From: Rufibacter sp. XAAS-G3-1
GTDB taxonomy: Bacteria; Bacteroidota; Bacteroidia; Cytophagales; Hymenobacteraceae
Length of the DNA: 64,000 nt
Assembly: GCF_013623775.1 (NCBI RefSeq)
Contig: NZ_JABFAM010000007.1
Coordinates: forward strand, 310,001 to 374,000
Reading direction: 5' to 3'
The notes below the pieces were generated by a model. It was given only the letters and a program-made list of their open reading frames with translations, was not told where the DNA came from and did not search any database. The stretch's first letter is position 1. Each line of letters opens with the position of its first letter. Of this stretch, positions 1 through 64,000 are shown piece by piece. The position numbers were made by a program, and so were the translations under genes.

Positions 1-1698
1 GAACGAACCGATGGGGCGCTTAGGATCTTTCAGGCCCACGCGCGTCCGCTGGATAGCTTTCACCAACTGGGTGATGGCTTTCTCCTGGCCAATCACTTTG
101 CCTTTCAGCTCTTCGCCCATGTTCAAAAGCTTCAGGCTTTCTTTCTGCGCGATACGTTTCACCGGAATGCCGGTCATCATGGCGATTACCTCGGCCACGT
201 TTTCCTCTTTCACGGCGTAACGCTTCTTCTTGGTTTCCTCTTCCCAGCTCTTTTTAGCAGCTTCCAGTTGGTCAAGAAGTTTTTTCTCTTTGTCGCGCAG
301 TTGGGCCGCCTCTTCATACTTCTGGCTTTTCACTACGCGGTTTTTCTCGTCCTTGATGTTCTCAATCTGTTGCTCTAGTTGAAGAATATCCTCCGGCACC
401 ACAATGTTGTTGATGTGCACGCGGGCACCGGCCTCATCCAAGATATCAATGGCTTTGTCTGGCAGGAAACGGTCGCTCATGTAGCGGTCGCTCAGCTTCA
501 CGCAGGCCTCAATGGCTTTGTCGGTGTAGGTGACGTGGTGGTGGTCCTGGTATTTGTCTTTGATGTTGTGCAGGATCTCAATGGTTTCCTCGGGCGTGGT
601 AGGGTCTACCATCACAATCTGGAAACGACGGGCCAAAGCGCCATCTTTCTCTATATACTGACGGTACTCGTCCAGCGTAGTAGCCCCAATGCATTGAATC
701 TCGCCCCGGGCCAACGCAGGTTTGAACATGTTGGAGGCATCCAGTGATCCGGAGGCGCCACCAGCACCCACAATGGTGTGCAGCTCATCAATGAACAGAA
801 TCACGTCCGGAGATTTCTCCAGCTCGTTCATCACGGCTTTCATGCGCTCCTCAAACTGACCGCGGTATTTGGTACCGGCTACCAAGGAAGCCAAGTCTAA
901 GGTTACCACCCGTTTTCCGAAAAGCACCCGAGAAACCTTCTTCTGGATGATGCGCAGGGCAAGACCCTCGGCAATGGCCGTTTTACCAACACCTGGCTCT
1001 CCAATTAGAATGGGGTTGTTTTTCTTACGACGGCTCAATACCTGGGCCACGCGCTCAATCTCTTTTTCACGACCCACAATCGGGTCCAGTTTGCCTTCCT
1101 CGGCTAGTTTGGTCAGATCACGGCCAAAGTTGTCCAGCACCGGAGTGCGGGATTTCTCGGCACCCTTCTTGGCGGCGGCGCCAGCGCCTCCTTTAGAGGA
1201 AGAGCCGAAGAGTTTGTCGTTGTCGTCATTGTCATCAGTATCTGAGGAGGCAAGAGGGTTGTTAGCATGATAGTCTAACGAATCCCGGATAGCTTCATAG
1301 TTCACGTTGAATTTGGCTAAGGTTTGCGATGAAATATTATCCTCATCCCGCAAAATGGACAGCAACAGGTGTTCTGTACCTATGATGTCTGACTTGAAGA
1401 TTTTAGCCTCCAAATACGTTATTTTCAGGACCTTCTCCGTCTGTTTAGTAAGCGGAATACTACCAGTTATATTGGTGTTTGGGCTGGCGGTATTCTTGGT
1501 GGCTTGCTCAAGCGCGTACTTGAGTTCCTCCATGGGTACCCCCAGTTTTTTAAGCAAAGCGATAGCCGTGCCTTCTCCCTCGCGGATCATCCCCAGGAGC
1601 AAATGCTCCGTACCAATGTAATCATGGCCCAGGCGGATGGCTTCCTCGCGACTGAGAGAGATCACCTCTTTCACTCTATTTGAGAATTTGGCTTCCAT
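1..1698 (-). CDS. clpC: ClpC-type AAA+ unfoldase (ATP-dependent Clp protease ATP-binding subunit), partial at the window edge
   Basis: Hsp100 unfoldase that feeds substrates to the ClpP peptidase in the cytoplasm. The visible 566 codons show the double Clp N-domain repeat (about residues 1-140, with the GTEHLLL motif twice), an acidic Asp/Asn linker near 150-165, and the first AAA+ module with Walker A GEPGVGKT at about 233-240 and Walker [10 protein letters not shown] near 295-303. A charged coiled-coil M-domain follows near 410-480, and the segment KVIGQEKAI that opens the second AAA+ module is also present. The rest of module 2 lies beyond base 1. The start is the ATG at 1696-1698 ([12 protein letters not shown]), the usual ClpC N-terminus. 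The M-domain together with the paired N-domains favours ClpC over ClpA or ClpB. Confidence 0.95.
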
Positions 1699-1794
1699 GT
1701 AAGTTCTTGTCTAGTAAGTTGTTGTTGTGCGTGTACTGCAAAGTGCTGCCAAGGCTACGCATTAAAAAAATAACAAAATGAGTGGGGCAAATGT

Positions 1795-2412
1795 TCAACA
1801 GAAAGCCGCAGGATTCTGAAGATAAGTAGATGCCTCTGGGCCAAGGTTAAACAACAAATCCAGTATACTCAGGTTCATTGCAAATTGTTTGCCAAACACC
1901 TGCCGGTATGGCGTAAGGCGCAAAATGTCAGGCTCCTTCTTGGGGTGAAGTGTCCCGCGCCAATCCAACACCGGTGCCTCGTATGTTTTTACATACGTTT
2001 GGGTGAGGGCTATGGGTTTCTTCAGCTTCAGCATTTTAACGAAAAGTTTTAGCAAATCCATATTTAACTCAAAAAGAAGCGCCGGTTGGCGGTCATAGAT
2101 GTCTTTTAGGTAATCTGCGTAGAACTCAAAAAACGGCGCGCTGCCGTACGCGCTCTGGATGGTGCGCCAGTGGATGTCCCGCCAGCGCTGACTGTAATCA
2201 ATCTGCAGTTCTGTCACCAGAATCTTGCTGTTCCCCTTCACCACGGGCACCGACAGCGGCACCACGCCCTGGGCCGTGAGGATGTGGCAGCGGTTGCGGT
2301 AACTCTGTTTCTGGTAGTGCTCATGGGCCTCAAGCAAGATTTCATCGGCTTCAAAAGCCTTCTGAAAATAGAGGATACTGGGGTTGTGGTGAAGCTCGGT
2401 TAATAACTGCAT
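1795..2412 (-). CDS. WbqC family protein
   Basis: A 205-residue protein that resembles the WbqC family, common in Bacteroidota and often linked to surface polysaccharide or glycolipid loci. The biochemical role is unsettled. It has no signal peptide and no membrane segment, so it should be cytoplasmic. Family-like features are the N-terminal LHHNPSILYF segment, the IDYSQRWRDIHWRTIQSAY stretch at about 90-110, and a C-terminal region rich in Leu, Tyr and Pro. The length is normal for the family. It is transcribed in the same direction as clpC but separated from it by about 95 bases, so co-transcription is possible and not shown. Confidence 0.8.
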   Translation of the reverse strand: MQLLTELHHNPSILYFQKAFEADEILLEAHEHYQKQSYRNRCHILTAQGVVPLSVPVVKGNSKILVTELQIDYSQRWRDIHWRTIQSAYGSAPFFEFYADYLKDIYDRQPALLFELNMDLLKLFVKMLKLKKPIALTQTYVKTYEAPVLDWRGTLHPKKEPDILRLTPYRQVFGKQFAMNLSILDLLFNLGPEASTYLQNPAAFC

Positions 2413-2628
2413 GCAAACGGAAAATTGAATAAGTGCAAGTAAGGGAATTTCCTGAGATTTGTACGAAACGCAGTTATGACTTTGAAGAGACCTGGCTTTG
2501 CCGGTTATTCTTCTGCGTGCTTGGCGGCATGTGGTTTACAGGCTGTTTTCTGAAAACGAAGGCTAAACTGCGCCGGTGGTATCCTAAAGGTAACGGGCCG
2601 AAGAGGAGAGAGCAGAACTTTCTGGGGG

Positions 2629-2636
2629 TACTTTTG
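2629..2636 (+). promoter_or_regulatory. Candidate Bacteroidota -7 box (TACTTTTG) for the LLM oxidoreductase gene
   Basis: The octamer matches the TAnnTTTG consensus of the primary sigma factor in Bacteroidota and lies 50 bases before the ATG at 2687. The -33 element is not obvious, so this is a moderate call. Confidence 0.45.
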
Positions 2637-2686
2637 CCTTTTAGGAGTTCCATCGTACAAGTAGGTGGATTAGATCAAGAATAACT

Positions 2687-3700
2687 ATGTCTACTAAAAA
2701 ACTTTCAGATATTCCCGTTTCGGTGCTGGATCTGGTGCCCATTCTCAGTGACAAAACGGCTGCCGAGTCCTTTAAGAGCACCGTTGACCTGGCCCAACAG
2801 GTAGAGCGGTTAGGGTATCAGCGTTACTGGATGGCCGAGCACCACAACATGGCCGGTATTGCCAGTTCGGCCACGGTGGTGTTGATTGGGCACGTGGCCG
2901 GGGCTACCTCCAGAATACGGGTGGGCTCGGGCGGCATTATGTTGCCCAACCATGCGCCCTTGGTGGTGGCCGAGCAATTTGGAACCTTGGCTACGCTTTA
3001 CCCCAACCGCATAGATTTAGGGTTAGGCCGCGCCCCGGGCACCGACCAGTTAACGTCCCATGCCTTGCGCCGTGATTTGCGCGGCTCGGTAGATGAATTT
3101 CCGCAGAACGTAGTGGAGTTGAAGAATTACCTGGGGCCTGTTGACCCCACGGCCAGGGTGCGGGCGGTGCCCGGCGAAGGTTCCAATGTACCCATCTGGA
3201 TTCTGGGTTCTAGCACCTTCGGGGCGCAGCTGGCCGGAATTCTGGGCATGCCGTACGCCTTCGCGAGTCACTTTGCGCCATCGCACCTGCACGCGGCCCT
3301 TAAGGTCTACAAAGAAAGCTTCCAGCCCATTGGTGATCTGAAGGAGCCGTACGCCATGGCCTGCGTGAACGTGATCGCCGCCGATACAGATGAGGAAGCC
3401 ATTTACCAATCCACTTCGCTGTACCAGTCTTTCCTGAACGTGGTGCGCGGCACCGGTAAAACCATGCAGCCGCCGGTGAAAAGCATGGACGGCCTCTGGG
3501 ATGCGCAGGAGCGATACGCCGTGCAGCAGATGCTCCGGTACTCCTTCATAGGCGGCCCAAAAACCATTCAGGAAGAGTTGCAGGCGTTTCTGGACGAGAC
3601 GGGCGTGGACGAGATCATGGTGGGTTCCAATATCTACGACCATGCTGCCCGGGTGCGCTCCTATGAAATCATTTCAGAGTTCTTCCAGAAGTCAGCCTGA
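2687..3700 (+). CDS. LLM class flavin-dependent oxidoreductase (luciferase-like monooxygenase)
   Basis: A 337-residue TIM-barrel protein of the bacterial luciferase-like superfamily, subgroup of single-component-looking proteins with the SVLDLVPI N-terminus. Enzymes of this fold use reduced FMN or F420 to oxygenate a substrate; the substrate here cannot be told. Recognisable stretches are YWMAEHHNM at about 45-53, the [13 protein letters not shown] motif near 85-97, [13 protein letters not shown] near 106-118, and a C-terminal half with [11 protein letters not shown] and DEIMV typical of the family. There is no signal peptide. It stands alone, with no partner reductase gene next to it. The ATG at 2687 follows a likely promoter. 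Confidence 0.85.
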
Positions 3701-3776
3701 TTTTCTCAGCGTAAGTAGGGGGCTACATGAGTTTGACCTGCTTTCTCCTTGTCATCTTGGGAGGATGGCAAGGAAC

Positions 3777-3976
3777 CTGTGTAGAGTTTTCTGCCTGTTT
3801 TTCTAAAATTAGCCTGAAAACGACGGTGCAAGCACCTGCATGCGGCAGTGTACAGCTAAACCTCTTGTTTTTGGCCTGTTTTCATAAAAGTAGCCTCAAA
3901 ACAAGGACGTAGGCGGACGCTTGCCCCATAAGGAGTGTTTTAAGTGCCGGTTAATGAAACAAGCTCTTAGAATCTG
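3777..3976 (+). repeat. MITE-like element, family A, copy 1 (degraded right end)
   Basis: A roughly 200-bp element opening with CTGTGTAGAGTTTTC and carrying two internal hairpins (3786-3821 and 3864-3905). Its body matches the copies at 17500-17681 (same strand) and 44103-44301 (opposite strand), including the shared order hairpin, TACAGCTAA-like spacer, hairpin, TTGCCCC, GCCGGTTAATGAAA. The right terminal repeat has decayed. No ORF of substance lies inside. Confidence 0.65.
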
Positions 3977-4075
3977 TAGGCTCGGTGCCGCTATCAGGAG
4001 ATTTTGCTTCCGGTAGCGGCGCGCTGGTTTTAGAAAAAGCCGAAGGAGCAGGCCAGGTAAATTTATAATTGCTGT

Positions 4076-4083
4076 TACCTTTG
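4076..4083 (+). promoter_or_regulatory. Candidate -7 box (TACCTTTG) for the acyltransferase gene
   Basis: Matches TAnnTTTG and lies 66 bases before the preferred ATG at 4150. A hairpin-like remnant sits between the box and the ATG (about 4108-4140), which is a reason to reject upstream starts. Confidence 0.4.
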
Positions 4084-4149
4084 CAAGCGTGGGAGGGGCA
4101 CACCTGTTTTTGGCCCAGTTTTCTGAAAATGCATCAAAATCAATTCTCT

Positions 4150-5061
4150 ATGTCTCGCCCTGACCTGCGCCCGGGTCAGTTCCCGCTCTGGTGGTTGCTC
4201 AAGGGGATTTCACTGTTGCCTTTTCCGGTGCTTTATGCGCTTTCCTTTTTTCTGTACCTGGTGCTGTACTACCTCATTGGTTACCGGAAAAAAGTAGTAC
4301 GGCAAAACCTGGAGAAATCCTTCCCCCAAAAAAGTGTTCCTGAGCTGCGGGAAATCGAAAAGCAGTTTTTCCTGAACCTCACCGATATCATGGTAGAGAC
4401 CCTGAAATTGGTTTCGCTCTCCGCGGAAGATCTGAAGAAGCGGGTGCACTTGCACGGCAGCGAAAAGATAGAGGTGTATTTGAGCCAGGGAGTTCCGGTT
4501 ATGATTTTGGGGGCGCACCTGGGTAATTGGGAGTATATGTCGGGGGCGGGGAACAGGCATTTTACCTTTCCCGTAGATGGCGTGTATAAGCCTTTGGCCA
4601 GTTCTTTCTTTGAGTCTTTTCTGTGGTTTCTGCGGAGCCGTTTCGGGATTACTCTGGTGAAGATGAAAGAGACCCTGCGTCACCTACTGCGCCACCGGGG
4701 CCAACCCCGAATCCTTTCCCTGCTCTCTGACCAGGTGCCACCCTACGGCGAAATCCAATACTGGACTAACTTCCTGCACCAAGACACCGCCTTTTACGTG
4801 GGGGCAGACAAGCTTAGAACCTCCTTTCACTACCCTACTTTCTTTGTAGGCATGCGGCACGTAAAGCGCGGGTACTATGAAGTAGTCTTTCAAGAACTGC
4901 TGTCCCCCCCCAAAGCCGGTACCAAAGAAGAAGGACATCCCCTCACAGAAATTTTCGCCCGAAAACTGGAAGCGTGGGTAGAACAGTACCCCGCAGACTA
5001 TCTGTGGTCACACAAGCGCTGGAAACATCAGCGGCCGAAGGCCGCTAGTCCTGAGTCCTGA
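4150..5061 (+). CDS. Lysophospholipid acyltransferase of the LpxL/HtrB (lipid A biosynthesis) family
   Basis: An inner-membrane acyltransferase that probably adds a secondary acyl chain to lipid A or a related outer-membrane lipid. From the ATG at 4150 the protein has 303 residues. A hydrophobic N-terminal anchor spans about residues 13-44. The catalytic H-x4-E motif of this family is visible as GAHLGNWEY (His123, Glu128), followed by conserved LSDQVPP. Earlier in-frame starts at 4069 and 4129 would translate part of an intergenic hairpin, so 4150 is preferred. The last codons (Pro-Glu-Ser-stop) are written by the first units of a heptanucleotide repeat that continues for 50 bases past the stop. 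Confidence 0.85.
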   Translation: MSRPDLRPGQFPLWWLLKGISLLPFPVLYALSFFLYLVLYYLIGYRKKVVRQNLEKSFPQKSVPELREIEKQFFLNLTDIMVETLKLVSLSAEDLKKRVHLHGSEKIEVYLSQGVPVMILGAHLGNWEYMSGAGNRHFTFPVDGVYKPLASSFFESFLWFLRSRFGITLVKMKETLRHLLRHRGQPRILSLLSDQVPPYGEIQYWTNFLHQDTAFYVGADKLRTSFHYPTFFVGMRHVKRGYYEVVFQELLSPPKAGTKEEGHPLTEIFARKLEAWVEQYPADYLWSHKRWKHQRPKAASPES

Positions 5062-5112
5062 GTCCTGAGTCCTGAGTCCTGAGTCCTGAGTCCTGAGTCC
5101 TGAGTCCTGAGT
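5050..5112 (+). repeat. Heptanucleotide tandem repeat (CCTGAGT)x9
   Basis: Nine uninterrupted CCTGAGT units. The first 12 bases encode the last three residues and the stop codon of the acyltransferase. The unit creates a stop after Pro-Glu-Ser whatever the copy number beyond two, so slippage would not lengthen the protein. The reverse complement of the unit (ACTCAGG) recurs at 11613-11690. Confidence 0.9.
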
Positions 5113-6012
5113 AAGAACTAGGAATCTGTTTGCCAGGTTTGGCGGAACTTCACCTGTGTTCTTTGGGTCTTTTTGGCAAAGCAGCCTGAAACTTCATAGG
5201 GGAAAGACTTCCCTCTTCAGTACATCCACCCATTGGACAAAGGAAACAAAGTTCGTCCTCTTTGAATTTTTTCCCTCTTGACATGCAGCCTCTTGTTAAT
5301 TCTCTTGTCTTTGAAAAGAAGAGACTTCCTGAGGTGCATACAATTACTCTTTAGCTACTACAAAGCACTAGGCCGTTTTAACGGATCTGTTAAGTAATGT
5401 TAATATTTTGCTAAGTTGTTAGCTGTTGATGTACTTAGATTTCTAAAAGATAGAATTGGAATTATAGGACACGAGGGGCGCAAGTGCAGTGGCTGGGCAT
5501 AGGGCTACTAACCAAATTTTATTGCTTGCGCAGAAACAGCCCGCTACAGGCGGGTTCTTGGAACGGAAAGATCAGTATCAATTAAATTTTAGGAAGCTTT
5601 ATAAGCCGCTGGTTTACAAAGAAGCAAACAGCCTGACATAGTGCCTGTAAGGTAATGCCGCACTTTGGGTATGCCAGTAAGCGGTTCTCGCCCAACTATC
5701 CCTAAAGAATATCGCAAAAGGCATAAAATGCCTGACCCAGAATTTTTACGCTAAAATCTTAGCCCTTTCTGTGCCTGATGCAGGCTTAATGAAAGGGGTT
5801 TCCCTTACTAGGTTTTAGATTCGATCTCCCTCTTAAACTGGCTTTGTGGTCTCATTCAAGGGCTACAAGGCTTCAAGTTAAGGCAAAATAATTTGTGCGA
5901 AGCCGCAGCCTGTAATGAGTATTTGCTGTCCATGAAGAGAGATAGCCTTAAACGTCTCTGCAGGAACGATCACCAAGGCATTCATTTTATCTTACAAACA
6001 AACCTAAATCTT
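5113..6012. other. 900-bp gene-free leader upstream of the SusC gene
   Basis: No ORF here looks real. The first half is AT-rich. A short hairpin with arms AGCCCGC/GCGGG lies at about 5539-5556, and a similar CCCGC motif recurs near 19839. I looked for cobalamin, TPP, SAM and PreQ1 riboswitch cores and saw none. The region may hold regulatory sites for the SusC/SusD operon, but none can be named. Confidence 0.5.
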
Positions 6013-9000
6013 ATGAGGAAGAATCTACTAATCACATTTGTGTTGGTGTTTTGCCTGCTTAGCCAGGTATGGGCTCAGACACGAACTGTCACAGGAAAAG
6101 TAACTTCGCCTGCCGGAGAGGGAATGCCCGGTGTTACGGTGCAAGTGAGGGGAACCGCTACCGCCGTTCCTACGGATGCCAACGGCAATTTCTCCATTCA
6201 GGTACCGGCGCAGGGTGGAACACTGGTGTTTACCTACATTGGCTATCTAAACCGTGAGGTGGAAGTAGGGAACCAGTCTGCCCTAAACGTGACCATGGCT
6301 GAAGATTCTGAGCAACTAGGCGAGGTGGTGGTGACCGCAGTGGGGATTGAACGCCAACGAAGGGAGGTAAATTATGCGGTGCAGGATGTAAAGGGAGAAC
6401 AGCTTGCCCAGAAGTCTGAGCCTAACGTGATAAACGCCCTGCAGGGAAAGGTGGCCGGGGTTGAAATTATTTCTTCCAACGGGATGCCCGGCTCCGGGTC
6501 GCAGATCTTTATCAGGGGGCTATCCTCCGCCACTGGTAACAACCAACCGCTCTTTGTGGTGGACGGGGTGCCCATCAGCAACAATACTACTTATTCTTCC
6601 AGCCCAACGGTTGGGGGAGCGGCTTACTCTAACCGGGCCCTTGATATCCACCCCAATGACATTGAGTCTATGACGGTACTGAAAGGGCCTGCCGCGGCCG
6701 CTTTGTACGGGGCTAGGGCAAGTAATGGGGCTGTCATTATCACCACCAAGAGAGGCAAGGCTGGCGATGTGGAAATAACGGTAACATCTTCTTATAACTT
6801 ACAGCAGGTGTATGGGCTACCTAAGTATCAGAACGAATATGGGCAGGGCATCAACGGCCGGTACAATCAGGCTTCCACAGATAGCTGGGGGCCCCGTTTC
6901 GGAACACCTGGCCTGGACTCTGTGCCCAATGTGGCAGACAATCCAATGAGACGATTGGCTTATCGCGCTTATGAAGACAACGTGAAAGACTTTTTCCAGA
7001 CGGGTCGCATCTGGGACAATGGCATCACGCTTTCCAGCGGGAATGAGAAAATGCGGTACATCTTCAGTGCCAACACCACCAACCAGGAAGGAATTATCCC
7101 CAACAGCGGCTTAGACAGATACACCCTGCGGGCCGCCGGTAATGCCACCTTGGGGCATGGGTTCTCAGTAGACGCTTCCATTCTGTATGCCAAGACAAAC
7201 CAGGAGGGGTCACTGCAGGGGAACTCCGGTGCCAGCCCCTGGTTTACGTTGCCCTTCATTCCCAGAAGTTTTGACATCCAGAATGTGCCGTACAAGCTTC
7301 GGTCAGGGGTGCAGGCGCCTACCTTGTTTACCCAGCTCAACCGGGATAATCCCATGTGGAGTATTAATGAATCTTTCTATGATAGCGAGGTGAACCGGTC
7401 TATTGTGAGTGCCACCTTTAACTACAACCCGCAGTTCTTGAAAGATTTCACCGCCACTTACCGCATTGGGCTGGATCAATATTCTGATGATCGTCTGGAG
7501 GCTTACGGCTATGGTTCTTTCAACTCCAATGGGAACACCGCCACAAACCGCAAAGGATCACAACTCTATGATGACATTAGGTTTATGTCTGTCAACCATG
7601 ATTTATTTGGGGTATACCAAAAAGACATTACCCCAGATTTCAATGTTAGGGCATTGGTAGGAACTCAGGTCAATACCATTCAGACCAGACAGAACTCCAT
7701 TAGGGCAGAAGATTTGCTGGTGCCAGATTTTTACAACCTGGCCAACCACTTGCCTTCTACCACCTTCGCCACCAACGCCACTTCTGAAAGACGGTTAGTG
7801 GGGCTTTACGGGCAGTTGGGCTTGAATTACAAAAACTGGCTGTTTACCGAATTCACCGCCAGAAATGACTGGTCTTCTACCTTGCCAGTTGCCAATAACA
7901 GTTACTTCTACCCATCGGTTAGTGTTGGTTTTGTCTTTACAGATGCCCTGGGGATCAGTAACCGTATCTTGAGTTATGGTAAACTGAGAGCCAGCTATGC
8001 CATGGTGGGAAATGATACAAGCCCCTACTTAACCAACACTTTCTATGTGACCCAGAGTTTTGGCAATAATGTGGCCGGTCTCAATTTCCCTTTCAATGGT
8101 TCAACCGTCGCATTTACCAGAAACAACAGACGCGGGAACCAGAACCTGAAGCCAGAGTCCAAGAAATCGTATGAGATTGGCGCTGAATTCACCTTCTATG
8201 ATGGCAAGGCTACCTTAGACGTGAACTATTTCAACAACAGTACCACAGACCAGATCCTGAACCTGACGGTGCCTAGTTCTACCGGTTTCTCCACCTTCAC
8301 CACAAACGCCGGTAGAATTGATAACAGAGGTTGGGAGATTTCAGCCAATGTCACTCCTGTGAGCATAGAAGAAGGGTTCAGGTGGGACATAGGGGCCAAC
8401 TTTACCAGACTGGAGACCAAGGTGGTAGAACTTGCCCCAGGGTTGGATCAGTTCAACTTGTCAACTGGCTATGTGGACCCAACCACCGGTAGCAGCGGTG
8501 CCGGGTTTACCGGGTTAAGCCCCTTGTTACAGCCGGGCATGCCCTTTGGTATCTTACAAGGCAGTACCTTCAGAAGAACCCCAGAAGGGCAATTAATCAT
8601 TAACCCTACCAATGGTTTGCCCATTGTAGACCCCAACCCCCAAATTATTGGAGACCCTAACGCTGACTGGTGGGCTAGTTTGACCAACACCTTTTCCTTT
8701 AAAGGATTTAGCGTAAGTGCGCTGGTGCAATATGTGCATGGCGGTGACTTCTATTCAAGGCAGACGCAGATAGCCCGTTTTAGGGGTGTTTTGGAAGAAA
8801 CTGCCCAAAACCGGGAGCAGCCCCATCTGTTTGAAGGGGTGTTGGCGAATGAAGCGGGCGAAGCCACTACTACGCCTAATAACATCCAGATTACGGCGCA
8901 GCAATATTGGGCGCACTTTAATAATGCCTCAGAGTTTGCGGTGTTTGATGCCTCCGTATTCAGGTTGCGCGAAGTGAGCATTGGCTATACCCTGCCCACC

Positions 9001-9192
9001 GCTTTGCTGGCCAGAACGCCTTTCAAAGGCATCAATGTTTCTCTTACGGGCCGCAACTTGTTGTTCTACGCCCCCAATCTTCCGCACGCTGATCCGGAGT
9101 CTAACCAGTTAGGTGCCAATACCCGGGGTTTTGAGTTCAACTCACCGCCGTCGGTGCGCAACTATGGTTTAAATCTTCGATTCACATTCTAA
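6013..9192 (+). CDS. SusC/RagA family TonB-linked outer-membrane receptor
   Basis: A 1059-residue outer-membrane barrel that imports a nutrient, usually a glycan or peptide, using TonB energy. From the ATG at 6013 there is a signal peptide ending near VWAQ, then a carboxypeptidase-regulatory-like domain (VTGKVTSPAGEGMPGVTV, about 23-100) and a TonB-dependent plug with LQGKVAGVEI and FVVDGVPI. A long barrel follows and ends in an aromatic residue (LRFTF). An upstream in-frame ATG at 5893 would place 40 extra residues ahead of the signal peptide and is rejected. The susD-like gene follows 20 bases later. No glycoside hydrolase, sulfatase or peptidase is adjacent, so the cargo is unknown. Confidence 0.95.
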   Translation: MRKNLLITFVLVFCLLSQVWAQTRTVTGKVTSPAGEGMPGVTVQVRGTATAVPTDANGNFSIQVPAQGGTLVFTYIGYLNREVEVGNQSALNVTMAEDSEQLGEVVVTAVGIERQRREVNYAVQDVKGEQLAQKSEPNVINALQGKVAGVEIISSNGMPGSGSQIFIRGLSSATGNNQPLFVVDGVPISNNTTYSSSPTVGGAAYSNRALDIHPNDIESMTVLKGPAAAALYGARASNGAVIITTKRGKAGDVEITVTSSYNLQQVYGLPKYQNEYGQGINGRYNQASTDSWGPRFGTPGLDSVPNVADNPMRRLAYRAYEDNVKDFFQTGRIWDNGITLSSGNEKMRYIFSANTTNQEGIIPNSGLDRYTLRAAGNATLGHGFSVDASILYAKTNQEGSLQGNSGASPWFTLPFIPRSFDIQNVPYKLRSGVQAPTLFTQLNRDNPMWSINESFYDSEVNRSIVSATFNYNPQFLKDFTATYRIGLDQYSDDRLEAYGYGSFNSNGNTATNRKGSQLYDDIRFMSVNHDLFGVYQKDITPDFNVRALVGTQVNTIQTRQNSIRAEDLLVPDFYNLANHLPSTTFATNATSERRLVGLYGQLGLNYKNWLFTEFTARNDWSSTLPVANNSYFYPSVSVGFVFTDALGISNRILSYGKLRASYAMVGNDTSPYLTNTFYVTQSFGNNVAGLNFPFNGSTVAFTRNNRRGNQNLKPESKKSYEIGAEFTFYDGKATLDVNYFNNSTTDQILNLTVPSSTGFSTFTTNAGRIDNRGWEISANVTPVSIEEGFRWDIGANFTRLETKVVELAPGLDQFNLSTGYVDPTTGSSGAGFTGLSPLLQPGMPFGILQGSTFRRTPEGQLIINPTNGLPIVDPNPQIIGDPNADWWASLTNTFSFKGFSVSALVQYVHGGDFYSRQTQIARFRGVLEETAQNREQPHLFEGVLANEAGEATTTPNNIQITAQQYWAHFNNASEFAVFDASVFRLREVSIGYTLPTALLARTPFKGINVSLTGRNLLFYAPNLPHADPESNQLGANTRGFEFNSPPSVRNYGLNLRFTF

Positions 9193-9212
9193 GCACTTAG
9201 GAGAACAGTATT

Positions 9213-10751
9213 ATGAAAAGATTTATAAAAGCTTCAATGAATGTACTGGTGGCAACCGGCCTGGTGGTGATTAGCTCCTGTGACGAATTTCTGGACGTAA
9301 ACACCAGCCCAAATAACTTGCCTACTTCAGGGGTGCAGTACATACTTCCTGGTTCAGAGCTGGGGGTAGGCTTTGTGATGGGGAACACCATTCAGCTCGT
9401 GAGTTCATTGTGGGTGCAGCAGATGGCGGGCACCGGTACCCAGTCAGACCCTTATGACCGGTACAGCATTGGGCCTGCAGAACTGGACAATGAGTGGACG
9501 GTGATGTACTCCAATCTGCTGGATGATTTACAGCAAGTGAAGGTACAGGGGCGGGAAGAAGGAAACTTCGTCCATGCGGGCATGGCGGGAATTCTACAGG
9601 CGTATGTGTGGGCCGTTACCACTGATATATGGGGAGACGTACCTTTCTCACAAGCGCTTAACATTGAAGGATCGGCTACCCCGGCGTATGATCCGCAGCA
9701 ACATATTTATGCGGGAATCATTACCATCTTAAACGAGGCAGCGGCCGATCTGAACAAGACGAACGCGATTCCTGCAGGGGAAGGTGATTTGATATACGGC
9801 GGGAATATTGATAAATGGACTAGGGTGGCCAATTCTATAAAACTGAAACTTTACGTCCAGAGCCGAAAAAAAGACGCAGCCAATGCCACCGCCCGGATAA
9901 ATGAACTGATCACCCAGAACAAGTTCATCGCCTCCAACGCTGATAATTTCAACGTGCCTTTTTTCGCCTCCTCCGGTGCCCAGAACCCCTTGTATCAGTA
10001 CAATCACTTGACTAGGCCTAACGACATGATTGCCAGCACGCGGTTTCTGGATTCTATGCGGGTGCTCAATGATCCACGGTTGCCAGCCATTCTCACCCAG
10101 ACGGGAACCAGCGCGGCCACGCGTACTTATATAGGGTACGAAAACGGAGCCCATACTCTCTTGAACTTTACTTCGCCTAACCGGTCCCGGTGGGGACTGT
10201 ATATAGTGGGTAGGGGGCAGACAAACCTAGACGGAACCATCAATGTAGCCGCAGCGAACGACCAGGCTCCCATGCGCCTCATTACCTCTTACATGGTGTA
10301 CTACTGGCTGGCGGAAGCCGCTCTTACCCTGGGCACCACGGGTGATCCGGCGGCACTGTACCGTCAGGCATTGGAGGCGAATTTCAGTGACATCTCCACA
10401 TTCTTGGGGGCCACTTACACTCCTGCCAACTTTGCGGCAGATGCCCAGGCCTATACAAACTCCCGGGTGGCCGCCTTCAATGCAAAACCAACCGCCGAAG
10501 GAAAGCTGAACGTGCTGATTAGGGACAAATGGGTGTCTTCGGCTGGTAATGCCTACGAGGCCTACAACGATTACCGGCGTACCGGTTACCCCAGGTTGGC
10601 ATTGCCGCAGAATGCGCTGGTAGGCGTGAACAGAATCCCAACCAGATGGCCCTACGCCCTTAGCGAGCTGCAGGCCAATAGAGATAATATTCCTGCGGGG
10701 CTTGACGTGTATCCGGCGGGCTTCTTGGTTCCTGTTTGGTGGATGCAGTAA
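9213..10751 (+). CDS. SusD/RagB family nutrient-binding lipoprotein
   Basis: A 512-residue surface lipoprotein that caps the SusC barrel and binds its ligand. The lipobox VISSC puts the acylated cysteine at residue 23, after a short basic and hydrophobic signal. The next residues (DEFLDVNTSPNN) are typical of the SusD group, and the closing segment VYPAGFLVPVWWMQ resembles the end of the SusD/RagB-2 branch. Length is normal. It lies 20 bases after the SusC gene and should be co-transcribed with it. A 160-bp foldback element begins two bases after its stop codon. Confidence 0.93.
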   Translation: MKRFIKASMNVLVATGLVVISSCDEFLDVNTSPNNLPTSGVQYILPGSELGVGFVMGNTIQLVSSLWVQQMAGTGTQSDPYDRYSIGPAELDNEWTVMYSNLLDDLQQVKVQGREEGNFVHAGMAGILQAYVWAVTTDIWGDVPFSQALNIEGSATPAYDPQQHIYAGIITILNEAAADLNKTNAIPAGEGDLIYGGNIDKWTRVANSIKLKLYVQSRKKDAANATARINELITQNKFIASNADNFNVPFFASSGAQNPLYQYNHLTRPNDMIASTRFLDSMRVLNDPRLPAILTQTGTSAATRTYIGYENGAHTLLNFTSPNRSRWGLYIVGRGQTNLDGTINVAAANDQAPMRLITSYMVYYWLAEAALTLGTTGDPAALYRQALEANFSDISTFLGATYTPANFAADAQAYTNSRVAAFNAKPTAEGKLNVLIRDKWVSSAGNAYEAYNDYRRTGYPRLALPQNALVGVNRIPTRWPYALSELQANRDNIPAGLDVYPAGFLVPVWWMQ

Positions 10752-10753
10752 CA

Positions 10754-10913
10754 TAAGTAGCAGGACAAATTAAACTATCTATTTTGTTTTCCTGAAAGGA
10801 TCTTGTGGGCGAACTGGAAAAGCGGTAGATAAACGCCATTGCCGTTCGCCACCGAGATTCTTTCAGGAGGACAAGGAGAGAAAAAGATATAGCTATTACT
10901 GTTCAATCACTTA
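10754..10913 (+). repeat. 160-bp foldback element, family B, diverged copy next to the susD stop codon
   Basis: Begins TAAGTAGCAGGACAAATTA two bases after the susD TAA and ends ...CAATCACTTA. It has the same length (160 bp) and internal plan as copies at 19631-19790 and 56170-56329: terminal inverted repeat, a GGATCTT arm, a GCGAAC/GTTCGC centre and an AGGAGGACAA arm. Similarity to the other two copies is clear at the ends and centre but diluted between. Confidence 0.65.
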
Positions 10914-10937
10914 GTAGACCTAACTCCTTAGAAAGAT

Positions 10938-11522
10938 ATGAAAATCAAAAAAATATACCTGGGATTTCTTAGCATGGCGCTTGTAGCCCTTAGTGCATGT
11001 GAAAATGATGAATATGACGGGCTTCTGAACCCAGACCCAGCTCCTGCGGCGGCCATCACCTTTCCGCAGGCCGTGGAGTCAAACGGCGTGGCGCGTATGG
11101 AGGACAATGCCTACATCATCAAGCAAAACTCTATTGCGGCGGGGCAGATTTCTGTCCAGCTAAAGGTGCCAGAAGGCAGAACCATCCAGGAATTGACGAG
11201 TGTGACAGGCCAACGTTTCCGAAACGGCACCCCAACCGCTCCAAATTACAGCCCAACGGTACCTACAACGGCGGCCAACCTGGTTCCAAATGCGCCTATC
11301 CACCTAAACACAGCCGGTAATCTGCCAACTACTTTGACCGGGGCACCCGGCAACATGGTTACCTATACTATTTCTACCGCAAACTTCCCGGCAGTGCTGA
11401 CCGATGCTCAAATGCCTACCTTAGCCGTAGGTGATGTCATTCGGCTTTTCTTTAGGGTACGGGTAGATAATACTACTCAGGAGCAGCGAGCCATTGAAGT
11501 AAGGGTTTACATCACCGGTTGA
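10938..11522 (+). CDS. Lipoprotein of unknown function, third gene of the SusC/SusD locus
   Basis: A 194-residue protein with a clear lipoprotein signal (LVALSAC, acylated Cys21) followed by an acidic, Pro/Ala-rich linker (NDEYDGLLNPDPAPAAA). The rest is rich in Thr, Pro, Val and Asn, consistent with a beta-sandwich exposed on the cell surface. Genes in this position next to a SusC/SusD pair often encode accessory ligand-binding lipoproteins; that role is inference from context only. I do not recognise the family. It is separated from susD by 186 bases, most of which is a mobile-type foldback element, and is followed by a strong terminator. Confidence 0.75.
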   Translation: MKIKKIYLGFLSMALVALSACENDEYDGLLNPDPAPAAAITFPQAVESNGVARMEDNAYIIKQNSIAAGQISVQLKVPEGRTIQELTSVTGQRFRNGTPTAPNYSPTVPTTAANLVPNAPIHLNTAGNLPTTLTGAPGNMVTYTISTANFPAVLTDAQMPTLAVGDVIRLFFRVRVDNTTQEQRAIEVRVYITG

Positions 11523-11537
11523 CTCTTGGCATCAATC

Positions 11538-11581
11538 AAAAACGGAACGCCTTGCAGTTCATGGCAAGGCGTTCCGTTTTT
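11538..11581 (+). terminator. Intrinsic terminator after the SusC/SusD/lipoprotein operon
   Basis: A 17-bp perfect stem, AAAAACGGAACGCCTTG with its complement ending CCGTTTTT, around a 10-base loop, 15 bases after the stop codon. The A-run and T-run on either side make it bidirectional. Confidence 0.85.
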
Positions 11582-11612
11582 AGGCTGTTTTCCCGAAACT
11601 GGCTTAAAAGCA

Positions 11613-11690
11613 GTTCTCAACTCAGAACCCAGGACTCAGAACTCAGGACTGAGAACCCAGGACTCAGAACTCAGAACTCAGGACTGAGAA
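11613..11690 (+). repeat. Heptanucleotide-type repeat block (ACTCAGA / ACTCAGG / ACTGAGA units)
   Basis: About 78 bases of interleaved, imperfect 7-base units lying between a terminator hairpin and the 3' end of the YrdC-family gene (stop at 11694). The units are the complement of the CCTGAGT repeat at 5050-5112. Units occur in both orientations, so the block can fold back on itself. Confidence 0.75.
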
Positions 11691-11693
11691 TTT

Positions 11694-12323
11694 CTACAGA
11701 AATTCTTCAATAACACCCGCTCCCTGGCGCAACACGTCAAATTCGTCGTTTTCGCAGTTGACCACCGTGGACGCCACGTTGTTGCCGAACCCGCCGTCAA
11801 TGACCAAATCTACCAGATGGCGGTATTTCTCATAGATCAGTTCCGGGTCAGTGGTATACTCCACCACTTCGTCTTCATCATGGATGGAAGTGGAAACAAT
11901 GGGGTTGCCCAGTTCCCGTACCAGCGACAGGGAAATGTTGTTGTCCGGAATCCGGATGCCCACCGTTTCCTTTCTTTTGCCGCCTACCTTGGGTACTCTG
12001 CTGCTGGCCTCCAGCACAAATGTGAACGGGCCCGGCAGGGCCTTCTTCATCACCTTGTAGGTTTGGGTGGAGATTTTGGCGTAATCTGAGATGTGGGTGA
12101 GGTCATGGCAAATAAACGAAAGATGCGCCTTGGCCGGGTTGATGCCCCGTAGCTGGCACAGCCGCTCCACGGCCCGGGCGTTATGAATGTCGCAGCCCAA
12201 GCCATAGATGGTGTCTGTAGGATAAATGACCAAACCTCCTTTTCTTAGAACTTCCACTGCCTGGGCAATGGCTTTGGGTTGCGGGTTGTCTGGGTGTATT
12301 CTTAGGAGCGTAGCCTGTGCCAT
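11694..12323 (-). CDS. L-threonylcarbamoyladenylate synthase family protein (Sua5/YciO/YrdC)
   Basis: A 209-residue cytoplasmic protein of the family that makes threonylcarbamoyl-AMP for the t6A37 modification of tRNA. The YrdC fold is seen in GGLVIYPTDTIYGLGCD (about 29-45), the LPGPFTFVLEAS stretch near 95-106, GIRIPDN near 123-129, and PIVSTSIH near 142-149. The AHLSFICHDL segment resembles the YciO branch more than the TsaC branch, and it lacks the extra Sua5 C-terminal domain. The family assignment is firm. Whether this is the enzyme for t6A or a YciO paralogue is open. Confidence 0.88.
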   Translation of the reverse strand: MAQATLLRIHPDNPQPKAIAQAVEVLRKGGLVIYPTDTIYGLGCDIHNARAVERLCQLRGINPAKAHLSFICHDLTHISDYAKISTQTYKVMKKALPGPFTFVLEASSRVPKVGGKRKETVGIRIPDNNISLSLVRELGNPIVSTSIHDEDEVVEYTTDPELIYEKYRHLVDLVIDGGFGNNVASTVVNCENDEFDVLRQGAGVIEEFL

Positions 12324-12604
12324 GGGTTTAATGTGCTAATGGGTGAAAGTGCAAATATGCTGTTTCGTGAATGGGGTAACAAGTCAAGACAGATTCACGC
12401 AAAGACAGTTGAAAGCACAGCTTTTTGAGTCTGAACTTCCTGTCATCATTCAACCCATACGCTTAAACGTAAATTTGCGTTTTTAAGCTGATTTGTAGAA
12501 AATGAGTTAAAAGCAGGAGGTACATACCTTTTGCGCTAGCAAAAGGATGTCTTTCTAATGAATTAGCACCTCTGCACATTTCCCCATTAGCACATTAAAT
12601 TTGT

Positions 12605-12612
12605 ACCTTTGC
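12605..12612 (+). promoter_or_regulatory. Candidate -7 box (TACCTTTG) directly ahead of mltG
   Basis: TAnnTTTG match ending five bases before the ATG at 12618. With the usual spacing, transcription would start at or next to the start codon, so the mRNA may be leaderless. Confidence 0.5.
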
Positions 12613-12617
12613 TTACT

Positions 12618-13706
12618 ATGTCAGAACAAAACATACCTGTCAGGCGTGGCCCCAGAGGGTCGCGTACGCCCCGTAAGACAAGCAAGTGGACTTATGTCCT
12701 GGTGCTGCTGATGTTCCTTTTCGTTTGCTTCTCTTACTATGCCTACCAGATTGTCTATACCGCTAACGTGGAAAACAAGGGAGAACCGGTGTATGTGCTC
12801 ATTCCCAACGGGGCCACCTATGAGCAGGCCATGGATTCTATTGACGCCAAAAAAGTAGTCATTGACCGGCTGTCGCTCAGGTTCATGGCCAAACTGATGG
12901 ACTACCCCGAGCTGGTGAAACCCGGCCGCTATGAGTTAAAAGATGGCCTGACCAACTACAGACTCATCGCCAAACTCCGCTCCGGCGACCAAGACCCCGT
13001 AAAGCTGACGTACACCAACGTGCGCCTGAAAAAAGACCTCGCCCAGAAACTGAGCACCTTCATCAGTGCCTCGCCCGCTGAGATTGATTCTTTGCTCAAC
13101 AGCCCCTCGTTCACCAAGCAGTTGGGCTTTGACACCACCACCATCCTCACCATGTTCATCCCCAATACCTATGAGATGTACTGGACTACTTCGGCCCCAG
13201 ACATGATGAAGCGCATGAAAAAGGAATACGACAATTTTTGGACCGAGGAGCGCAAAGCCAAAGCGCAGGACGTGGGGCTTTCGCAGAAAGAGGTGTCTAT
13301 TTTGGCTTCTATTGTGCAGGCCGAGCAATCTGTGCATGCCGATGAGCGGCCCCGCATTGCCGGGGTGTACCTGAACCGCCTGGAACGCAACATGCCCCTG
13401 CAAGCCGACCCCACCGTGGTGTTCGCCACCGGTGACTTTACCATTCGGCGGGTGCTCAACGTGCACCTGAGAACCCCGTCACCGTACAATACTTACCTGA
13501 ACAAAGGCTTGCCGCCGGGGCCTATCAATCTGCCGTCCATCACGTCCATCAACGCTGTCCTGAACCCCGAGGAACACGAATACTTGTATTTTTGCGCCAA
13601 GGAAGACTTCTCGGGCTACCACGCCTTTGCGGTGACCGAAGCAGAGCATCGGCGGAACGCCCAGCGGTTCCACGCGGCCATGAACCAGCGCAACATCATG
13701 CGGTAA
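12618..13706 (+). CDS. mltG: Endolytic murein transglycosylase MltG (YceG-like)
   Basis: Cleaves newly made peptidoglycan strands and so limits glycan chain length. It is anchored in the inner membrane with its catalytic domain outside. The 362-residue protein has a basic N-terminus, one membrane segment (about 23-43), a LysM-like region, and the YceG domain with ILASIVQAEQ (carrying the catalytic Glu), IAGVYLNRLERNMPLQADPTV, SPYNTYLNKGLPPGPI and YLYFCA. All are in the expected order. Start is the ATG at 12618; the TTG nine bases earlier lies inside the promoter box. A GTTTT-type hairpin follows seven bases after the stop. Confidence 0.93.
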   Translation: MSEQNIPVRRGPRGSRTPRKTSKWTYVLVLLMFLFVCFSYYAYQIVYTANVENKGEPVYVLIPNGATYEQAMDSIDAKKVVIDRLSLRFMAKLMDYPELVKPGRYELKDGLTNYRLIAKLRSGDQDPVKLTYTNVRLKKDLAQKLSTFISASPAEIDSLLNSPSFTKQLGFDTTTILTMFIPNTYEMYWTTSAPDMMKRMKKEYDNFWTEERKAKAQDVGLSQKEVSILASIVQAEQSVHADERPRIAGVYLNRLERNMPLQADPTVVFATGDFTIRRVLNVHLRTPSPYNTYLNKGLPPGPINLPSITSINAVLNPEEHEYLYFCAKEDFSGYHAFAVTEAEHRRNAQRFHAAMNQRNIMR

Positions 13707-13712
13707 GACCTG

Positions 13713-13750
13713 GGTTTTGAGCCTGTTTTCTGGAAATGGGCTTCAAAACG
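13713..13750 (+). repeat. GTTTT-type hairpin (family P1) after mltG
   Basis: GGTTTTGAGCCTGTTTTC opposite GGGCTTCAAAACG, seven bases after the mltG stop. A second inverted repeat, AACCCTCCAT/ATGGAGGGTT, follows at 13755-13795. Together they probably end transcription. Confidence 0.65.
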
Positions 13751-13906
13751 CATAAACCCTCCATTTTTCCTGTCAGGAGGATGAAATGGAGGGTTAATCT
13801 GACCGTATACTTACCTCAACGTTAGATCTTCGTTTCCTTCTCCTGTTTAAGGGCCGTTTTCTTGAAAACACCGCCAAAACGGAGACTGTCGCTAAAAAGA
13901 AAAACT

Positions 13907-14320
13907 GTGTTTACATCAGAAGTACAGATTCGCGTGCGCTACGCCGAAACCGACCAGATGGGCTACGTCTACTACGGGAACTACGGCGCTTACTATGAAG
14001 TGGCCCGTACCGAGACGTTTAGGCAGTTGGGCATCAACTACAAAGAGATGGAGGCCCAGGGCGTGATGATGCCGGTGCTGGAACTTAGGTGCAAGTACAT
14101 AAGGCCCGCCCGCTATGATGATCTGCTCACCGTCAGGCTGCTTCTAAAGACGAAACCCCAGGGAGCCCGCATCAAATTTGAATACGAGGTGTACAATGAG
14201 GCGCAGGAACTTCTGAACATTGGCGAAACGGTGATGGTGTTTGTTGCCATGAAAAGTAGTAGGCCCACGGCTATTCCGGCGTATATTCATGAGAAGATAG
14301 CCCCGCATTTTACCGCATGA
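13907..14320 (+). CDS. Acyl-CoA thioesterase, YbgC-like (4-hydroxybenzoyl-CoA thioesterase fold)
   Basis: A hotdog-fold thioesterase that hydrolyses acyl-CoA in the cytoplasm. VRYAETDQMGYVYYGNY (about 8-24) holds the conserved Asp and the glycine/Asn/Tyr pattern of the YbgC/FadM group, and YYEVARTETFRQLGI and CKYIRPARYDD follow as expected. I prefer the GTG at 13907 (137 residues) because the earlier TTG at 13862 sits inside an intergenic GTTTT-type hairpin (CCGTTTTCTTGAAAACACC). With the TTG the protein would be 152 residues. Its TGA overlaps the ATG of the next gene in ATGA, so translation of the two is coupled. Confidence 0.85.
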   Translation: MFTSEVQIRVRYAETDQMGYVYYGNYGAYYEVARTETFRQLGINYKEMEAQGVMMPVLELRCKYIRPARYDDLLTVRLLLKTKPQGARIKFEYEVYNEAQELLNIGETVMVFVAMKSSRPTAIPAYIHEKIAPHFTA

Positions 14321-15246
14321 GCCTGACCCAGCGCCTGCACGAGTACCGGTGGTACCGGAAATTCATCATTCTCTTGAAACGGCTGCGTTTTGGGGAGGAC
14401 CGGGTGTCTGTGTACCATGTGCTCAAGGTGATGCTGGACGAGCTGAAGATGGACTCGCTCACTAAACGGTCTTCGTACATGGCCTTCAACTTTACGCTGG
14501 CTATTTTCCCCACCATCATCTTCCTGTTTACGCTCATTCCCTACATTCCCATAGGCAACCTGGACCGTGATATCCTCATTTTGTTAGGTGATATGATGCC
14601 CGCCGAAATCTACGTGGTGGCCGCTGATACCATTGAAGACATTGTGAACAAACCGCGCGGGGGCTTGCTGTCCTTCGGTTTTCTTTTTGCGCTGGTGCTG
14701 TCTACCAACGGGATCATGAGTTTGATGGATGCCTTTGATAAGAAATACAAGACCTTTAGGAGACGCACGTACCTGCGCAAACGCGTGATTGCCACCTTGC
14801 TGACCATCGCCCTGGCGCTGATTCTGTTTCTGGCCATTGCGGCCATCTTCTTCGGGACGTATATTCTGGATGCGCTGGTCTTTTATGAGATCGTCACAGA
14901 ATCCTTCACCTACGGGCTGATTGTCTCCGTGAAATATGTGGCGGTGGTGCTGCTGTTCTTTCTGGCCACGTCCATGATCTACTATTATGTGCCGGCGGTA
15001 CATGACAAGTGGCCGTTCGTCTCGGCGGGTTCTGTGGTAGCCACGGTGCTCATTTTTCTGGTTTCCTGGCTATTCTCGCTGTACATAGGCAAGTTTGACT
15101 CTTACAATAAGTTCTACGGTTCCATAGGCGCCCTTATTGGTTTAATGGTCTGGCTGGACTTTGTGTGCATGAGTTTGATTGTGGGGTTTGAGGTGAACAT
15201 CAGCATAGACGCGTTGACCAAACGCCTGGTAAGAGGGAAGGTATAG
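14317..15246 (+). CDS. YihY/virulence factor BrkB family membrane protein
   Basis: An inner-membrane protein with about six hydrophobic helices (roughly residues 50-70, 110-130, 155-185, 200-225, 235-255 and 270-300). YihY-family features include KRSSYMAFNFTLAIFP near 50-65, LLSFGFLFALVLSTNG near 108-123 and a final GSIGALIGLMVWLD segment. Function is unproven despite old links to tRNA processing and efflux. The gene overlaps the thioesterase stop by four bases. A second family member lies at 52396-53334, but the two differ widely. Confidence 0.88.
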   Translation: MSLTQRLHEYRWYRKFIILLKRLRFGEDRVSVYHVLKVMLDELKMDSLTKRSSYMAFNFTLAIFPTIIFLFTLIPYIPIGNLDRDILILLGDMMPAEIYVVAADTIEDIVNKPRGGLLSFGFLFALVLSTNGIMSLMDAFDKKYKTFRRRTYLRKRVIATLLTIALALILFLAIAAIFFGTYILDALVFYEIVTESFTYGLIVSVKYVAVVLLFFLATSMIYYYVPAVHDKWPFVSAGSVVATVLIFLVSWLFSLYIGKFDSYNKFYGSIGALIGLMVWLDFVCMSLIVGFEVNISIDALTKRLVRGKV

Positions 15247-15249
15247 GGT

Positions 15250-15285
15250 GTTTTAGGCCTGTTTTCGGGAAAACAGGCCTAAAAC
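15250..15285 (+). repeat. Perfect GTTTT-type hairpin (family P1) after the YihY gene
   Basis: GTTTTAGGCCTGTTTT, a CGGG loop and its exact complement: 16-bp arms, three bases after the stop codon. It is the cleanest short form of the family and a probable terminator. Confidence 0.8.
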
Positions 15286-15425
15286 AGTTGTCACTTCATG
15301 CTCTGAAAGAACGAGAGTAGACCTCATTGAAAAATAATTTGAGTTCTAGAAACATGGTTTTCAGGGCGTAAGCTGTTTTAACGGCGTGTTTTACCAGAAA
15401 AAAGCGAAAAATGCGTGCCTGGTAC

Positions 15426-15456
15426 TTGACAGGAACCCTTCTACCCCTTACTTTTG
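15426..15456 (+). promoter_or_regulatory. Promoter of tRNA-Ser (TTG, then TACTTTTG)
   Basis: TTG at 15426-15428 and TACTTTTG at 15449-15456, separated by 20 bases, match the Bacteroidota -33/-7 promoter. The tRNA begins 11 bases after the -7 box. Confidence 0.7.
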
Positions 15457-15466
15457 TGTCACATTT

Positions 15467-15551
15467 AGAGAGATGGCAGAGTGGTCGATTGCGGCGGTCT
15501 TGAAAACCGTTGACCTTTGCGGGTCCGGGGGTTCGAATCCCTCTCTCTCTG
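15467..15551 (+). tRNA. tRNA-Ser, anticodon UGA
   Basis: An 85-nt type II tRNA. The acceptor arms AGAGAGA and TCTCTCT pair fully. The anticodon loop CTTGAAA, on a GCGGT/ACCGT stem, gives UGA, and the T arm is GGGGG-TTCGAAT-CCCTC. A long variable arm sits between, as in tRNA-Ser. The discriminator base is G, and CCA is not encoded. The ORF that runs antisense across it is spurious. Confidence 0.95.
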
Positions 15552-15564
15552 CAAGTGAATAGAT

Positions 15565-15597
15565 AAAAGCCCTGTAAGTTTACTTACAGGGCTTTTT
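15565..15597 (+). terminator. Terminator of tRNA-Ser
   Basis: AAAAGCCCTGTAAG and CTTACAGGGCTTTT form a 14-bp stem with a four-base loop, followed by more T residues, 13 bases after the tRNA. Confidence 0.85.
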
Positions 15598-15598
15598 G

Positions 15599-15932
15599 TT
15601 TGGGGTTCGGACATATATCGGACCCGTTTAGGTTCGCATGTTTTCGCTTCTAAGGAAGATGAAACAGGGTTATTGGGATGAGATGGAAGAGAAGCAGAGG
15701 TAATTCTGAAGCGCTTCTGATCGCTTAGCCCGTAGTAGTGCAGGCCGTTTACTTGGGTAGTTATCTCGCGCGTAACTCCCAAGCAACACCTTTGCGGCTA
15801 TTCTTACACCATCAGCCTTTGTAGACCTCAGCCTTAGAAGGAAATCACTCATAGTCAAAAAGGGTTCTCTGGGGAGAAAGCATCTTTGGCCCAGAGTACC
15901 CTTTTCTTCTGATCTTACTTTGATGGCACTTA
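15599..15932. other. Gene-free stretch between tRNA-Ser and the Gfo/Idh/MocA gene
   Basis: No convincing gene. A 62-codon ORF on the minus strand (15670-15858) begins MSDFLLRLRSTKADG, faintly like the first strand of a tyrosine recombinase N-terminus, but the similarity is too weak to call. A position next to a tRNA gene would fit an old integration event. Confidence 0.35.
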
Positions 15933-17108
15933 TCAGGAAATGGCGACCCGTTTTCCTCCTAACCTGGCAGATTCATAAATGGCCATCAAAATTTTTACGT
16001 CCCGCAAACCCATCTCACCGGGCACAATGGAGGGTTTGTTGTTTCTGAAGCTTTCGGCCTGGCCATCCATCTGTAGGGCCTGCTCAAAGATGTTGGGGTA
16101 GTTCATCTTGCCCTGGTTGGTTTCGCCTTGTTTGCCCTCATACCCGAAGGCAGGCCCCAGGCGCCACCAGCCTTTCTCCGCTTTGCCCTCCAGTAAATCC
16201 TCTCTCTGGGCGTAGCTGCTGTGGCATTCCGCAAGTACCCCATTGTCAAATTCCATCTGCCAACTGATGGATTGCTCCACTTCCTTGAATAATTCTGGCT
16301 TGGTCACCTCGCCAAACGTAGCGGTAACGGCAATGGGTGCTTTCCCCATGGTGTAACAAGCGGCCTGCACGCAGTAGATGCCCATATCCATGAGAGGCCC
16401 GCCGCCGGCGCGTTCTTGGTCTACCCGCCAACTGCCAGCTGATCTTTCGCCCATCTCAAAACCGTTATGCGCCCTAATGCTCTGCACTTTCCCAAAGACC
16501 TGTTTCTGTCCCAACTCCATTACACGTTGGTGGAAAGGGTCAAAGTACAGGCGGTAGCCAATAGCCAGTTGCACATTGTTCTGGCGGCAAGCCTCCAGCA
16601 TGCGTTGCGCGTCTGCCACCGACGTAGCCATTGGTTTCTCGCAGATCACGTGTTTCTTGGCTCTGGCCGCCCGTATGGTGTACTCGGCGTGCATGGCGTT
16701 GGGCAAGACCACGTACACAATATCAATGTCTTTGTTGTTGGCGATCTGGTCAAAGTTCTGGTAATTGTAAATGTTCTTGTCAGGGATGTTGTACTTGGTT
16801 TTCCAAGCCTCGGCTTTGGAAGGAGTACCGGTGACAATGCCCGCCAGATAGCAGTTCTTGGTTTCTTGCAACGCAGGGGCAAGCTGGTGGGTGCTGTACC
16901 CGCCAAGCCCCACCAGGGCAATCCCCAACTTCCGGTTTTGCTGACCGGCGTTCTCAGGGGGCCTTACTTGGCTAGAGGTAACATTCCCGGCCTGCTCAGA
17001 GCCGCAGGATAAGAGAGGAAAGCCAATGATAGAAGAACCTACGGTAAAGGTCAGTCCCTTCAGGAAAGTTCGGCGGCTATTGTTCTGTGGGTTGTCATTT
17101 GGTTTCAT
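15933..17108 (-). CDS. Gfo/Idh/MocA family oxidoreductase with Tat signal
   Basis: A 391-residue NAD(P)-dependent oxidoreductase of the glucose-fructose oxidoreductase type. The twin-arginine signal SRRTFLKGL (Arg12-Arg13), then a hydrophobic stretch ending in FPLLSCG, suggests export in folded form, perhaps as a lipoprotein on Cys35. The Rossmann motif is ALVGLGGYS near 63-71. The conserved EKP signature is CEKPMATS near 153-160. The middle AHNGFEMGERSAGSWRVD and GGGPLMDMGIYC segments are typical of this group. Substrate is probably a sugar or cyclitol but is not shown. It is monocistronic and faces away from the arsenic cluster. Confidence 0.88.
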   Translation of the reverse strand: MKPNDNPQNNSRRTFLKGLTFTVGSSIIGFPLLSCGSEQAGNVTSSQVRPPENAGQQNRKLGIALVGLGGYSTHQLAPALQETKNCYLAGIVTGTPSKAEAWKTKYNIPDKNIYNYQNFDQIANNKDIDIVYVVLPNAMHAEYTIRAARAKKHVICEKPMATSVADAQRMLEACRQNNVQLAIGYRLYFDPFHQRVMELGQKQVFGKVQSIRAHNGFEMGERSAGSWRVDQERAGGGPLMDMGIYCVQAACYTMGKAPIAVTATFGEVTKPELFKEVEQSISWQMEFDNGVLAECHSSYAQREDLLEGKAEKGWWRLGPAFGYEGKQGETNQGKMNYPNIFEQALQMDGQAESFRNNKPSIVPGEMGLRDVKILMAIYESARLGGKRVAIS

Positions 17109-17253
17109 GGGTGGGCAGACTGGTTATCTAAGAGAATAATTATGCATTGTTTTGATGTGTTTTGGGGGTACTTGTTATGGAGTAACCAACCCTCCATTCC
17201 CATCTCGGTTTCTTTTACGCATTGAATGCTTTTTTGTGTTTTAAAGCATTTCT

Positions 17254-17415
17254 TAAGCATATTTGAATTTCAGGTTTACAGGCGAAAACGGCCAGAGAAA
17301 CGTTTTGCGGAAGCGTTTTTTGAGCCGCGTAGCAGTGCTACGGGGCGACGCAACCGCGAACGCAGGTTCTTTCTATGGCCGTTTGCAGCGCAAAGATGAA
17401 ATGTAAACAGGCTCT
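17254..17415 (-). repeat. MITE-like element, family C, copy 2
   Basis: About 162 bp with ends AGCATATTTGAATTT and AAATGTAAACAGGCTCT, imperfect versions of the 17-bp ends of the copy at 60876-61040. The shared body includes GCAGCGCAAA.ATGAAAT and GCGGAAGCGTTTTT. This copy carries an extra GC-rich hairpin with arms CGTAGCA/TGCTACG near 17325-17341. Confidence 0.6.
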
Positions 17416-17499
17416 TAACCGGTTTTCTCGTCAGAGGCCAAGCTCCCCTTGATAAACAACCAAAGTGCACACTGTTTTCTTTCAAACAGGAAGCTGAAG

Positions 17500-17681
17500 C
17501 TGTTTAGAGTTTTCTGCCTGTTTTCATGAAAACGGGCAGAAAACGGCAGTACAAGCCGATGCTTACGGGAGTGTACAGCTAAGCCTTTGGTTTTTCACCT
17601 GTTTTCATAAAAACAACCTAAAATTGACGTTTGCCCCAGAGGAACTGCTCTAAATGCCGGTTGATGAAAAACTCAAAACAG
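17500..17681 (+). repeat. MITE-like element, family A, copy 2
   Basis: Left end CTGTTTAGAGTTTTC, right end GAAAAACTCAAAACAG. Two internal GTTTT-type hairpins (near 17510-17545 and 17588-17625) stand in the same order as in the copies at 3777 and 44103. It ends about 20 bases before the arsR operator. Confidence 0.75.
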
Positions 17682-17701
17682 CGCCAAAAGTAGCTTTTAA
17701 G

Positions 17702-17731
17702 AATATTAATCGTATTATTGCGATGAATATT
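17702..17731 (+). promoter_or_regulatory. Candidate ArsR operator upstream of arsR (ATCG-N8-CGAT core)
   Basis: AATATTAATCG, an eight-base spacer, then CGATGAATATT: the 11-base arms match at 10 positions. It lies 12 bases before the arsR ATG. The same ATCG-N8-CGAT core recurs at 18093-18108, just before the next gene. Confidence 0.7.
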
Positions 17732-17742
17732 CAAGGCTGATC

Positions 17743-18075
17743 ATGGGAGTCACTAAAACACAGGATTTCACGGAGGAGCAAAACCAGGTGGCAGCATTGG
17801 CCAAAGCTCTGGCGCATCCTGCCCGCGTGGCGATTCTCCAACACCTCCTACACCGGCAGACCTGTATCTGTGGCGACTTGGTAGAGGTACTGCCTTTGGC
17901 GCAGGCCACGGTTTCCCAGCATCTAAAAGAGTTGAAGGCTATTGGCCTCATAAAGGGAACCGTGGAAGGGGCAAGCGTTTGCTATTGCATTGACAAACAC
18001 CAGTGGGAAAAAATGCGCGATGTTTTCCTGCACCTGTTCTCCAGCCCCGTGGCGTGCCAGGACAACTGCTGCTAA
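17743..18075 (+). CDS. arsR: ArsR/SmtB family arsenic-responsive repressor
   Basis: A 110-residue winged-helix repressor that should bind the operator ahead of it and release on As(III) or Sb(III). The recognition region PLAQATVSQHLKELKAIGLI lies at about 51-70. The metal-binding helix carries Cys41 and Cys43 (TCICGD), the pattern of the classical ArsR site. The C-terminus is extended and ends ACQDNCC (Cys105, Cys109, Cys110), which could add a metal ligand. It is the first gene of the arsenic cluster and is likely self-repressed. Confidence 0.93.
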   Translation: MGVTKTQDFTEEQNQVAALAKALAHPARVAILQHLLHRQTCICGDLVEVLPLAQATVSQHLKELKAIGLIKGTVEGASVCYCIDKHQWEKMRDVFLHLFSSPVACQDNCC

Positions 18076-18092
18076 AAAAATTGATTTAATTC

Positions 18093-18108
18093 ATCGTCAA
18101 ATAACGAT
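18093..18108 (+). promoter_or_regulatory. Second candidate ArsR site (ATCG-N8-CGAT)
   Basis: ATCG TCAAATAA CGAT, with the same half-sites and spacing as the operator ahead of arsR. It ends three bases before the first possible start of the next gene, so ArsR may also act inside the cluster. Confidence 0.55.
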
Positions 18109-18111
18109 AAT

Positions 18112-18678
18112 ATGAACAGGACAGATTTCATGAACTGGCAGAACTTCAAGAACGAACTGCTACAGCACCCCCAATTACATCTCCAGTTTCAGTACGCCCA
18201 GGCAAAATTGGTTGACGCTTCTTACCATATCACAGAAATAAAGCAGGCCCCAATTGTGTCGGTTGACTGCGGCGGGGTAATGAATTCCTGGACTGAGGTG
18301 ATCGTGCAACTGTGGGAGCCGGAGCAGAGAGACAGTGAGCGGGAAATGAAAGCTAGCAAGGCCCTCTCAATTATTGGAGTGGTGGAAAAGGTGCTGCCCA
18401 TCAATCCATTGGCTATGGTGAAGATAGAGTTCGGGAATTCCCAGTTTGACACCCGCCAGATGTACCCCGGCCAGTTTTTAGTGTCAGGTGACAATCTGGT
18501 TGTGAACCTAAGCCCTGACTTTGTGCAGTGCAAAGCCATTGAGCGCGGAGGCAGCTGCGGAACCAACGAAAAAGGGGAGGAATGCTGCGCCCCAGCCCCA
18601 GAAAAGCAGAAAGTGCAACTGGTAGAATTAACCAACTTTTCGGCTAACAGTTGCACCCCAGGTTCTGGCTGCTGCTAA
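18112..18678 (+). CDS. DUF6428-like protein of arsenic clusters, Cys-rich C-terminus
   Basis: A 188-residue cytoplasmic protein (171 to 182 if it starts at a later ATG, such as 18130). I recognise it only as the kind of gene found beside arsR, arsC and acr3 in Bacteroidota; the DUF number is from memory. The first 130 residues look like a compact alpha/beta domain with VDCGGVMNSWTEVIVQLWEP near 43-62. The tail is cysteine-rich: GGSCG, EECCAP and finally SCTPGSGCC. Such clustered thiols could bind trivalent arsenic, as ArsD does, but this is inference. It lies 36 bases after arsR and 10 before the acetyltransferase gene, so it belongs to the same operon. Confidence 0.75.
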   Translation: MNRTDFMNWQNFKNELLQHPQLHLQFQYAQAKLVDASYHITEIKQAPIVSVDCGGVMNSWTEVIVQLWEPEQRDSEREMKASKALSIIGVVEKVLPINPLAMVKIEFGNSQFDTRQMYPGQFLVSGDNLVVNLSPDFVQCKAIERGGSCGTNEKGEECCAPAPEKQKVQLVELTNFSANSCTPGSGCC

Positions 18679-18688
18679 ACCAGAGGTC

Positions 18689-19180
18689 ATGGATATAGCA
18701 CCGTTACTACCGTCGCATTGGGAGGAGGTACGGAGGATCTACCTTCAGGGGATTGCCACAGGACAGGCCACCTTCCAGACCGATGCCCCCACATGGGAGG
18801 ATTGGGATAAAGGCCACCTAGACAGCTGCCGCTTCGTGGCCAGGGAAGGAAATGAAGTCTGCGGTTGGGCTGCGCTTTCGCCCGTCTCCAGCCGATGTGT
18901 CTATGCAGGCGTGGCCGAGGTCAGCGTCTACGTAGGCCAAGACCACAGAGGGCGAGGAATCGGCGAGAAATTGCTGAACCACCTGATTACCCAGGCCGAG
19001 CACAACGGCATCTGGACGATACAGGCGGGCATCTTCCCAGAGAACGTGGCCAGTGTTAGACTCCACGAGAAAAACGGCTTCCGCATTGTTGGCCTAAGGG
19101 AGCGGCTGGCGAAGCACCATGGGGTTTGGCGCAACGTCTACTTTCTGGAGCGGCGCAGCCCAGTGGCCGGAAATGATTGA
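18689..19180 (+). CDS. GNAT N-acetyltransferase, phosphinothricin/arsinothricin acetyltransferase-like (ArsN)
   Basis: A 163-residue acetyl-CoA dependent acetyltransferase. The GNAT core is clear: VAEVSVYVGQDHRGRGIGEKLLNHL (about 74-98) holds the Q/R-x-x-G-x-G/A acetyl-CoA loop, and IFPENVASVRLHEKNGFRIVG is the C-terminal signature of the PAT branch. Its place in an ars operon suggests the ArsN group, which acetylates arsinothricin and related glutamate analogues; the substrate is inferred from context. It starts 10 bases after the DUF6428-like gene and is followed by arsC 18 bases later. Confidence 0.85.
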   Translation: MDIAPLLPSHWEEVRRIYLQGIATGQATFQTDAPTWEDWDKGHLDSCRFVAREGNEVCGWAALSPVSSRCVYAGVAEVSVYVGQDHRGRGIGEKLLNHLITQAEHNGIWTIQAGIFPENVASVRLHEKNGFRIVGLRERLAKHHGVWRNVYFLERRSPVAGND

Positions 19181-19198
19181 TCACCATACTTGACAAAT

Positions 19199-19630
19199 AT
19201 GAAAAACATACTCGTTCTCTGCACTGGAAACTCATGCAGGAGCCAGATCGCGGAAGGGTACCTTCGGCATTTCTCGGGCGGCAGCGCCCACATCTACAGC
19301 GCGGGCATTGAGACCCACGGCGTTAACCCCAAAGCGATCTCCGCCATGGCGGAGGACGGCATCGATATTTCCGGCCACACCTCCAACCAGATAGACGAGT
19401 ACCGGGGCATCCCCTTTGACTTTGTGCTCACCGTCTGTGACCATGCCCAGGAAAACTGCCCGTATTTCCCGGCAAAGGCAACCAGGTTCCACCAGAACTT
19501 CACAGACCCTGCCAAAGCCACCGGGACGGAAGAAGAGATAGCGGCGGCATTCAGGGCCGTACGCGATGAGATAAAAAATTTCTCCCAAAAGTTCGTCGCT
19601 GAGCACATCCCCACCACTGCCAACTCTTGA
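19199..19630 (+). CDS. arsC: Arsenate reductase, low-molecular-weight phosphatase fold (ArsC)
   Basis: Reduces arsenate to arsenite so that Acr3 can export it. The protein (143 residues) opens with the P-loop CTGNSCRS (Cys8 to Arg14, the CX5R motif). A later pair of cysteines in VCDHAQENCPYFP (near 82 and 89) fits the thioredoxin-coupled relay of this class. The conserved DPAKATG stretch holds the catalytic Asp. ATG at 19199 is preferred over a TTG nine bases upstream. The stop codon TGA is followed without a gap by the TAA that begins a 160-bp foldback element. Confidence 0.93.
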   Translation: MKNILVLCTGNSCRSQIAEGYLRHFSGGSAHIYSAGIETHGVNPKAISAMAEDGIDISGHTSNQIDEYRGIPFDFVLTVCDHAQENCPYFPAKATRFHQNFTDPAKATGTEEEIAAAFRAVRDEIKNFSQKFVAEHIPTTANS

Positions 19631-19790
19631 TAAGTACGCGGACAAAATTAGGTTGACTTCCTTTTCTTGTTGTCCTCCAGGAAGGATCTTGGTCGCGAAC
19701 GGCAATAGCGCTCCATCAAAGCTATTCTAGTTTGCCCACAAGATCCTTCCAGAGGGCAAAGAGGATAACGTAATGCTGTCTAGGTACTTA
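19631..19790 (+). repeat. 160-bp foldback element, family B, directly after the arsC stop codon
   Basis: Ends TAAGTACGCGGACA and TGTCTAGGTACTTA match as inverted repeats at 11 of 14 positions. Inside, GGAAGGATCTTG faces CAAGATCCTTCC, and AATAGC faces GCTATT, so the whole element can fold back. Most of its length, including the centre GCGAACGGCA.TAGCGCTCC, is nearly identical to the copy at 56170-56329. It separates arsC from acr3. Confidence 0.85.
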
Positions 19791-20024
19791 CCAAACCAGG
19801 AGAATCACATTAGTCAGGAACATACACGCGAACCAGCCCGCCCTTGAAGCGGGCTTGGCAGACATGGATCAGCGGAACGAAAGCTTCCTGCGCCTGCCTG
19901 CTTTTCGGGCACACGCATAAACCGTCACACCACTCAAGCCAGAGAGGCCAGTCCATTGCCCAATGCGTTTGCCGGGATGCTGAGAACCACTTAAGACGCT
20001 TAAAACAATTTAAAACAATTTGAT

Positions 20025-21125
20025 ATGAGTCAATGCGCCGTAGCTAAAAGAAAGAGGCTTTCCACGCTGGATCGGTTTCTCACGCTCTGGATTTTTGTGG
20101 CCATGGGGGCGGGTGTTCTGTTGGGCTACCTGTACCCCGGCACCCAGGACTTCATCAATTCCTTCCAGGCGGGCACCGTAAACGTACCCATTGCCATTGG
20201 CCTGATTCTGATGATGTACCCGCCTTTGGCGAAGGTCAGATACGGCCAGTTGGGGAGGGTTTTCCAGAACATAAAAGTGATTACCCTTTCCCTGGTGTTA
20301 AACTGGATCATCGGCCCTGTTCTCATGTTTTTGCTGGCCATTCTCTTCCTGCGGGACTATCCAGAGTACATGGTCGGCATCATCCTCATTGGGTTGGCCC
20401 GCTGCATTGCCATGGTGCTGGTCTGGAACGAACTCGCCGAAGGCGACCGGGAATACGCGGCCGGATTGGTGGCCTTCAACAGTATTTTCCAGGTGCTGTT
20501 TTACAGCGTTTTCGCGTATGTGTTCATCACCATCCTGCCAACCTGGTTCGGTTTGGAAGGCAGCGTGGTGGACATCAGCATGGGCGCCATTGCAGAAAGT
20601 GTGGGCATTTACCTGGGCATTCCGTTTCTGCTGGGCTTTCTGTCCAGCTTCTTTTTGCGCCGCCTTAAAGGCGATGCGTGGTACCAGACGGTATTTGTCC
20701 CGGCCATCAGTCCCCTTACCTTGGTTGCGCTCTTGTTTACCATTGTGGTAATGTTCAGCCTGAAGGGGAACCTGATGGTGCATATCCCGATGGATGTGGT
20801 GCGCATTGCGGTACCCTTGGTGATCTACTTCGCCATCATGTTTTTGGTGAGCATTTACATGGGGAAAGCATTAGGAGCCAACTATGCGCAGAACGCCTCA
20901 GTGGCGTTCACGGCCACGGGCAACAATTTTGAGCTGGCGATTGCCGTTGCCATCGGGGTCTTCGGGCTGAACTCAGGACAGGCTTTTGCGGGGGTAGTGG
21001 GCCCTCTGATTGAGGTACCGGCCCTGATTGGTTTGGTGAACCTGGCGTATTGGTTCCGGAGGAGATACTACGGCACTGAACCCTTGCTGACGGCCTCCCC
21101 AGGAACCGAAGAGTTGAAAGCTTAG
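20025..21125 (+). CDS. acr3: Arsenite efflux transporter, ACR3 family
   Basis: An inner-membrane As(III) exporter driven by the proton gradient. The 366-residue protein has about ten hydrophobic helices and the family signatures LGYLYPG near 33-39, MYPPLAKV near 64-71, the conserved cysteine in [15 protein letters not shown] (Cys127) and [18 protein letters not shown] near 303-320. It belongs functionally with arsR and arsC, but a 394-base gap holding a foldback element and a small GC-rich hairpin (AGCCCGC/GCGGGCT near 19836-19856) lies upstream, so it may use its own promoter. Confidence 0.95.
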
Positions 21126-21367
21126 AATCATAAATCCGCAGCATCCTGGTTGGCTTTGCTAGGCATTGAATCGCTTTTCATCCCCGTCCTGATTGCTGGC
21201 AAACCGCTCCGTTCCCAAAACCGAAAGCCAGAGCAGGTAATCAACTAAGCTTTAATAAAAAGGACGTTTTACGGCTGTTTAGCGAAAAACAGGTTAAAAA
21301 CGGAAGGCCCCTCCTTGTCTTCTATGTTGGTTGTGCAGTAATTACCACCTACTGCCGGTGGTTCCCG

Positions 21368-21463
21368 GCGAGTCTGGAGACGCGCTTCCTCCTTTGTCAC
21401 GAGACGGTAGTCTCGTGCCAGTACCCTCTAAACCTGTGAGGTCTTGGAGACCTCACAGGTTTT
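21368..21463 (-). repeat. Multi-palindrome block, family D, copy 1 (inverted relative to the others)
   Basis: Three palindromes in fixed order: GCGAGTCTGGAGACGCGC (21368-21385), ACGAGACGGTAGTCTCGT (21399-21416), and a 34-base one with arms AAACCTGTGAGGTCT/AGACCTCACAGGTTT (21430-21463). The same three units occur in reverse order at 27676-27770 and 63901-63994. Confidence 0.8.
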
Positions 21464-21674
21464 CGCGTTTCCAACCTGTTTTCCGCAACACCGCCTGCTC
21501 CAAAGACCTCAAAGTGTGCGCCGCTCCTACGAGTGTCTGCGCCCATGCCGTTTCCAGCCCATTTTCCCTAAAACAGCCCTAAAACGCTGGGGCGAAGAAA
21601 GGATGTTTGCACCTGCGGGAAAACCACCGGTAGAAAGCAAGGCGTGCCCGAGACAAGGCAGTGCCTGGCCTCCA

Positions 21675-21738
21675 TTCTCCGGTTTTTCGTTTACAGCCTG
21701 TTTTGCGCAAAACAGGCTGTAAACGAAAAACCGGAGAA
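21675..21738. repeat. 64-bp perfect palindrome containing a GTTTT-type core
   Basis: Thirty-two-base arms meet at GCGC with no spacer and no mismatch. The arms run from TTCTCCGGTTTTTCG through ACAGCCTGTTTTGC and back. The core is the usual TTTACAGCCTGTTTT hairpin, extended outward by 16 further paired bases. It lies 123 bases before the Gfo/Idh/MocA gene. Confidence 0.92.
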
Positions 21739-21861
21739 AAGGAATTTTCTGAATCTCAACAGAACCAATGTGGACTGTATAGATTTTTAAAACATTCCTG
21801 CTATTCCCGGCGGAATTAATAAATTAGAGGGCAACAATCCATAACCTAACAAATAAAACGA

Positions 21862-23022
21862 ATGACACACCAGAGACTCAGATTGGGGATGATAGGTGGG
21901 GGGCAAGGCGCGTTTATCGGGGCCGTCCACCGCATCGCGGCCCGAATAGATGGAGAATACGAGCTTGTTTGCGGCGCTTTCAGCAGCAATCCAGAGAAAT
22001 CCAGAGCCAGCGGCCAGTTGCTGGGCATCTCCCCAGACAGAGTATATGGCTCATACCAGGAACTATACGAGAAAGAACAACAGCTACCCGAAGGCCAGCG
22101 GGTGCAGGTCATCAGCATTGTGACGCCCAACCACGTGCACTTTGAGCCTACCAAACTGGCGCTGGAGAGCGGTTTCCATGTTATCTTGGACAAGCCCATG
22201 GCTTTCTCTTTGGAAGAGGCGCTCCAACTAAGGGAAGTGGTGGAAAAAACCGGCAATCTCTTCTGCCTCACGCATACCTATACCGGTTACCCCATGGTGA
22301 AAGAAGCCCGGCAGCTGGTGGCTTCGGGGAAACTGGGCAAAATCAGGAAAGTGTATGTCGAGTATCCGCAGGGCTGGCTGAGCACCTTTGAGGAAGGCGG
22401 CGACAACAAACAAGCCGCCTGGCGCACTGACCCCAAGCAAAGCGGCATTGCCGGGGCCATGGGCGACATAGGCACCCACGCGTTCAACCTGGCGGAGTAC
22501 GTGTCTGGCCTGGAAGTGACCCAACTCTGTGCCGATATCAACGTGGTGGTAGAAGGCCGTCAGTTAGACGATGACGGAGCGGCCCTTCTCAAATTCAACA
22601 ACGGCGCGAGCGGCGTGCTGTTCGCCACGCAGGTGGCAGCCGGCGAGGAAAACAACGTCAGAATACGCGTGTACGGTGAGAAAGGCGGCTTGGATTGGCA
22701 GCAGGACATCGCCAATACACTGCTGGTGAAATGGCTGGACAGACCCGCCGAAATTTACCGCACCGGCGGCGCTAAGGTAAGTTCTTACGCCCAGCAAAAC
22801 ACCCGCACCCCGGGTGGCCACCCCGAAGGCTATTTGGAAGCATTTGCCAACCTGTACCGCAACTTCGCCTTGTGCGTGAAAGCCCGCCTCAACGGGGAAG
22901 AGCCGCAGGCCGAGTGGCTGGATTATCCGGGTATTCTGGAAGGCGTGCGCGGCATGGCTTTTATTGAACACGTGATCGCCTCGGGCAGATCAGAAAATAA
23001 ATGGATCGAATTCAACCTCTAG
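21862..23022 (+). CDS. Gfo/Idh/MocA family sugar dehydrogenase
   Basis: A 386-residue cytoplasmic NAD(P)-dependent oxidoreductase without signal peptide. The Rossmann motif MIGGGQGAFIGAVHR lies at about 10-24, VTPNHVHF near 87-94, and the EKP-type motif appears as LDKPMAFS (DKP in place of EKP) near 110-117. GDIGTHAFNLAEYVSGL near 200-216 carries the conserved His. The N-terminal sequence resembles the ThuB/levoglucosan-dehydrogenase branch, which oxidises sugars at C3; that assignment is from memory of the family. The TIM-barrel isomerase gene begins eight bases after its stop, and together with the MFS gene they form a sugar-use operon. Confidence 0.88.
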   Translation: MTHQRLRLGMIGGGQGAFIGAVHRIAARIDGEYELVCGAFSSNPEKSRASGQLLGISPDRVYGSYQELYEKEQQLPEGQRVQVISIVTPNHVHFEPTKLALESGFHVILDKPMAFSLEEALQLREVVEKTGNLFCLTHTYTGYPMVKEARQLVASGKLGKIRKVYVEYPQGWLSTFEEGGDNKQAAWRTDPKQSGIAGAMGDIGTHAFNLAEYVSGLEVTQLCADINVVVEGRQLDDDGAALLKFNNGASGVLFATQVAAGEENNVRIRVYGEKGGLDWQQDIANTLLVKWLDRPAEIYRTGGAKVSSYAQQNTRTPGGHPEGYLEAFANLYRNFALCVKARLNGEEPQAEWLDYPGILEGVRGMAFIEHVIASGRSENKWIEFNL

Positions 23023-23030
23023 CATAGACC

Positions 23031-24086
23031 ATGACTACCATACAAGGCCCCGCTATTTTCCTGGCCCAGTTTCTGGGAGACAACCCCCCGTTCAATGATT
23101 TAGAATCTATCTGCAAATGGGCCAAGAGCCTGGGCTTTGAAGGAGTTCAGATTCCTACCTGGGCCACGGGCTACTTTGACTTACAGAAAGCCGCCGAAAG
23201 CAAAACCTACGCCGATGAAATCAAAGGCCTGGTGGAAAGCCACGGCCTGAAAATCACCGAGCTGTCCACGCACTTACAGGGGCAATTGGTCGCCGTAAAC
23301 CCGGCCTATGACCAGCTGTTTGATGGGTTCGCGCCGGAAGCCTACCGCAACAACCCCAAAGCCAGAACCGAGTGGGCCGTGCAGCAGTTAACGTATGCCG
23401 CGCAGGCTTCTAAAAACCTGGGCTTAACTGCCAGTGCCACGTTCAGCGGTGCGTTGCTCTGGCATACGGTGTACCCTTGGCCCCAGCGCCCCGCCGGTTT
23501 AGTGGAGGCCGGTTTCACTGAGTTGGCCAAACGCTGGACGCCCATCCTGGATATCTATGACGAGAACGGGGTAGACCTGTGCTATGAAATCCATCCGGGG
23601 GAAGACCTGCACGACGGCATTTCCTATGAGATGTTTCTGGAGAAGGTGAACAACCACCCGCGGGCTTGCTTGCTGTATGACCCCTCGCACTTTGTGTTGC
23701 AGTGCTTGGATTATCTGGCCTACATTGACCACTACCATGAGCGCATCAAGATGTTCCATGTGAAGGACGCGGAGTTCAACCCCACCGGAAAACAGGGCGT
23801 GTACGGCGGCTACCAAAGCTGGATTGACCGCGCGGGCCGTTTCCGTTCTTTAGGCGACGGTCAGGTTGATTTCAAGGGCATTTTCAGCAAACTAGCCGCG
23901 TACGACTTCAAAGGGTGGGCCGTGATGGAGTGGGAATGCGCTATTAAGCACCCCGAAGACGGGGCCCGTGAAGGTGCCATCTTCATCAAAGACCACATCA
24001 TCCGGGTCACCGATAAAGCCTTTGATGATTTCGCGGCTACGGGCGTGAACGAAGCCTTGAACAAGCAGATTCTGGGCTTGTCCTAG
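23031..24086 (+). CDS. Sugar phosphate isomerase/epimerase family protein (AP endonuclease family 2 TIM barrel)
   Basis: A 351-residue TIM-barrel protein of the xylose-isomerase-like family. Likely metal ligands sit in CYEIHPGEDLHD near 183-194, LLYDPSHF near 214-221 and FHVKDAEFNP near 240-249, with MEWECA close to the end. It probably isomerises or eliminates an oxidised sugar produced by the preceding dehydrogenase. The ATG lies eight bases after that gene, so the two are translated from one message. A 14-bp inverted repeat, TTTCCGGAAAGCAG and its complement (24098-24111 and 24125-24138), follows the stop. Confidence 0.88.
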   Translation: MTTIQGPAIFLAQFLGDNPPFNDLESICKWAKSLGFEGVQIPTWATGYFDLQKAAESKTYADEIKGLVESHGLKITELSTHLQGQLVAVNPAYDQLFDGFAPEAYRNNPKARTEWAVQQLTYAAQASKNLGLTASATFSGALLWHTVYPWPQRPAGLVEAGFTELAKRWTPILDIYDENGVDLCYEIHPGEDLHDGISYEMFLEKVNNHPRACLLYDPSHFVLQCLDYLAYIDHYHERIKMFHVKDAEFNPTGKQGVYGGYQSWIDRAGRFRSLGDGQVDFKGIFSKLAAYDFKGWAVMEWECAIKHPEDGAREGAIFIKDHIIRVTDKAFDDFAATGVNEALNKQILGLS

Positions 24087-24219
24087 TTTTTAGCCGTTTT
24101 CCGGAAAGCAGCTCCTAAACAAAACTGCTTTCCGGAAATCAGCTTCAATTCAAGTAACATCAGGAAAGATAAACCGCATCTATTACGAACAAGCAAACCT
24201 TCTAACAAACTTCTGTTTT

Positions 24220-25506
24220 ATGCAAAACATCCAACGATCAAAGCTTTTCTGGGCAAGCTGTTTGGCCCTCTTGGTGACATCGCTGTCCTTCGGGATTAGG
24301 GCCGGGATTCTAAACCAACTGGGCGTAGAGTTTCAATTGAACGCCTCTGAGTTGAGTACCATCACCGCAACGGCGTTCTGGGGTTTTCCTCTGGCCATTG
24401 TGGTGGGAGGCTTTGTGGTGGATGCCATTGGCATGAAACGTTTGTTGGTAGCGGCCTTTATCCTGCACCTGACCGGGATTCTGCTCACCATTTTCGCGCA
24501 GGGATACTGGACGTTGTTTCTTTCCACCTTGTGCGTGGGGTTGGCGAACGGAACGGTGGAAGCGGCTTGTAATCCCTTGGTAGCCACGCTGTACCCAGAA
24601 AACAAAACGACGCGTCTGAACTACTTCCACCTGTGGTTCCCGGGCGGCGCGGTGATTGGCACCTTGCTGGTGGTATTCTTTACTAATCTGGGCATTGGCT
24701 GGCAAATTCAAGTGGCCGTGATGCTGATCCCGACGGTGATTTACGGCTTCCTGTTCTCCAAACTGGAATTCCCGGTGACCGAACGGGTGGCCTCTGGGTA
24801 CACCACCCGAGACATGTACAAAGCCGTATTGTCGCCGCTGTTCCTCTTCATGTTCATCTGCATGTTCGGGACGGCCATCACTGAGTTGTTTACCGGCCAG
24901 TGGATTGATGTGCTCCTGAGAAACGTCACCGACAACGCGTTGCTGATTCTTACCCTTACGGCAGGCGTACAAGTATTGGGTAGAGCCTTTGCCGAACCAG
25001 TGGTGCACAAGTTCAGCCCTTCCGGCGTGCTGTTCCTTTCGGCGGTGCTTTCTGCTTTGGGCCTTTATCTGTTGAGTACTCTAACCGGCAACTCCATCTT
25101 TTTGGCGGCCATCGTGTTTGGGTTAGGCGTGACCTATTTCTGGCCAACCATGATCGGTTTCGTGGCCGAGAACATCCCCAAGTCTGGAGCCTTAGGCTTG
25201 AATTTGGTGGGGGGCGCCGGTATGTTTGCGGTTTCCATTTACACCATGTTCATGGGTAATTTCTACGACAGGATTCTAGCCGAACGTTTGCCAGCTGGCG
25301 CAAATTTAGAAGAATACGCCAAAGCCGCCCCCGGCACCGAGATGGCGAATGCCCTGGACAACGCCAAAAACCTGGCGGGCCCCGAGGTACTGCAAGCTAC
25401 CTTAATCATTCCCATTATCCTGGCTTTCGCTTTCGGGGGGCTCTTCCTCTACATGCGCTCCCGTAAAAAGAAGGGAGTGAATGACTCGCGGTACGCGGCG
25501 GCTTAG
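24220..25506 (+). CDS. MFS sugar transporter
   Basis: A 428-residue inner-membrane carrier with about twelve hydrophobic helices in two halves, joined by a loop near 195-210. GGFVVDAIGMKRLLVAA (about 61-77) is the MFS A-like motif after helix 2. The protein ends in a basic tail (RSRKKKG). Context suggests import of the sugar used by the two preceding enzymes. It could also have served the broken fucose genes downstream, since FucP-type symporters belong to the same superfamily. It follows the isomerase by 133 bases that contain one inverted repeat and is followed by a long terminator hairpin. Confidence 0.88.
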   Translation: MQNIQRSKLFWASCLALLVTSLSFGIRAGILNQLGVEFQLNASELSTITATAFWGFPLAIVVGGFVVDAIGMKRLLVAAFILHLTGILLTIFAQGYWTLFLSTLCVGLANGTVEAACNPLVATLYPENKTTRLNYFHLWFPGGAVIGTLLVVFFTNLGIGWQIQVAVMLIPTVIYGFLFSKLEFPVTERVASGYTTRDMYKAVLSPLFLFMFICMFGTAITELFTGQWIDVLLRNVTDNALLILTLTAGVQVLGRAFAEPVVHKFSPSGVLFLSAVLSALGLYLLSTLTGNSIFLAAIVFGLGVTYFWPTMIGFVAENIPKSGALGLNLVGGAGMFAVSIYTMFMGNFYDRILAERLPAGANLEEYAKAAPGTEMANALDNAKNLAGPEVLQATLIIPIILAFAFGGLFLYMRSRKKKGVNDSRYAAA

Positions 25507-25644
25507 TTCCGAGACAAAAGAGGGGATAGCCTAGGTATTTCTGTCCCATCACGTAGCTAATCACAGCTTCTGTTCTTCCCGAATTGGAAAAGCCCTTTTA
25601 AGGCTGTTTTTAAGAAAATAGCCTTAAAACAGAATGCTAAGACA

Positions 25645-25694
25645 AAGAGCAGGCAGCTTCATGGGGTACTTCCCTGATGAAGCTGCCTGCTCTT
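25645..25694 (+). terminator. Long hairpin terminator after the MFS gene
   Basis: AAGAGCAGGCAGCTTCAT and its exact complement form an 18-bp stem around a 14-base loop. The T-run is short. GTTTT-type hairpins flank it at about 25596-25629 and 25762-25799. Confidence 0.75.
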
Positions 25695-25848
25695 GCTTAG
25701 GAAGCTTCTGGAAACTTTCTAGAACAGTAAAGTAGCCTTTTTACATATTTTCCACCCTTCGTTTTGGGCCTGCTTTTGCTAAAACAGGCTCAAAACAGTT
25801 TTTTTGAGGAAAGGGGCTTCTGAAGACTGAGTAAAACAAAACGATCAC

Positions 25849-26280
25849 ATGTTCAAGTTAACAGGCAAAACAGCCGTAATCACCGGAGGCGGAAGCGGGA
25901 TAGGCAAGGCCATTTCCCTCCTCTTCGCCCAACAAGGTGCCGAAGTACATATTCTGGAACTCCACGCAGACAACGCGCAGGAAACCGTCTCCCAGATTGA
26001 AACCGCTGGTGGTACGGCCAGAAGCCATGCCTGTGATGTAAGCCGGCAAGAACAGGTGAAGGCTGTTTTCCTATCTATTTCCTGCGTTGACATTCTGGTG
26101 AATAACGCCGGTATCGCCCACGTAGGAAATCTGGAGAAAACCACGGAGGAAGATTTAGACAGAATCTACCAAGTCAATGTAAAGGGAGCCTATAATTGCC
26201 TGCAAGCGGCCGTTGCGCTCATGAAAGAACAAGGCCGCGGCGTTATCCTGAACATGGCTTCCTGGCTAAACCAGCCATAA
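25849..26280 (+). pseudogene. Truncated SDR oxidoreductase (5' part of a sugar-acid dehydrogenase gene)
   Basis: The 143-codon ORF begins as a normal short-chain dehydrogenase: cofactor motif TGGGSGIGKA at about 12-21, DILVNNAGIA near 82-91, and the start of the catalytic-Ser strand ILNMAS near 135-140. It then stops at NQP within a few codons. The part with the YxxxK catalytic pair and the C-terminal third is missing. Instead the DNA continues, in another frame, as the 3' end of an amidohydrolase gene. A full SDR has about 250 residues, so this is a deletion remnant. By analogy with Bacteroidota fucose clusters it may have been the 2-keto-3-deoxy-L-fuconate dehydrogenase. Confidence 0.85.
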
Positions 26281-26606
26281 AGCAAGGAAGGCTAGAAGAC
26301 TGGAGAAAAGACATAAAAGCTTTCGCGGAGCATGAGCATGTACTGTGCAAAATATCAGGAATGGTGACCGAAGCCGATTGGAAAAGCTGGCAACGGAGCG
26401 ACTTTACTCCTTTCCTGGATACGGTGGTGGAAACCTTCGGGGTGCAGCGGCTCATGTTCGGCTCAGACTGGCCGGTTTGCCTCCTGGCCGGAGCGTATGA
26501 GGAAGTGCTGGGAATTGTGGAAGACTATTTCTCGGCCTTCAGCCAAGAGGAGCAGGCGCTTGTGTTGGGGGAGAACGCAAACCGTTTTTATAAACTTAAC
26601 CCATAA
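26262..26606 (+). pseudogene. 3' remnant of an amidohydrolase (L-fuconolactonase-like) gene
   Basis: Reading from the junction, the frame gives LAKPAIKQGRLEDWRKD, then CKISGMVTEADW and FGSDWPVCLLAG: the C-terminal signature of the lactonase branch of the amidohydrolase superfamily, with the metal-site Asp in GSDWP. The first two thirds, including the first metal-binding histidines, are gone and no start codon serves this frame. The residue before LAKP should belong to an L/I-D-H motif; here the DNA switches to the SDR gene at about 26260. It lies 34 bases before the intact SDR gene. Confidence 0.85.
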
Positions 26607-26640
26607 ACGCCACCCAACACTGGGGCGTTCAACAACAGGT

Positions 26641-27420
26641 ATGGACTTACACTTAGCAGGGAAAATCATCATTGTGTCTGGTGGCGCAAAGGGCATTGGA
26701 AAGGCCATCGTGAAAGTCTTGGCGCAGGAAAATGCCATTCCGGTCATCATTGGTAGGCGCGAGGCCGATAATGAAGAGGCCATAAACGAAGTAAAACAGG
26801 AGGGCGGAAAAGCATTTCAGGTAGTTGCCGAACTTAGCGATCCGCAGGAATGTAAGCAGGCCATTGAGGCGGTGCGGAAACAGTTTGGGCGGATTGATGG
26901 CTTGGTGAACAACGCGGGGCATAACGACGGAATCGGTTTGGAGAACGGCAGCTATGAAGGGTTTCTCACCTCGCTGCACCGCAGCCTTATTCATTACTAT
27001 CTGCTCGCCCACCACGCCCTGCCAGCGCTGATTCAATCCCAAGGCAGTATTGTAAACATAAGCTCTAAAGTGGCGGAGACGGGCCAAGGGAATACCTCTG
27101 GCTACGCCGCCTCCAACGGCGGACGTAACGCCCTCACCCGCGAGTGGGCCGTAGAACTGCTGAAGTACGGAATAAGGGTAAACGCCATTGTGGTAGCCGA
27201 GAGTTGGACGCCCCAGTATGAGAGCTGGATTCAGACGCTGCCAAACTCAGCCGGAAAGCTCCAGGAAATCACGTCCAGAATTCCCCTGGGGAACCGCATG
27301 ACTAGCCCAGAGGAGATTGCCAACACGGTGGCCTTTCTGCTGTCAGATAAGTCCAGCCACACCACCGGGCAGTTCATTCACGTAGATGGCGGCTATGTTC
27401 ATTTAGACCGAGCCCTTTAA
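26641..27420 (+). CDS. SDR family oxidoreductase, L-fucose dehydrogenase-like, with YxxxN in place of YxxxK
   Basis: A 259-residue short-chain dehydrogenase. The cofactor loop is SGGAKGIGKA (about 12-21), the structural motif is LVNNAGHND near 87-95, and the Ser strand is VNISSK near 139-144. The tyrosine motif reads GYAASNGGRN, so the usual catalytic Lys is Asn. The ending TTGQFIHVDGGYVHLDRAL is complete. The start at ATG 26641 is chosen because the longer upstream frame overlaps the amidohydrolase remnant. Similarity to L-fucose dehydrogenases is from memory and supported by the neighbouring lactonase and SDR remnants. Confidence 0.8.
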   Translation: MDLHLAGKIIIVSGGAKGIGKAIVKVLAQENAIPVIIGRREADNEEAINEVKQEGGKAFQVVAELSDPQECKQAIEAVRKQFGRIDGLVNNAGHNDGIGLENGSYEGFLTSLHRSLIHYYLLAHHALPALIQSQGSIVNISSKVAETGQGNTSGYAASNGGRNALTREWAVELLKYGIRVNAIVVAESWTPQYESWIQTLPNSAGKLQEITSRIPLGNRMTSPEEIANTVAFLLSDKSSHTTGQFIHVDGGYVHLDRAL

Positions 27421-27633
27421 GAAGTAGTATCTCTATTTGCCGCCTAACTCTTCACCAGAAGGGGAGCCGGTCTTTTCTGGTTGCGAATATTTTTAGCAAA
27501 ATTCTCCTGATTCATACCAAAAATGGAAGTAAATTTGTAGCCCGCTTTCCACCACTAAGTAATTGGGCAGAAATAACAGGATCTTTTAGCCTTCCGCAGA
27601 AGGCCTCTAGTAAAGAAGGGGAACCCTACTGAT

Positions 27634-27770
27634 GCGTTTTAAGGCTGTTTTTTGGAAAACAGCCTTAAAACGCAAAAACCTGTGAGGTCTCCAAGACCTC
27701 ACAGGTTTAGACGCAACTGGCGCGAGACTAAAGTCTCGTGACAAAGGATGAAGCGAGTCTCCAGACTCGC
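27634..27770 (+). repeat. GTTTT-type hairpin plus multi-palindrome block, family D, copy 2
   Basis: An 18-bp-arm hairpin, GCGTTTTAAGGCTGTTTT and its complement (27634-27673), is followed by the CCTGTGAGGTCT palindrome (27676-27708), CGCGAGACTAAAGTCTCG (27721-27738) and GCGAGTCTCCAGACTCGC (27753-27770), then CGGGAGCCACC. The order matches the copy at 63858-63994 almost base for base. The remainder of the 420-base gap (27421-27842) shows no gene. Confidence 0.85.
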
Positions 27771-27842
27771 CGGGAGCCACCAGTAAGTAGGATAGCGTAA
27801 CATCAAACATCAGGAAGAAGTACAGGAAAGTGCCTTAAGGGA

Positions 27843-29033
27843 ATGCTGGGTGCAAGCTCTTTGAGAAAGAGAGAAGTAGTGGAGAAAAGAATACAAGAAG
27901 TAGTGACCGGTACTGAACCCAAAGATTTTTTCAAGCAGAAAAGAAGCCCCGCCGAAATAAAGGAGGCTGTTTTTCTGCCGTTTTTCCCAATCTGGTGTGA
28001 AACCTTGTTCGCTGTCCAGGAGCCGGTGGAACCAGTACTGTACGTAGATGCCAGCGCTGGTTTGGGTTTGCAGGAAGCAGGCGAATGGCCCGTCTCGTTT
28101 AAGGTTCTGAAAAGTATTTTCGCCCGCACGGGTGGTCGCATAGACCTGAACAAAGTGGTGCAGCCTTTTCTGTATGAAGGAAACAAAGCCCTGGCCCCAA
28201 CGCTTCCGCAGTTAGCCGAAGAGCTTCCCTTTTACCCAGAACTCCACCAAAAACCATTGTTCCTGCATGAGCCTGAGAACGTGGCTGTGCTACAGGAACA
28301 GGACACGAAGGCTTCTGCGGTTTTCCTGTTTGTAGACCCCTTTGGGAATAAATTCTCCCAGGAACTCTGGGCACGTCATTTAAAACTCGGGAAAACCGAT
28401 TTTCTGCTGCTGTTTGACTACAAAAAAGTGGCGGCTGCCTTGAGCAACCAAAAAGCCCCCAATCACTTGCAAGCCCTGTTGGGCGAACGGCTTTCTGGTC
28501 TGCAACGCTACTTTGCCAAAACCAGTAATCCTGCCAAAAAAGAGGCCTACGCCTTGAAAGCGTTTTCAGCCTGTTTACAGGAAAAAGGCCTCAATTCGTC
28601 GCGGTTCAGAATCAATGTGCCGGGCAAAGACCAAAGCAGCCACCAGGTATGGTTTGTCTCTAAAAGTGACCTGGCGCATACCAGGTTCAAAGAGTTGCTG
28701 TTGCCCTTCTGCGAGGTGCAGGAAGACGGCGTTCCGGTATTTGGCGCTAACCTGAAAACGGTGCGTTTGCTGGTGCCAGAATACGCTAAATATTTAGAAT
28801 TTTCTTTGGTGAACCTAATGGAAGACCTTGTGCAAAATGCGTCTGTCTACAACAGCATGGTACTGGAGAAAATCTATGAAAAGCACAACGTGGGCAAGCC
28901 CTACAGCAAAGCCAATTACCAAACCGCTTTCGAGAAACTGAAGGAACAAGGCAAGATCACGTTGCTCAACCCCAAAACCGGGCAGTTGGTGTACAAACTC
29001 ACTTCGGCCTGCCGCATTAAATTCAAGGTATAA
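27843..29033 (+). CDS. TcmP-like protein (three-Cys-motif partner family; methyltransferase-like fold)
   Basis: A 396-residue soluble protein with the layout of three-Cys-motif partner proteins: FKQKRSPAEIKEAVF and PIWCETLF near the N-terminus, a nucleotide-type strand VLYVDASAGLG near 64-74, PFLYEGN near 110-116, and the hallmark FLFVDPFGNKFS near 163-174 followed by TDFLLLFDY. The last 60 residues look like a winged helix (YSKANYQTAFEKLKEQGKI). The family is usually encoded beside a DUF5131-type partner with a three-cysteine motif; none is nearby. No function is proven. The gene stands alone between repeat-rich gaps. Confidence 0.6.
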   Translation: MLGASSLRKREVVEKRIQEVVTGTEPKDFFKQKRSPAEIKEAVFLPFFPIWCETLFAVQEPVEPVLYVDASAGLGLQEAGEWPVSFKVLKSIFARTGGRIDLNKVVQPFLYEGNKALAPTLPQLAEELPFYPELHQKPLFLHEPENVAVLQEQDTKASAVFLFVDPFGNKFSQELWARHLKLGKTDFLLLFDYKKVAAALSNQKAPNHLQALLGERLSGLQRYFAKTSNPAKKEAYALKAFSACLQEKGLNSSRFRINVPGKDQSSHQVWFVSKSDLAHTRFKELLLPFCEVQEDGVPVFGANLKTVRLLVPEYAKYLEFSLVNLMEDLVQNASVYNSMVLEKIYEKHNVGKPYSKANYQTAFEKLKEQGKITLLNPKTGQLVYKLTSACRIKFKV

Positions 29034-29302
29034 GCACTAAGACACAAATGATGATACATTTTTTTCTTTGTCCTCCCGGGAGGACAGAATGTATGTCATC
29101 TTCTGTTTAGATACGGAAGCGTGTTTCCTTCCCAGCACCGCCAAGTCAGATAAAGGTGCTGTTTTTATGCTGTTTTTGAGAAATAAGCGTTAAAACAATA
29201 CCGCTGAAGTAGCCTCTAACCCAAGAAGGAACACTGGCCTTCTCTAAATCCTTGTTCCTGAAAAAAGAACACAAGCTCTTAGACATCCTTTTCAGGCATC
29301 CC

Positions 29303-29310
29303 TATATTTG
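29303..29310 (+). promoter_or_regulatory. Candidate -7 box (TATATTTG) for the FAD/Fe-S oxidoreductase gene
   Basis: TAnnTTTG match ending 20 bases before the ATG at 29331. The -33 element is weak. Confidence 0.5.
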
Positions 29311-29330
29311 CCTGATATTTCCCTTTAATT

Positions 29331-32312
29331 ATGACCGCCGCCCCTTCTTTATCTGCTTTCGCTGCGCTTGAAGCCTCTTTGACAGGTGAATTGTTTTACA
29401 ATGATGCCTCCTCGCTAGACCAGGCCCAGAAAATGGTGTATTCCACTGATGCCTCGGTGTACCAGGAAAAGCCCGTGGCGGTCGCCATTCCCAAGACGGA
29501 GGACGATCTGAAGCAGCTTATCCAGTTTGCGAACCAGCACCAGATCACGCTTATTCCCAGGGCGGCCGGAACATCGCTGGCGGGCCAGGTGGTAGGGAAC
29601 GGATTGGTGGTGGACATCTCTAAAAACTTCACCCAGATTCTGGAAGTGAACGCAGCCGAACACTGGGTGCGCGTACAACCCGGCGTGATTCGGGATGACC
29701 TGAATGCCACGCTCCGGCCCCACGGAATGTTGTTTGGGCCGGAGACCTCAACGGCCAGCCGGGCCATGATTGGCGGCATGATCGGGAACAACTCCTGCGG
29801 CTTGCATTCCATAGTGTGGGGAGACACCAGAACGCATTTACTTTCGGCCAAGGTATTGCTCAGTGATGGCTCTGAGGCCGAGTTCAAGCCGCTGACCCAC
29901 CAGGAACTTCAGCAGAAACTGACGCTCCAGAACCTGGAAGGCGAGATCTACCGAAAAGTCTATGGCCTGATCAGTGACCAACGCAACCGCACCCTTATTG
30001 AAGAGAATTACCCCAAGAAAACGCTGACCCGCCGGAACACCGGCTACGCCTTGGATTTTCTGGTAGATGCAGGTGCCGGGCCCGAAGGGCAGACGACCCT
30101 TGATTTATGTAAGCTCCTGGCCGGCTCTGAAGGAACTTTGGCCTTTGTGACCGAAGCCAAATTGAATCTGATTCCCCTGCCGCCCAAAGAGGAAGGGTTG
30201 GTGTGCGTGCACTTCAACTCATTGGCCGAAGCCCTGGAAGCCAACATCATCATCCTGAAGCACCAGCCTATGTCTTCTGAGTTGGTGGACAAGTACATCA
30301 TGGACTTCACCAAGGGCCACCGCACCTATGATGCCAACCGGTTCTTCATTGAAGGCGACCCGGCGGCATTGCTCATGGTAGAGTTCATGGCCGACAGCCA
30401 GGATACCATCACCGAGAAAGCCGCCGCCATGATTGCCGATCTGAAAGCCGCGGGCTTGGGCTATGCCTATCCGGTGGTACGCGGCGCGCTCACCAAACCC
30501 GTTTGGGATGTTCGCAAAGCCGGTCTGGGATTGATCCGGAACCTGCCCGGTGATACCCAGCCCGTCAATTTGATTGAAGACTGTGCCGTGTCGCCGGAGG
30601 ACTTGCCCGCCTATATTGCTGAGTTGAAACAAGTACTGGACAAGCACAACCTACAGGCTTCTTACTACGCCCATGCCGGGGCCGGCGAGCTGCACGTGGA
30701 ACCCATGATCAACCTCAAAACCAACGAGGGAAAGCGGCTCTTCCGCACGGTGTTGGCAGAGACCACAGCCCTGGTCAAGAAATACAACGGCTCCCTCAGC
30801 GGCGAGCACGGCGACGGACGCCTGCGCGGCGAGTTCATCCCGCAGGCCTTGGGGCAGGAAGTGTACCAACTCCTGAAAGAGGTAAAACAGATCTTCGACC
30901 CTAAACATATTTTCAATGCGGGCAAGATTGTGGACACGCCGCCCATGAACGAGTTCCTGCGGTACGAGGAGCGACCCGCCCAGCAACTTATCCCCGTTGA
31001 GACCCTGTTTGATTTCTCCAAACAGGAAGGCATTCTCCGGTTGGCTGAAAAATGCTCCGGCTCCGGCGATTGCCGCAAGACGCACGTGAGCGGCGGAACC
31101 ATGTGCCCTAGCTACATGGCTACCCGCCAGGAAAAAGACACCACCCGCGCCCGGGCCAACATCCTGCGCCAGTTCTTGACCAATTCAGACAAAGTCAACA
31201 AGTTTGACCACAAGGAAATCAAAGAAGTGATGGATCTGTGTTTGAGCTGCAAGGCCTGCAAATCTGAATGTCCGTCCAGCGTAGACGTGGCCAAGATGAA
31301 AGCCGAGTTCCTGCAGCACTACCATGACGCCAACGGCATTCCGCTGCGCACCCGCATGGTGGGCAACTTTACCAAAATGCAGCAGTTGGCTTCCCTTGTG
31401 CCCGGGGTCTACAACTTCTTTATCACCAATTCTACCACCGGTAAACTGATAAAGAAAACGGTGGGCTTCGCAACAGAACGTTCCTTGCCAACCGTTGGCA
31501 AGACTACGCTGAAGAGTTGGTTTAAGAAATGGCAGAAGGAGCATGCCGGACAAACTAACAACGGCAAGCCGGTGTACCTGTTCTGCGACGAGTTCACCAA
31601 TTACAATGATGTAGAAATAGGCCAGACGACCGTCAAATTACTTACTGCCCTGGGCTACGAAGTGCAGATTCCAGAGCACCTGGAAAGCGGCCGTACCTAC
31701 TTGTCTAAGGGCTTAGTGCGCGATGCCAAGGAGATTGCCATCAAAAATGTGCAGTTGTTGAGCAAAGCCCTGGCAACGGGGATTCCGTTGATCGGGATTG
31801 AGCCCTCGGCCATTCTGACCCTGCGCGATGAATACCTGGATCTGGTACCAGCTGATCTGGTGCCTGCCGCCAGCAAAGTAGCCGCCAACTCTTACCTTTT
31901 AGAGGAGTTTTTGCTAAAAGAGGCCGAAAAAGGAAACATCACCGCAGACGCTTTCACCCAGGAGAAAAAGCAGATCAAACTACACGGCCACTGCTACCAG
32001 AAATCGCTTCAGGTGCTTGCGCCCACAGAGAAAATCCTTTCATTGCCGCAGAACTACCAGGTGGAGATGATTCCCTCTGGCTGCTGCGGCATGGCAGGTT
32101 CCTTCGGGTATGAAAAAGAACACTATGATGTCTCCATGCAGATTGGGGAATTGGTGCTCTTCCCGGCGGTGCGGAATGCTGCCCCAGAGGTACTCATCGC
32201 CGCCGCCGGAACCAGTTGCCGCCACCAGATAAAGGATGGAACCTCCAAAAAAGCCCTGCACCCCGCTGAGATCCTATGGCAGGCCTTGGCAGCCTCAAGT
32301 ACGAATAGGTAG
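29331..32312 (+). CDS. FAD-binding and (Fe-S)-binding oxidoreductase (YdiJ/D-lactate dehydrogenase-like)
   Basis: A 993-residue fusion of a flavin dehydrogenase and a GlpC-type iron-sulfur module, probably oxidising a 2-hydroxy acid such as D-lactate or D-2-hydroxyglutarate and passing electrons to the membrane quinone pool. The FAD_binding_4 domain spans about 40-270 (IPRAAGTSLAGQVVGNGLVVD; IGGMIGNNSCG), followed by the FAD-oxidase C domain with GELHVEP and SGEHGDGRLRGEF. Two ferredoxin-type cysteine sets follow: CSGSGDCRKTHVSGGTMCPS and CLSCKACKSECPS. Near the C-terminus CCG-type motifs appear (GHCYQKSL and SGCCGMAGSFGY). All modules are intact. It is monocistronic. Confidence 0.92.
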   Translation: MTAAPSLSAFAALEASLTGELFYNDASSLDQAQKMVYSTDASVYQEKPVAVAIPKTEDDLKQLIQFANQHQITLIPRAAGTSLAGQVVGNGLVVDISKNFTQILEVNAAEHWVRVQPGVIRDDLNATLRPHGMLFGPETSTASRAMIGGMIGNNSCGLHSIVWGDTRTHLLSAKVLLSDGSEAEFKPLTHQELQQKLTLQNLEGEIYRKVYGLISDQRNRTLIEENYPKKTLTRRNTGYALDFLVDAGAGPEGQTTLDLCKLLAGSEGTLAFVTEAKLNLIPLPPKEEGLVCVHFNSLAEALEANIIILKHQPMSSELVDKYIMDFTKGHRTYDANRFFIEGDPAALLMVEFMADSQDTITEKAAAMIADLKAAGLGYAYPVVRGALTKPVWDVRKAGLGLIRNLPGDTQPVNLIEDCAVSPEDLPAYIAELKQVLDKHNLQASYYAHAGAGELHVEPMINLKTNEGKRLFRTVLAETTALVKKYNGSLSGEHGDGRLRGEFIPQALGQEVYQLLKEVKQIFDPKHIFNAGKIVDTPPMNEFLRYEERPAQQLIPVETLFDFSKQEGILRLAEKCSGSGDCRKTHVSGGTMCPSYMATRQEKDTTRARANILRQFLTNSDKVNKFDHKEIKEVMDLCLSCKACKSECPSSVDVAKMKAEFLQHYHDANGIPLRTRMVGNFTKMQQLASLVPGVYNFFITNSTTGKLIKKTVGFATERSLPTVGKTTLKSWFKKWQKEHAGQTNNGKPVYLFCDEFTNYNDVEIGQTTVKLLTALGYEVQIPEHLESGRTYLSKGLVRDAKEIAIKNVQLLSKALATGIPLIGIEPSAILTLRDEYLDLVPADLVPAASKVAANSYLLEEFLLKEAEKGNITADAFTQEKKQIKLHGHCYQKSLQVLAPTEKILSLPQNYQVEMIPSGCCGMAGSFGYEKEHYDVSMQIGELVLFPAVRNAAPEVLIAAAGTSCRHQIKDGTSKKALHPAEILWQALAASSTNR

Positions 32313-32476
32313 AGAAAATGCTCTTCTTAAACCGGCGCACCAATAAACCATGCGTTCAGCGTAGTAGCTACTACCCCCTATTAAATGATGTATGTGCCTG
32401 TGAGGAGATGGCAGGGCGCAAAACCCAACCCCTCCCAGGCTCCTCTTGCAGGGAAACTTTTGCTGATGTCGCTGCT

Positions 32477-32562
32477 GCGGAGTGCCACTCCGCCGGGAGC
32501 CACGGGCAAAAGAAGGGGAGTAGAACTCCCCGGCAGGTTGCTTCCGGAGTGGAACTCCGGAA
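32477..32562 (+). repeat. Three successive GAGT/ACTC palindromes
   Basis: GCGGAGTGCCACTCCGC (32477-32493), GGGGAGTAGAACTCCCC (32515-32531) and TTCCGGAGTGGAACTCCGGAA (32542-32562). The first is followed by CGGGAGCCAC, which also follows the last palindrome of the family D block at 27753-27770, so this is probably a related arrangement. The rest of the 770-base gap (32313-33082) holds no gene. Confidence 0.75.
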
Positions 32563-32691
32563 GAGCGGGTGGGCAATACAACCAATAGCTGCTATCTTTC
32601 TTGGTACTTTTACTGCTGCCATTACTTACTTTCCCCAGTTCCAGTCTTCCCCGAGCGCTTACCGCCAGAGATGAAACAATACAGCACGTGC

Positions 32692-32803
32692 ACCCACGCA
32701 AAAAGCAGCCAAGCCAAGGGAACAGCAAACCGCGTGCCCCTGCTAATACCCACGCAGAAGCAGCCAAGCCAAGGGAACAGCAAACCGCATGCCCCTGCTA
32801 ATC
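32692..32803 (+). repeat. Direct tandem duplication, about 55 bp, two copies
   Basis: Two copies of a unit containing CAGCCAAGCCAAGGGAACAG and TGCCCCTGCTAAT, offset by 55 bases, differing by one substitution in the core and a small indel at the left edge. Confidence 0.85.
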
Positions 32804-32898
32804 TCTCCAAAGAAGCGGTTCCAGGCAAAGGCTAAAGCGCAGAAAGGAAACCAACAGCGTTTTAAGCCCCTTTTCAGAAAAGTAGCCGCTTTTTGGAT

Positions 32899-33025
32899 AT
32901 AAGAACAGAATTACTTCATGCGCTATTGTCCTTCTGAAAGGATCTTGCGGGCAAACCAGCATAGCTTCAAAAGAGTGTTCATCCGTGCCCCACCAAAATA
33001 AATCCTTCCAGGAAGACAGAGGCGT
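32899..33025 (+). repeat. Degraded family B foldback element
   Basis: TAAGAACAGAATTA, then GAAAGGATCTTGCGGGCAAAC and later AATCCTTCCAGGAAGACA follow the order of the 160-bp element, but the right end is lost and the middle has diverged. Confidence 0.4.
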
Positions 33026-33082
33026 TTATGCGCTGTTTTTAAGAAAAGGGCTAAAAAACGGAAGCTTGCTGCGAAGGGCACT

Positions 33083-34831
33083 TTACTTCTTTAATACCCG
33101 CTCCAATTCTTCCAGCATGGCAGGGCGGCGGGGGAACTGCTCTTTTAAGCGTTGGGCCACGGCTTTTATTTTTTCTTTTCCTTCCGGAAGGTTTTCCATG
33201 ACCTGTTCCATTTTACGGGCCAAACTTGCATACTCGCTTCGGCCGTTGGCTTTTTGACCGTACGCCTCAAAGGCAGGAAGATACAATCTTAGTAATTCTG
33301 AGGGATAATGCGGGGCTAAATACGGGTGATACGCGAGCGTGGCGTCTAAACTATTTTCTTTTTGAACCAGGGCCAGCAGGCGATCCCAGTACTTTTCCTG
33401 GATGTACACCTGGCCAAGTTTGGGCAGCAGCGGTGGGTGGGCGGGCCGCCAGTAACCGCTCTTCTGTTTTTCCCAGGTCTGGGTAATCTCCTTGATAGTA
33501 TCTGAAATGTATTTTTCAATGGTTTTCTCCCACTCGTCTGGCGGGAAGGTGGCTTTCCATTGTTGGTAGTAGTCTGAGTTAAACCAGGAGTCAAAGGCGA
33601 ATTGACGGGCTAACCGCCGAATGGTGGGGGTATCCTGCTCCAGATAGGCGATGCGCAGGAGTTGTTTTTCCCATTCCATGACCGTGCCGGGGTGGCCTTT
33701 GCTTTCGGCTAGGGAGATGCCGTCGGCTAGTAGTTTTTTGGCCCCGGCGTACTCTTTGTTGCTGATGGCTTTTTCTACCTGGGCCTTCCGAATGGCCACC
33801 ACCTCTAAGTGCTGTTGCTGTTGGGCTTCGGCTTCTTCGGGTCTGCCAATGGAAGCTAGAAACGTAACTTTTCTGGTTAGGAAGAATTCTTTCTGGTAAT
33901 CATCATACCGGCCGGTGAGCCTGGAGATCTGGTTGTCCAGATAGTTCAGGAACTCATCTGATTTTTGCAGCAGCAGAGCCAAACCGGAAAGTATGTCATA
34001 CAGCTCATACCCAAAGTCATCGTAGTTGAAGTAGTCTGGGTGGTTGAGTTCTTGCAGCAAGAATGCATAGATCTCCTGTTTCAGGTCTGTGGCGGCCTGG
34101 GGAGCCTGGGCAATGCTGGCTAAAAGTTCAGTAGTGTCATAAAGCGTGTCGCTTAGTTTGCCAGAAGAGTCATCGGCATATTTTACCACCTCCAGCATTT
34201 CTTTCAAGACTGCTTTGGCTAAAGCAAAGGCATCTACAAAATTTTGCCTGGTGATGTTTTGGTGGCCCATGGCCAGCAATTTGCCTACTTCTTTGGCTAC
34301 TCCGTTGGCACCCCGGTAACTGATGTAACCGGGGTCGCTGTGTTGGCGGATGGCTTTTTTCAAGACTTCGGCGTACTTTTTCGCTACATCAATCCGGTCG
34401 TCTTTGTCGGCAAAGTGTAGCTCGAAATCAGATTTAAAGCCTTTGTTTTTAGCGGCGTATTGCCGGACGAAATCCTGGTATTCGGCTACCGTGATGGTCT
34501 TGAGCAGGTGTTCAAATACATTTCTCCCCCTTTTTTCTGTGGGTGGGGCCTTGGTGGGCTTCTTGCTTTCGGCCCTTACGGCATATAAAACCGCCACTAC
34601 GTGTTTGCAGAGGTCACCGTCATAGGGGCAATCACAGAAGTACTCTTTCACTTCTCCTTTCTTGCCCAGCTTCAGCTCAACCTGGTACAACTCGGTGCCT
34701 TCTACCTCGGCCTGCCACACCTGTGCATCCGTTTCCTCCAGCATAGTGACAGCCTGCGCACTATAGTATTGCTGGCCACGCTGTAGAATGGAAGGAGGGG
34801 TCTGGGTTTCAAAGTTCTGTAGGGTTAGCAT
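33083..34831 (-). CDS. SWIM zinc-finger domain protein
   Basis: A 582-residue protein with the SWIM metal site CDCPYDGDLCKHVV (Cys66, Cys68, Cys75, His77) near the N-terminus. The rest is helical, with many Lys/Glu/Leu/Ala-rich repeats resembling tandem helical hairpins (about 120-570). SWIM fingers bind DNA or protein; proteins of this layout are often encoded beside SNF2 helicases, but none is visible here. No signal peptide or membrane segment is seen. The function is unknown beyond the domain. Confidence 0.82.
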   Translation of the reverse strand: MLTLQNFETQTPPSILQRGQQYYSAQAVTMLEETDAQVWQAEVEGTELYQVELKLGKKGEVKEYFCDCPYDGDLCKHVVAVLYAVRAESKKPTKAPPTEKRGRNVFEHLLKTITVAEYQDFVRQYAAKNKGFKSDFELHFADKDDRIDVAKKYAEVLKKAIRQHSDPGYISYRGANGVAKEVGKLLAMGHQNITRQNFVDAFALAKAVLKEMLEVVKYADDSSGKLSDTLYDTTELLASIAQAPQAATDLKQEIYAFLLQELNHPDYFNYDDFGYELYDILSGLALLLQKSDEFLNYLDNQISRLTGRYDDYQKEFFLTRKVTFLASIGRPEEAEAQQQQHLEVVAIRKAQVEKAISNKEYAGAKKLLADGISLAESKGHPGTVMEWEKQLLRIAYLEQDTPTIRRLARQFAFDSWFNSDYYQQWKATFPPDEWEKTIEKYISDTIKEITQTWEKQKSGYWRPAHPPLLPKLGQVYIQEKYWDRLLALVQKENSLDATLAYHPYLAPHYPSELLRLYLPAFEAYGQKANGRSEYASLARKMEQVMENLPEGKEKIKAVAQRLKEQFPRRPAMLEELERVLKK

Positions 34832-34967
34832 GCAGAATAGGAGTAGTTTTTACAGACCTGATTGTACTCACTAAACGAACAGGAAGTTTACGTTTTAAAA
34901 GGAATTGTTGGGTTCTTATTTTGGCTAAATGCTGCGCCGAAGTTGATTTCTGTAGGGTTTTTATCAT

Positions 34968-35417
34968 CTACGCATTATCCGCGGCATACCACTCGGCAAA
35001 GGCGTTCTCGGTTTCCCAGAGTTTGAGGTTATGTAACCGTACTGGCGCTGGTAATTGCGGTTGCAATTGGTCTTTGATGTACAGGAGCAGGTTTTCACAG
35101 GTAGGTTGAAAGGAGGTGAGCATCAATTTGTGGCCTTGTTCTTCCAGTACCGAGATCAAAGCTTCAGAGCCTCCTTCCCGCAGCAGCAGGGCATGGTCTA
35201 CTTGTTGCAGCACGTGCGTGTTCACTATGTCCTTCAAGTCTCCAAAATCCAGTACCATGCCCTCTTTGGGATGCTTTTCTTTGACTAGGGGGGTGCCGAT
35301 GATGGTTACTTCAAGTTTGTAAGAGTGCCCATGAATATGGCGGCAGGGGCCGTCATAATGCCTTAAGGCGTGCGCCGCTTCAAAGGTGAAGCGGCGGGTT
35401 AATCTAATTCGGGTCAT
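34968..35417 (-). CDS. queD: 6-carboxytetrahydropterin synthase (QueD/PTPS family)
   Basis: A 149-residue enzyme of the queuosine/7-deazaguanine pathway, converting dihydroneopterin triphosphate to 6-carboxytetrahydropterin. The zinc histidines are seen in FEAAHALRHYDGPCRHIHGHSYKL (about 12-35), with the catalytic Cys in PCRHIHGH. VDHALLL and PTCENLLLYI complete the active site, and the C-terminal LKLWETENAFAEW matches the family. It begins three bases after the stop of the 603-codon gene and must be co-transcribed with it. No other queuosine gene is in the window. Confidence 0.9.
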   Translation of the reverse strand: MTRIRLTRRFTFEAAHALRHYDGPCRHIHGHSYKLEVTIIGTPLVKEKHPKEGMVLDFGDLKDIVNTHVLQQVDHALLLREGGSEALISVLEEQGHKLMLTSFQPTCENLLLYIKDQLQPQLPAPVRLHNLKLWETENAFAEWYAADNA

Positions 35418-35420
35418 GTT

Positions 35421-37232
35421 TTACTTTACACGGATCAAGGCCGCTTCCAGCAGTTGGTCTTCGGCCTCCAGTAATTCTTCCAGCATGATCACTCTTTTCT
35501 CCAGTTCTTCCATGGTAAACAGCGTGGGCAGTAGTTGCTTGTAATACCCGATGCCTTGTTGCAGGTTTTGCCAGAAAGACTGCAGGTACTTTTCCTGTTT
35601 GTCGGTGAGGGTTTCCAGTTGCTCGGCTTTTTTGTTTTTCCAGTAGTCAATGTACAGCTTCAGTTCGTTGATGAACACATGCGGCCGGTAGGTCTGGTTT
35701 AAGGCATTGAAGCGGCCGTAGATGTGGTCTACCATCTCCTGCAGTTTGAAGATGCCCGAGAAAAAGGCCAGGTTGGGGCCAGGGCAGATGGCGACGGGTT
35801 TACTCACGGCTTTCTTCCCCAGGTTATATACCAAAGATGCGGTATTCGCCAATCCTTCGCAGAGGCATTCCTTGGCGAGAATCTTGTTTTCCTCGGTTTT
35901 GTAGGCGGCTGGGGTTAAACCCTGGGTCTGCAGTTGCTCTAATTTACGGCGCTGGAATTTGCGGGAGGCGGTACACAAAGGCTCATCCGTGAATTCAGTG
36001 CTGGAGACCAGGTGCTTCTTCAAGCAGGGGCTGCCAGGTTTGCCTTTGTCAATGCGGGTATGGGTGAGTTGCTCGCTGGTGGTGCCGCGCAGGGCGTTGA
36101 ACGGAACGCCCAGGGGCGAAATGGGGCTCAGGTACAAATCCTCGGCTTTGGCCTTGGCTAATTGCGTAAGGGTTGCAGCGTCTACGGTGCTGGCTTCGGG
36201 CACCAGCAGGAACGGGGTTCCCCAGCCGGTGGCGTCAAATCCGTAGTGTTCCAGTAAGAAGTGGTGCTCGGCGGTTGTGCCAATACCGCCTTGCACGGTA
36301 AAGCGTTGCACCGGGGCTGCGGCGGGTAGTTCCAGTCCTTTGGCGGTGAAGGCCGCCTGGTACATCGCCCAGAGTTCGGCTTTCAGCGCGGCACGGTTAT
36401 TCTTGAAGTCCTCCAGAATGGGCCCCAGCAGAATGCCATCGGTGGCGAAGGCGTGGCCGCCGCAGTTCAACCCAGACTCCACCCTGAACTCAGACACCCA
36501 GATGCCTTTCTTCGCCAGAATCTTGCCCTGCACCGCCGCTGACCGGTAATCGCTTACTTTGATGATGACCTGCTTTTCGAACTCGCCCTGCGCATTGGGG
36601 TAAAAACACGGGAACTGCTCTAGGTAACTGAACAGGCGCGGGTTCATGCCCGCCGAGAAAACAATGGAAGAACGCACGGTACTCCGGGCAAATCCGCGGA
36701 GGGCGGCCAGGGCATCTGAATATTCCTGGGGCAGGGGCGAGCCGTCTGGGGCGTAGTTGGTTTTGTCCAGCTTGGTCATGATGTTCACGTCAATGCTGCC
36801 GGGCACCACTGCTTCACGCAGTTGACCCTGCAAGAAGTGACGGTACGGTTCATCGGTGGTCTGGAGCATCTGCCGGTACAAAACCCGGAGGGGCGAGGTG
36901 TCTGGCAGCAGCTCAAAATACTTGGTCAGTTGGGTGCCGGGCGCAAACTCCTCGGCGCGCACTTTCTCCAGTTGCTCTTTCACCAGCTCATCTACCAAAT
37001 TCAGGTAAGCCGTGACGCGTTGGGCGCGGTAATCGTCCTGTTTTTCAGAAACAGGCACAAAAGGTTTTTGGTACAACGAGGCGTAATACAGCCGCATCTC
37101 TTCCAGAAGGCGGTCATCGGCCAGTGATAGCACCGAGGAAATGCCGTACCGGGCTACTTTTAAAGGTGAATCAATGGAAAAGGCTAATCCCATGACTGGG
37201 ATGTGGAAGGTATGGAGCGATTGGAAGGACAT
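35421..37232 (-). CDS. Conserved 603-residue protein of unknown function, possibly an FMN-type TIM barrel
   Basis: I do not recognise a characterised family. The N-terminus IPVMGLAFSIDSPLKVARYGISSVLSL and the central HAFATDGILLGP recall nitronate monooxygenase and glutamate-synthase-like FMN barrels, where a glycine-rich phosphate site follows. Other conserved-looking blocks are SSIVFSAGMNPRLFSYLEQF near 191-210, VESGLNCGGHAF near 256-267, and a cysteine-containing stretch with GSPCLKKH, EPLCTASRKF and KECLCEG between about 402 and 460. The C-terminal 120 residues look like a coiled helical tail. It is the first gene of a two-gene operon with queD, which may hint at a pterin or tRNA-related role; that is inference. 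Confidence 0.7.
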   Translation of the reverse strand: MSFQSLHTFHIPVMGLAFSIDSPLKVARYGISSVLSLADDRLLEEMRLYYASLYQKPFVPVSEKQDDYRAQRVTAYLNLVDELVKEQLEKVRAEEFAPGTQLTKYFELLPDTSPLRVLYRQMLQTTDEPYRHFLQGQLREAVVPGSIDVNIMTKLDKTNYAPDGSPLPQEYSDALAALRGFARSTVRSSIVFSAGMNPRLFSYLEQFPCFYPNAQGEFEKQVIIKVSDYRSAAVQGKILAKKGIWVSEFRVESGLNCGGHAFATDGILLGPILEDFKNNRAALKAELWAMYQAAFTAKGLELPAAAPVQRFTVQGGIGTTAEHHFLLEHYGFDATGWGTPFLLVPEASTVDAATLTQLAKAKAEDLYLSPISPLGVPFNALRGTTSEQLTHTRIDKGKPGSPCLKKHLVSSTEFTDEPLCTASRKFQRRKLEQLQTQGLTPAAYKTEENKILAKECLCEGLANTASLVYNLGKKAVSKPVAICPGPNLAFFSGIFKLQEMVDHIYGRFNALNQTYRPHVFINELKLYIDYWKNKKAEQLETLTDKQEKYLQSFWQNLQQGIGYYKQLLPTLFTMEELEKRVIMLEELLEAEDQLLEAALIRVK

Positions 37233-37509
37233 GGTGTTGCAAGAAAAAGGTGAATTTCCTCTAGGTTGGAAGTGGGCACAAGGTAGGGGAGAAAGGGGGT
37301 GGGGAAGATGAGGAGATCCAGTGGTTTAGGTGATCCTGGTCATTGCAAGATAGCCGGATTTATATATGGGAGTTGGTAAGAGGGCCTTTGGGGTACCAAG
37401 AAAGTTTGCGGGAAAGTAAGCTAGATTCCAAAGGTTCACTCTGTTCCAGCTTTCGTATAAAGATTGGCGTAATCTTGTAGAGGAACTCAGGATTGCCTTA
37501 GAAACAACA

Positions 37510-38859
37510 ATGCCAGACACTTCACCTCCCCAAACCAAACGTTCTGCCCCAGCGAAACCTACTTTTAGAGAGGCCTTCCTGTTCTGGCTGAAACTGGGCT
37601 TTATCAGTTTCGGCGGGCCGGCGGGGCAGATTGCCATCATGCACGCTTATCTGGTGGAGCAGAAACGCTGGGTATCAGACACCCGGTTTCTGCACGCGCT
37701 CAATTACTGCATGCTGTTGCCCGGGCCAGAGGCGCAGCAGTTGGCCACCTACCTGGGTTGGCTCATGCACGGGGTGCGCGGCGGACTAGTAGCGGGCATT
37801 TTCTTTGTGCTGCCCTCGGTATTCATTCTGCTGGGCTTGAGCACCGCGTACGTGAGCTACGGAACCATACCGTGGGTAGCGGCGCTGTTTTATGGCTTGA
37901 AACCGGCGGTGGTGGCCATTGTGGGGCTGGCTTTGTTCAAGATTGCGGGAAAGTCGCTCAAGCGTTGGGTGCATTACGTGCTGGCGCTGCTCAGTTTCGG
38001 GGCCATTTTCTTCCTGCAAGTACCTTTTCCGCTGATCATCTTGAGCGCGATTATGTTGGCGGTGATTTTGCGAAAAGTAGCCCCAAATCTGTTCCAGGAA
38101 AAAGAGACAAACCAAAAGCAAGCCGAGGATGAGGAAACCTATTTCCTGCACGCCGGCAGCGAGGTGGTGGGCAACGGTTTTAGCTGGGGCAAAAGTCTGC
38201 TCCGGCTGGGCATTACGGTGGTGCTCTGGGCCGTACCAGTGGGGCTGTTTTACTACCTGACCCAGGAGTTTCCTTTCTGGGACCACCTCATCACGTTCTT
38301 CACCAAAGCCGCCCTCGTCACATTTGGCGGCGCCTATGCCGTGCTTCCGTACGTGGCCCAGGTAGCGGTGGAGAAGTTTGGGTGGCTCTCGCGTTTTGAA
38401 ATGATAGACGGCTTGGCCCTGGGCGAAACCACGCCCGGCCCGCTCATCATGGTGCTGACCTTTGTGGGATTCATGGCGGGCTTCAACCATTACGGCGGCT
38501 CGCTGGCCATGGGTGCGCTGGGTTTGTTCACCACCACCTTCTACACCTTTCTGCCTTGCTTTTTCTTCATTTTGGCCGGAGCCCCCATCATTGAACGCAC
38601 CCGCGGGAACGCCGCTGTAAAATCAATTCTTGGCGTGGTGACCGCCACCGTGGTAGGCGTGGTGCTGAACCTGACCGTCTACTTCGGCACCGCCGTCCTT
38701 TTCCCCCAGGGGATCAACCTGCGGGCCTTAGATTACTTCGCCCTTCTCTGGATGAACATTTCCTTTCTGGCCATGTACCGCTTTAAGGTAGGCATGGTGC
38801 TCTGGATTAGCATTAGTGCTCTTGCTGGCCTGCTGCATTATCTCCTGTTTTCCGCCTGA
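37510..38859 (+). CDS. chrA: Chromate transporter, long-chain ChrA family
   Basis: An inner-membrane transporter of the CHR superfamily that exports chromate. The protein has 449 residues and two homologous halves, each starting with the family motif: LGFISFGGPAGQIAIMHAYLV near 30-50 and AALVTFGGAYAVLPYVAQVAV near 267-287. Each is followed by a proline-glycine motif (LLPGPEAQQL and ETTPGPLIMVL). About ten to twelve hydrophobic helices are visible. A short Lys/Gln/Glu-rich linker near 195-215 joins the halves. No chrB regulator is adjacent. A degraded GTTTT-type hairpin overlaps the stop codon. Confidence 0.9.
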   Translation: MPDTSPPQTKRSAPAKPTFREAFLFWLKLGFISFGGPAGQIAIMHAYLVEQKRWVSDTRFLHALNYCMLLPGPEAQQLATYLGWLMHGVRGGLVAGIFFVLPSVFILLGLSTAYVSYGTIPWVAALFYGLKPAVVAIVGLALFKIAGKSLKRWVHYVLALLSFGAIFFLQVPFPLIILSAIMLAVILRKVAPNLFQEKETNQKQAEDEETYFLHAGSEVVGNGFSWGKSLLRLGITVVLWAVPVGLFYYLTQEFPFWDHLITFFTKAALVTFGGAYAVLPYVAQVAVEKFGWLSRFEMIDGLALGETTPGPLIMVLTFVGFMAGFNHYGGSLAMGALGLFTTTFYTFLPCFFFILAGAPIIERTRGNAAVKSILGVVTATVVGVVLNLTVYFGTAVLFPQGINLRALDYFALLWMNISFLAMYRFKVGMVLWISISALAGLLHYLLFSA

Positions 38860-39498
38860 TTTTCAGAAAAGAAGACTAAACTGGCTATCTGTTTTAAAAT
38901 TTATTTGCCTGATCTTTAGAAGGTTGAGGAGTGTATATTAAAATTTCCTAATCTTTTGTTTGCATGTATCGTAGGAAACTACTCTATTTGTCTACTACAT
39001 CTATAGAGATTAAGAGTATCTAAGTTGCTTCAGAGGTTTAAGGCACAACAAAACAGGTGAAGCCTGGCCTTTTCTCTTCTTCTGGTGTGGAACTAGGAAC
39101 CAAGGGCGTGTGGCTGAGTAGCGAAGCAAAGACCGGCAAAGTCTTTTACAGCGGTTCCATTCCGCCCATGACCGCAAACCGCCTGCACCCAAAGTGCTCC
39201 GCGGCAGTGGGGAAGAAACCTACCGCGAAGCGTTTCAGGGCTGTTTTCAGAAAACCAGCCCTGAAACGGTAGGGAGGAGTAGGGTGGGCAAGAGACGGCA
39301 AGCCATCTGCAGGTTTGGACGATCCGTCTCTGCCGCCTTACTGAAAACCAAACTCTAAAACACCAATTGGAAAACTACCAAAGACCTACTACCCGCAATT
39401 GCCCTACGGTTTAACCCGCCAAAACCAGAACAATGATATGATGGCATTACCCGTGCAAAGCCAACCGCCAACCTAATCACCACTAACTTTTTACCACT
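38860..39498. other. Gene-free stretch upstream of the leader ORF and TonB receptor
   Basis: The left part (38880-39050) is AT-rich. A GTTTT-type hairpin, CGTTTCAGGGCTGTTTT and its near-complement, lies at 39231-39268, flanked by CCTACCG (39219) and CGGTAGG. No riboswitch core and no convincing ORF were seen. The receptor promoter should lie in the last 200 bases, but no TAnnTTTG box stands out. Confidence 0.5.
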
Positions 39499-39582
39499 AT
39501 GAAAACCGATGTCTTCTCAAAGAGAACCCACAAACGAATGCAGGGCCACTTCTCTGGCTTTGGCTGTTGTTGTTGCCGCTAA
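39499..39582 (+). CDS. Short leader ORF ending Cys-Cys-Cys-Cys-Arg-stop (candidate cysteine attenuator peptide)
   Basis: A 27-codon ORF with an ATG at 39499: a basic first half (MKTDVFSKRTHKRMQG), then HFSGFG, then four cysteine codons (TGT TGT TGT TGC), an arginine codon and TAA. It ends 49 bases before the start codon of the TonB-dependent receptor gene on the same strand. A run of identical codons just before a stop is the pattern of amino-acid attenuators, in which scarce charged tRNA stalls the ribosome and alters expression of the gene behind it. That role is inference: no terminator hairpin can be drawn with confidence between the leader and the receptor. The ORF could also be chance. 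Confidence 0.5.
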   Translation: MKTDVFSKRTHKRMQGHFSGFGCCCCR

Positions 39583-39631
39583 TCGCCTTCAACCCGTTTT
39601 TCCCTTCTTTATTTTTACAAGACATCATTCC

Positions 39632-42508
39632 ATGAAACCAAAATATTTACTTCTCCTTCATTTCCTTTTTCTTCCTCTGGCAGTCCTGCGCGCGCAGGAA
39701 ACCAATCTGGTGGAAATCAGCGGCCGGGTAACCGACCAAGCCAGCAAAGAACCCTTGCCCGGGGTGAGTGTGTACGTGCGCGGCACCGTGACCGGCACCG
39801 CCACCAGCCTCACCGGTGATTTCACCCTTAAAACCCGCTTGAAGTTTCCGTTTACGCTGGTGGTTTCTTTGGTGGGATTTCAGCCGCAGGAGTTTGCCAT
39901 CACCGAGCCCGGTTCCCGGCTGGACATTGCCTTGGTCACCCAAACCCTGCTGGGGAAAGAAGTGGTGGTGACCGCCTCCCGCGTAGAGGAAAGCATCTTG
40001 AAATCGCCGGTGGCCATTGAGAAACTGGACATCAGGGCCATCAAGGAAACGCCCGCCCCCAGCTTTTATGATGCCCTGGAGAACGTGAAAGGCGTGCAGA
40101 TGACCACCAGTAGCCTCACGTTTAAGGTGCCCAATACGCGTGGCTTCAACATTCCCAATAACTTCCGGTTCATGCAGTTGGTGGATGGCGTAGACATGCA
40201 GGCGGCCACTTTGGGCGTTCCGCTGGGCAATGCCATCGGGCCCACCGAACTGGACATTGAAAGCGTGGAGATTACCCCGGGCGCGGCTTCGGCGCTGTAC
40301 GGCATGAACGCCATCAACGGCATGGCCAACCTCATCACCAAAAGTCCTTTCCTGTACCAGGGATTGAGCGTGTACCAGAAAACCGGCGTGAACCACGTAG
40401 ACGGCCTTGACGCCGAGCCCAGCATCTTGTCTGAGTTTGCCGTACGGTACGCTAAAGTGTTAAAGGACAAGTTCGCTTTCAAGATCAACGCCAGCTACAT
40501 GAACGGCACCGACTGGCGCTCCAACACCACCACTGACCAGAACCCCAACCACCTGAATACCGCCAACCCATCTTTTCCGGAACTGGCCGGAGCCAACAAT
40601 CCCGCCTATGATGCCTGGAACAAGTACGGCGACGAGAACAACAATGCCGTGACCATCAGTGGCGTGCCCTACGGTGGCAAGAACCAGACCTTTCTGGTGC
40701 GTAGAACCGGATATTGGGAGAAAGGCATTGTGAGCCCCAGGGTAGACAACCTGAAGGTTGATGCCGCCCTGCATTACCGCCTTGGTGATAACGCCGAACT
40801 TTCTTACGGTTACCGCATTGGCAAGATGGATGGCGTGTTCCAGCGTGGCAACAAGATTCAGTTAGACAACGTGGTGGTGCAGAACCACCGCTTAGAACTG
40901 CGGGGAGCCAATTACTTCCTGCGGTCTTACCTGTCCATTGAGAATACCGGCGACTCGTACAACGTGAAGCCCATGGTAGACAACCTGGACATCACCAGCG
41001 GCGGCGCTAACAGCGAGTGGGGCGCTAAATTCAAGACCGTTCTGCAAACCCAACTGAGCGCCGGAACAGATCTGGCCACTGCCATGCAATTGGCCCGGCA
41101 AGCCGCCGATGTCGGTAGGGTAGAGCCGGGAACCCCGGCATTCAATGCCTTGAAGAACACCATCAGGGGCATCAACAACTGGGATCATGGCAAGGTGATT
41201 CCAGGGGCCCCGGCCACCGGCGGCGCTTTGCTCACCCAGAAAAGCCGCCTTTACCACACAGATGCCCAATGGGATTTCGCGGATCGGATCAAGTTTGCCA
41301 ACGTGCTGGTGGGCGCCGATGCCCGGGTGTATGAGGTCATCCCAGACGGGAACAACTTCGTGGATTTCACCCGGCCCATTGAACAGCGCACGCAGCCCGG
41401 CGGAGACAACGTGTACTACAAGAAATTCGGGGCGTTCGCGCAGGTGACTAAGACGTTCCTGGCCGATAAATTAAAGGTGTTCGGCTCCCTGCGGGTAGAT
41501 TACAACCCCGAGTTTGACCCAAAAATCAATCCGAGGATTGCGGCCGTGTACACGCTGTCTGAGTCGCACAACTTCCGGGTATCGTACCAGAACGGGTTCC
41601 GTTTTCCGGCCCTGTTTGAGGCGGTTTCTTACGTGAACAACGGAAACGTGCGCCGGGTAGGGGGCTTGCCGTTCATCAACGAAGGCTTGGGTTACCTAGA
41701 TAATTCCTACACGCTGGCCTCGGTGAACGATTTCAACGCCGCCGTGAACAAAGACGTGACCGCCGGTTTAACCACCAACGAAGCCGCCCTGAAAAACCGC
41801 GAGGTGTTGCAGGTGACCAGCTTATCGGCCACCCGGCCGGAGCAGATCAACTCTTTTGAGGTGGGCTACAAGAGCGTGTTGTTTGACAATAAACTGGTGC
41901 TGGACATTGACGCTTACACCAACGTGTACGACGGCTTTTTAGGGCAGGTGGAAGTAGCGGTGCCGAAAAGCAATACCGTGCAGGTGGGCACCGACGAAGC
42001 CGTGATTGCCATGCTGGCCGCTAACCGCACCGGGCAGCAGACCCGCTACCGCGTGTACACCAATGCCAAAAACAAGTACAACAACTACGGCTCTTCGCTG
42101 GGACTTACCTACAACTTCTACCAGAAATTCACCCTGTCTGGGAACGTGAACTACAATGCCATCAAAACCAATGAGGAGAAAGACATCTTCGTGACGGCCT
42201 TCAACACGCCCAACTGGATCACCAACGTGTCCATTGGGAACCGCGAAGTTCTGAAGAACCTGGGCTTTAACGTGGTGTGGCGCTGGCAGGATTCTTTTCT
42301 GTGGGAAAGCCCGCTGGCCAACGGAACCGTGCCAAGCTACAGCACCGTAGATGCCCAAGTCTCGCTTAGGGTGCCGGAAAGCAAAATCACCATCAAAACG
42401 GGGGGCACCAACCTCTTCAACCAACGCTACATCCAATATGCCGCCGGGCCCACCATTGGCGGACTGTACTACGTGGCGGTAACCTTAGACGGGCTGTTGG
42501 CAAAGTAA
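39632..42508 (+). CDS. TonB-dependent receptor with N-terminal carboxypeptidase-regulatory-like domain
   Basis: A 958-residue outer-membrane receptor. The signal peptide (MKPKYLLLLHFLFLPLAVLRAQ) is followed by the regulatory-like domain (ISGRVTDQASKEPLPGVSVYV, about 28-110), a plug with VVVTASRVEESILKSPVAIEKLD and MQLVDGVDM, and a barrel that closes with NLFNQRYIQYAAG and ends on a short hydrophobic tail. Unlike the 6013 receptor it has no SusD partner. The start at 39632 is chosen because the longer frame from 39509 overlaps the leader ORF and places the signal peptide inside the protein. Cargo is unknown. If the leader senses cysteine, a sulfur compound is a reasonable guess. Confidence 0.93.
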   Translation: MKPKYLLLLHFLFLPLAVLRAQETNLVEISGRVTDQASKEPLPGVSVYVRGTVTGTATSLTGDFTLKTRLKFPFTLVVSLVGFQPQEFAITEPGSRLDIALVTQTLLGKEVVVTASRVEESILKSPVAIEKLDIRAIKETPAPSFYDALENVKGVQMTTSSLTFKVPNTRGFNIPNNFRFMQLVDGVDMQAATLGVPLGNAIGPTELDIESVEITPGAASALYGMNAINGMANLITKSPFLYQGLSVYQKTGVNHVDGLDAEPSILSEFAVRYAKVLKDKFAFKINASYMNGTDWRSNTTTDQNPNHLNTANPSFPELAGANNPAYDAWNKYGDENNNAVTISGVPYGGKNQTFLVRRTGYWEKGIVSPRVDNLKVDAALHYRLGDNAELSYGYRIGKMDGVFQRGNKIQLDNVVVQNHRLELRGANYFLRSYLSIENTGDSYNVKPMVDNLDITSGGANSEWGAKFKTVLQTQLSAGTDLATAMQLARQAADVGRVEPGTPAFNALKNTIRGINNWDHGKVIPGAPATGGALLTQKSRLYHTDAQWDFADRIKFANVLVGADARVYEVIPDGNNFVDFTRPIEQRTQPGGDNVYYKKFGAFAQVTKTFLADKLKVFGSLRVDYNPEFDPKINPRIAAVYTLSESHNFRVSYQNGFRFPALFEAVSYVNNGNVRRVGGLPFINEGLGYLDNSYTLASVNDFNAAVNKDVTAGLTTNEAALKNREVLQVTSLSATRPEQINSFEVGYKSVLFDNKLVLDIDAYTNVYDGFLGQVEVAVPKSNTVQVGTDEAVIAMLAANRTGQQTRYRVYTNAKNKYNNYGSSLGLTYNFYQKFTLSGNVNYNAIKTNEEKDIFVTAFNTPNWITNVSIGNREVLKNLGFNVVWRWQDSFLWESPLANGTVPSYSTVDAQVSLRVPESKITIKTGGTNLFNQRYIQYAAGPTIGGLYYVAVTLDGLLAK

Positions 42509-42531
42509 ACAGAGAAAGTGGAGTGTCATTA

Positions 42532-42564
42532 AAAGAGGCAAGCATGTACAATGCTTGCCTCTTT
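42532..42564 (+). terminator. Terminator after the TonB receptor gene
   Basis: AAAGAGGCAAGCAT, a five-base loop and its exact complement ending CTCTTT, 24 bases after the stop codon. Two GTTTT-type hairpins follow at about 42583-42614 and 42641-42675. Confidence 0.8.
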
Positions 42565-42786
42565 CAATTTAAGACCATGACCTTTTAGGGCTGTTTTTCT
42601 GAAAGGAGCAAAAAACTGATGCCCACATTTCCCTGTCGGTTTTTGACTGATTTTTGAGAAAGTAGGTCAAAAACATAAGAAACGGACGCCTGCGCCAGTC
42701 GTGGAGAATAGGCGAGGCGGTTCTACGATTTTCCCGTAGATAAAATGCACGTAAGATTCTTTCCTGGGAATTCTAGGAAGTAATAT

Positions 42787-42796
42787 ACCATTTGGT
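42787..42796 (+). promoter_or_regulatory. Possible TetR operator (ACCATTTGGT)
   Basis: A short inverted repeat, ACCA-TT-TGGT, centred 17 bases before the tetR-family ATG and overlapping the likely promoter. The position suits autoregulation. The arms are only four bases, so confidence is low. Confidence 0.3.
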
Positions 42797-42808
42797 TTAT
42801 TTTGCCCC

Positions 42809-43420
42809 ATGAAATTAGCCCAGCCCACCAAATCAGAGCGTACGCGCCGGTTGATCATTGAGCGCTCGGCGGAGCTGTTCAACCAGAAAGGCTTTGCGGG
42901 AACCTCTTACCAAGACTTGATGCAGGCCACCGGCGTGACCAAAGGCTGCCTGTACGGGCATTTCTCCAGCAAAGAGGAACTGGCCGTGGCGGCCTTCGAG
43001 TTTGTGGCGCAGACCTTGATTGACCGGGTGGGCAGCGCCATTGCGCCGTATGAGAAAGCGGGCGAGCGGTTACGGGCCTTGCTCAGCTTTTACCGCACCT
43101 ACCTCACCAACCCCATCATTGCGGGCGGCTGCCCCCTGCTCAACACCGCCGTAGAAGCCGATGACAACCACCCAGCCCTGCATGAACGGGTGGTGCACGT
43201 TTTGAACCGCCTGCACAAAGGTGTCCGGAACCTGTTGGAGTTAGGCAAAGCGCAGGGAGCCTTTCGGGCCTCCGCCGATACTTCTGCCATGGCCACGTTC
43301 TTCATTTCCAGCGTGGAGGGCGGCATTCTATTGGCCAAAGCCTACGGTGAGGAAAAACCGCTACAGACCGTGCTAGACCAACTGGAACGCTGGCTCCAAC
43401 AGGAACTGGGTTCGTTTTAA
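42809..43420 (+). CDS. TetR/AcrR family transcriptional regulator
   Basis: A 203-residue repressor-type regulator. The N-terminal helix-turn-helix is clear: RRLIIERSAELFNQKGFAGTSYQDLMQATGVTKGCLYGHFSSKEELAVAAFE (about 12-63, standard TetR_N). The C-terminal part resembles the TetR_C branch with GGCPLLNTAVEADD near 110-123. The effector is unknown. The thioesterase gene follows after 41 bases, and the divergent efflux operon at 44522-50076 runs towards it. A GTTTT-type hairpin overlaps its stop codon (TTTTAATCC). Confidence 0.9.
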   Translation: MKLAQPTKSERTRRLIIERSAELFNQKGFAGTSYQDLMQATGVTKGCLYGHFSSKEELAVAAFEFVAQTLIDRVGSAIAPYEKAGERLRALLSFYRTYLTNPIIAGGCPLLNTAVEADDNHPALHERVVHVLNRLHKGVRNLLELGKAQGAFRASADTSAMATFFISSVEGGILLAKAYGEEKPLQTVLDQLERWLQQELGSF

Positions 43421-43461
43421 TCCTCTTTTCAGAAAATCGCCCCTAAAACATACTTGAAACT

Positions 43462-43989
43462 ATGATACCCCAAACCACTTCTCCCAAGCCCTCGGTACTG
43501 GAAAGCCAGACCCGCATCCGCTTCGACCATTGCGATCCGTTTGGGCACTTGAACAACAGCGCCTTCCTCAACTATTTCCAGAACGAGCGCGAAGACCAGG
43601 TAGAAGCCGCGTACGGCTTGGACATTCACGCTTACTTCCGGAAGACCGGCCGCTCCTGGGTGGTGGGCCAAAACCAGATTGTGTACCTGAACCCCGCCGT
43701 GGTAAGGGAGTTGGTGACCATCCAGACCAGCATTAGGCAGGTCACCGATTCCAGCATGCTGGTGGAGCACCTCATGTTTGACGAGAAAAAGGAGAAACTG
43801 AAAGCCGTGCTCTGGACGAAGTTGGTGTACATAGACGTCCGGAAAACCGCCCGCGCCACCCATGAACCGGAGTTGATGGAACTGTTTGCGGAAGTGGTAG
43901 TGAAGGAGGAAACGCCCGCTTTGTTTGAAGACCGTGTGAGGCAACTGCGGGAGCAGATGAAGGCGGTTAGTGGCCAAAAGCCTTCCTGA
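43462..43989 (+). CDS. Acyl-CoA thioesterase (4HBT hotdog fold)
   Basis: A 175-residue hotdog-fold protein. The active-site strand reads IRFDHCDPFGHLNNSAFLNYF (about 19-39), with the conserved Asp and the GHLNN motif of the thioesterase group that includes FadM-like enzymes. QNQIVYLNPAV and the following SIRQVTDSSMLVEHLMFD complete the sheet. It follows the TetR gene in the same direction and may be under its control. The acyl substrate is unknown. Confidence 0.85.
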   Translation: MIPQTTSPKPSVLESQTRIRFDHCDPFGHLNNSAFLNYFQNEREDQVEAAYGLDIHAYFRKTGRSWVVGQNQIVYLNPAVVRELVTIQTSIRQVTDSSMLVEHLMFDEKKEKLKAVLWTKLVYIDVRKTARATHEPELMELFAEVVVKEETPALFEDRVRQLREQMKAVSGQKPS

Positions 43990-44088
43990 GAGAACTGCCG
44001 TTTAGGGCTTAATTTTCAAAAAAGAGGCGGTAAACCGAGTTTCCTTCTCGTCTTTTCCCATGATTGAGAAAAGAACATTGCTTTCCTT

Positions 44089-44389
44089 CTTTGTCATCTT
44101 GGAACCTGTTTAGAGTTTTCATTCACCGGTATTTAAAACAATTCCTCTGGGGCAAGCATCCGGTTATACTCTTGTTTTGAGGCTATTTCTATGAAAACAG
44201 GCCAAAAACAAGAGGTTTAGTTGTACGCTGTCGCATGCAGATGCTTGTACCGTCGTTTTCAGGCTACTTTTATAAAAGTAGCCTGAAAACTCTAAACAGC
44301 TTCTTGGCAAGATCTTATGAACAAATTAGAGAAGCCTTGTAGTAAGCGCGATTACCGTTCGCCCGCAAGATCTTTCCAAGATGACAAAG
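44089..44389 (+). repeat. Foldback element with 15-bp perfect ends, interrupted by a family A MITE
   Basis: CTTTGTCATCTTGGA (44089-44103) and its exact complement TCCAAGATGACAAAG (44375-44389) bound a region whose outer part, without the inserted MITE, reads CATCTTGG then CAAGATCTTATGAAC, later GTTCGCCCGCAAGATC. This is the plan of the family B and related foldback elements. The insertion at 44103-44301 splits it. Confidence 0.7.
44103..44301 (-). repeat. MITE-like element, family A, copy 3, with 6-bp target duplication
   Basis: Perfect 15-bp terminal inverted repeats CTGTTTAGAGTTTTC (44106-44120) and GAAAACTCTAAACAG (44285-44299). TCTTGG occurs on both sides (44097-44102 and 44302-44307), as expected for a target-site duplication. 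Two internal GTTTT-type hairpins lie in the order seen in copies 1 and 2, on the opposite strand. There is no coding capacity. Confidence 0.85.
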
Positions 44390-44460
44390 GAGGGAAGGAC
44401 TGATAAAATTCCCCTCCTCAGAGGGGGTAGTTCTGCTTTCCCATTCGTCTAAAAAGCAGA

Positions 44461-44502
44461 ACCGTTTAGGGGCTGTTTTTACGAAAACAGCCCCTAAACG
44501 GT
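44461..44502 (+). repeat. GTTTT-type hairpin (family P1) at the 3' end of the efflux operon
   Basis: ACCGTTTAGGGGCTGTTTT, a TACG loop and its exact complement, 19-bp arms. It lies 19 bases beyond the tolC-family stop and is a likely terminator for the operon. Confidence 0.85.
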
Positions 44503-44521
44503 TTTAAGCAACAAGAGGGCC

Positions 44522-45841
44522 TTACAGAGTTAACGTACCTGCAATCTCTTTTAAGGCTACTTCTCCAATTTTAGCCAGATACAGGGCATTGCTGTACCGC
44601 ACGGTGGCGTTCACATAGTTCAGTTGCGCGTCGCGTACCTCTACGGTGGTAATGCTGCCTAACCGGTATTTATCCATGGTAATGTCCAGGTTTTGGCGGG
44701 CGATGCGCTGGTTGTTCTCCTCTAAGCGCACCAAACTCAGGTTGGTCAGGTACGTCTGGTAGGCCGAGGCGAGCTGCGCGTTGATGTTCTGGTTTACCTG
44801 CTCAAGCTGCAACTGGGCACTGTTGATGAGAATGTTGGCGTTCTGCTCCAGGCGGCGCTGGTTGAAACCCGTGAAAATAGGCAATGAGGCGGAAACGCCG
44901 TACGTCAAGCCGTTCCCCGTGGAGAGCGTAGAGAAACCCAGGGCAGAGCGGTTCCGGTTAAAGTTGTAACCCGTATTCACCCCTACCACCGGGTAACGGT
45001 TGGCTCTTACCTGCTTTGCGTCCAGTTCGGCAATTCTGCGGTTCAGAACGGCGGCTTTGAGGGACGGATTCAGTTGGGCTGCCTGAGAAGACAGGCCTTC
45101 CAGTGTCAGTTGGTCATCAATTGTGATCGCATCTGGTACCCTAAACTGGATGTTCACATCACGTACTAGCAGCTCGTTCATTCTGATCTGCGTGTTGCGG
45201 TACAGCTCCTGTTGGCGTAAAAAGTTGGTAGTGTCTGTGTTGTAGTCTACCTGGGCATTCAGAACTTCCAGCCGGGCTGCCCGCCCAATCTCAAACCGGT
45301 TCTGGGCGGTGGTCACCCGCAGGCGGGAGAGGGAGATGGCCGTGTCATACGCTTTAAGCTGATGCTGTTGCTGCACCAGCTCGTAGAACGTGCTCGTCAC
45401 ATCGCCCACGCGGGTTAGAATGGTTAACTTCAGGTTCGCTTCGCCTAATTTCTCCAACTCCTGCAACTGCTCATACCGGGCAAACATGGCAAATCCGTTG
45501 AAAACCGTCCAGTTCAGGCCCACACCGTAGTTCAGGCTGGAGCCCTGTCCCCAGCTTACCTCGTTCACCTGGCCATCAGACCTGGTCTGGGAGCTGTTCT
45601 GGAGGGTATTGTTGTTCGTTAAGGTACCGCTCACGTTGGGCAGCATGCCGGCGTTGCCGCGGCTCACGTTGTTTTCAGCAATGCGCGCATCATTGGCAGA
45701 TAGCTTGATGTCATAGTTACGCTCCAGGGCAATTCTGACGGCATCTTCAAGGGTCAGGATTTCCTGGGCCTTTGCCTCGCTGGCCCCCAGGAACAGGGTG
45801 AGGAGGAAAAGGCTCAGGAGACCAAATCTATTTTGTAACAT
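44522..45841 (-). CDS. TolC family outer-membrane efflux protein
   Basis: A 439-residue outer-membrane channel for the RND pump encoded just upstream. A signal peptide ends near SEAKAQ. Two halves with long alternating Leu/Ala/Gln/Asn-rich heptads follow (LEDAVRIALERNYDIKLSANDARIAENN at about 30-57; VNQNINAQLASAYQTYLTNLSLVRLEENNQRIARQNLDI near 350-390), as in the TolC alpha-barrel. YRLGSITTVEVRDAQLNYVNA near the end is a family signature. It is the third gene of the operon, 24 bases after the RND gene. Confidence 0.92.
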   Translation of the reverse strand: MLQNRFGLLSLFLLTLFLGASEAKAQEILTLEDAVRIALERNYDIKLSANDARIAENNVSRGNAGMLPNVSGTLTNNNTLQNSSQTRSDGQVNEVSWGQGSSLNYGVGLNWTVFNGFAMFARYEQLQELEKLGEANLKLTILTRVGDVTSTFYELVQQQHQLKAYDTAISLSRLRVTTAQNRFEIGRAARLEVLNAQVDYNTDTTNFLRQQELYRNTQIRMNELLVRDVNIQFRVPDAITIDDQLTLEGLSSQAAQLNPSLKAAVLNRRIAELDAKQVRANRYPVVGVNTGYNFNRNRSALGFSTLSTGNGLTYGVSASLPIFTGFNQRRLEQNANILINSAQLQLEQVNQNINAQLASAYQTYLTNLSLVRLEENNQRIARQNLDITMDKYRLGSITTVEVRDAQLNYVNATVRYSNALYLAKIGEVALKEIAGTLTL

Positions 45842-45865
45842 AAAGGATTTCGTTCAGACAAATAA

Positions 45866-48800
45866 TTAGTGGGCCACTGCTTTCTCGTACTCTTCAATGT
45901 GGTCAAACTCTGGGTGGTGTTTGCGTTCTTTAGACCACATAGAGTAGATGGCCGGAATCACGAACAACGTAAGCACGAGGGAGAAAATGGTGCCTCCCAC
46001 AATCACCACCCCCATGCCCATGCGGCTTTGGGCCGCGGCACCCAAGGCCAGGGCAATGGGCAAGGCACCCAGGGCGATGGCCAAACTGGTCATGAGAATT
46101 GGGCGCAGACGGGCTTCAGAAGCTTCCAGAATAGCGTCCATCTTAGACTTGCCTTCCTCCCGCAACTGGTTTGCGAACTCCACAATCAAGATACCGTTCT
46201 TGGTTACCAGACCAATGAGCATGATTGTCCCAATCTGGCTGAAGATGTTCCAGGTTTGCCCAAACAGCCACAAGGACAGCATGGCTCCGGCTACTGCCAT
46301 GGGTACGGTCAGGATGATGATGAACGGATCCACGAAGCTTTCAAATTGCGCGGCCAGGATCAAATAGATCAGCAACAGGGCCAACCCGAAGGCGAACATG
46401 GTATTTGACCCACTTTCCACAAAGTCCCGCGATTCGCCGCCCAGGTCGGTGGAGAAGGTTTTGTCCAGCACCTGGTCTCTGATGCGATCCATGGCCTCAA
46501 TACCGTCGCCGATGCTCTTGCCCGGGGCCAGCCCTGCTGACACCGTGGCCGACAGGTACCGGTTGTTGTGGTACAATTGCGGCGGGCTGCTGCGTTCTTC
46601 CATGCTTACCACGTTGTCTAGCTGCACCAACTGGCCGGTAGAGCTGCGCACGAACAAGGAGGTCAAGTCCATGGGGTCGTTGCGGTCTGGGCGGTCAAAC
46701 TGGCCCATGACCTGGTACTGGCGGCCGTTCATTAGGAAATACCCGAAGCGCTGACCGCTCAATGATAACTGCAAGGTCTGGGCTACGTCAATCACTGACA
46801 CGCCCAGGCTTTGGGCTTTCTCGCGGTCAATGGTGATGTTGATCTCTGGTTTGTTGAACTTGAGGTTCACATCGGGCATCACAAAGGTTGGATCATTGTT
46901 GACCGCTTCCATGAACTCAGGGACTTTCTCCTCCAGTTTCTGGAAGTTAGGGGCCTGAATGATGTACTGGATAGGCTGACCGCCCCGGCGGTTCACCGAG
47001 ATGGTGGGTTGCTGAATCACGTTGGTTCGGGCCTCTGGGTAGCGGCGCACCATTTTAGACAAATGATCTGCCACCTCCTTCTGGGAGCGTTCGCGTTCTT
47101 CGCGCGGTTTCAGGGCCAAGCGCATCATCCCGCTGTTCACTGAGCCAGAACCGCCAAACCCGGGAGAGGTAATGACCAGGTTCACGCTTTTCTCTGGGAT
47201 AGAGTCGTCTACCAGCTGGGTTAGTTCTTCCATAAAGCGTTCCATGTACTCAAAGGAAGCACCTTCTGGGGCCGTGGCCGAAACGCGCAGCATGCTGCGG
47301 TCATCATACGGAGCGGTTTCTTTCTGTAGGTTCATGTAGAACAGCACTGTCAGACCCAGGCAAACCCCAATAATGGGGAAACTAAGCCATCTATGCTTCA
47401 TGAACCCGGCCAAGGCCTCGGCGTAGCCGCTGTTCATTTTCTGGAAGAAAGGCTCTGTCCAGTTGTAGAACTTAGATTTCTTCTGCTCGCCCCCTTTCAT
47501 CAGGTAGGCGTTCAGCATTGGCGTCAAGGTCAGGGACACAAACGCCGAGATCAACACGGCCGCGCCAATCACCACCCCAAACTCCCGGAACAAGCGGCCC
47601 ACGAAGCCTTCCAGGAAGATGACCGGTAAGAACACCGCCGCCAGGGTAATGGAGATAGAGATTACCGCCAGAAAGATCTCATTGGAGCCTTTGACGGCCG
47701 CTTCAATAGGAGACATGCCTTCCTCTACTTTCTTGTAGATGTTCTCCGTGACCACAATCCCGTCATCTACCACCAGCCCGGTTGCCAGTACAATGGCCAG
47801 CAAGGTCAATACATTGATGGAGAACCCGGCCAGGTACATGATGAAGAACGTGGCTATCAAGGAAACCGGAATGTCTATCAACGGCCGGAAGGCGATGCCC
47901 CAGTCCCGGAAGAACAGGTAAATGATGAGGATCACCAGCACCAGGGAAATAAGGATGGTCTCGGCCACCTCAATCACTGATTGTTTGATGAACAGGGTGT
48001 TGTCCATCACAATGTCTAACTGCAAGTCCTGCGGAAGGTCGGTTTTGAGCTTCTCAAACTGGTCATAGAAGTTACCGGCAATGTCCAGGTAATTGGTGCC
48101 CGGCTGCGGAATGATGGCCATGCCCACCATGGGCACGCCAGACTCGGTCATCTTGGTTTCCAGGTTCTCCGGCCCCAGTTCGGCCCGGCCGATGTCACTG
48201 AAACGGGTAATGGTTTCGCCTTGGGAAGAGATGATGAGGTTGTTGAACTGCTCTTCGTTTGACAGGTTGCCCAGGGTTCTCACGGTGAGTTCCGTGTTGC
48301 TGCCGCTCACCTTACCGGTGGGCAGTTCTACGTTCTGGCGGTTCAGGGCCGTGCGTACATCGCCCACGGTAAGGCCGTAGGAGGCCAGTTTCATGGGGTC
48401 TAGCCATAAACGCATGGCGTACCGCTTCTGCCCCCAGATCTGGATGCTACTCACGCCCGGTATGGTTTGCAGACGCTGCGAAATCACGTTTTCAGCGTAA
48501 TCAGAGAGCTGCAAGGCGTCACGGCTGGCGCTGCGTACCGTCATGGTGATGATAGGCTCAGAGTCGGCATCGGCTTTGGAAACGACCGGCGGCGCGTCAA
48601 TGTCCTCGGGCAGGCTTCTTACCGCCTGCGATACTTTGTCGCGCACGTCATTGGCGGCCTCTTCCAGGTTTTTCTCCAGGTTGAACTCAATGTTGATGTT
48701 GCTGGAGCCCTGGTTGGAAGTAGACGAAATGTTTCTGATCCCGTCAATGGAGTTGATGGCTTTCTCCAGCGGCTCTGTGATCTGAGACTCAATAATATCT

Positions 48801-48967
48801 GAGTTAGCCCCAGAATAGGTGGTGCGCACCGACACGATGGCCGGGTCAATAGACGGATATTCCCGCACCCCCAGGAACGTGTACCCAATTACCCCAAACA
48901 ACATGAGGAGCAGGTTGAGCACGATGGTGAAGACGGGCCGTTTTATACTTGTGGTGGATAAACTCAT
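45866..48967 (-). CDS. RND efflux transporter permease (AcrB/MexB-like, HAE1 type)
   Basis: A 1033-residue inner-membrane proton antiporter that pumps drugs or other amphiphiles through the TolC partner. N-terminal IKRPVFTIVLNLLLMLFGVIGY starts helix 1. The pore domain (GVREYPSIDPAIVSVRTTYSGA) follows. The proton-relay segment in helix 4 carries the expected acidic pair (LAIVLATGLVVDDGIVVTENIYK, about 394-416), and the R-rich loop and the second set of six helices are intact (GTIMLIGLVTKNGILIVEFANQL near 920-942). It sits between the adaptor gene (8 bases upstream) and the tolC-like gene. Confidence 0.95.
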   Translation of the reverse strand: MSLSTTSIKRPVFTIVLNLLLMLFGVIGYTFLGVREYPSIDPAIVSVRTTYSGANSDIIESQITEPLEKAINSIDGIRNISSTSNQGSSNINIEFNLEKNLEEAANDVRDKVSQAVRSLPEDIDAPPVVSKADADSEPIITMTVRSASRDALQLSDYAENVISQRLQTIPGVSSIQIWGQKRYAMRLWLDPMKLASYGLTVGDVRTALNRQNVELPTGKVSGSNTELTVRTLGNLSNEEQFNNLIISSQGETITRFSDIGRAELGPENLETKMTESGVPMVGMAIIPQPGTNYLDIAGNFYDQFEKLKTDLPQDLQLDIVMDNTLFIKQSVIEVAETILISLVLVILIIYLFFRDWGIAFRPLIDIPVSLIATFFIMYLAGFSINVLTLLAIVLATGLVVDDGIVVTENIYKKVEEGMSPIEAAVKGSNEIFLAVISISITLAAVFLPVIFLEGFVGRLFREFGVVIGAAVLISAFVSLTLTPMLNAYLMKGGEQKKSKFYNWTEPFFQKMNSGYAEALAGFMKHRWLSFPIIGVCLGLTVLFYMNLQKETAPYDDRSMLRVSATAPEGASFEYMERFMEELTQLVDDSIPEKSVNLVITSPGFGGSGSVNSGMMRLALKPREERERSQKEVADHLSKMVRRYPEARTNVIQQPTISVNRRGGQPIQYIIQAPNFQKLEEKVPEFMEAVNNDPTFVMPDVNLKFNKPEINITIDREKAQSLGVSVIDVAQTLQLSLSGQRFGYFLMNGRQYQVMGQFDRPDRNDPMDLTSLFVRSSTGQLVQLDNVVSMEERSSPPQLYHNNRYLSATVSAGLAPGKSIGDGIEAMDRIRDQVLDKTFSTDLGGESRDFVESGSNTMFAFGLALLLIYLILAAQFESFVDPFIIILTVPMAVAGAMLSLWLFGQTWNIFSQIGTIMLIGLVTKNGILIVEFANQLREEGKSKMDAILEASEARLRPILMTSLAIALGALPIALALGAAAQSRMGMGVVIVGGTIFSLVLTLFVIPAIYSMWSKERKHHPEFDHIEEYEKAVAH

Positions 48968-48975
48968 CTTGTAAA

Positions 48976-50076
48976 CTACATTTTTTGTTCTTTGGCCAGG
49001 GCTACGCGCACTGGGCTTCCTGCTTTCAGGGACATGACACCCGTGGTTAACACGGTATCGCCGGCGCTCAGGCCAGAGGTCACCAGCAAATCGCTCTCGG
49101 TGCGGGTGCTGGTCTCAATCATCACTTCTTTGGCTTTGCCGTTTTCGGCAATAAATACCTTCTTTCCGTTCTGTACCGGTACTACCGCCTGGGTAGGGAT
49201 CAGCAGCGCGTCATTGATAACCGTCAATGGTAACTGAATGTTGGCGAAAGAACCCGGTAATAGAGCACCGCTGGAGTTGTCGGCGCGGGCGCGTAGTTGC
49301 AAGGTTCTGGTGGAGGCTTCAATGCTGGGCTCAATGGCGTACACTTTGGCGGTGTATTTGTCCTGCGTGCCGGCCACGGTGAACGTGATTTGGGTATTCA
49401 GCTTTACCTGGCCCGCGTATTTCTCTGGTACGGCAAACGTGATTTTGATGGGATTGATGCTCACCAGGTTGGTGACTATGGTCTCTGGTGACAGGTAACT
49501 TCCCACAGACACCGCCCGTAACCCTACTTTACCGGCAAACGGGGCCGTGATAGAGGTTTTGGCCAGTTGCGCCCGCACCAGTTGGATCTGGGCCTGGGCG
49601 GTTTTCATTTCGGCGCGGGCCACGTCATATTCTTCGCGGCTAATGGCTTCTTTCTCCAGCAGGAGGCGGGCGCGTCTTTCGTTTTCAGAGGCCAGCGTTT
49701 GTCTGGTCTGGGCCTGGGCTAACTGCGCGCGCAATTCAGAATCATCAATCTTCACCAGCACCTGGCCTTTGCGCACGTTGCTGCCTTCCTGGAAATTGAT
49801 GGCGCGTACCAGGCCAGAAACCTGGCCCCTTACTTCTACCTGCTCGTTGGCTTCAATGGAACCGGTCACCGAAAGGGAATTGGCAAACTCCTGCGGGGTA
49901 GCCACTATGCCGCTTACCCGCATGGCCGGGGCACCTCCGCCTCCGGGGCCACCCGGCCCTCTTCCGCCGCCCGGGCCACTGGCCCCGGCTAATTCTTTGT
50001 TACTGTTGATCCGGTAATACACCAGGGCCCCTAAACCAATGATGAGCAGCGCATAGACAATGTGTTTGATTTTCAT
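48976..50076 (-). CDS. RND efflux periplasmic adaptor subunit (membrane fusion protein)
   Basis: A 366-residue adaptor joining the RND pump to the TolC channel. One N-terminal hydrophobic segment (about 5-22) anchors it, followed by a very Gly/Pro-rich linker (GPGGGRGPGGPGGGGAP, about 36-52). The barrel-sandwich domain has VEVRGQVSGLVRAINFQEGSNVRKGQVLVKID, then a short helical hairpin (LAQAQTRQTLASENERRARLLLEKEAISREEYDVARAE), and the second lipoyl half SITAPFAGKVGLRAVSVG. It is the first gene of the efflux operon. The TetR gene lies at the far end of the locus, so its control of this operon is only a possibility. Confidence 0.93.
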   Translation of the reverse strand: MKIKHIVYALLIIGLGALVYYRINSNKELAGASGPGGGRGPGGPGGGGAPAMRVSGIVATPQEFANSLSVTGSIEANEQVEVRGQVSGLVRAINFQEGSNVRKGQVLVKIDDSELRAQLAQAQTRQTLASENERRARLLLEKEAISREEYDVARAEMKTAQAQIQLVRAQLAKTSITAPFAGKVGLRAVSVGSYLSPETIVTNLVSINPIKITFAVPEKYAGQVKLNTQITFTVAGTQDKYTAKVYAIEPSIEASTRTLQLRARADNSSGALLPGSFANIQLPLTVINDALLIPTQAVVPVQNGKKVFIAENGKAKEVMIETSTRTESDLLVTSGLSAGDTVLTTGVMSLKAGSPVRVALAKEQKM

Positions 50077-50599
50077 AGAATGGTAATACTAAACTCTTTC
50101 TTTTGTAGTGAAACAGGTGGTTGGTAGGATTTTGTTTTAACTATAACTTGCCCATGGGCAGCTATTCTAACCCCCGGCCATAGGCGGTAGGTTCCTTCCC
50201 GGGAAAAGAGGTGCGCCAGCAAATGCGTTTACGGCCCCTTTACTTAGAATTTGCCTCTAACGAAGAGAACTGTCTGGGAGGGAAAAGAACCTTGAGGTGG
50301 CCGTGGGTTCTGACAAAGGGGTAGGCGGTGGTAAGCTGCCAGAAGGCGAGGCTAGTACCAGGGGAAGGGGCATGTTCTTCATTCCGAACTCAGGTTTAGG
50401 GGCTAGTATAAATGGCAAGGAACTGCCGTGCAAACGAAGCAATGTCCCTTGAAACACCACGGCAGAAAGTAAATGTATCGCGTTTTTAGGCTATTTTTAG
50501 AAATTAGACCTAAAAACGCTCCGAAGGTTTAACGCCCGGTACACAAAAAATATATTTCTGCGTACCGGGCTCCATAAGAGGAGGTTAAATGCAAAACAT
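50077..50599. other. 523-bp gap between the efflux operon and the alkyltransferase-like gene
   Basis: A GTTTT-type hairpin, GCGTTTTTAGGC and complement, lies at about 50480-50520. An inverted repeat, GCCCGGTAC/GTACCGGGC (50534-50542 and 50562-50570), sits 30 bases before the next ATG and could be an operator or a hairpin in the leader. The efflux operon promoter should lie in 50077-50200, but no clear TAnnTTTG box was found. No gene. Confidence 0.5.
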
Positions 50600-50956
50600 A
50601 TGCCAAAAGCTGATGCCTCTGAGAAAAGAACCAACTTTTTTCAGGATGTCTACGAAGTAGTGAAACTGATTCCGCCGGGGCGGGTGACCTCTTACGGGGC
50701 TATTGCGTCTTACCTGGGGGCGAAGGGCTCTGCCCGGATGGTGGGGTGGGCGCTCATTGCCTCGCATACCTACCAAGGCGTTCCCATTCCGGCGCACCGC
50801 GTGGTCAACCGCAACGGCCTGCTCACGGGCAAACAGCATTTTGAGTCGTTCAATGCCATGCAGCAGCACCTGGAGCGCGAAGGCATCACCATCAAAGACG
50901 ACCAGGTGCAGGATTTTGAGAAACTCTTCTGGGATCCGGCCCAGGAACTGCTGTAA
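50600..50956 (+). CDS. Alkyltransferase-like protein (MGMT family lacking the acceptor Cys)
   Basis: A 118-residue protein matching the DNA-binding domain of O6-alkylguanine-DNA alkyltransferase: VYEVVKLIPPGRVTSYGAIASYLG near 16-39, then ARMVGWAL and the active-site segment VPIPAHRVVNRNGLLTG near 66-82. The PCHR motif of true transferases reads PAHR, so the methyl-accepting Cys is Ala. Such proteins (ATLs) bind O6-alkylguanine without repairing it and are thought to hand lesions to nucleotide excision repair. The length without an N-terminal domain also fits ATL. The neighbours offer no functional hint. Confidence 0.9.
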   Translation: MPKADASEKRTNFFQDVYEVVKLIPPGRVTSYGAIASYLGAKGSARMVGWALIASHTYQGVPIPAHRVVNRNGLLTGKQHFESFNAMQQHLEREGITIKDDQVQDFEKLFWDPAQELL

Positions 50957-50995
50957 CCAGACGCGGATTTTACTTCTGCCCGATGCCCTGTTTTC

Positions 50996-51174
50996 GCTTT
51001 CTTTTCTAAAAATCAGCCCTTAAACGTGGTTTTACGTATTGGGGCGAGATGCTTGCTCGTATGCTTTCCCAAATCCTTCCCAGAGTGCAGCCCCTAGTAC
51101 GGCTTTTCAGAAACGCTTTTGAGCTGTTCCGGGAGAACGACCCGCTGCGGCTGGCTTCTTCGGTAGCATTTTTT
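50996..51174 (+). repeat. 179-bp direct repeat, left copy (promoter and 5' end of a yihY gene)
   Basis: Matches 52343-52521 over 179 bases with six differences and no gap, by my count. The copy covers the region upstream of the ATG and the first 42 codons of the YihY gene at 52396. The two copies are 1347 bases apart and bound an AT-rich insert. Confidence 0.9.
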
Positions 51175-51213
51175 GCTTATCTATTCTCGGAAATTGCACC
51201 TCAAATAATATAG
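51049..51213 (+). pseudogene. 5' fragment of a duplicated yihY gene
   Basis: The frame follows the intact gene at 52396 for about 42 codons (MLARMLSQILPRVQPL..., with three amino-acid changes), then leaves homology at 51175 and ends at TAG after 54 codons. It lacks all six membrane helices, so it has no transporter-like function. The promoter region is duplicated too, so it could still drive transcription into the insert. Confidence 0.85.
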
Positions 51214-51248
51214 CTTATTATGTAATTTTAATTTTATTGTATAAATTC

Positions 51249-51912
51249 ATGAAAGCAAATACAACCCTTAGATTTGTTTTACTTGTTCTTTTAGTTAGCA
51301 CAGGAGCATCCGCACAGGAACTTTCTTCTCCGGGTCTTTTAGAAAGGAAATTCTATATAGGCTTTAGGTTGAATACCACGTCTCATACCTTATTATATAA
51401 TAAACAAAAAGAGCCCTCTTCTGGAAGTTTCGTCGCTATTCCATCTCTCCATTTAGGTTGCCGTCTCTTTAGAAGTACAAACATTCAAATTGGGATAAGT
51501 TATGGAGCTAACAGCCTAAACCGCGGAACTGAAAGTGTCAACTCAAACGGAGACCTTTTACAATACCATGAATATTCAAAAACAAAGGCAATATTATTTC
51601 CCATAACACTACAGCAGTTTTTTTTCTAATTCAGATAAGCGGTTACAGGTTTTCGGGTCAGCATCGCTGATTCCCGCTTTCGGGTCTATTAGCTTGAACA
51701 AAACCGAAAAGCAAGGAAATGCTATAACAACTTCTTCCAGCAGCACCTCTGGGCTGAATTCATTTCTTACTATTGGACTTGGCCTAAACTACCGTTTAAA
51801 CAAAAGGTTCGACGGATTTGGGGAAGTGATAATAATTAACAATAACAATAAAGACATAAAAGGGGTAAATGCTTTTCAATCATTAGGGTTTGGAGTCAAT
51901 TACAAACTTTAA
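51249..51912 (+). pseudogene. Outer-membrane beta-barrel-like gene split by a frameshift in an 8-T run
   Basis: The first part starts at ATG 51249 with a signal peptide (MKANTTLRFVLLVLLVSTGASAQ) and reads to a stop at 51629. The second part continues in the next frame as SNSDKRLQVFGSASLIPAFG and ends at 51912 with GFGVNYKL. The break is at TTTTTTTT (about 51618-51625). Removing one T joins the halves into one protein of about 220 residues with alternating strands, like small OMP_b-brl proteins. It is much more AT-rich than its neighbours, which suggests transfer from elsewhere. The change may be a real mutation, a phase-variable switch or a sequencing error. Confidence 0.7.
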
Positions 51913-52342
51913 ACCTTTAATTCTATTGGGGAATCTCCAAAATTTGCTTTCCTCAAGAGTCTTCATTGCCCCCTAATTTATGAGTTTAAGTAGTTCTGAA
52001 AGTCTTTTTTTTCTTGTACTTCTGTGCTTAATATATGTCAACGCAATAAATTCCCTTTTCTGATTTTTTATTGAATAATAAATTTTGGCAATGCAATGAT
52101 AGTTGCTTGGTTTAAAATAAGATGCCTAGATTATTATACAAATCCTACTTTCTGCCTGTAATCGAAAGTTTATTTTTTGCGAATAGATTTAGCTTCTCTA
52201 ATAGAAACATCAAAGTCAATGTTATGAGTAATAATATAGCTAGTTCTAACGAGTATCTGGCTAAAATTCAAACAATACTTCTAGCTAGTTGACCTGATGC
52301 CAGCTCCAGCGCAATCCCAAAGGAGGCATCTGTAATGTCTTT
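51913..52342. other. AT-rich right part of the insert, no gene seen
   Basis: Strongly AT-rich, many stops in all frames, no convincing start or promoter box. It ends at the second 179-bp repeat. Confidence 0.5.
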
Positions 52343-52521
52343 GCTTTCTTTTCTAAAAATCAGCCCATAAACGTGGTTTTACGTATTGGGGCGAGATGCT
52401 TGCTCGTATGCCTTCCCAAATCCTTCCCAGAGTGCAGCCCCTCGCACGGCTTTTCAGAAACGCTCTTGAGTTGTTCCGGGAGAACGACCCGCTGCGGCTG
52501 GCTTCTTCGGTAGCATTTTTT
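52343..52521 (+). repeat. 179-bp direct repeat, right copy (attached to the intact yihY gene)
   Basis: Partner of 50996-51174. Homology ends within codon 42 of the intact gene at a run of six T residues, present in both copies. Confidence 0.9.
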
Positions 52522-53334
52522 ACCTTGTTCGCGCTGCCGCCCACCCTCATTCTGGTGATCTCTTTACTGGGGGTGCTGTTCAACGATGCCCTGATTACCG
52601 GCGAGTTGTTTGAGAAACTGACCGCCTTGGTGGGCGAAGAGGTGGCTGGCCAGATAGAACTCATCCTCACCAACTTTCTGGACTTACAGGGCAACGGGTG
52701 GGCCGCTGTCCTCAGCTTTCTGTTTCTGACGTTTGTCTCCACCACGCTGTTCACCGTGATCCAGAACTCGCTGAACCAACTCTGGAGCATAAGAGTACGC
52801 GGGCACCAGCATCTGAAAAGGGCTTTGCGCAATAGGTTTAGGGCGCTGCTCATTATTCTTTCCAGCGGTTTGCTGTTTCTGGCCTTCCTGGTGCTAGACG
52901 CCTCGCTGGCCTTCCTCAATGACCATTACCTGCTGGTAGACGAGCAGTTTCAGCTACACCTGCTCCGGGTTTTGAACCGCATTTTAGGGTTTGCGGTGGA
53001 AGCCACCTGGTTTGCCATCATATTCCGTTTTCTGCCCTTCGCGCACATGCCCAAGCGGGCGGTGTGGGTAGGCGCTGCCGTGACGGCGGTGTTGTTTCTG
53101 CTAGGCAAAATGGTGCTGGCGCGTTTTCTGGTGAACAGTGATCTGGGCTCTCTTTACGCGGCCTCCGGTTCCATTGTGGTGCTATTGCTGTTCATCTTCT
53201 ATTCGGCCATGATCTTTTTCTTTGGGGCCTGTTTTACGTTGGTGTACGCCCGGCACATGAACCTGCCGTTGCGGCCTAAATCCTTTGCCACGTTCTATGA
53301 GTGGCGCGAAACAGATCATAGCCCTTCGCCCTAA
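52396..53334 (+). CDS. YihY/virulence factor BrkB family membrane protein
   Basis: A 312-residue inner-membrane protein with about six hydrophobic helices. ENDPLRLASSVAFFTLFALPPTLILVISLLG (about 29-59) is the first membrane region. WSIRVRGHQHLKRALRNRFRALLII near 130-154 and GSIVVLLLFIFYSAMIFFFGACFTLVYA near 255-282 are family features. The function is not known. It differs considerably from the family member at 14317. The upstream region and the first 42 codons are duplicated 1.35 kb to the left. Confidence 0.88.
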   Translation: MLARMPSQILPRVQPLARLFRNALELFRENDPLRLASSVAFFTLFALPPTLILVISLLGVLFNDALITGELFEKLTALVGEEVAGQIELILTNFLDLQGNGWAAVLSFLFLTFVSTTLFTVIQNSLNQLWSIRVRGHQHLKRALRNRFRALLIILSSGLLFLAFLVLDASLAFLNDHYLLVDEQFQLHLLRVLNRILGFAVEATWFAIIFRFLPFAHMPKRAVWVGAAVTAVLFLLGKMVLARFLVNSDLGSLYAASGSIVVLLLFIFYSAMIFFFGACFTLVYARHMNLPLRPKSFATFYEWRETDHSPSP

Positions 53335-53627
53335 CGCGTTGCCTGCCGTTTAAGGGTCTTTTTGCGGAAAACAGGCCCCAAACGGCATTGGCGCAGACAC
53401 TCGTAGGTCTAAAGACACTACAAGGTCTTTGGAGCGGGCGCCATGGCAGGCTGAACCAATAAAAAAACTGGCGCGAGACTCTAGACTTGCTGGCAGGATG
53501 GCGTAAGTTCCGTGAATGGTTCTTGCGCAGTTTTACTATCGTTTGTTTGTAATAAGCGCGAGGCTGTTTTATATTGCCTTAGCAAGAAAGATGCTTTTGA
53601 GCTAACGTATTGTCAATCAAAGAACCT

Positions 53628-55718
53628 ATGAAGAAACGTAATCTAATTTGGCTGGCCTCTGCCTTGAGTGGGGTAGTGGCAGCCGGTTGCTCTAAACCAG
53701 CCGTGCAGCAAACGGCCACTACAGACACGGCCGCGGTAAGTCAGTCTGAGCCGGAGGTGAAGGGCGTGGGGCTGAACATGGCCAACCTAGACCGCAGCGT
53801 GTCGCCCTGCGAGGACTTTAACCTATTCGCCAACGGCGGATGGCTGAAAAACAACCCGGTTCCGGCGGCAGAAAGCCGGTGGGGGAGTTTCAACGAGCTC
53901 AGGGATAACAACAACGCCGCATTGCGGGCGGTGGTAGATGCCGCGGTGGCGCAAACCAATGCGCCTAAAGGGTCTAGCTCGCAAATGGTGGGCGATTTCT
54001 ACGCCGCCGGCATGGACTCGGCCGCAATTGAACGGGCGGGCATTTCGCCGCTCAAACCTGAGTTAGACCGTATCAACGCCATCAAAGACCGCGCAAGCTT
54101 GCTGCAGACCATTGCCCGCCAGAAAATGCTGGGCAGCAGCGCCCTGTTTGGGTTTGGGGTAAGCCAAGACCGGAAGAACAGTTCCCGGCACATTGCCAGC
54201 ATTCGGCAGGGCGGCCTTGGTTTGCCCGACCGGGATTATTACCTGAACACCGATGCCCGCTCTAAAAGCGTGCTGGAGGAATACGGGCGCCACGTGGGCC
54301 GCATGTTCCAACTGCTGGGCGACTCTGAGGCCAAGGCCCGGCAGAGCGCCGCCAAAGTGGTAGCCCTGGAAACCCGCCTGGCCAAAGCCTCCATGAGCCG
54401 CGTGCAGCAGCGCGACCCGTACGCCACCTACAACAAGATGAGCATTGCCGAAGTCCAGAAACTGGCCCCCAACTTCAACTGGAACTCTCTGCTGGGCCAT
54501 CTGAACGCGAAAGCAGCCACCGAAATGATTGTGGCTCAGCCTGACTTTTTCAAAGAAGCGAACACCATGCTGGCCGCTGTGCCGGTAGCCGACTGGAAAA
54601 CCTATCTGCGCTGGCACTTGGTACGCAGTACCGCCAATTACCTGCCCATGGCGTTTGTGCAGGAGAGCTTCAACTTCAACAGCAAATTCCTGAACGGCAC
54701 CAAAGAAATGCAGCCGCGCTGGAAACGCATTCTGGGCACCACAGACGCCACCATCGGCGAAGCCCTGGGCCAGGCCTACGTAGAGAAGACCTTCTCGCCA
54801 GAGGCGAAAGCCAAAGCCCTGGAGATGGTGAACAACCTGCGCTCGGCGTTCCAAGAGCACGTGAAGAACCTGGACTGGATGAGCGAGGCTACCAAACAGC
54901 AGGCCCTCACCAAACTGAATGCCTTCGCCGTGAAAATCGGCTATCCAGACAAGTGGCGGGACTACTCGGGACTTGACATCAGCCGCACGTCTTACCTGCA
55001 GAACATGATGAACGCCGCGCAGTGGAACTACCGCCGCAACGTGGCCAAACTGGGCCAGCCGGTAGACCGCACCGAGTGGGGCATGACCCCGCCCACCGTA
55101 AATGCGTACTACAGCCCCAGCATGAACGAGATTGTGTTCCCCGCCGGCATTCTGCAGCCGCCGTTCTTTGACCCCAAAGCCGATGATGCCGTGAACTACG
55201 GGGGCATGGGCGCGGTAATCGGGCACGAACTCACCCACGGCTTTGACGACCAGGGCAGCCAGTTTGACCAGGAAGGCAACCTGCGTGACTGGTGGACGGC
55301 CGAGGACAAAGCCAAATTCAAGCAGCGCACCGACCTGGTAGACCGCCAGTACAGTGCCTACCAGCCCTTAGACAGCGTGTTTGTGAACGGGAAGCTGACC
55401 ATGGGCGAGAACATTGCCGACATTGGGGGCTTGAACATCGCGTTCTCTGCCCTGCAGAAAGCCATCGCCAGCAAAAACGTAGGCAAGATTGACGGGTTCA
55501 CCCCAGACCAGCGTTTCTTCCTGGCCTGGGCCCAGATCTGGCGGAACAACTCTACCCCCGCCGCTTTGCGCCAGCAGGTCCTGACCGACCCGCACTCCCC
55601 GGCCATGTTCCGGATCAACGGGCCGTTGTCCAACATGCCGCAGTTCTACAAAGCCTTCGGCTGCGGCCCGGGCAACAAAATGTACCGCCCAGACGCCCAG
55701 CGCGTGCATATCTGGTAG
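53628..55718 (+). CDS. M13 family zinc metallopeptidase (neprilysin/PepO-like), lipoprotein
   Basis: A 696-residue exported oligopeptidase. A lipobox (VVAAGCSKP, Cys about residue 21) implies membrane anchoring facing the periplasm or outside. The N-terminal M13 domain starts at VSPCEDFNLFANGGWLKNNPVP. The zinc site is GHELTHGFDD (His533, Glu534, His537), with the third ligand in GENIADIGG (Glu594). NAYYSPSMNEIVFPAGILQPPFF just ahead is the family signature. The protein ends CGPGNKMYRPDAQRVHIW, the expected Trp-terminal form. The start at ATG 53628 is preferred over the upstream TTG at 53610. Confidence 0.95.
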   Translation: MKKRNLIWLASALSGVVAAGCSKPAVQQTATTDTAAVSQSEPEVKGVGLNMANLDRSVSPCEDFNLFANGGWLKNNPVPAAESRWGSFNELRDNNNAALRAVVDAAVAQTNAPKGSSSQMVGDFYAAGMDSAAIERAGISPLKPELDRINAIKDRASLLQTIARQKMLGSSALFGFGVSQDRKNSSRHIASIRQGGLGLPDRDYYLNTDARSKSVLEEYGRHVGRMFQLLGDSEAKARQSAAKVVALETRLAKASMSRVQQRDPYATYNKMSIAEVQKLAPNFNWNSLLGHLNAKAATEMIVAQPDFFKEANTMLAAVPVADWKTYLRWHLVRSTANYLPMAFVQESFNFNSKFLNGTKEMQPRWKRILGTTDATIGEALGQAYVEKTFSPEAKAKALEMVNNLRSAFQEHVKNLDWMSEATKQQALTKLNAFAVKIGYPDKWRDYSGLDISRTSYLQNMMNAAQWNYRRNVAKLGQPVDRTEWGMTPPTVNAYYSPSMNEIVFPAGILQPPFFDPKADDAVNYGGMGAVIGHELTHGFDDQGSQFDQEGNLRDWWTAEDKAKFKQRTDLVDRQYSAYQPLDSVFVNGKLTMGENIADIGGLNIAFSALQKAIASKNVGKIDGFTPDQRFFLAWAQIWRNNSTPAALRQQVLTDPHSPAMFRINGPLSNMPQFYKAFGCGPGNKMYRPDAQRVHIW

Positions 55719-55753
55719 ATTCCGTTTTCGGGCTATTTTAGCTAAAACACAGG

Positions 55754-55787
55754 AAAAGCGCACCTCAGACCTGGGGTGCGCTTTTTT
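55754..55787 (+). terminator. Terminator after the M13 peptidase gene
   Basis: AAAAGCGCACC and GGTGCGCTTTT, 11-bp arms with a ten-base loop, followed by more T residues. A GTTTT-type hairpin remnant lies just ahead at 55722-55750. Between here and 56169 there is only a GGGCAACC/GGTTGCCC hairpin (56060-56080) and another GTTTT-type unit (about 56098-56135); no gene. Confidence 0.85.
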
Positions 55788-56169
55788 CTTGGGCAGATAG
55801 GAGTGGAGATGTGCGTCTTTGGGCTGATGTTGTAAGTAGACTTCCTCTCCTGGGAAAATATTGTTGGGTACTGCCCTTCCGGAGTTCTAACCACTCGGTT
55901 GGCTTTTTCAGATTTATCAATCCCGAACAGCGCCATTCGTAAAAGCTTCCCTACAAGATGAGCCTGGGAGGGGTGGGGGTGGGTTTACGTTTCCGGGAGT
56001 AGTTGCGCCGGGCCAGTGAAACGAGGAAGATGCGTACTGGCGACCGCCACAAAAGAAAAGGGCAACCACAAGGGTTGCCCCTGCGTTCGAGAGGGTCTGT
56101 TTTTGGCCTGTTTTTAGAAATTCAGGCTAAATACGGGTACAAGCCTGAAAACTAACAGGAAAGGGGGGC

Positions 56170-56329
56170 TAAGTACGCGGACAAAATTAGGTTGACGTAC
56201 TCTTTTGGCTTCCTCCTGGAAGGATCTTGGTGGCGAACGGCACTAGCGCTCCATCAAAGCTATTCTAGTTTGCCCACCAGATCCTTCCAGGAGGACAAAC
56301 AGTATTAAGGAATGCTGTCTCCGTGCTTA
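56170..56329 (+). repeat. 160-bp foldback element, family B, abutting the cyclophilin stop codon
   Basis: Left end TAAGTACGCGGACAAAATTA is identical to that of the 19631 copy. The right end reads TGTCTCCGTGCTTA. Read on the minus strand, the cyclophilin TAA is followed at once by the element's TAA. GGAAGGATCTTGG faces CCAGATCCTTCC in the middle. Confidence 0.85.
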
Positions 56330-57085
56330 TTACCGGATCACCCGTACTTTCATTCCTATATCTTTTATGGGCCATTTCTGTTGGTCTACGGGTACGGCGG
56401 CAATGCTGTCCACCACTTCCAGGCCTTCCAGCACTTCGCCAATGATGGTGAAGGTCTGATCCAGGTTGGGCGCGCCGCCCTGGGTGCGGTACACCTGTTT
56501 TTGCGCGGGCGTCAGGTTCAGCTTAAATTCCTTGATGTTGGCCTCTAGTTCGTAGCCGGGCAGTGGGTGGCCCTGCACTATGTAGAAGTCTTTGTTGGAC
56601 GACATCCGCTCGGGGTTTTCTTCATCGCCGTAGCGGGCCATGCCTACGGCTCCCCGTTTGTGGAAGTAATGCGGTTTTATCTCCGGCGGAATCCGGTACG
56701 TGCCTATTTTCATGGTCTGGAAATCTGACCTTCCGCCCTGGATCATGAAATCTTTCTCCACCCTGAAGAAGACCGTCTTGTCAAAGAACCCGTAGTTGGC
56801 TAGCCGCACGAAGTTGGCCCGGTGCAGGGGAGTGTCTTGGTACAGCCTGATCTTGATATCGCCTTTGGGCGTGCTGATGAGCACCAGGGTATCATGGGGG
56901 TGCGCCTGCCCATAGGCGGTGAGGGAATCCACCACGGTTTCCTGGGTGAGGATGGCCGGGGCCGGTGGGGGAGTGGGTTCCTGGGCTACGGCGGGCTGCT
57001 CCTGTTTCTGCTGGCAGGCTCCCAACCAAACCAGACCTAAAAGGAGCGAAAACATTGTACTACCAAAGGCTCTAAAACGAAACAT
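56330..57085 (-). CDS. Peptidyl-prolyl cis-trans isomerase, cyclophilin type, lipoprotein
   Basis: A 251-residue exported PPIase that should assist folding in the periplasm. The signal ends at WLGACQQK (acylated Cys about residue 24), followed by a Gln/Pro/Glu-rich linker (EQPAVAQEPTPPPAPAIL). The cyclophilin domain starts at GDIKIRLYQDTPLHRANFVRLANYGFFDKTVFFRV and has FMIQGGRSD and TIIGEVLEGLEVVDSIAAVP in the right order. An insertion near 135-170 (MARYGDEENPERMSSNKDFYIVQG) replaces the usual GMANSGPNTNGSQFF stretch but is still recognisable. ATG at 57085 or, ten codons later, at 57055 could be the start. Confidence 0.9.
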   Translation of the reverse strand: MFRFRAFGSTMFSLLLGLVWLGACQQKQEQPAVAQEPTPPPAPAILTQETVVDSLTAYGQAHPHDTLVLISTPKGDIKIRLYQDTPLHRANFVRLANYGFFDKTVFFRVEKDFMIQGGRSDFQTMKIGTYRIPPEIKPHYFHKRGAVGMARYGDEENPERMSSNKDFYIVQGHPLPGYELEANIKEFKLNLTPAQKQVYRTQGGAPNLDQTFTIIGEVLEGLEVVDSIAAVPVDQQKWPIKDIGMKVRVIR

Positions 57086-57369
57086 CTTCTTTCTGTTAAC
57101 TGCTTTTTGGGGTTGGTAAAGCTAGAAGAAGCAACGCAGAATCCCAAAAGCTGCCCGGGGTTCCATTTCCTTCTCCTTTTATTCCGGTTTTGGCCGGTAT
57201 TCAGACGGTAGCGGAGTATAGTAAAATTCTATATAAAAGTGCCTTGAACGTAGAAAATAATTGAAAGATTCACAGGTTTTAGGTTGAGAATGGGATTTCT
57301 TCTTTCTATCTTGGATGACATTTAACCCTGTGTGTCACTTACTTGTAACAGTTAAAACAAATTTTGTCT

Positions 57370-58587
57370 ATGTTTAAAAATTACTTTTCCCGTCCCCCAT
57401 TCAAAATGCTGATTGGAGCCGCGGTCATCGCTTCTTCCTGTACGTTCCAAAGCTGCGAACAGGTAGAAGATGCCGTGCAGCCAGAAGAAGTAGTGGGTAT
57501 CTCTGACAGCGGTAACCTCATTGCCGGTAAATACATTGTCGTGCTCAAGAAAGAGAGCGGCCTGCGCGTGGCAGAAAATGCCTCTTACCCAGAGCGGTTG
57601 CGCCAGGTGAAAAGCTTTGGGCAGCAGATTCTGCGGGAGCGGGGCATGGATCCCGAAGCCATTGAGTTGTCCTACGGGAAAGCCATCCAAGGCTTCGCGG
57701 CTAGCCTTTCTGAGGCTGAGGCAGAAAAACTGCGCCGTGACCCACGGGTAGCGTATATTGAGCAGGACAAAGTGATAAGTTTAGGGAAACCAGGCGGAAG
57801 CGGGACTGCCCCGGCCGCGCAGGAAGTACCTTATGGCATTACCCGCGTAGGGTACGCGAGCGGTGTTGGTAAAACCGCCTGGGTTATTGACTCAGGAATT
57901 GATTTAGACCACCCAGACCTTACCGTTGACGTGGCCCGCAGCCGCACCTTCATCACTTCAGGCCAGGATGCGCGCAGTGCCGATGACGGGAACGGACACG
58001 GAACGCACGTAGCCGGCACCATTGCGGCCAAAAACAACACCATTGGGGTAGTTGGCGTAGCCTTCGGGGCTACCGTGGTAGCCGTAAAGGTGCTTAACTC
58101 CCAGGGAAGTGGTTCAAACTCTGGCGTGATTGCCGGTATAGACTATGTAGGCGCTAACGGGAAACCCGGCGATGTCGCCAATATGAGCCTGGGTGGCGGC
58201 GTCTCTACTGCTCTGGATGCGGCGGTTGTAAACGCGGCCAAAGGCGGGGTCATCTTCTGCCTGGCTTCCGGCAACGAAACCGATGATGCGAACAACCATT
58301 CTCCGGCCCGGGCCAACGGGGTGAACGTGTACACCATCTCGGCCATGAATAACACCGATACCTGGGCATCGTTCTCCAACTACGGCAACCCGCCCGTTGA
58401 TTTCTGCGCACCTGGTGTCAGTATCAAGTCTACCTGGAAAGCTGGTGGGTACAATACCATCAGTGGTACGTCTATGGCCACGCCGCACGCGGCGGGCGTC
58501 ATGCTGCTCACGGGCGGTAAGCCAACCACCAGTGGTTTTGTGAAAAATGACCCAGACGGTAACGCAGATCCCATCATTCACTTATAG
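57370..58587 (+). CDS. S8 family serine peptidase (subtilisin-like) with I9 prodomain, lipoprotein
   Basis: A 405-residue exported protease. The signal and lipobox region (GAAVIASSCTFQSCE) has two candidate acylated cysteines, at 24 and 29. An inhibitor I9-like prodomain runs from GKYIVVLKKES to VAYIEQDK (about 53-133). The catalytic triad is Asp174 (VIDSGIDLDH), His210 (NGHGTHVAGT) and Ser368 (SGTSMATPHAAGV), with oxyanion Asn312 in ASGNE. The chain ends about 37 residues after the serine, shorter than many S8 proteases but complete. ATG 57370 is preferred over the TTG two codons earlier. Confidence 0.93.
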   Translation: MFKNYFSRPPFKMLIGAAVIASSCTFQSCEQVEDAVQPEEVVGISDSGNLIAGKYIVVLKKESGLRVAENASYPERLRQVKSFGQQILRERGMDPEAIELSYGKAIQGFAASLSEAEAEKLRRDPRVAYIEQDKVISLGKPGGSGTAPAAQEVPYGITRVGYASGVGKTAWVIDSGIDLDHPDLTVDVARSRTFITSGQDARSADDGNGHGTHVAGTIAAKNNTIGVVGVAFGATVVAVKVLNSQGSGSNSGVIAGIDYVGANGKPGDVANMSLGGGVSTALDAAVVNAAKGGVIFCLASGNETDDANNHSPARANGVNVYTISAMNNTDTWASFSNYGNPPVDFCAPGVSIKSTWKAGGYNTISGTSMATPHAAGVMLLTGGKPTTSGFVKNDPDGNADPIIHL

Positions 58588-58603
58588 TTTTCGAGCTTCA
58601 TTG

Positions 58604-58637
58604 AAAAGGCCGCCCCTGAACCAAGGGCGGCCTTTTG
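58604..58637 (+). terminator. Terminator after the S8 peptidase gene
   Basis: AAAAGGCCGCCC and GGGCGGCCTTTT, a 12-bp GC-rich stem with a T-rich tail, 16 bases after the stop. Confidence 0.88.
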
Positions 58638-58722
58638 TTTTTGGGCTCTTTTTGAGAAAACAGAGGCAAAACAGAAGAAGTGAAAGAGGTGCTAGCGTTT
58701 TGCAAACACGCTTCATGCCCCA

Positions 58723-58774
58723 CGTCGCTGGTTTTAGGGCTGTTTTTCTGAAAACAGCCCTAAAACCAGCGACG
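58723..58774 (+). repeat. GTTTT-type hairpin with 24-bp perfect arms, at the xseB 3' end
   Basis: CGTCGCTGGTTTTAGGGCTG... and its exact complement, around a four-base loop. It lies two bases from the xseB stop and between convergent genes, so it likely terminates both directions. Confidence 0.88.
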
Positions 58775-58776
58775 CT

Positions 58777-58989
58777 TTACTCCGCCTTGGGGTCTTCGCA
58801 GTTGATGTCTTTGAATACCTGGCTGATGGCGTCTTCGGCGTTGCGGAGCTTCTGCTTGCACAGCTTAAGCAGTTCTGACGACCGCTGTACTTTTTGGGTC
58901 AGTTCGTCTACGTCAACGTCATCGTTCTCAATGGCTTTTAAGATGGTCTCTAATTCCTGGGTGGCTTGTTTATAGGTAAGGTTGCTCAT
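58777..58989 (-). CDS. xseB: Exodeoxyribonuclease VII small subunit
   Basis: A 70-residue protein that pairs with XseA to form the nuclease that degrades single-stranded DNA from both ends. TYKQATQELETILKAIENDDVDVDELTQKVQRSSELLKLCKQKLR is the whole XseB helical-hairpin domain. It follows xseA on the same strand, separated by 121 bases that contain a heptanucleotide foldback. Confidence 0.93.
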   Translation of the reverse strand: MSNLTYKQATQELETILKAIENDDVDVDELTQKVQRSSELLKLCKQKLRNAEDAISQVFKDINCEDPKAE

Positions 58990-58997
58990 GGCTAGGT

Positions 58998-59101
58998 AAT
59001 TAAGAATTAAGAATTAGGAATTAAGAACTAGAAAAGTGTTGAAGTGGTAATGGATGCTTTGTAGCAGCGTATGCCCGATTCTTAATTCTTAATTCCTGAT
59101 T
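58998..59101 (+). repeat. Inverted heptanucleotide repeats (AATTAAG)n ... (CTTAATT)n between xseA and xseB
   Basis: Four AATTAAG-type units at 58998-59025 face two CTTAATT units plus CCTGATT at 59081-59101. They could form a long AT-rich hairpin in the xseAB transcript. Confidence 0.75.
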
Positions 59102-59110
59102 TATTTACGG

Positions 59111-60691
59111 TTAGTCAAAAAGGTCTGGTTCTTTGGTTTTGGTGACTTTACTGAGCACGGAGCCGGCCAATAGGCGGGTTTGCAAGACATTGCCGGGGGT
59201 TACCTGATCCAGGGAACGCAGCAGTTTGCCGTTGACGTAGGTGAGCGTGTAGCCGCGCATGAGCATGATCTCGGGGTCATGGGATTTGACATCCATCTCC
59301 AGAAGCTGCAACTGGTGCCCTTTGATCTGCAACTGGTCTTTGGCCCCGTACAACAAACGCTGTTGGTTTTTCTGGAAAATCATCTGGGCCTTCTGAATGC
59401 GCTGCTTGGAAAACAGTTGCAGGCAATGCTCTACGTGCGTCAGTTTGCGCTGGCCCGCTTCCAGTTTTTTGAGGCTGTTGGTTTCCAGGTGCACCAGGTA
59501 TTTCTGCTGTTTGGTTTCCTTTACCCGCAACAATTGCTCTACCGAATGGGTGAGCCGCAGTTCTTCGCACATCACGTGCCGCTGCTCTTCGGTCAGGAAT
59601 TTCTGGGGCTTGTCAGACAGGGTGCGGGTCTGGCATTCCAATTGGTGCTGCTTGCGGTGTAAATACAGGTTGGTGTTTTGCTGCACCTGCGCGGCCAATA
59701 AGGCAACCCGGCGTTCGGCGGCGACTGCCAAGGCCGTGGCCGCGTCTCTTATCTGTAAAAACACTTCCTCCACAGAGGCCTCAAACACCGCTAACTGGTC
59801 AATCAGGAAAGCCGCTACCGCCGTAGGGGTTTTCAAAGGGGTATGGGCCACTAAATCGGTGATGGATTCGTCGCGCTCGTGCCCGATGCCGGTGAGCACC
59901 GGCAAAGGCATCTGGGCCACGGCCGAAGCCAGCTCATAATGGTCGAAACACAGCAAATCGGTCTGGGAACCGCCGCCCCTGATGATGACTACCGCATCAA
60001 ACGCCTGCCGCTGCAAACTCACCCTAGACAAAGCTGCCTTGACGGAAGAAACCGCTTCCATGCCCTGCACGCTCGCCTCAAAAAGGGTCAGCTTGAAATC
60101 ATAGCCGAAGGGGTTGTTCTGGAGTTGCGCTACAAAGTCCTGGTACCCGGCCGCTGTGGGCGACGAGATAACCGCTAACCGTTGCGGCACCTGGGGCAGC
60201 ACTTGTTTGGCGTTCAGGTCAAAGAGGCCTTCGGTTTGCAGGCGGGCAATGGTTTCCTGCCGCTGCCGGGCCAAATCACCCAAGGTATAGGTGGGATCAA
60301 TGTCATGGATGTCCAGGCTGAACCCGTACAGTTCATGGAACCGGGGGCTGGCATTGAACAGGATTTTAAGGCCAGCCCTGAGCGGATGCCCGGTTTGGGC
60401 TTCAAAGTACTGGGCAATCTCCTGGTACTGGCGTTTCCAGACGGTGCCGCGGGCCTGGGCCGTGAGGGTGCTTTTGGAGCCGGGTTCTTTGTCGGTGAGG
60501 GTGAGGTAGCAGTGGCCGCTTTGGTGGTGCACCCGGGCCTCCGAGATCTCCGCAATAATCCAGTACTTGTTGGGCAGGGCATTCTCAATCTCCTCGCGCA
60601 ACCTCCGGTTGAACTCGTAGAGCGTGAAAGGCCTGTTGGTACTTACGGTAAACGAAATCTCTTCCCTGCTCCTCTGAAAATTTGTCCCCAT
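59111..60691 (-). CDS. xseA: Exodeoxyribonuclease VII large subunit
   Basis: The catalytic subunit of exonuclease VII, 526 residues, longer than the enterobacterial enzyme (about 450). An N-terminal OB-fold (FTLYEFNRRLREEIENALPNKYWIIAEISEARVHHQSGHCYLTLTDKE, about 21-70) precedes the core with LAVISSPTAAGYQDF (about 165-179), VVIIRGGGSQTDLLCFDHYELA and GIGHERDESITDLVAHTPLKTPTAVAAFL, all typical. A long coiled-coil segment (about 330-460) and a C-terminal RGYTLTYVNGKLLRS motif complete it. The extra length lies mainly in the coiled coil. Confidence 0.93.
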   Translation of the reverse strand: MGTNFQRSREEISFTVSTNRPFTLYEFNRRLREEIENALPNKYWIIAEISEARVHHQSGHCYLTLTDKEPGSKSTLTAQARGTVWKRQYQEIAQYFEAQTGHPLRAGLKILFNASPRFHELYGFSLDIHDIDPTYTLGDLARQRQETIARLQTEGLFDLNAKQVLPQVPQRLAVISSPTAAGYQDFVAQLQNNPFGYDFKLTLFEASVQGMEAVSSVKAALSRVSLQRQAFDAVVIIRGGGSQTDLLCFDHYELASAVAQMPLPVLTGIGHERDESITDLVAHTPLKTPTAVAAFLIDQLAVFEASVEEVFLQIRDAATALAVAAERRVALLAAQVQQNTNLYLHRKQHQLECQTRTLSDKPQKFLTEEQRHVMCEELRLTHSVEQLLRVKETKQQKYLVHLETNSLKKLEAGQRKLTHVEHCLQLFSKQRIQKAQMIFQKNQQRLLYGAKDQLQIKGHQLQLLEMDVKSHDPEIMLMRGYTLTYVNGKLLRSLDQVTPGNVLQTRLLAGSVLSKVTKTKEPDLFD

Positions 60692-60875
60692 GCCGTGTGC
60701 GCTCCTCTTTATTTCAGTGTGCTAAAATTACGGTTTTTATGTGTGCCGCCAATTATTTTGCTAAAAATTTAAGCATTTTGCTTGTGCTCTTTTAGCCCTC
60801 GGCAAGTGACGGTACACCAAGTACGGTTCTTCCTCTAAGTAAAGCAATTTTACTTGATTTCTGATGCCTAGGCTG

Positions 60876-61040
60876 AGAGCATGTTTGAATTTCATTTTTG
60901 CGCTGCAAACAACCATGGGAAAAGCCTGCGGAAGCGTTTTTCTGGTCATCTTCGCCGGCAAACCTCAAATTTAAACAAGCTTTAAAGCCAGAATGATTTG
61001 GTGCTAGATTTTGGAACCTGGACAAATTCAAACATGCTCT
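60876..61040 (+). repeat. MITE-like element, family C, copy 1, with 17-bp perfect inverted ends
   Basis: AGAGCATGTTTGAATTT (60876-60892) and its exact complement AAATTCAAACATGCTCT (61024-61040). The body contains TTTGCGCTGCAAACAACCAT and GCGGAAGCGTTTTTCTGG, matching 17254-17415 in the opposite orientation. An internal AAATTTAAACAAGCTTT near 60970-60986 looks like a second, older end, so the element may be composite. Its right edge overlaps the TAG stop of the methyltransferase gene (61039-61041). The rest of the 347-base gap (60692-61038) holds no gene. Confidence 0.85.
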
Positions 61041-61737
61041 AAGGTTTTTTCAATAAGGTAACGCAGTCTGAGTCTGTGGTGGAGAAAGAGAAGACTTCTG
61101 AGTGAACTACCTGGAACCCGTATTTTTCAGAGAGAGAGCAAAACAAAGACTTGGTCATGTAGTTTCTCCAGCCTGGGTTGTCAGAGAATTTACCTCCAGG
61201 GTTTTTGTCATAATTTGAATGGTGGAATAGGGCATAAGCGCCAGGCTTGAGTACCCTGTAACTATCAGCTAGGTAAGATTCTACGGCCTCTTTTTCAAAG
61301 TGAACCATGGCATCATACGAGAAGACCGCCGTGAGCGCGTTGTCTTTGATCCTGTCCACCGGTATCCCAAGGCCACTTTGATGATGGATGTACTCTACAT
61401 CTTTTTGGTTGCCAAATCTCTGCTCTGCCAAATCTAAAGCCGCTTTAGAAGTGTCTAAGAGATACAGCTTTTCTATCTTATCTGAAACTTGCGCAGAATG
61501 TCTTCCGGTTCCACACGCTATTTCAAGGGTGTATTTTAAATCTAACGTTTGAAACAGCTTGCAGAATACCGTATTTTCTTCCCAAAAGACCTTAATCCAA
61601 TCTTCCTGATCTGCGCTTGCGTAGTACTCAAAATCAGGGCCTCCTTTTTCCCAGAACGAAATAACCCTTTTAGTGGCGTTCTTCTCCGTGGGGAAGTGGA
61701 TAGCCATGTACTTCTTTACTTTTTTTATAAGACGCAT
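61039..61737 (-). CDS. Class I SAM-dependent methyltransferase
   Basis: A 232-residue cytoplasmic methyltransferase. Motif I is LEIACGTGRHSAQ near 70-82, with the acidic residue after strand 2 in LYLLDTSKAAL. The motif IV region is AVFSYDAMVHFEKEAVESYLADSYRVLKPGAYALFHHSNY. FHHSNYDKNPGGKFSDNPGWRNYMTKS near 163-190 is less standard, and the substrate is unknown. The N-terminus is basic (MRLIKKVKKY); a shorter form could start at Met11. The stop codon is shared with the end of a MITE, which suggests that the insertion may have reset the C-terminus. Confidence 0.85.
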   Translation of the reverse strand: MRLIKKVKKYMAIHFPTEKNATKRVISFWEKGGPDFEYYASADQEDWIKVFWEENTVFCKLFQTLDLKYTLEIACGTGRHSAQVSDKIEKLYLLDTSKAALDLAEQRFGNQKDVEYIHHQSGLGIPVDRIKDNALTAVFSYDAMVHFEKEAVESYLADSYRVLKPGAYALFHHSNYDKNPGGKFSDNPGWRNYMTKSLFCSLSEKYGFQVVHSEVFSFSTTDSDCVTLLKKP

Positions 61738-61935
61738 AGAAAACTATTTAGCTCTGTAAAGTAAGAATTTTCTTCTGAAGAAGAGTAGGTTTGTACCTTA
61801 TGGGTAGATTAGGTTCTGAATCAGGTGAATTTGTTCTAAAAGTACAAATCCTTGCAAGGGGTCTTCCCGTTCTAAGAATCATTCCTACCTTTATTGCTAG
61901 AAGGTTTCAGGAACCACGCACATCCATACTACTCT

Positions 61936-62751
61936 ATGTCAACACTAGTACTCAGCGAGATTTACATTTACCCAATTAAATCATTAGGTGGCATTTCCCT
62001 GACTTCTGCCCAGGTGCAGGAACGGGGCTTGCAATATGACCGTCGCTGGATGCTGATTGATGACAGTGGTATTTTCCTGACCCAACGCAAGCTAGCCGAA
62101 ATGGCCCTGCTGCAGGTGGCCCTCACGCCCGAAGGCTTGCAGGTAACGCACAAAACCCGGCAACTAACGCCTTTGCTGGTGCCCTATGAATCCAACAGCA
62201 CCCGCTCAACCCTGGTCACCGTCTGGGACGATATCTGCTTTGCCTACCTGGTGAGCCCCGAGGCGAATGCCTGGTTTTCTGAGGCGCTGGGCATCAGTTG
62301 CCGCCTGGTGTACATGCCAGAAAACTCCATCCGGCTCATTGACCCCAACTACGCCAAGCACAACGAGAAAGTAAGTTTCGCTGACGGCTACCCGTTCCTC
62401 ATCATTGGGCAAGAGTCTTTGAATGATTTGAACAGCCGGTTAGAAGAGCCGGTGCCCATGAACCGTTTCAGGCCTACGTTTGTGTTTACCGGGGGCCAGG
62501 CCTACGCCGAGGAGAAATGGAAAACCTTTAAAATTGGCGATGTCCTGTTCTACGGCGCCAAGCCCTGCGGCCGCTGCAACGTGACCACCATTGACCAGAA
62601 CACCGCCCAGGCCGGTGCAGAACCCTTGAAAACCCTGGCCACGTATCAGGCGAAAGGAAACAAAGTCATCTTCGGCATGAACCTGATTGGGCTCTCAACG
62701 GGCACTGTCTCCGTAGGAGACCGTATCTCTATCATGGAAGCCGGTTCATAA
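61936..62751 (+). CDS. MOSC domain protein with MOSC N-terminal beta-barrel (mARC/YcbX-like)
   Basis: A 271-residue molybdenum-cofactor sulfurase C-terminal-like protein. The MOSC_N barrel spans about 4-120 (LSEIYIYPIKSLGGISLTSAQV; YDRRWMLIDDSGIFLTQRKLAEMALL). The MOSC domain follows with the probable Mo-ligand cysteine in KPCGRCNVTTIDQNTA near 210-225 and GD close to the end (SVGDRISI). Members reduce N-hydroxylated compounds when given electrons from a partner reductase; the partner is not encoded here. ATG 61936 is chosen because it opens directly on the barrel, and the 14 codons upstream lack family similarity. Confidence 0.9.
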   Translation: MSTLVLSEIYIYPIKSLGGISLTSAQVQERGLQYDRRWMLIDDSGIFLTQRKLAEMALLQVALTPEGLQVTHKTRQLTPLLVPYESNSTRSTLVTVWDDICFAYLVSPEANAWFSEALGISCRLVYMPENSIRLIDPNYAKHNEKVSFADGYPFLIIGQESLNDLNSRLEEPVPMNRFRPTFVFTGGQAYAEEKWKTFKIGDVLFYGAKPCGRCNVTTIDQNTAQAGAEPLKTLATYQAKGNKVIFGMNLIGLSTGTVSVGDRISIMEAGS

Positions 62752-62903
62752 GCTACTCAGGAAAAGGGGCGGGGCCCTTTCGTGATTTTTTGGCTTGTTT
62801 TTAAAAAAACTAGGCTAAAAACGTGCCGCTAGCGGGCAGCTTGCAGAGACTGTACTTCTCATGTAAATTGCCTTCGCTTTTTACAATTTACGCTTCCTGC
62901 TGA

Positions 62904-63323
62904 ATGGTGCACACTGATAATGATTACGCTACTACCGGTTATGACCAGGTGCTGGAAGCGGCTTACCTGGTCTACAAGCGCCAGGGCACCTCGCCTGAAT
63001 TCAGGGAGGCGAATACCAGGTTGGTGAGCACCCTTGCCAGATTCCCCTCGCACCGTTTGTTTGTTGATGTTAGAGGCATGGGGGTGATATCGCCCGAAGA
63101 CCAGAAATGGGTGGGGAATACCATTGTGCTGCAACTGGCTAAAAATGCGCCCGGCAACTACCTGTACATTGCCCTGCTGGTCTCTGAAAAGATCTTCACC
63201 AAACTAGCGGTGACCAGCATTGAGGACATCTCAAACGGGAAAGGAATCTGCCTGAACCGGCACTTCTACTCGGCCCCTGAAGCAAAACATTGGCTGACGC
63301 AGCAAACCAAGCGCAGCGTTTAG
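62904..63323 (+). CDS. Small protein of unknown function, STAS-like alpha/beta fold possible
   Basis: A 139-residue soluble protein without signal peptide. The pattern of short strands and helices (HRLFVDVRGMGVISPEDQKWVGNTIV near 50-75; YLYIALLVSEKIFTKLAV near 93-110) recalls SpoIIAA/STAS-like proteins of Bacteroidota, but I cannot name the family. A GTTTT-type hairpin lies upstream (about 62788-62822). The next small gene follows after 34 bases in the same direction and may be co-transcribed. Confidence 0.6.
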   Translation: MVHTDNDYATTGYDQVLEAAYLVYKRQGTSPEFREANTRLVSTLARFPSHRLFVDVRGMGVISPEDQKWVGNTIVLQLAKNAPGNYLYIALLVSEKIFTKLAVTSIEDISNGKGICLNRHFYSAPEAKHWLTQQTKRSV

Positions 63324-63357
63324 GGCATCAACCCCAACTTTACCTGTAAACCGCAAC

Positions 63358-63615
63358 ATGACGCAACATAGCCGCTACTTAGTAACTGCCGCCACCGGCG
63401 AAGAGATAGACCTCACGTACGCCAAGGAGTTACGCAGCAACAATCTGTTTCCGTTTGGCCTGCACAACTACGCTATTTACCACACCCCCGAAGGTGTATT
63501 TGTGAAAGGAACCAACTCGGGGAACCTGAACCTGATGCTAGACCACTATGAGGTGATTGAAGAAGCGGCGGCGAGAGAATATGCCCATCCGCACCAGCGC
63601 CAGGAAGAAGAATAA
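63358..63615 (+). CDS. Small hypothetical protein (85 residues)
   Basis: Not recognised. It has no signal peptide and no membrane segment, and the tail is acidic and rich in Glu, His and Gln (AAAREYAHPHQRQEEE). The 34-base spacing to the preceding gene and ordinary codon use support it as real. Downstream, a 12-bp GC hairpin, CCCCAGCCCCTC and complement (63647-63679), may end the transcript. Confidence 0.5.
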   Translation: MTQHSRYLVTAATGEEIDLTYAKELRSNNLFPFGLHNYAIYHTPEGVFVKGTNSGNLNLMLDHYEVIEEAAAREYAHPHQRQEEE

Positions 63616-63646
63616 AGAATCCGCCCTTCCGCCGGAGATAGCCGCA

Positions 63647-63718
63647 CCCCAGCCCCTCTCCCGCGATGAGGGGCTGGGGCGTTTCGGGGCTGTTCTGCGG
63701 AAAACAGGCCCGAAACGC
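63647..63718 (+). repeat. GC-rich hairpin fused to a GTTTT-type hairpin
   Basis: CCCCAGCCCCTC with its complement (63647-63679) runs straight into GCGTTTCGGGGCTGTT with its near-complement (63679-63718). The likely role is termination for the two small genes. Confidence 0.75.
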
Positions 63719-63857
63719 TTGAACCTTACACACCTCCCCGGCCTGTCCCCCGACAGGCCGGAAGAATAAGCGTCTCAGCCTGCCATTCCTCTTTTTGGCT
63801 TACCAGGGAACAAGCCAAGAAAAGCATTTCCTTTTCCCTATAAGAAGCCTCGCTGCT

Positions 63858-63994
63858 GCGTTTTAGACCTGTTTTCTGGAAAACAAGCCCAAAACGCGGA
63901 AACCTGTGAGGTCTCTGAGCCCTCACAGGTTTAAAATCAGCTGGCGCGCGACTCCAGTTTCGTGACAAAGGATGAAGCGAGTCTCCAGACTCGG
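63858..63994 (+). repeat. GTTTT-type hairpin plus multi-palindrome block, family D, copy 3
   Basis: The same order as at 27634-27770: GCGTTTTAGACCTGTTTTC hairpin, the AACCTGTGAGGTCT palindrome (63901-63932), a CGCGACTCCAGTTTCG unit, GTGACAAAGGATGAA, then GCGAGTCTCCAGACTCGG (63977-63994). It runs to the window edge. No gene lies between 63616 and 64000. Confidence 0.85.
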
Positions 63995-64000
63995 CGGGAG

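Follow-up and report, generated by a model that had tools for sequence, protein, structure and literature searches.

A conserved ORF ending in cysteine codons as a probable cysteine-sensing leader of a TonB-dependent receptor gene in Rufibacter

A short open reading frame (ORF) that closes on four consecutive cysteine codons lies just upstream of a TonB-dependent receptor gene in Rufibacter sp. XAAS-G3-1, and comparison of related loci indicates that it is probably a cysteine-sensing leader peptide carried on the receptor transcript. The window analyzed here is the whole 64,000-nucleotide stretch of contig NZ_JABFAM010000007.1 (positions 310,001 to 374,000), and all coordinates below refer to it unless a locus is named. 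The elements discussed in the text are, in order of position:

37510–38859, + strand: upstream neighbor gene of the chromate-transporter family (ChrA; Pfam PF02417), outside the leader
38955–38990, + strand: promoter-like site, with TTTG at 38955–38958 and 38959–38962 and TCTATTTG at 38983–38990 (by eye)
38987–39007, + strand: operator-like motif TTTGTCTACTACATCTATAGA, a putative Rrf2-type site (motif scans)
39104–39176, + strand: tRNA-Cys-like element with anticodon GCA, no U33, and G73 (ARAGORN; Rfam tRNA, 35.1 bits)
39232–39267, + strand: inverted repeat GTTTCAGGGCTG..CAGCCCTGAAAC, between the tRNA-like element and the leader (by eye)
39499–39582, + strand: leader ORF, MKTDVFSKRTHKRMQGHFSGFGCCCCR followed by a stop (translation), kept in 9/9 genus orthologues
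39508–39515, + strand: GATGTCTT, within the leader ORF, where it would form the 5' side of a predicted long-range helix (fold, partly supported)
39565–39576, + strand: four consecutive Cys codons, where ribosomes would presumably stall (translation; genus alignment)
39583–39631, + strand: 49-nt spacer between leader and receptor (base counts), with no terminator-like site inside
39619–39626, + strand: AAGACATC, predicted partner of GATGTCTT on the 3' side of that helix, 5 nt ahead of the receptor ATG (fold)
39632–42508, + strand: TonB-dependent receptor with CarboxypepD_reg-like, plug and barrel domains (Pfam, NCBIfam)

Translation and coordinates confirm the original prediction of a 27-codon ORF ending in Cys-Cys-Cys-Cys-Arg 49 bases before the receptor: the Cys codons (TGT TGT TGT TGC) are followed by CGC and TAA, and the 49-nt spacer leads to the receptor ATG at 39632. 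Another ATG, at 39509, also opens the receptor frame and runs over the leader in another frame, so that an annotation could begin there and hide the leader, but the signal-peptide-like start MKPKYLLLLHFLFLPLAVLRAQ (by eye) argues for 39632.

The comparison of regions upstream of orthologous receptors, suggested as a check on that prediction, showed both the ORF and its Cys run to be kept throughout the genus. Among 16 genus genomes, a true receptor orthologue was found in nine (69–100% identity; the other seven gave weak matches only), and in all nine the leader lies directly upstream of the receptor, with a start of the form M[KR]..V and then the Cys run. This run counts four residues in six orthologues and three in the remaining three, with TGT and TGC mixed, and is followed by Arg and a stop in 8/9, the last one continuing as CCCCSRLARRYPLS. 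Beyond the genus, we searched named Bacteroidota genomes and used the best 80 of 449 confirmed receptor loci (64–92% identity in the best segment), a Cys-run ORF being defined as ATG-started, at most 50 codons long, with CCC within its last 8 residues and located at most 300 nt upstream of the receptor. Such an ORF occurs in 20 of these 80 best loci, a count not made of independent events since the loci are related, and in none on the reverse strand; 200 rounds of dinucleotide shuffling of the 80 loci gave a mean of 0.02 and a maximum of 1. The same upstream count for other residues across these 80 loci found none enriched. The 20 loci come from Rufibacter (4), Sabulibacter, Adhaeribacter (2), Pontibacter, Pedobacter (2), Segetibacter, Flavihumibacter, Hufsiella, Mucilaginibacter, Foetidibacter, Hymenobacter (3) and 2 further assemblies. 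No ORF satisfied the rule in the other 60 of the 80 best loci, one of which (L129, Rufibacter) has a Cys-run ORF with a longer tail. Across whole loci of this set, 29 Cys-run ORFs are found on the receptor strand vs. 4 on the opposite strand, and nine of those on the receptor strand do not adjoin the receptor. A run of codons for a single amino acid kept in frame, as looked for in an attenuator, is thus observed both in the genus and among the 20 wider loci.

The receptor leader has at least two counterparts in its own genome. The pattern of four Cys codons, Arg or Ser, and a stop matches at only two places in the 5.3 Mb genome, and both are leaders, the second one (MEKQ...ADICCCCR, then stop) lying 128 nt before the O-acetylhomoserine sulfhydrylase gene metY. 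The metY leader is present with the exact pattern in 13/16 genus genomes, and in the own genome (L001, reverse strand, contig C36) it follows a SAM riboswitch, i.e., metY is preceded by two sulfur signals in series. A third leader (MVYSSHIKRMRFCCCSSCCCCC, then stop; L300 1444–1512, contig C58) sits 76 nt before cysH, the phosphoadenylyl-sulfate reductase gene, after which comes a CysD-like frame (CysD recognized by eye); it is kept in 14/14 genus genomes with the gene, 2/16 having no match to the gene. The cysH and metY leaders thus precede genes of cysteine metabolism, as expected of attenuator targets, and the Cys codons are the common element of the three leader families. If they do sense cysteine, the three leaders in one genome would make up a ribosome-run regulon open to testing. 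Members of all three families in the genus also share an internal CGAATG encoding Arg-Met, seen in 14/14 cysH leaders and, by eye, in some receptor and most metY leaders.

Other Cys-run ORFs were found more widely. Among the nine receptor-strand ORFs that do not adjoin the receptor, those at L145, L151 and L154 precede similar dioxygenase genes (Pfam PhyH for L145 only), L154 having a second Cys-run ORF before an ORF without Pfam match. In a phylum scan, the pattern of four Cys, Arg or Ser, and a stop gave matches in 98/296 genomes; inspection of 29 new loci showed a leader-like ORF ahead of a PhyH-like ORF at L261, in a different genome of the class (by eye), an ATG-started ORF at six others and none at 22. 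Two of these six, L244 and L265, were judged unlikely leaders by eye, each touching or overlapping a long frame. Scans of the own genome for three Cys codons directly before a stop, or one codon away from it, returned 36 and 37 places, respectively, of which 30 each were inspected. A family scan with matches in at least 179/200 genomes, whose pattern admitted TGG, was given no weight as evidence. At L322 (own genome, contig C36), a Cys-rich ORF, MISCCSSFCCVFCCCM and then a stop, lies 198 nt ahead of a 205-residue ORF.

The receptor itself gave 13 matches in NCBIfam, none at the curated cut-off, and is most similar to Rufibacter receptors. Among proteins of solved structure, the colicin I receptor is nearest to it in sequence, over 144 residues. 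Its neighbors in other genera often are sulfate-assimilation genes: across the best 80 of 449 loci, we counted a TauE and siroheme-synthase type fusion in 48, sulfite reductase type in 26, flavoprotein reductase type in 25, tetrapyrrole methylase in 14, a CysD-like cluster in 12 (by eye), a CysN-like GTPase cluster in 11, Rrf2 regulators in 11 and PAPS reductase type in 6, with clusters named from Pfam matches of one representative each except for the CysD-like cluster. Sulfate-assimilation or Rrf2 neighbor clusters were found at 0/6 Rufibacter/Sabulibacter loci, where the receptor follows a ChrA-type gene (ChrA-type proteins occur in 9 of the 80 best loci, 6 of these being Rufibacter/Sabulibacter). 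The proposed coupling of this importer to sulfur status, as part of a sulfur regulon, is thus supported in part: the metY and cysH sister leaders, the neighbors in other genera and the operator-like motif described below speak for it, whereas the Rufibacter receptor loci, without sulfate-assimilation neighbors, speak against it.

About 500 nt upstream of the leader ORF (by eye), the TTTG and TCTATTTG elements form a pair which we take to be a candidate Bacteroidota-type promoter. The operator-like motif next to it is possibly an Rrf2-type site, to which such a regulator would bind. Apart from this copy, the genome holds one other without mismatch outside the N positions, upstream of a 1-Cys peroxiredoxin gene and ~0.8 kb from an Rrf2 gene; allowing up to 3 mismatches, the motif occurs at 21 places in the genome vs. 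15 in the control. At 14/17 matching positions or better and within 800 nt upstream of the receptor, it was found in 32 of the 80 best loci (of 449), including all 6 from Rufibacter/Sabulibacter, vs. 0.2 in mononucleotide shuffles of the 80 loci. The genus cysH leaders contained no good match to this motif (10 to 13 of 17). With promoter-like site and putative operator both upstream of the leader (38955–39007), a transcription start after 39582, which would leave the leader off the transcript, is argued against. Intergenic palindromes of the type TTTCAGGGCTGTTTT..AAAACAGCCCTGAAA were noted by eye at 39232–39267 of the window and at other genus loci.

The way in which such a leader could act on the receptor was explored through RNA structure. 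Between 38860 and 39800, three terminator-like matches were obtained vs. 1.2 in shuffles, the two on the + strand being located at 39054–39066 and at 39541–39562, the second of which falls within the ORF immediately ahead of the Cys run. A classical trp-style terminator switch was rejected for this spacer, which holds no terminator-like site, and this transcriptional subtype is not claimed. The fold of 39480–39660 is overall not unusual (z -1.15); in it, GATGTCTT of the leader pairs with AAGACATC, just ahead of the receptor ATG. Pairing between the leader 5' half and the receptor start reached p < 0.05 in 7/9 genus sequences (mononucleotide shuffles; receptor starts of G027 and G060 a few bases off), but pairing of the whole leader with the receptor start did so in only 6/21 loci under dinucleotide shuffles, the window itself giving 0.083 (receptor starts of L126 and L192 a few bases off). 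Outside Rufibacter, strong leader-start pairing was seen in Adhaeribacter (L133) and Hymenobacter (L192 and L202). Covariation is not claimed for this helix, since the cross table is not diagonal and own pairs are not clearly above cross-species pairs, and we regard the leader-start helix as supported in part.

In the sister families, leader-to-start pairing was found at p < 0.05 in only 1/13 metY leaders. The Cys run there pairs with a downstream stretch (p ≤ 0.05 in 8/13 metY and p < 0.05 in 8/14 cysH leaders, both against mononucleotide shuffles), a pairing rejected as a general rule in receptor leaders, where the Cys run and spacer pair at p < 0.05 in 3/21. For L129, both this last test and the 21-locus leader-start test used a leader start placed 30 nt too far downstream, and in a separate analysis its bounds were rough. 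An outer stem in metY is a suggestion at most, as the alignment misplaces divergent rows. Because Cys-run pairing is not general in receptor leaders and leader-start pairing is not seen in metY, no common output structure is claimed. Shuffles kept base composition only in the operator-motif, Cys-run pairing, genus leader-start, metY and cysH tests, and dinucleotides in the upstream ORF enrichment and 21-locus leader-start tests.

We infer regulation by the leader, ribosome stalling and a direction of response along the following lines. Transcription would probably begin around 38995, possibly controlled by an Rrf2-type regulator. With ample Cys-tRNA, ribosomes would pass the Cys run, complete the leader and depart, after which the leader 5' half could pair with the stretch before the receptor start and the receptor would be poorly translated. 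With Cys-tRNA in short supply, the first ribosome would pause at the four Cys codons and followers would queue over the leader 5' half, such that the helix would not form, the receptor start would stay open and the receptor would be made. Queueing has to be assumed here, because one paused ribosome alone would leave the 5' strand uncovered. Translation is our tentative first choice for the output of the leader, the step controlled then being translation rather than Rho-dependent termination.

The main rival output keeps the same cysteine sensor and makes the spacer a Rho loading site, which a paused ribosome would shield and a departed one would expose, Rho then ending the transcript. We consider this somewhat unlikely, and as the sensor is common to both, its likelihood overlaps with that of the cysteine-sensing leader as such. 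The spacer does contain 37 pyrimidines out of 49 nt with only 3 G, besides being free of terminator-like sites, but at this length it is short for a rut site, and spacers of several other genera are A-rich (A at least 0.39 in 7/14 non-Rufibacter rows). An earlier study had raised Rho for actinobacterial cys leaders without terminators (PMC1262725).

Two further explanations dispense with the reading of Cys-tRNA altogether. The nascent Cys-rich peptide might directly bind a metal or a thiol oxidant and arrest the ribosome, in the manner of copper nascent-chain sensors, as four adjacent Cys beside a basic stretch could bind metal. Copper sensing by upstream ORFs and nascent proteins is known (PMC9973294). 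One such case comes from Bordetella. We find this quite improbable nonetheless, given that leaders whose N-terminal parts are unrelated carry Cys runs ahead of genes for sulfate reduction and homocysteine/cysteine synthesis, and that sulfur genes surround the receptor in many other genera. That the ORF is a functionless chance frame, or part of a longer receptor gene read out of frame, appears next to negligible: the longer receptor ORF from 39509 does overlap it in another frame and the region 39000–39700 is overlapped by 15 ORFs of at least 20 residues, but the frame, start and Cys run are kept in every genus orthologue, the Arg-stop in nearly all of them, and upstream ORFs of this kind exceed the shuffled expectation.

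Between the promoter-like site and the leader, in the presumed 5' untranslated region, sits the tRNA-Cys-like element, which resembles the other tRNA-Cys of the genome. ARAGORN found a copy upstream of the leader in 9/9 genus orthologues (GCA in eight, GAA in one), with 94% mean column identity over the nine while the flanks align poorly (by eye). A U33 is expected in a functional elongator tRNA. As for U73, it is a CysRS determinant according to PMC9976931. By eye, the nine copies have U33 in 0/9, U73 in 0/9 and G73 in 9/9, i.e., the window element carries the GCA anticodon of an elongator tRNA-Cys but lacks its U33 and U73. Its Rfam score is lower than that of any of the 37 genomic tRNAs listed (45.2 to 75.9 bits), and in four genus loci searched at the Rfam gathering score, copies were reported for L056 (49.1) and L060 (43.4), those of L053 and L058 not being reported. 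A search of 38860–39640 for a known riboswitch or T-box gave eight Rfam matches, of which only the tRNA family was at gathering score. Covariation within the element was rejected, as 98.9% of cells are paired but 100/500 shuffles reach every measure, which leaves conservation only.

Across the best 80 of 449 receptor loci, a tRNA-Cys-type copy lies within ~5 kb of the receptor in 17, always on the receptor strand (L126–L131, L133–L136, L140, L148, L150, L181, L190, L198 and L201). ARAGORN labels 16 of these copies Cys and one Phe, and one separate locus has a tRNA-Leu. Six of the 17 are in Rufibacter/Sabulibacter leaders, and the other 11 lie downstream (nine) or upstream (two) of the receptor. 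At position 1:72 of these 11 (by eye), A stands opposite G in eight, two of which have an extra base; one has C opposite A, and two are paired; the 17 other tRNA-Cys copies compared have G1-C72. In two genomes without a receptor-adjoining copy, four extra tRNA-Cys-type copies were inspected. That at L236 comes before an ATP-grasp-like ORF and a luciferase-like monooxygenase, that at L238 comes after ORFs of cysteine-desulfurase-like and redoxin-like type (by eye), and those at L237 and L239 have no evident sulfur neighbors.

It is tempting to speculate on a two-part cysteine sensor, in which a tRNA-Cys mimic lying in cis ahead of the ORF would report on CysRS, on tRNA processing or on charging, and the supply of Cys-tRNA would be read by the ribosome at the codon run. 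More widely, Bacteroidota sulfur operons would carry non-elongator tRNA-Cys variants dedicated to cysteine control, many of them lacking an intact 1:72 pair. Without U33 and U73, such a mimic would not be able to decode or to become charged in the ordinary manner. As a whole, we hold this scheme to be unlikely, and the recurring pairing of receptor and variant tRNA-Cys raises the question of what such tRNAs do.

If the cysteine-sensing leader is correct, Bacteroidota would coordinate sulfur genes, including an outer-membrane importer, via ribosomes sensing cysteine supply. In the searched literature, cysteine-supply sensing by leader ribosomes is known for Actinobacteria only: cys leaders with Cys-codon runs and no clear terminator were predicted there in 2005 (PMC1262725), and mycobacterial polycysteine ORFs reportedly act as attenuators (Canestrari 2020, as cited in PMC9031893 and PMC9094748). 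For Bacteroidota, a flavobacterial study gives clues for leader-peptide attenuation of amino-acid operons (PMC9723704), and a Bacteroides study reports short ORFs in long leaders (PMC7366714). Neither polycysteine leaders nor the tRNA-Cys arrangement were found for this phylum in the literature searched, most subscription papers lying outside its coverage.

Among known systems, the classical trp and his attenuators also rely on a leader ORF containing a run of codons for the amino acid under control, whereas here no terminator-like site separates leader and receptor. The translational attenuation of ermC type has in common that a helix would release the next gene's start once a ribosome pauses in the leader, but the signal here would be amino-acid shortage rather than a drug, and the pairing would use the leader 5' half, which is partly supported. 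Regarding the tRNA-like element, the selC* tRNA-Cys are similarly extra tRNA-Cys-type genes with changed features and (PMC7609411) they are reported from other phyla and keep U73 and an 8/4 arm structure, in contrast with the ordinary arm lengths and the lack of U33 and U73 here. Actinobacterial polycysteine leaders (PMC1262725, PMC9031893, PMC9094748) likewise consist of a short ORF with a Cys run near its stop, ahead of cysteine or sulfate genes, with no obvious terminator and several per genome; these are found before biosynthesis operons, the mycobacterial ones on leaderless transcripts, whereas the leader described here belongs to a Bacteroidota genome, has a TonB receptor as one target, lies probably ~500 nt into its transcript and follows a tRNA-Cys-like element.
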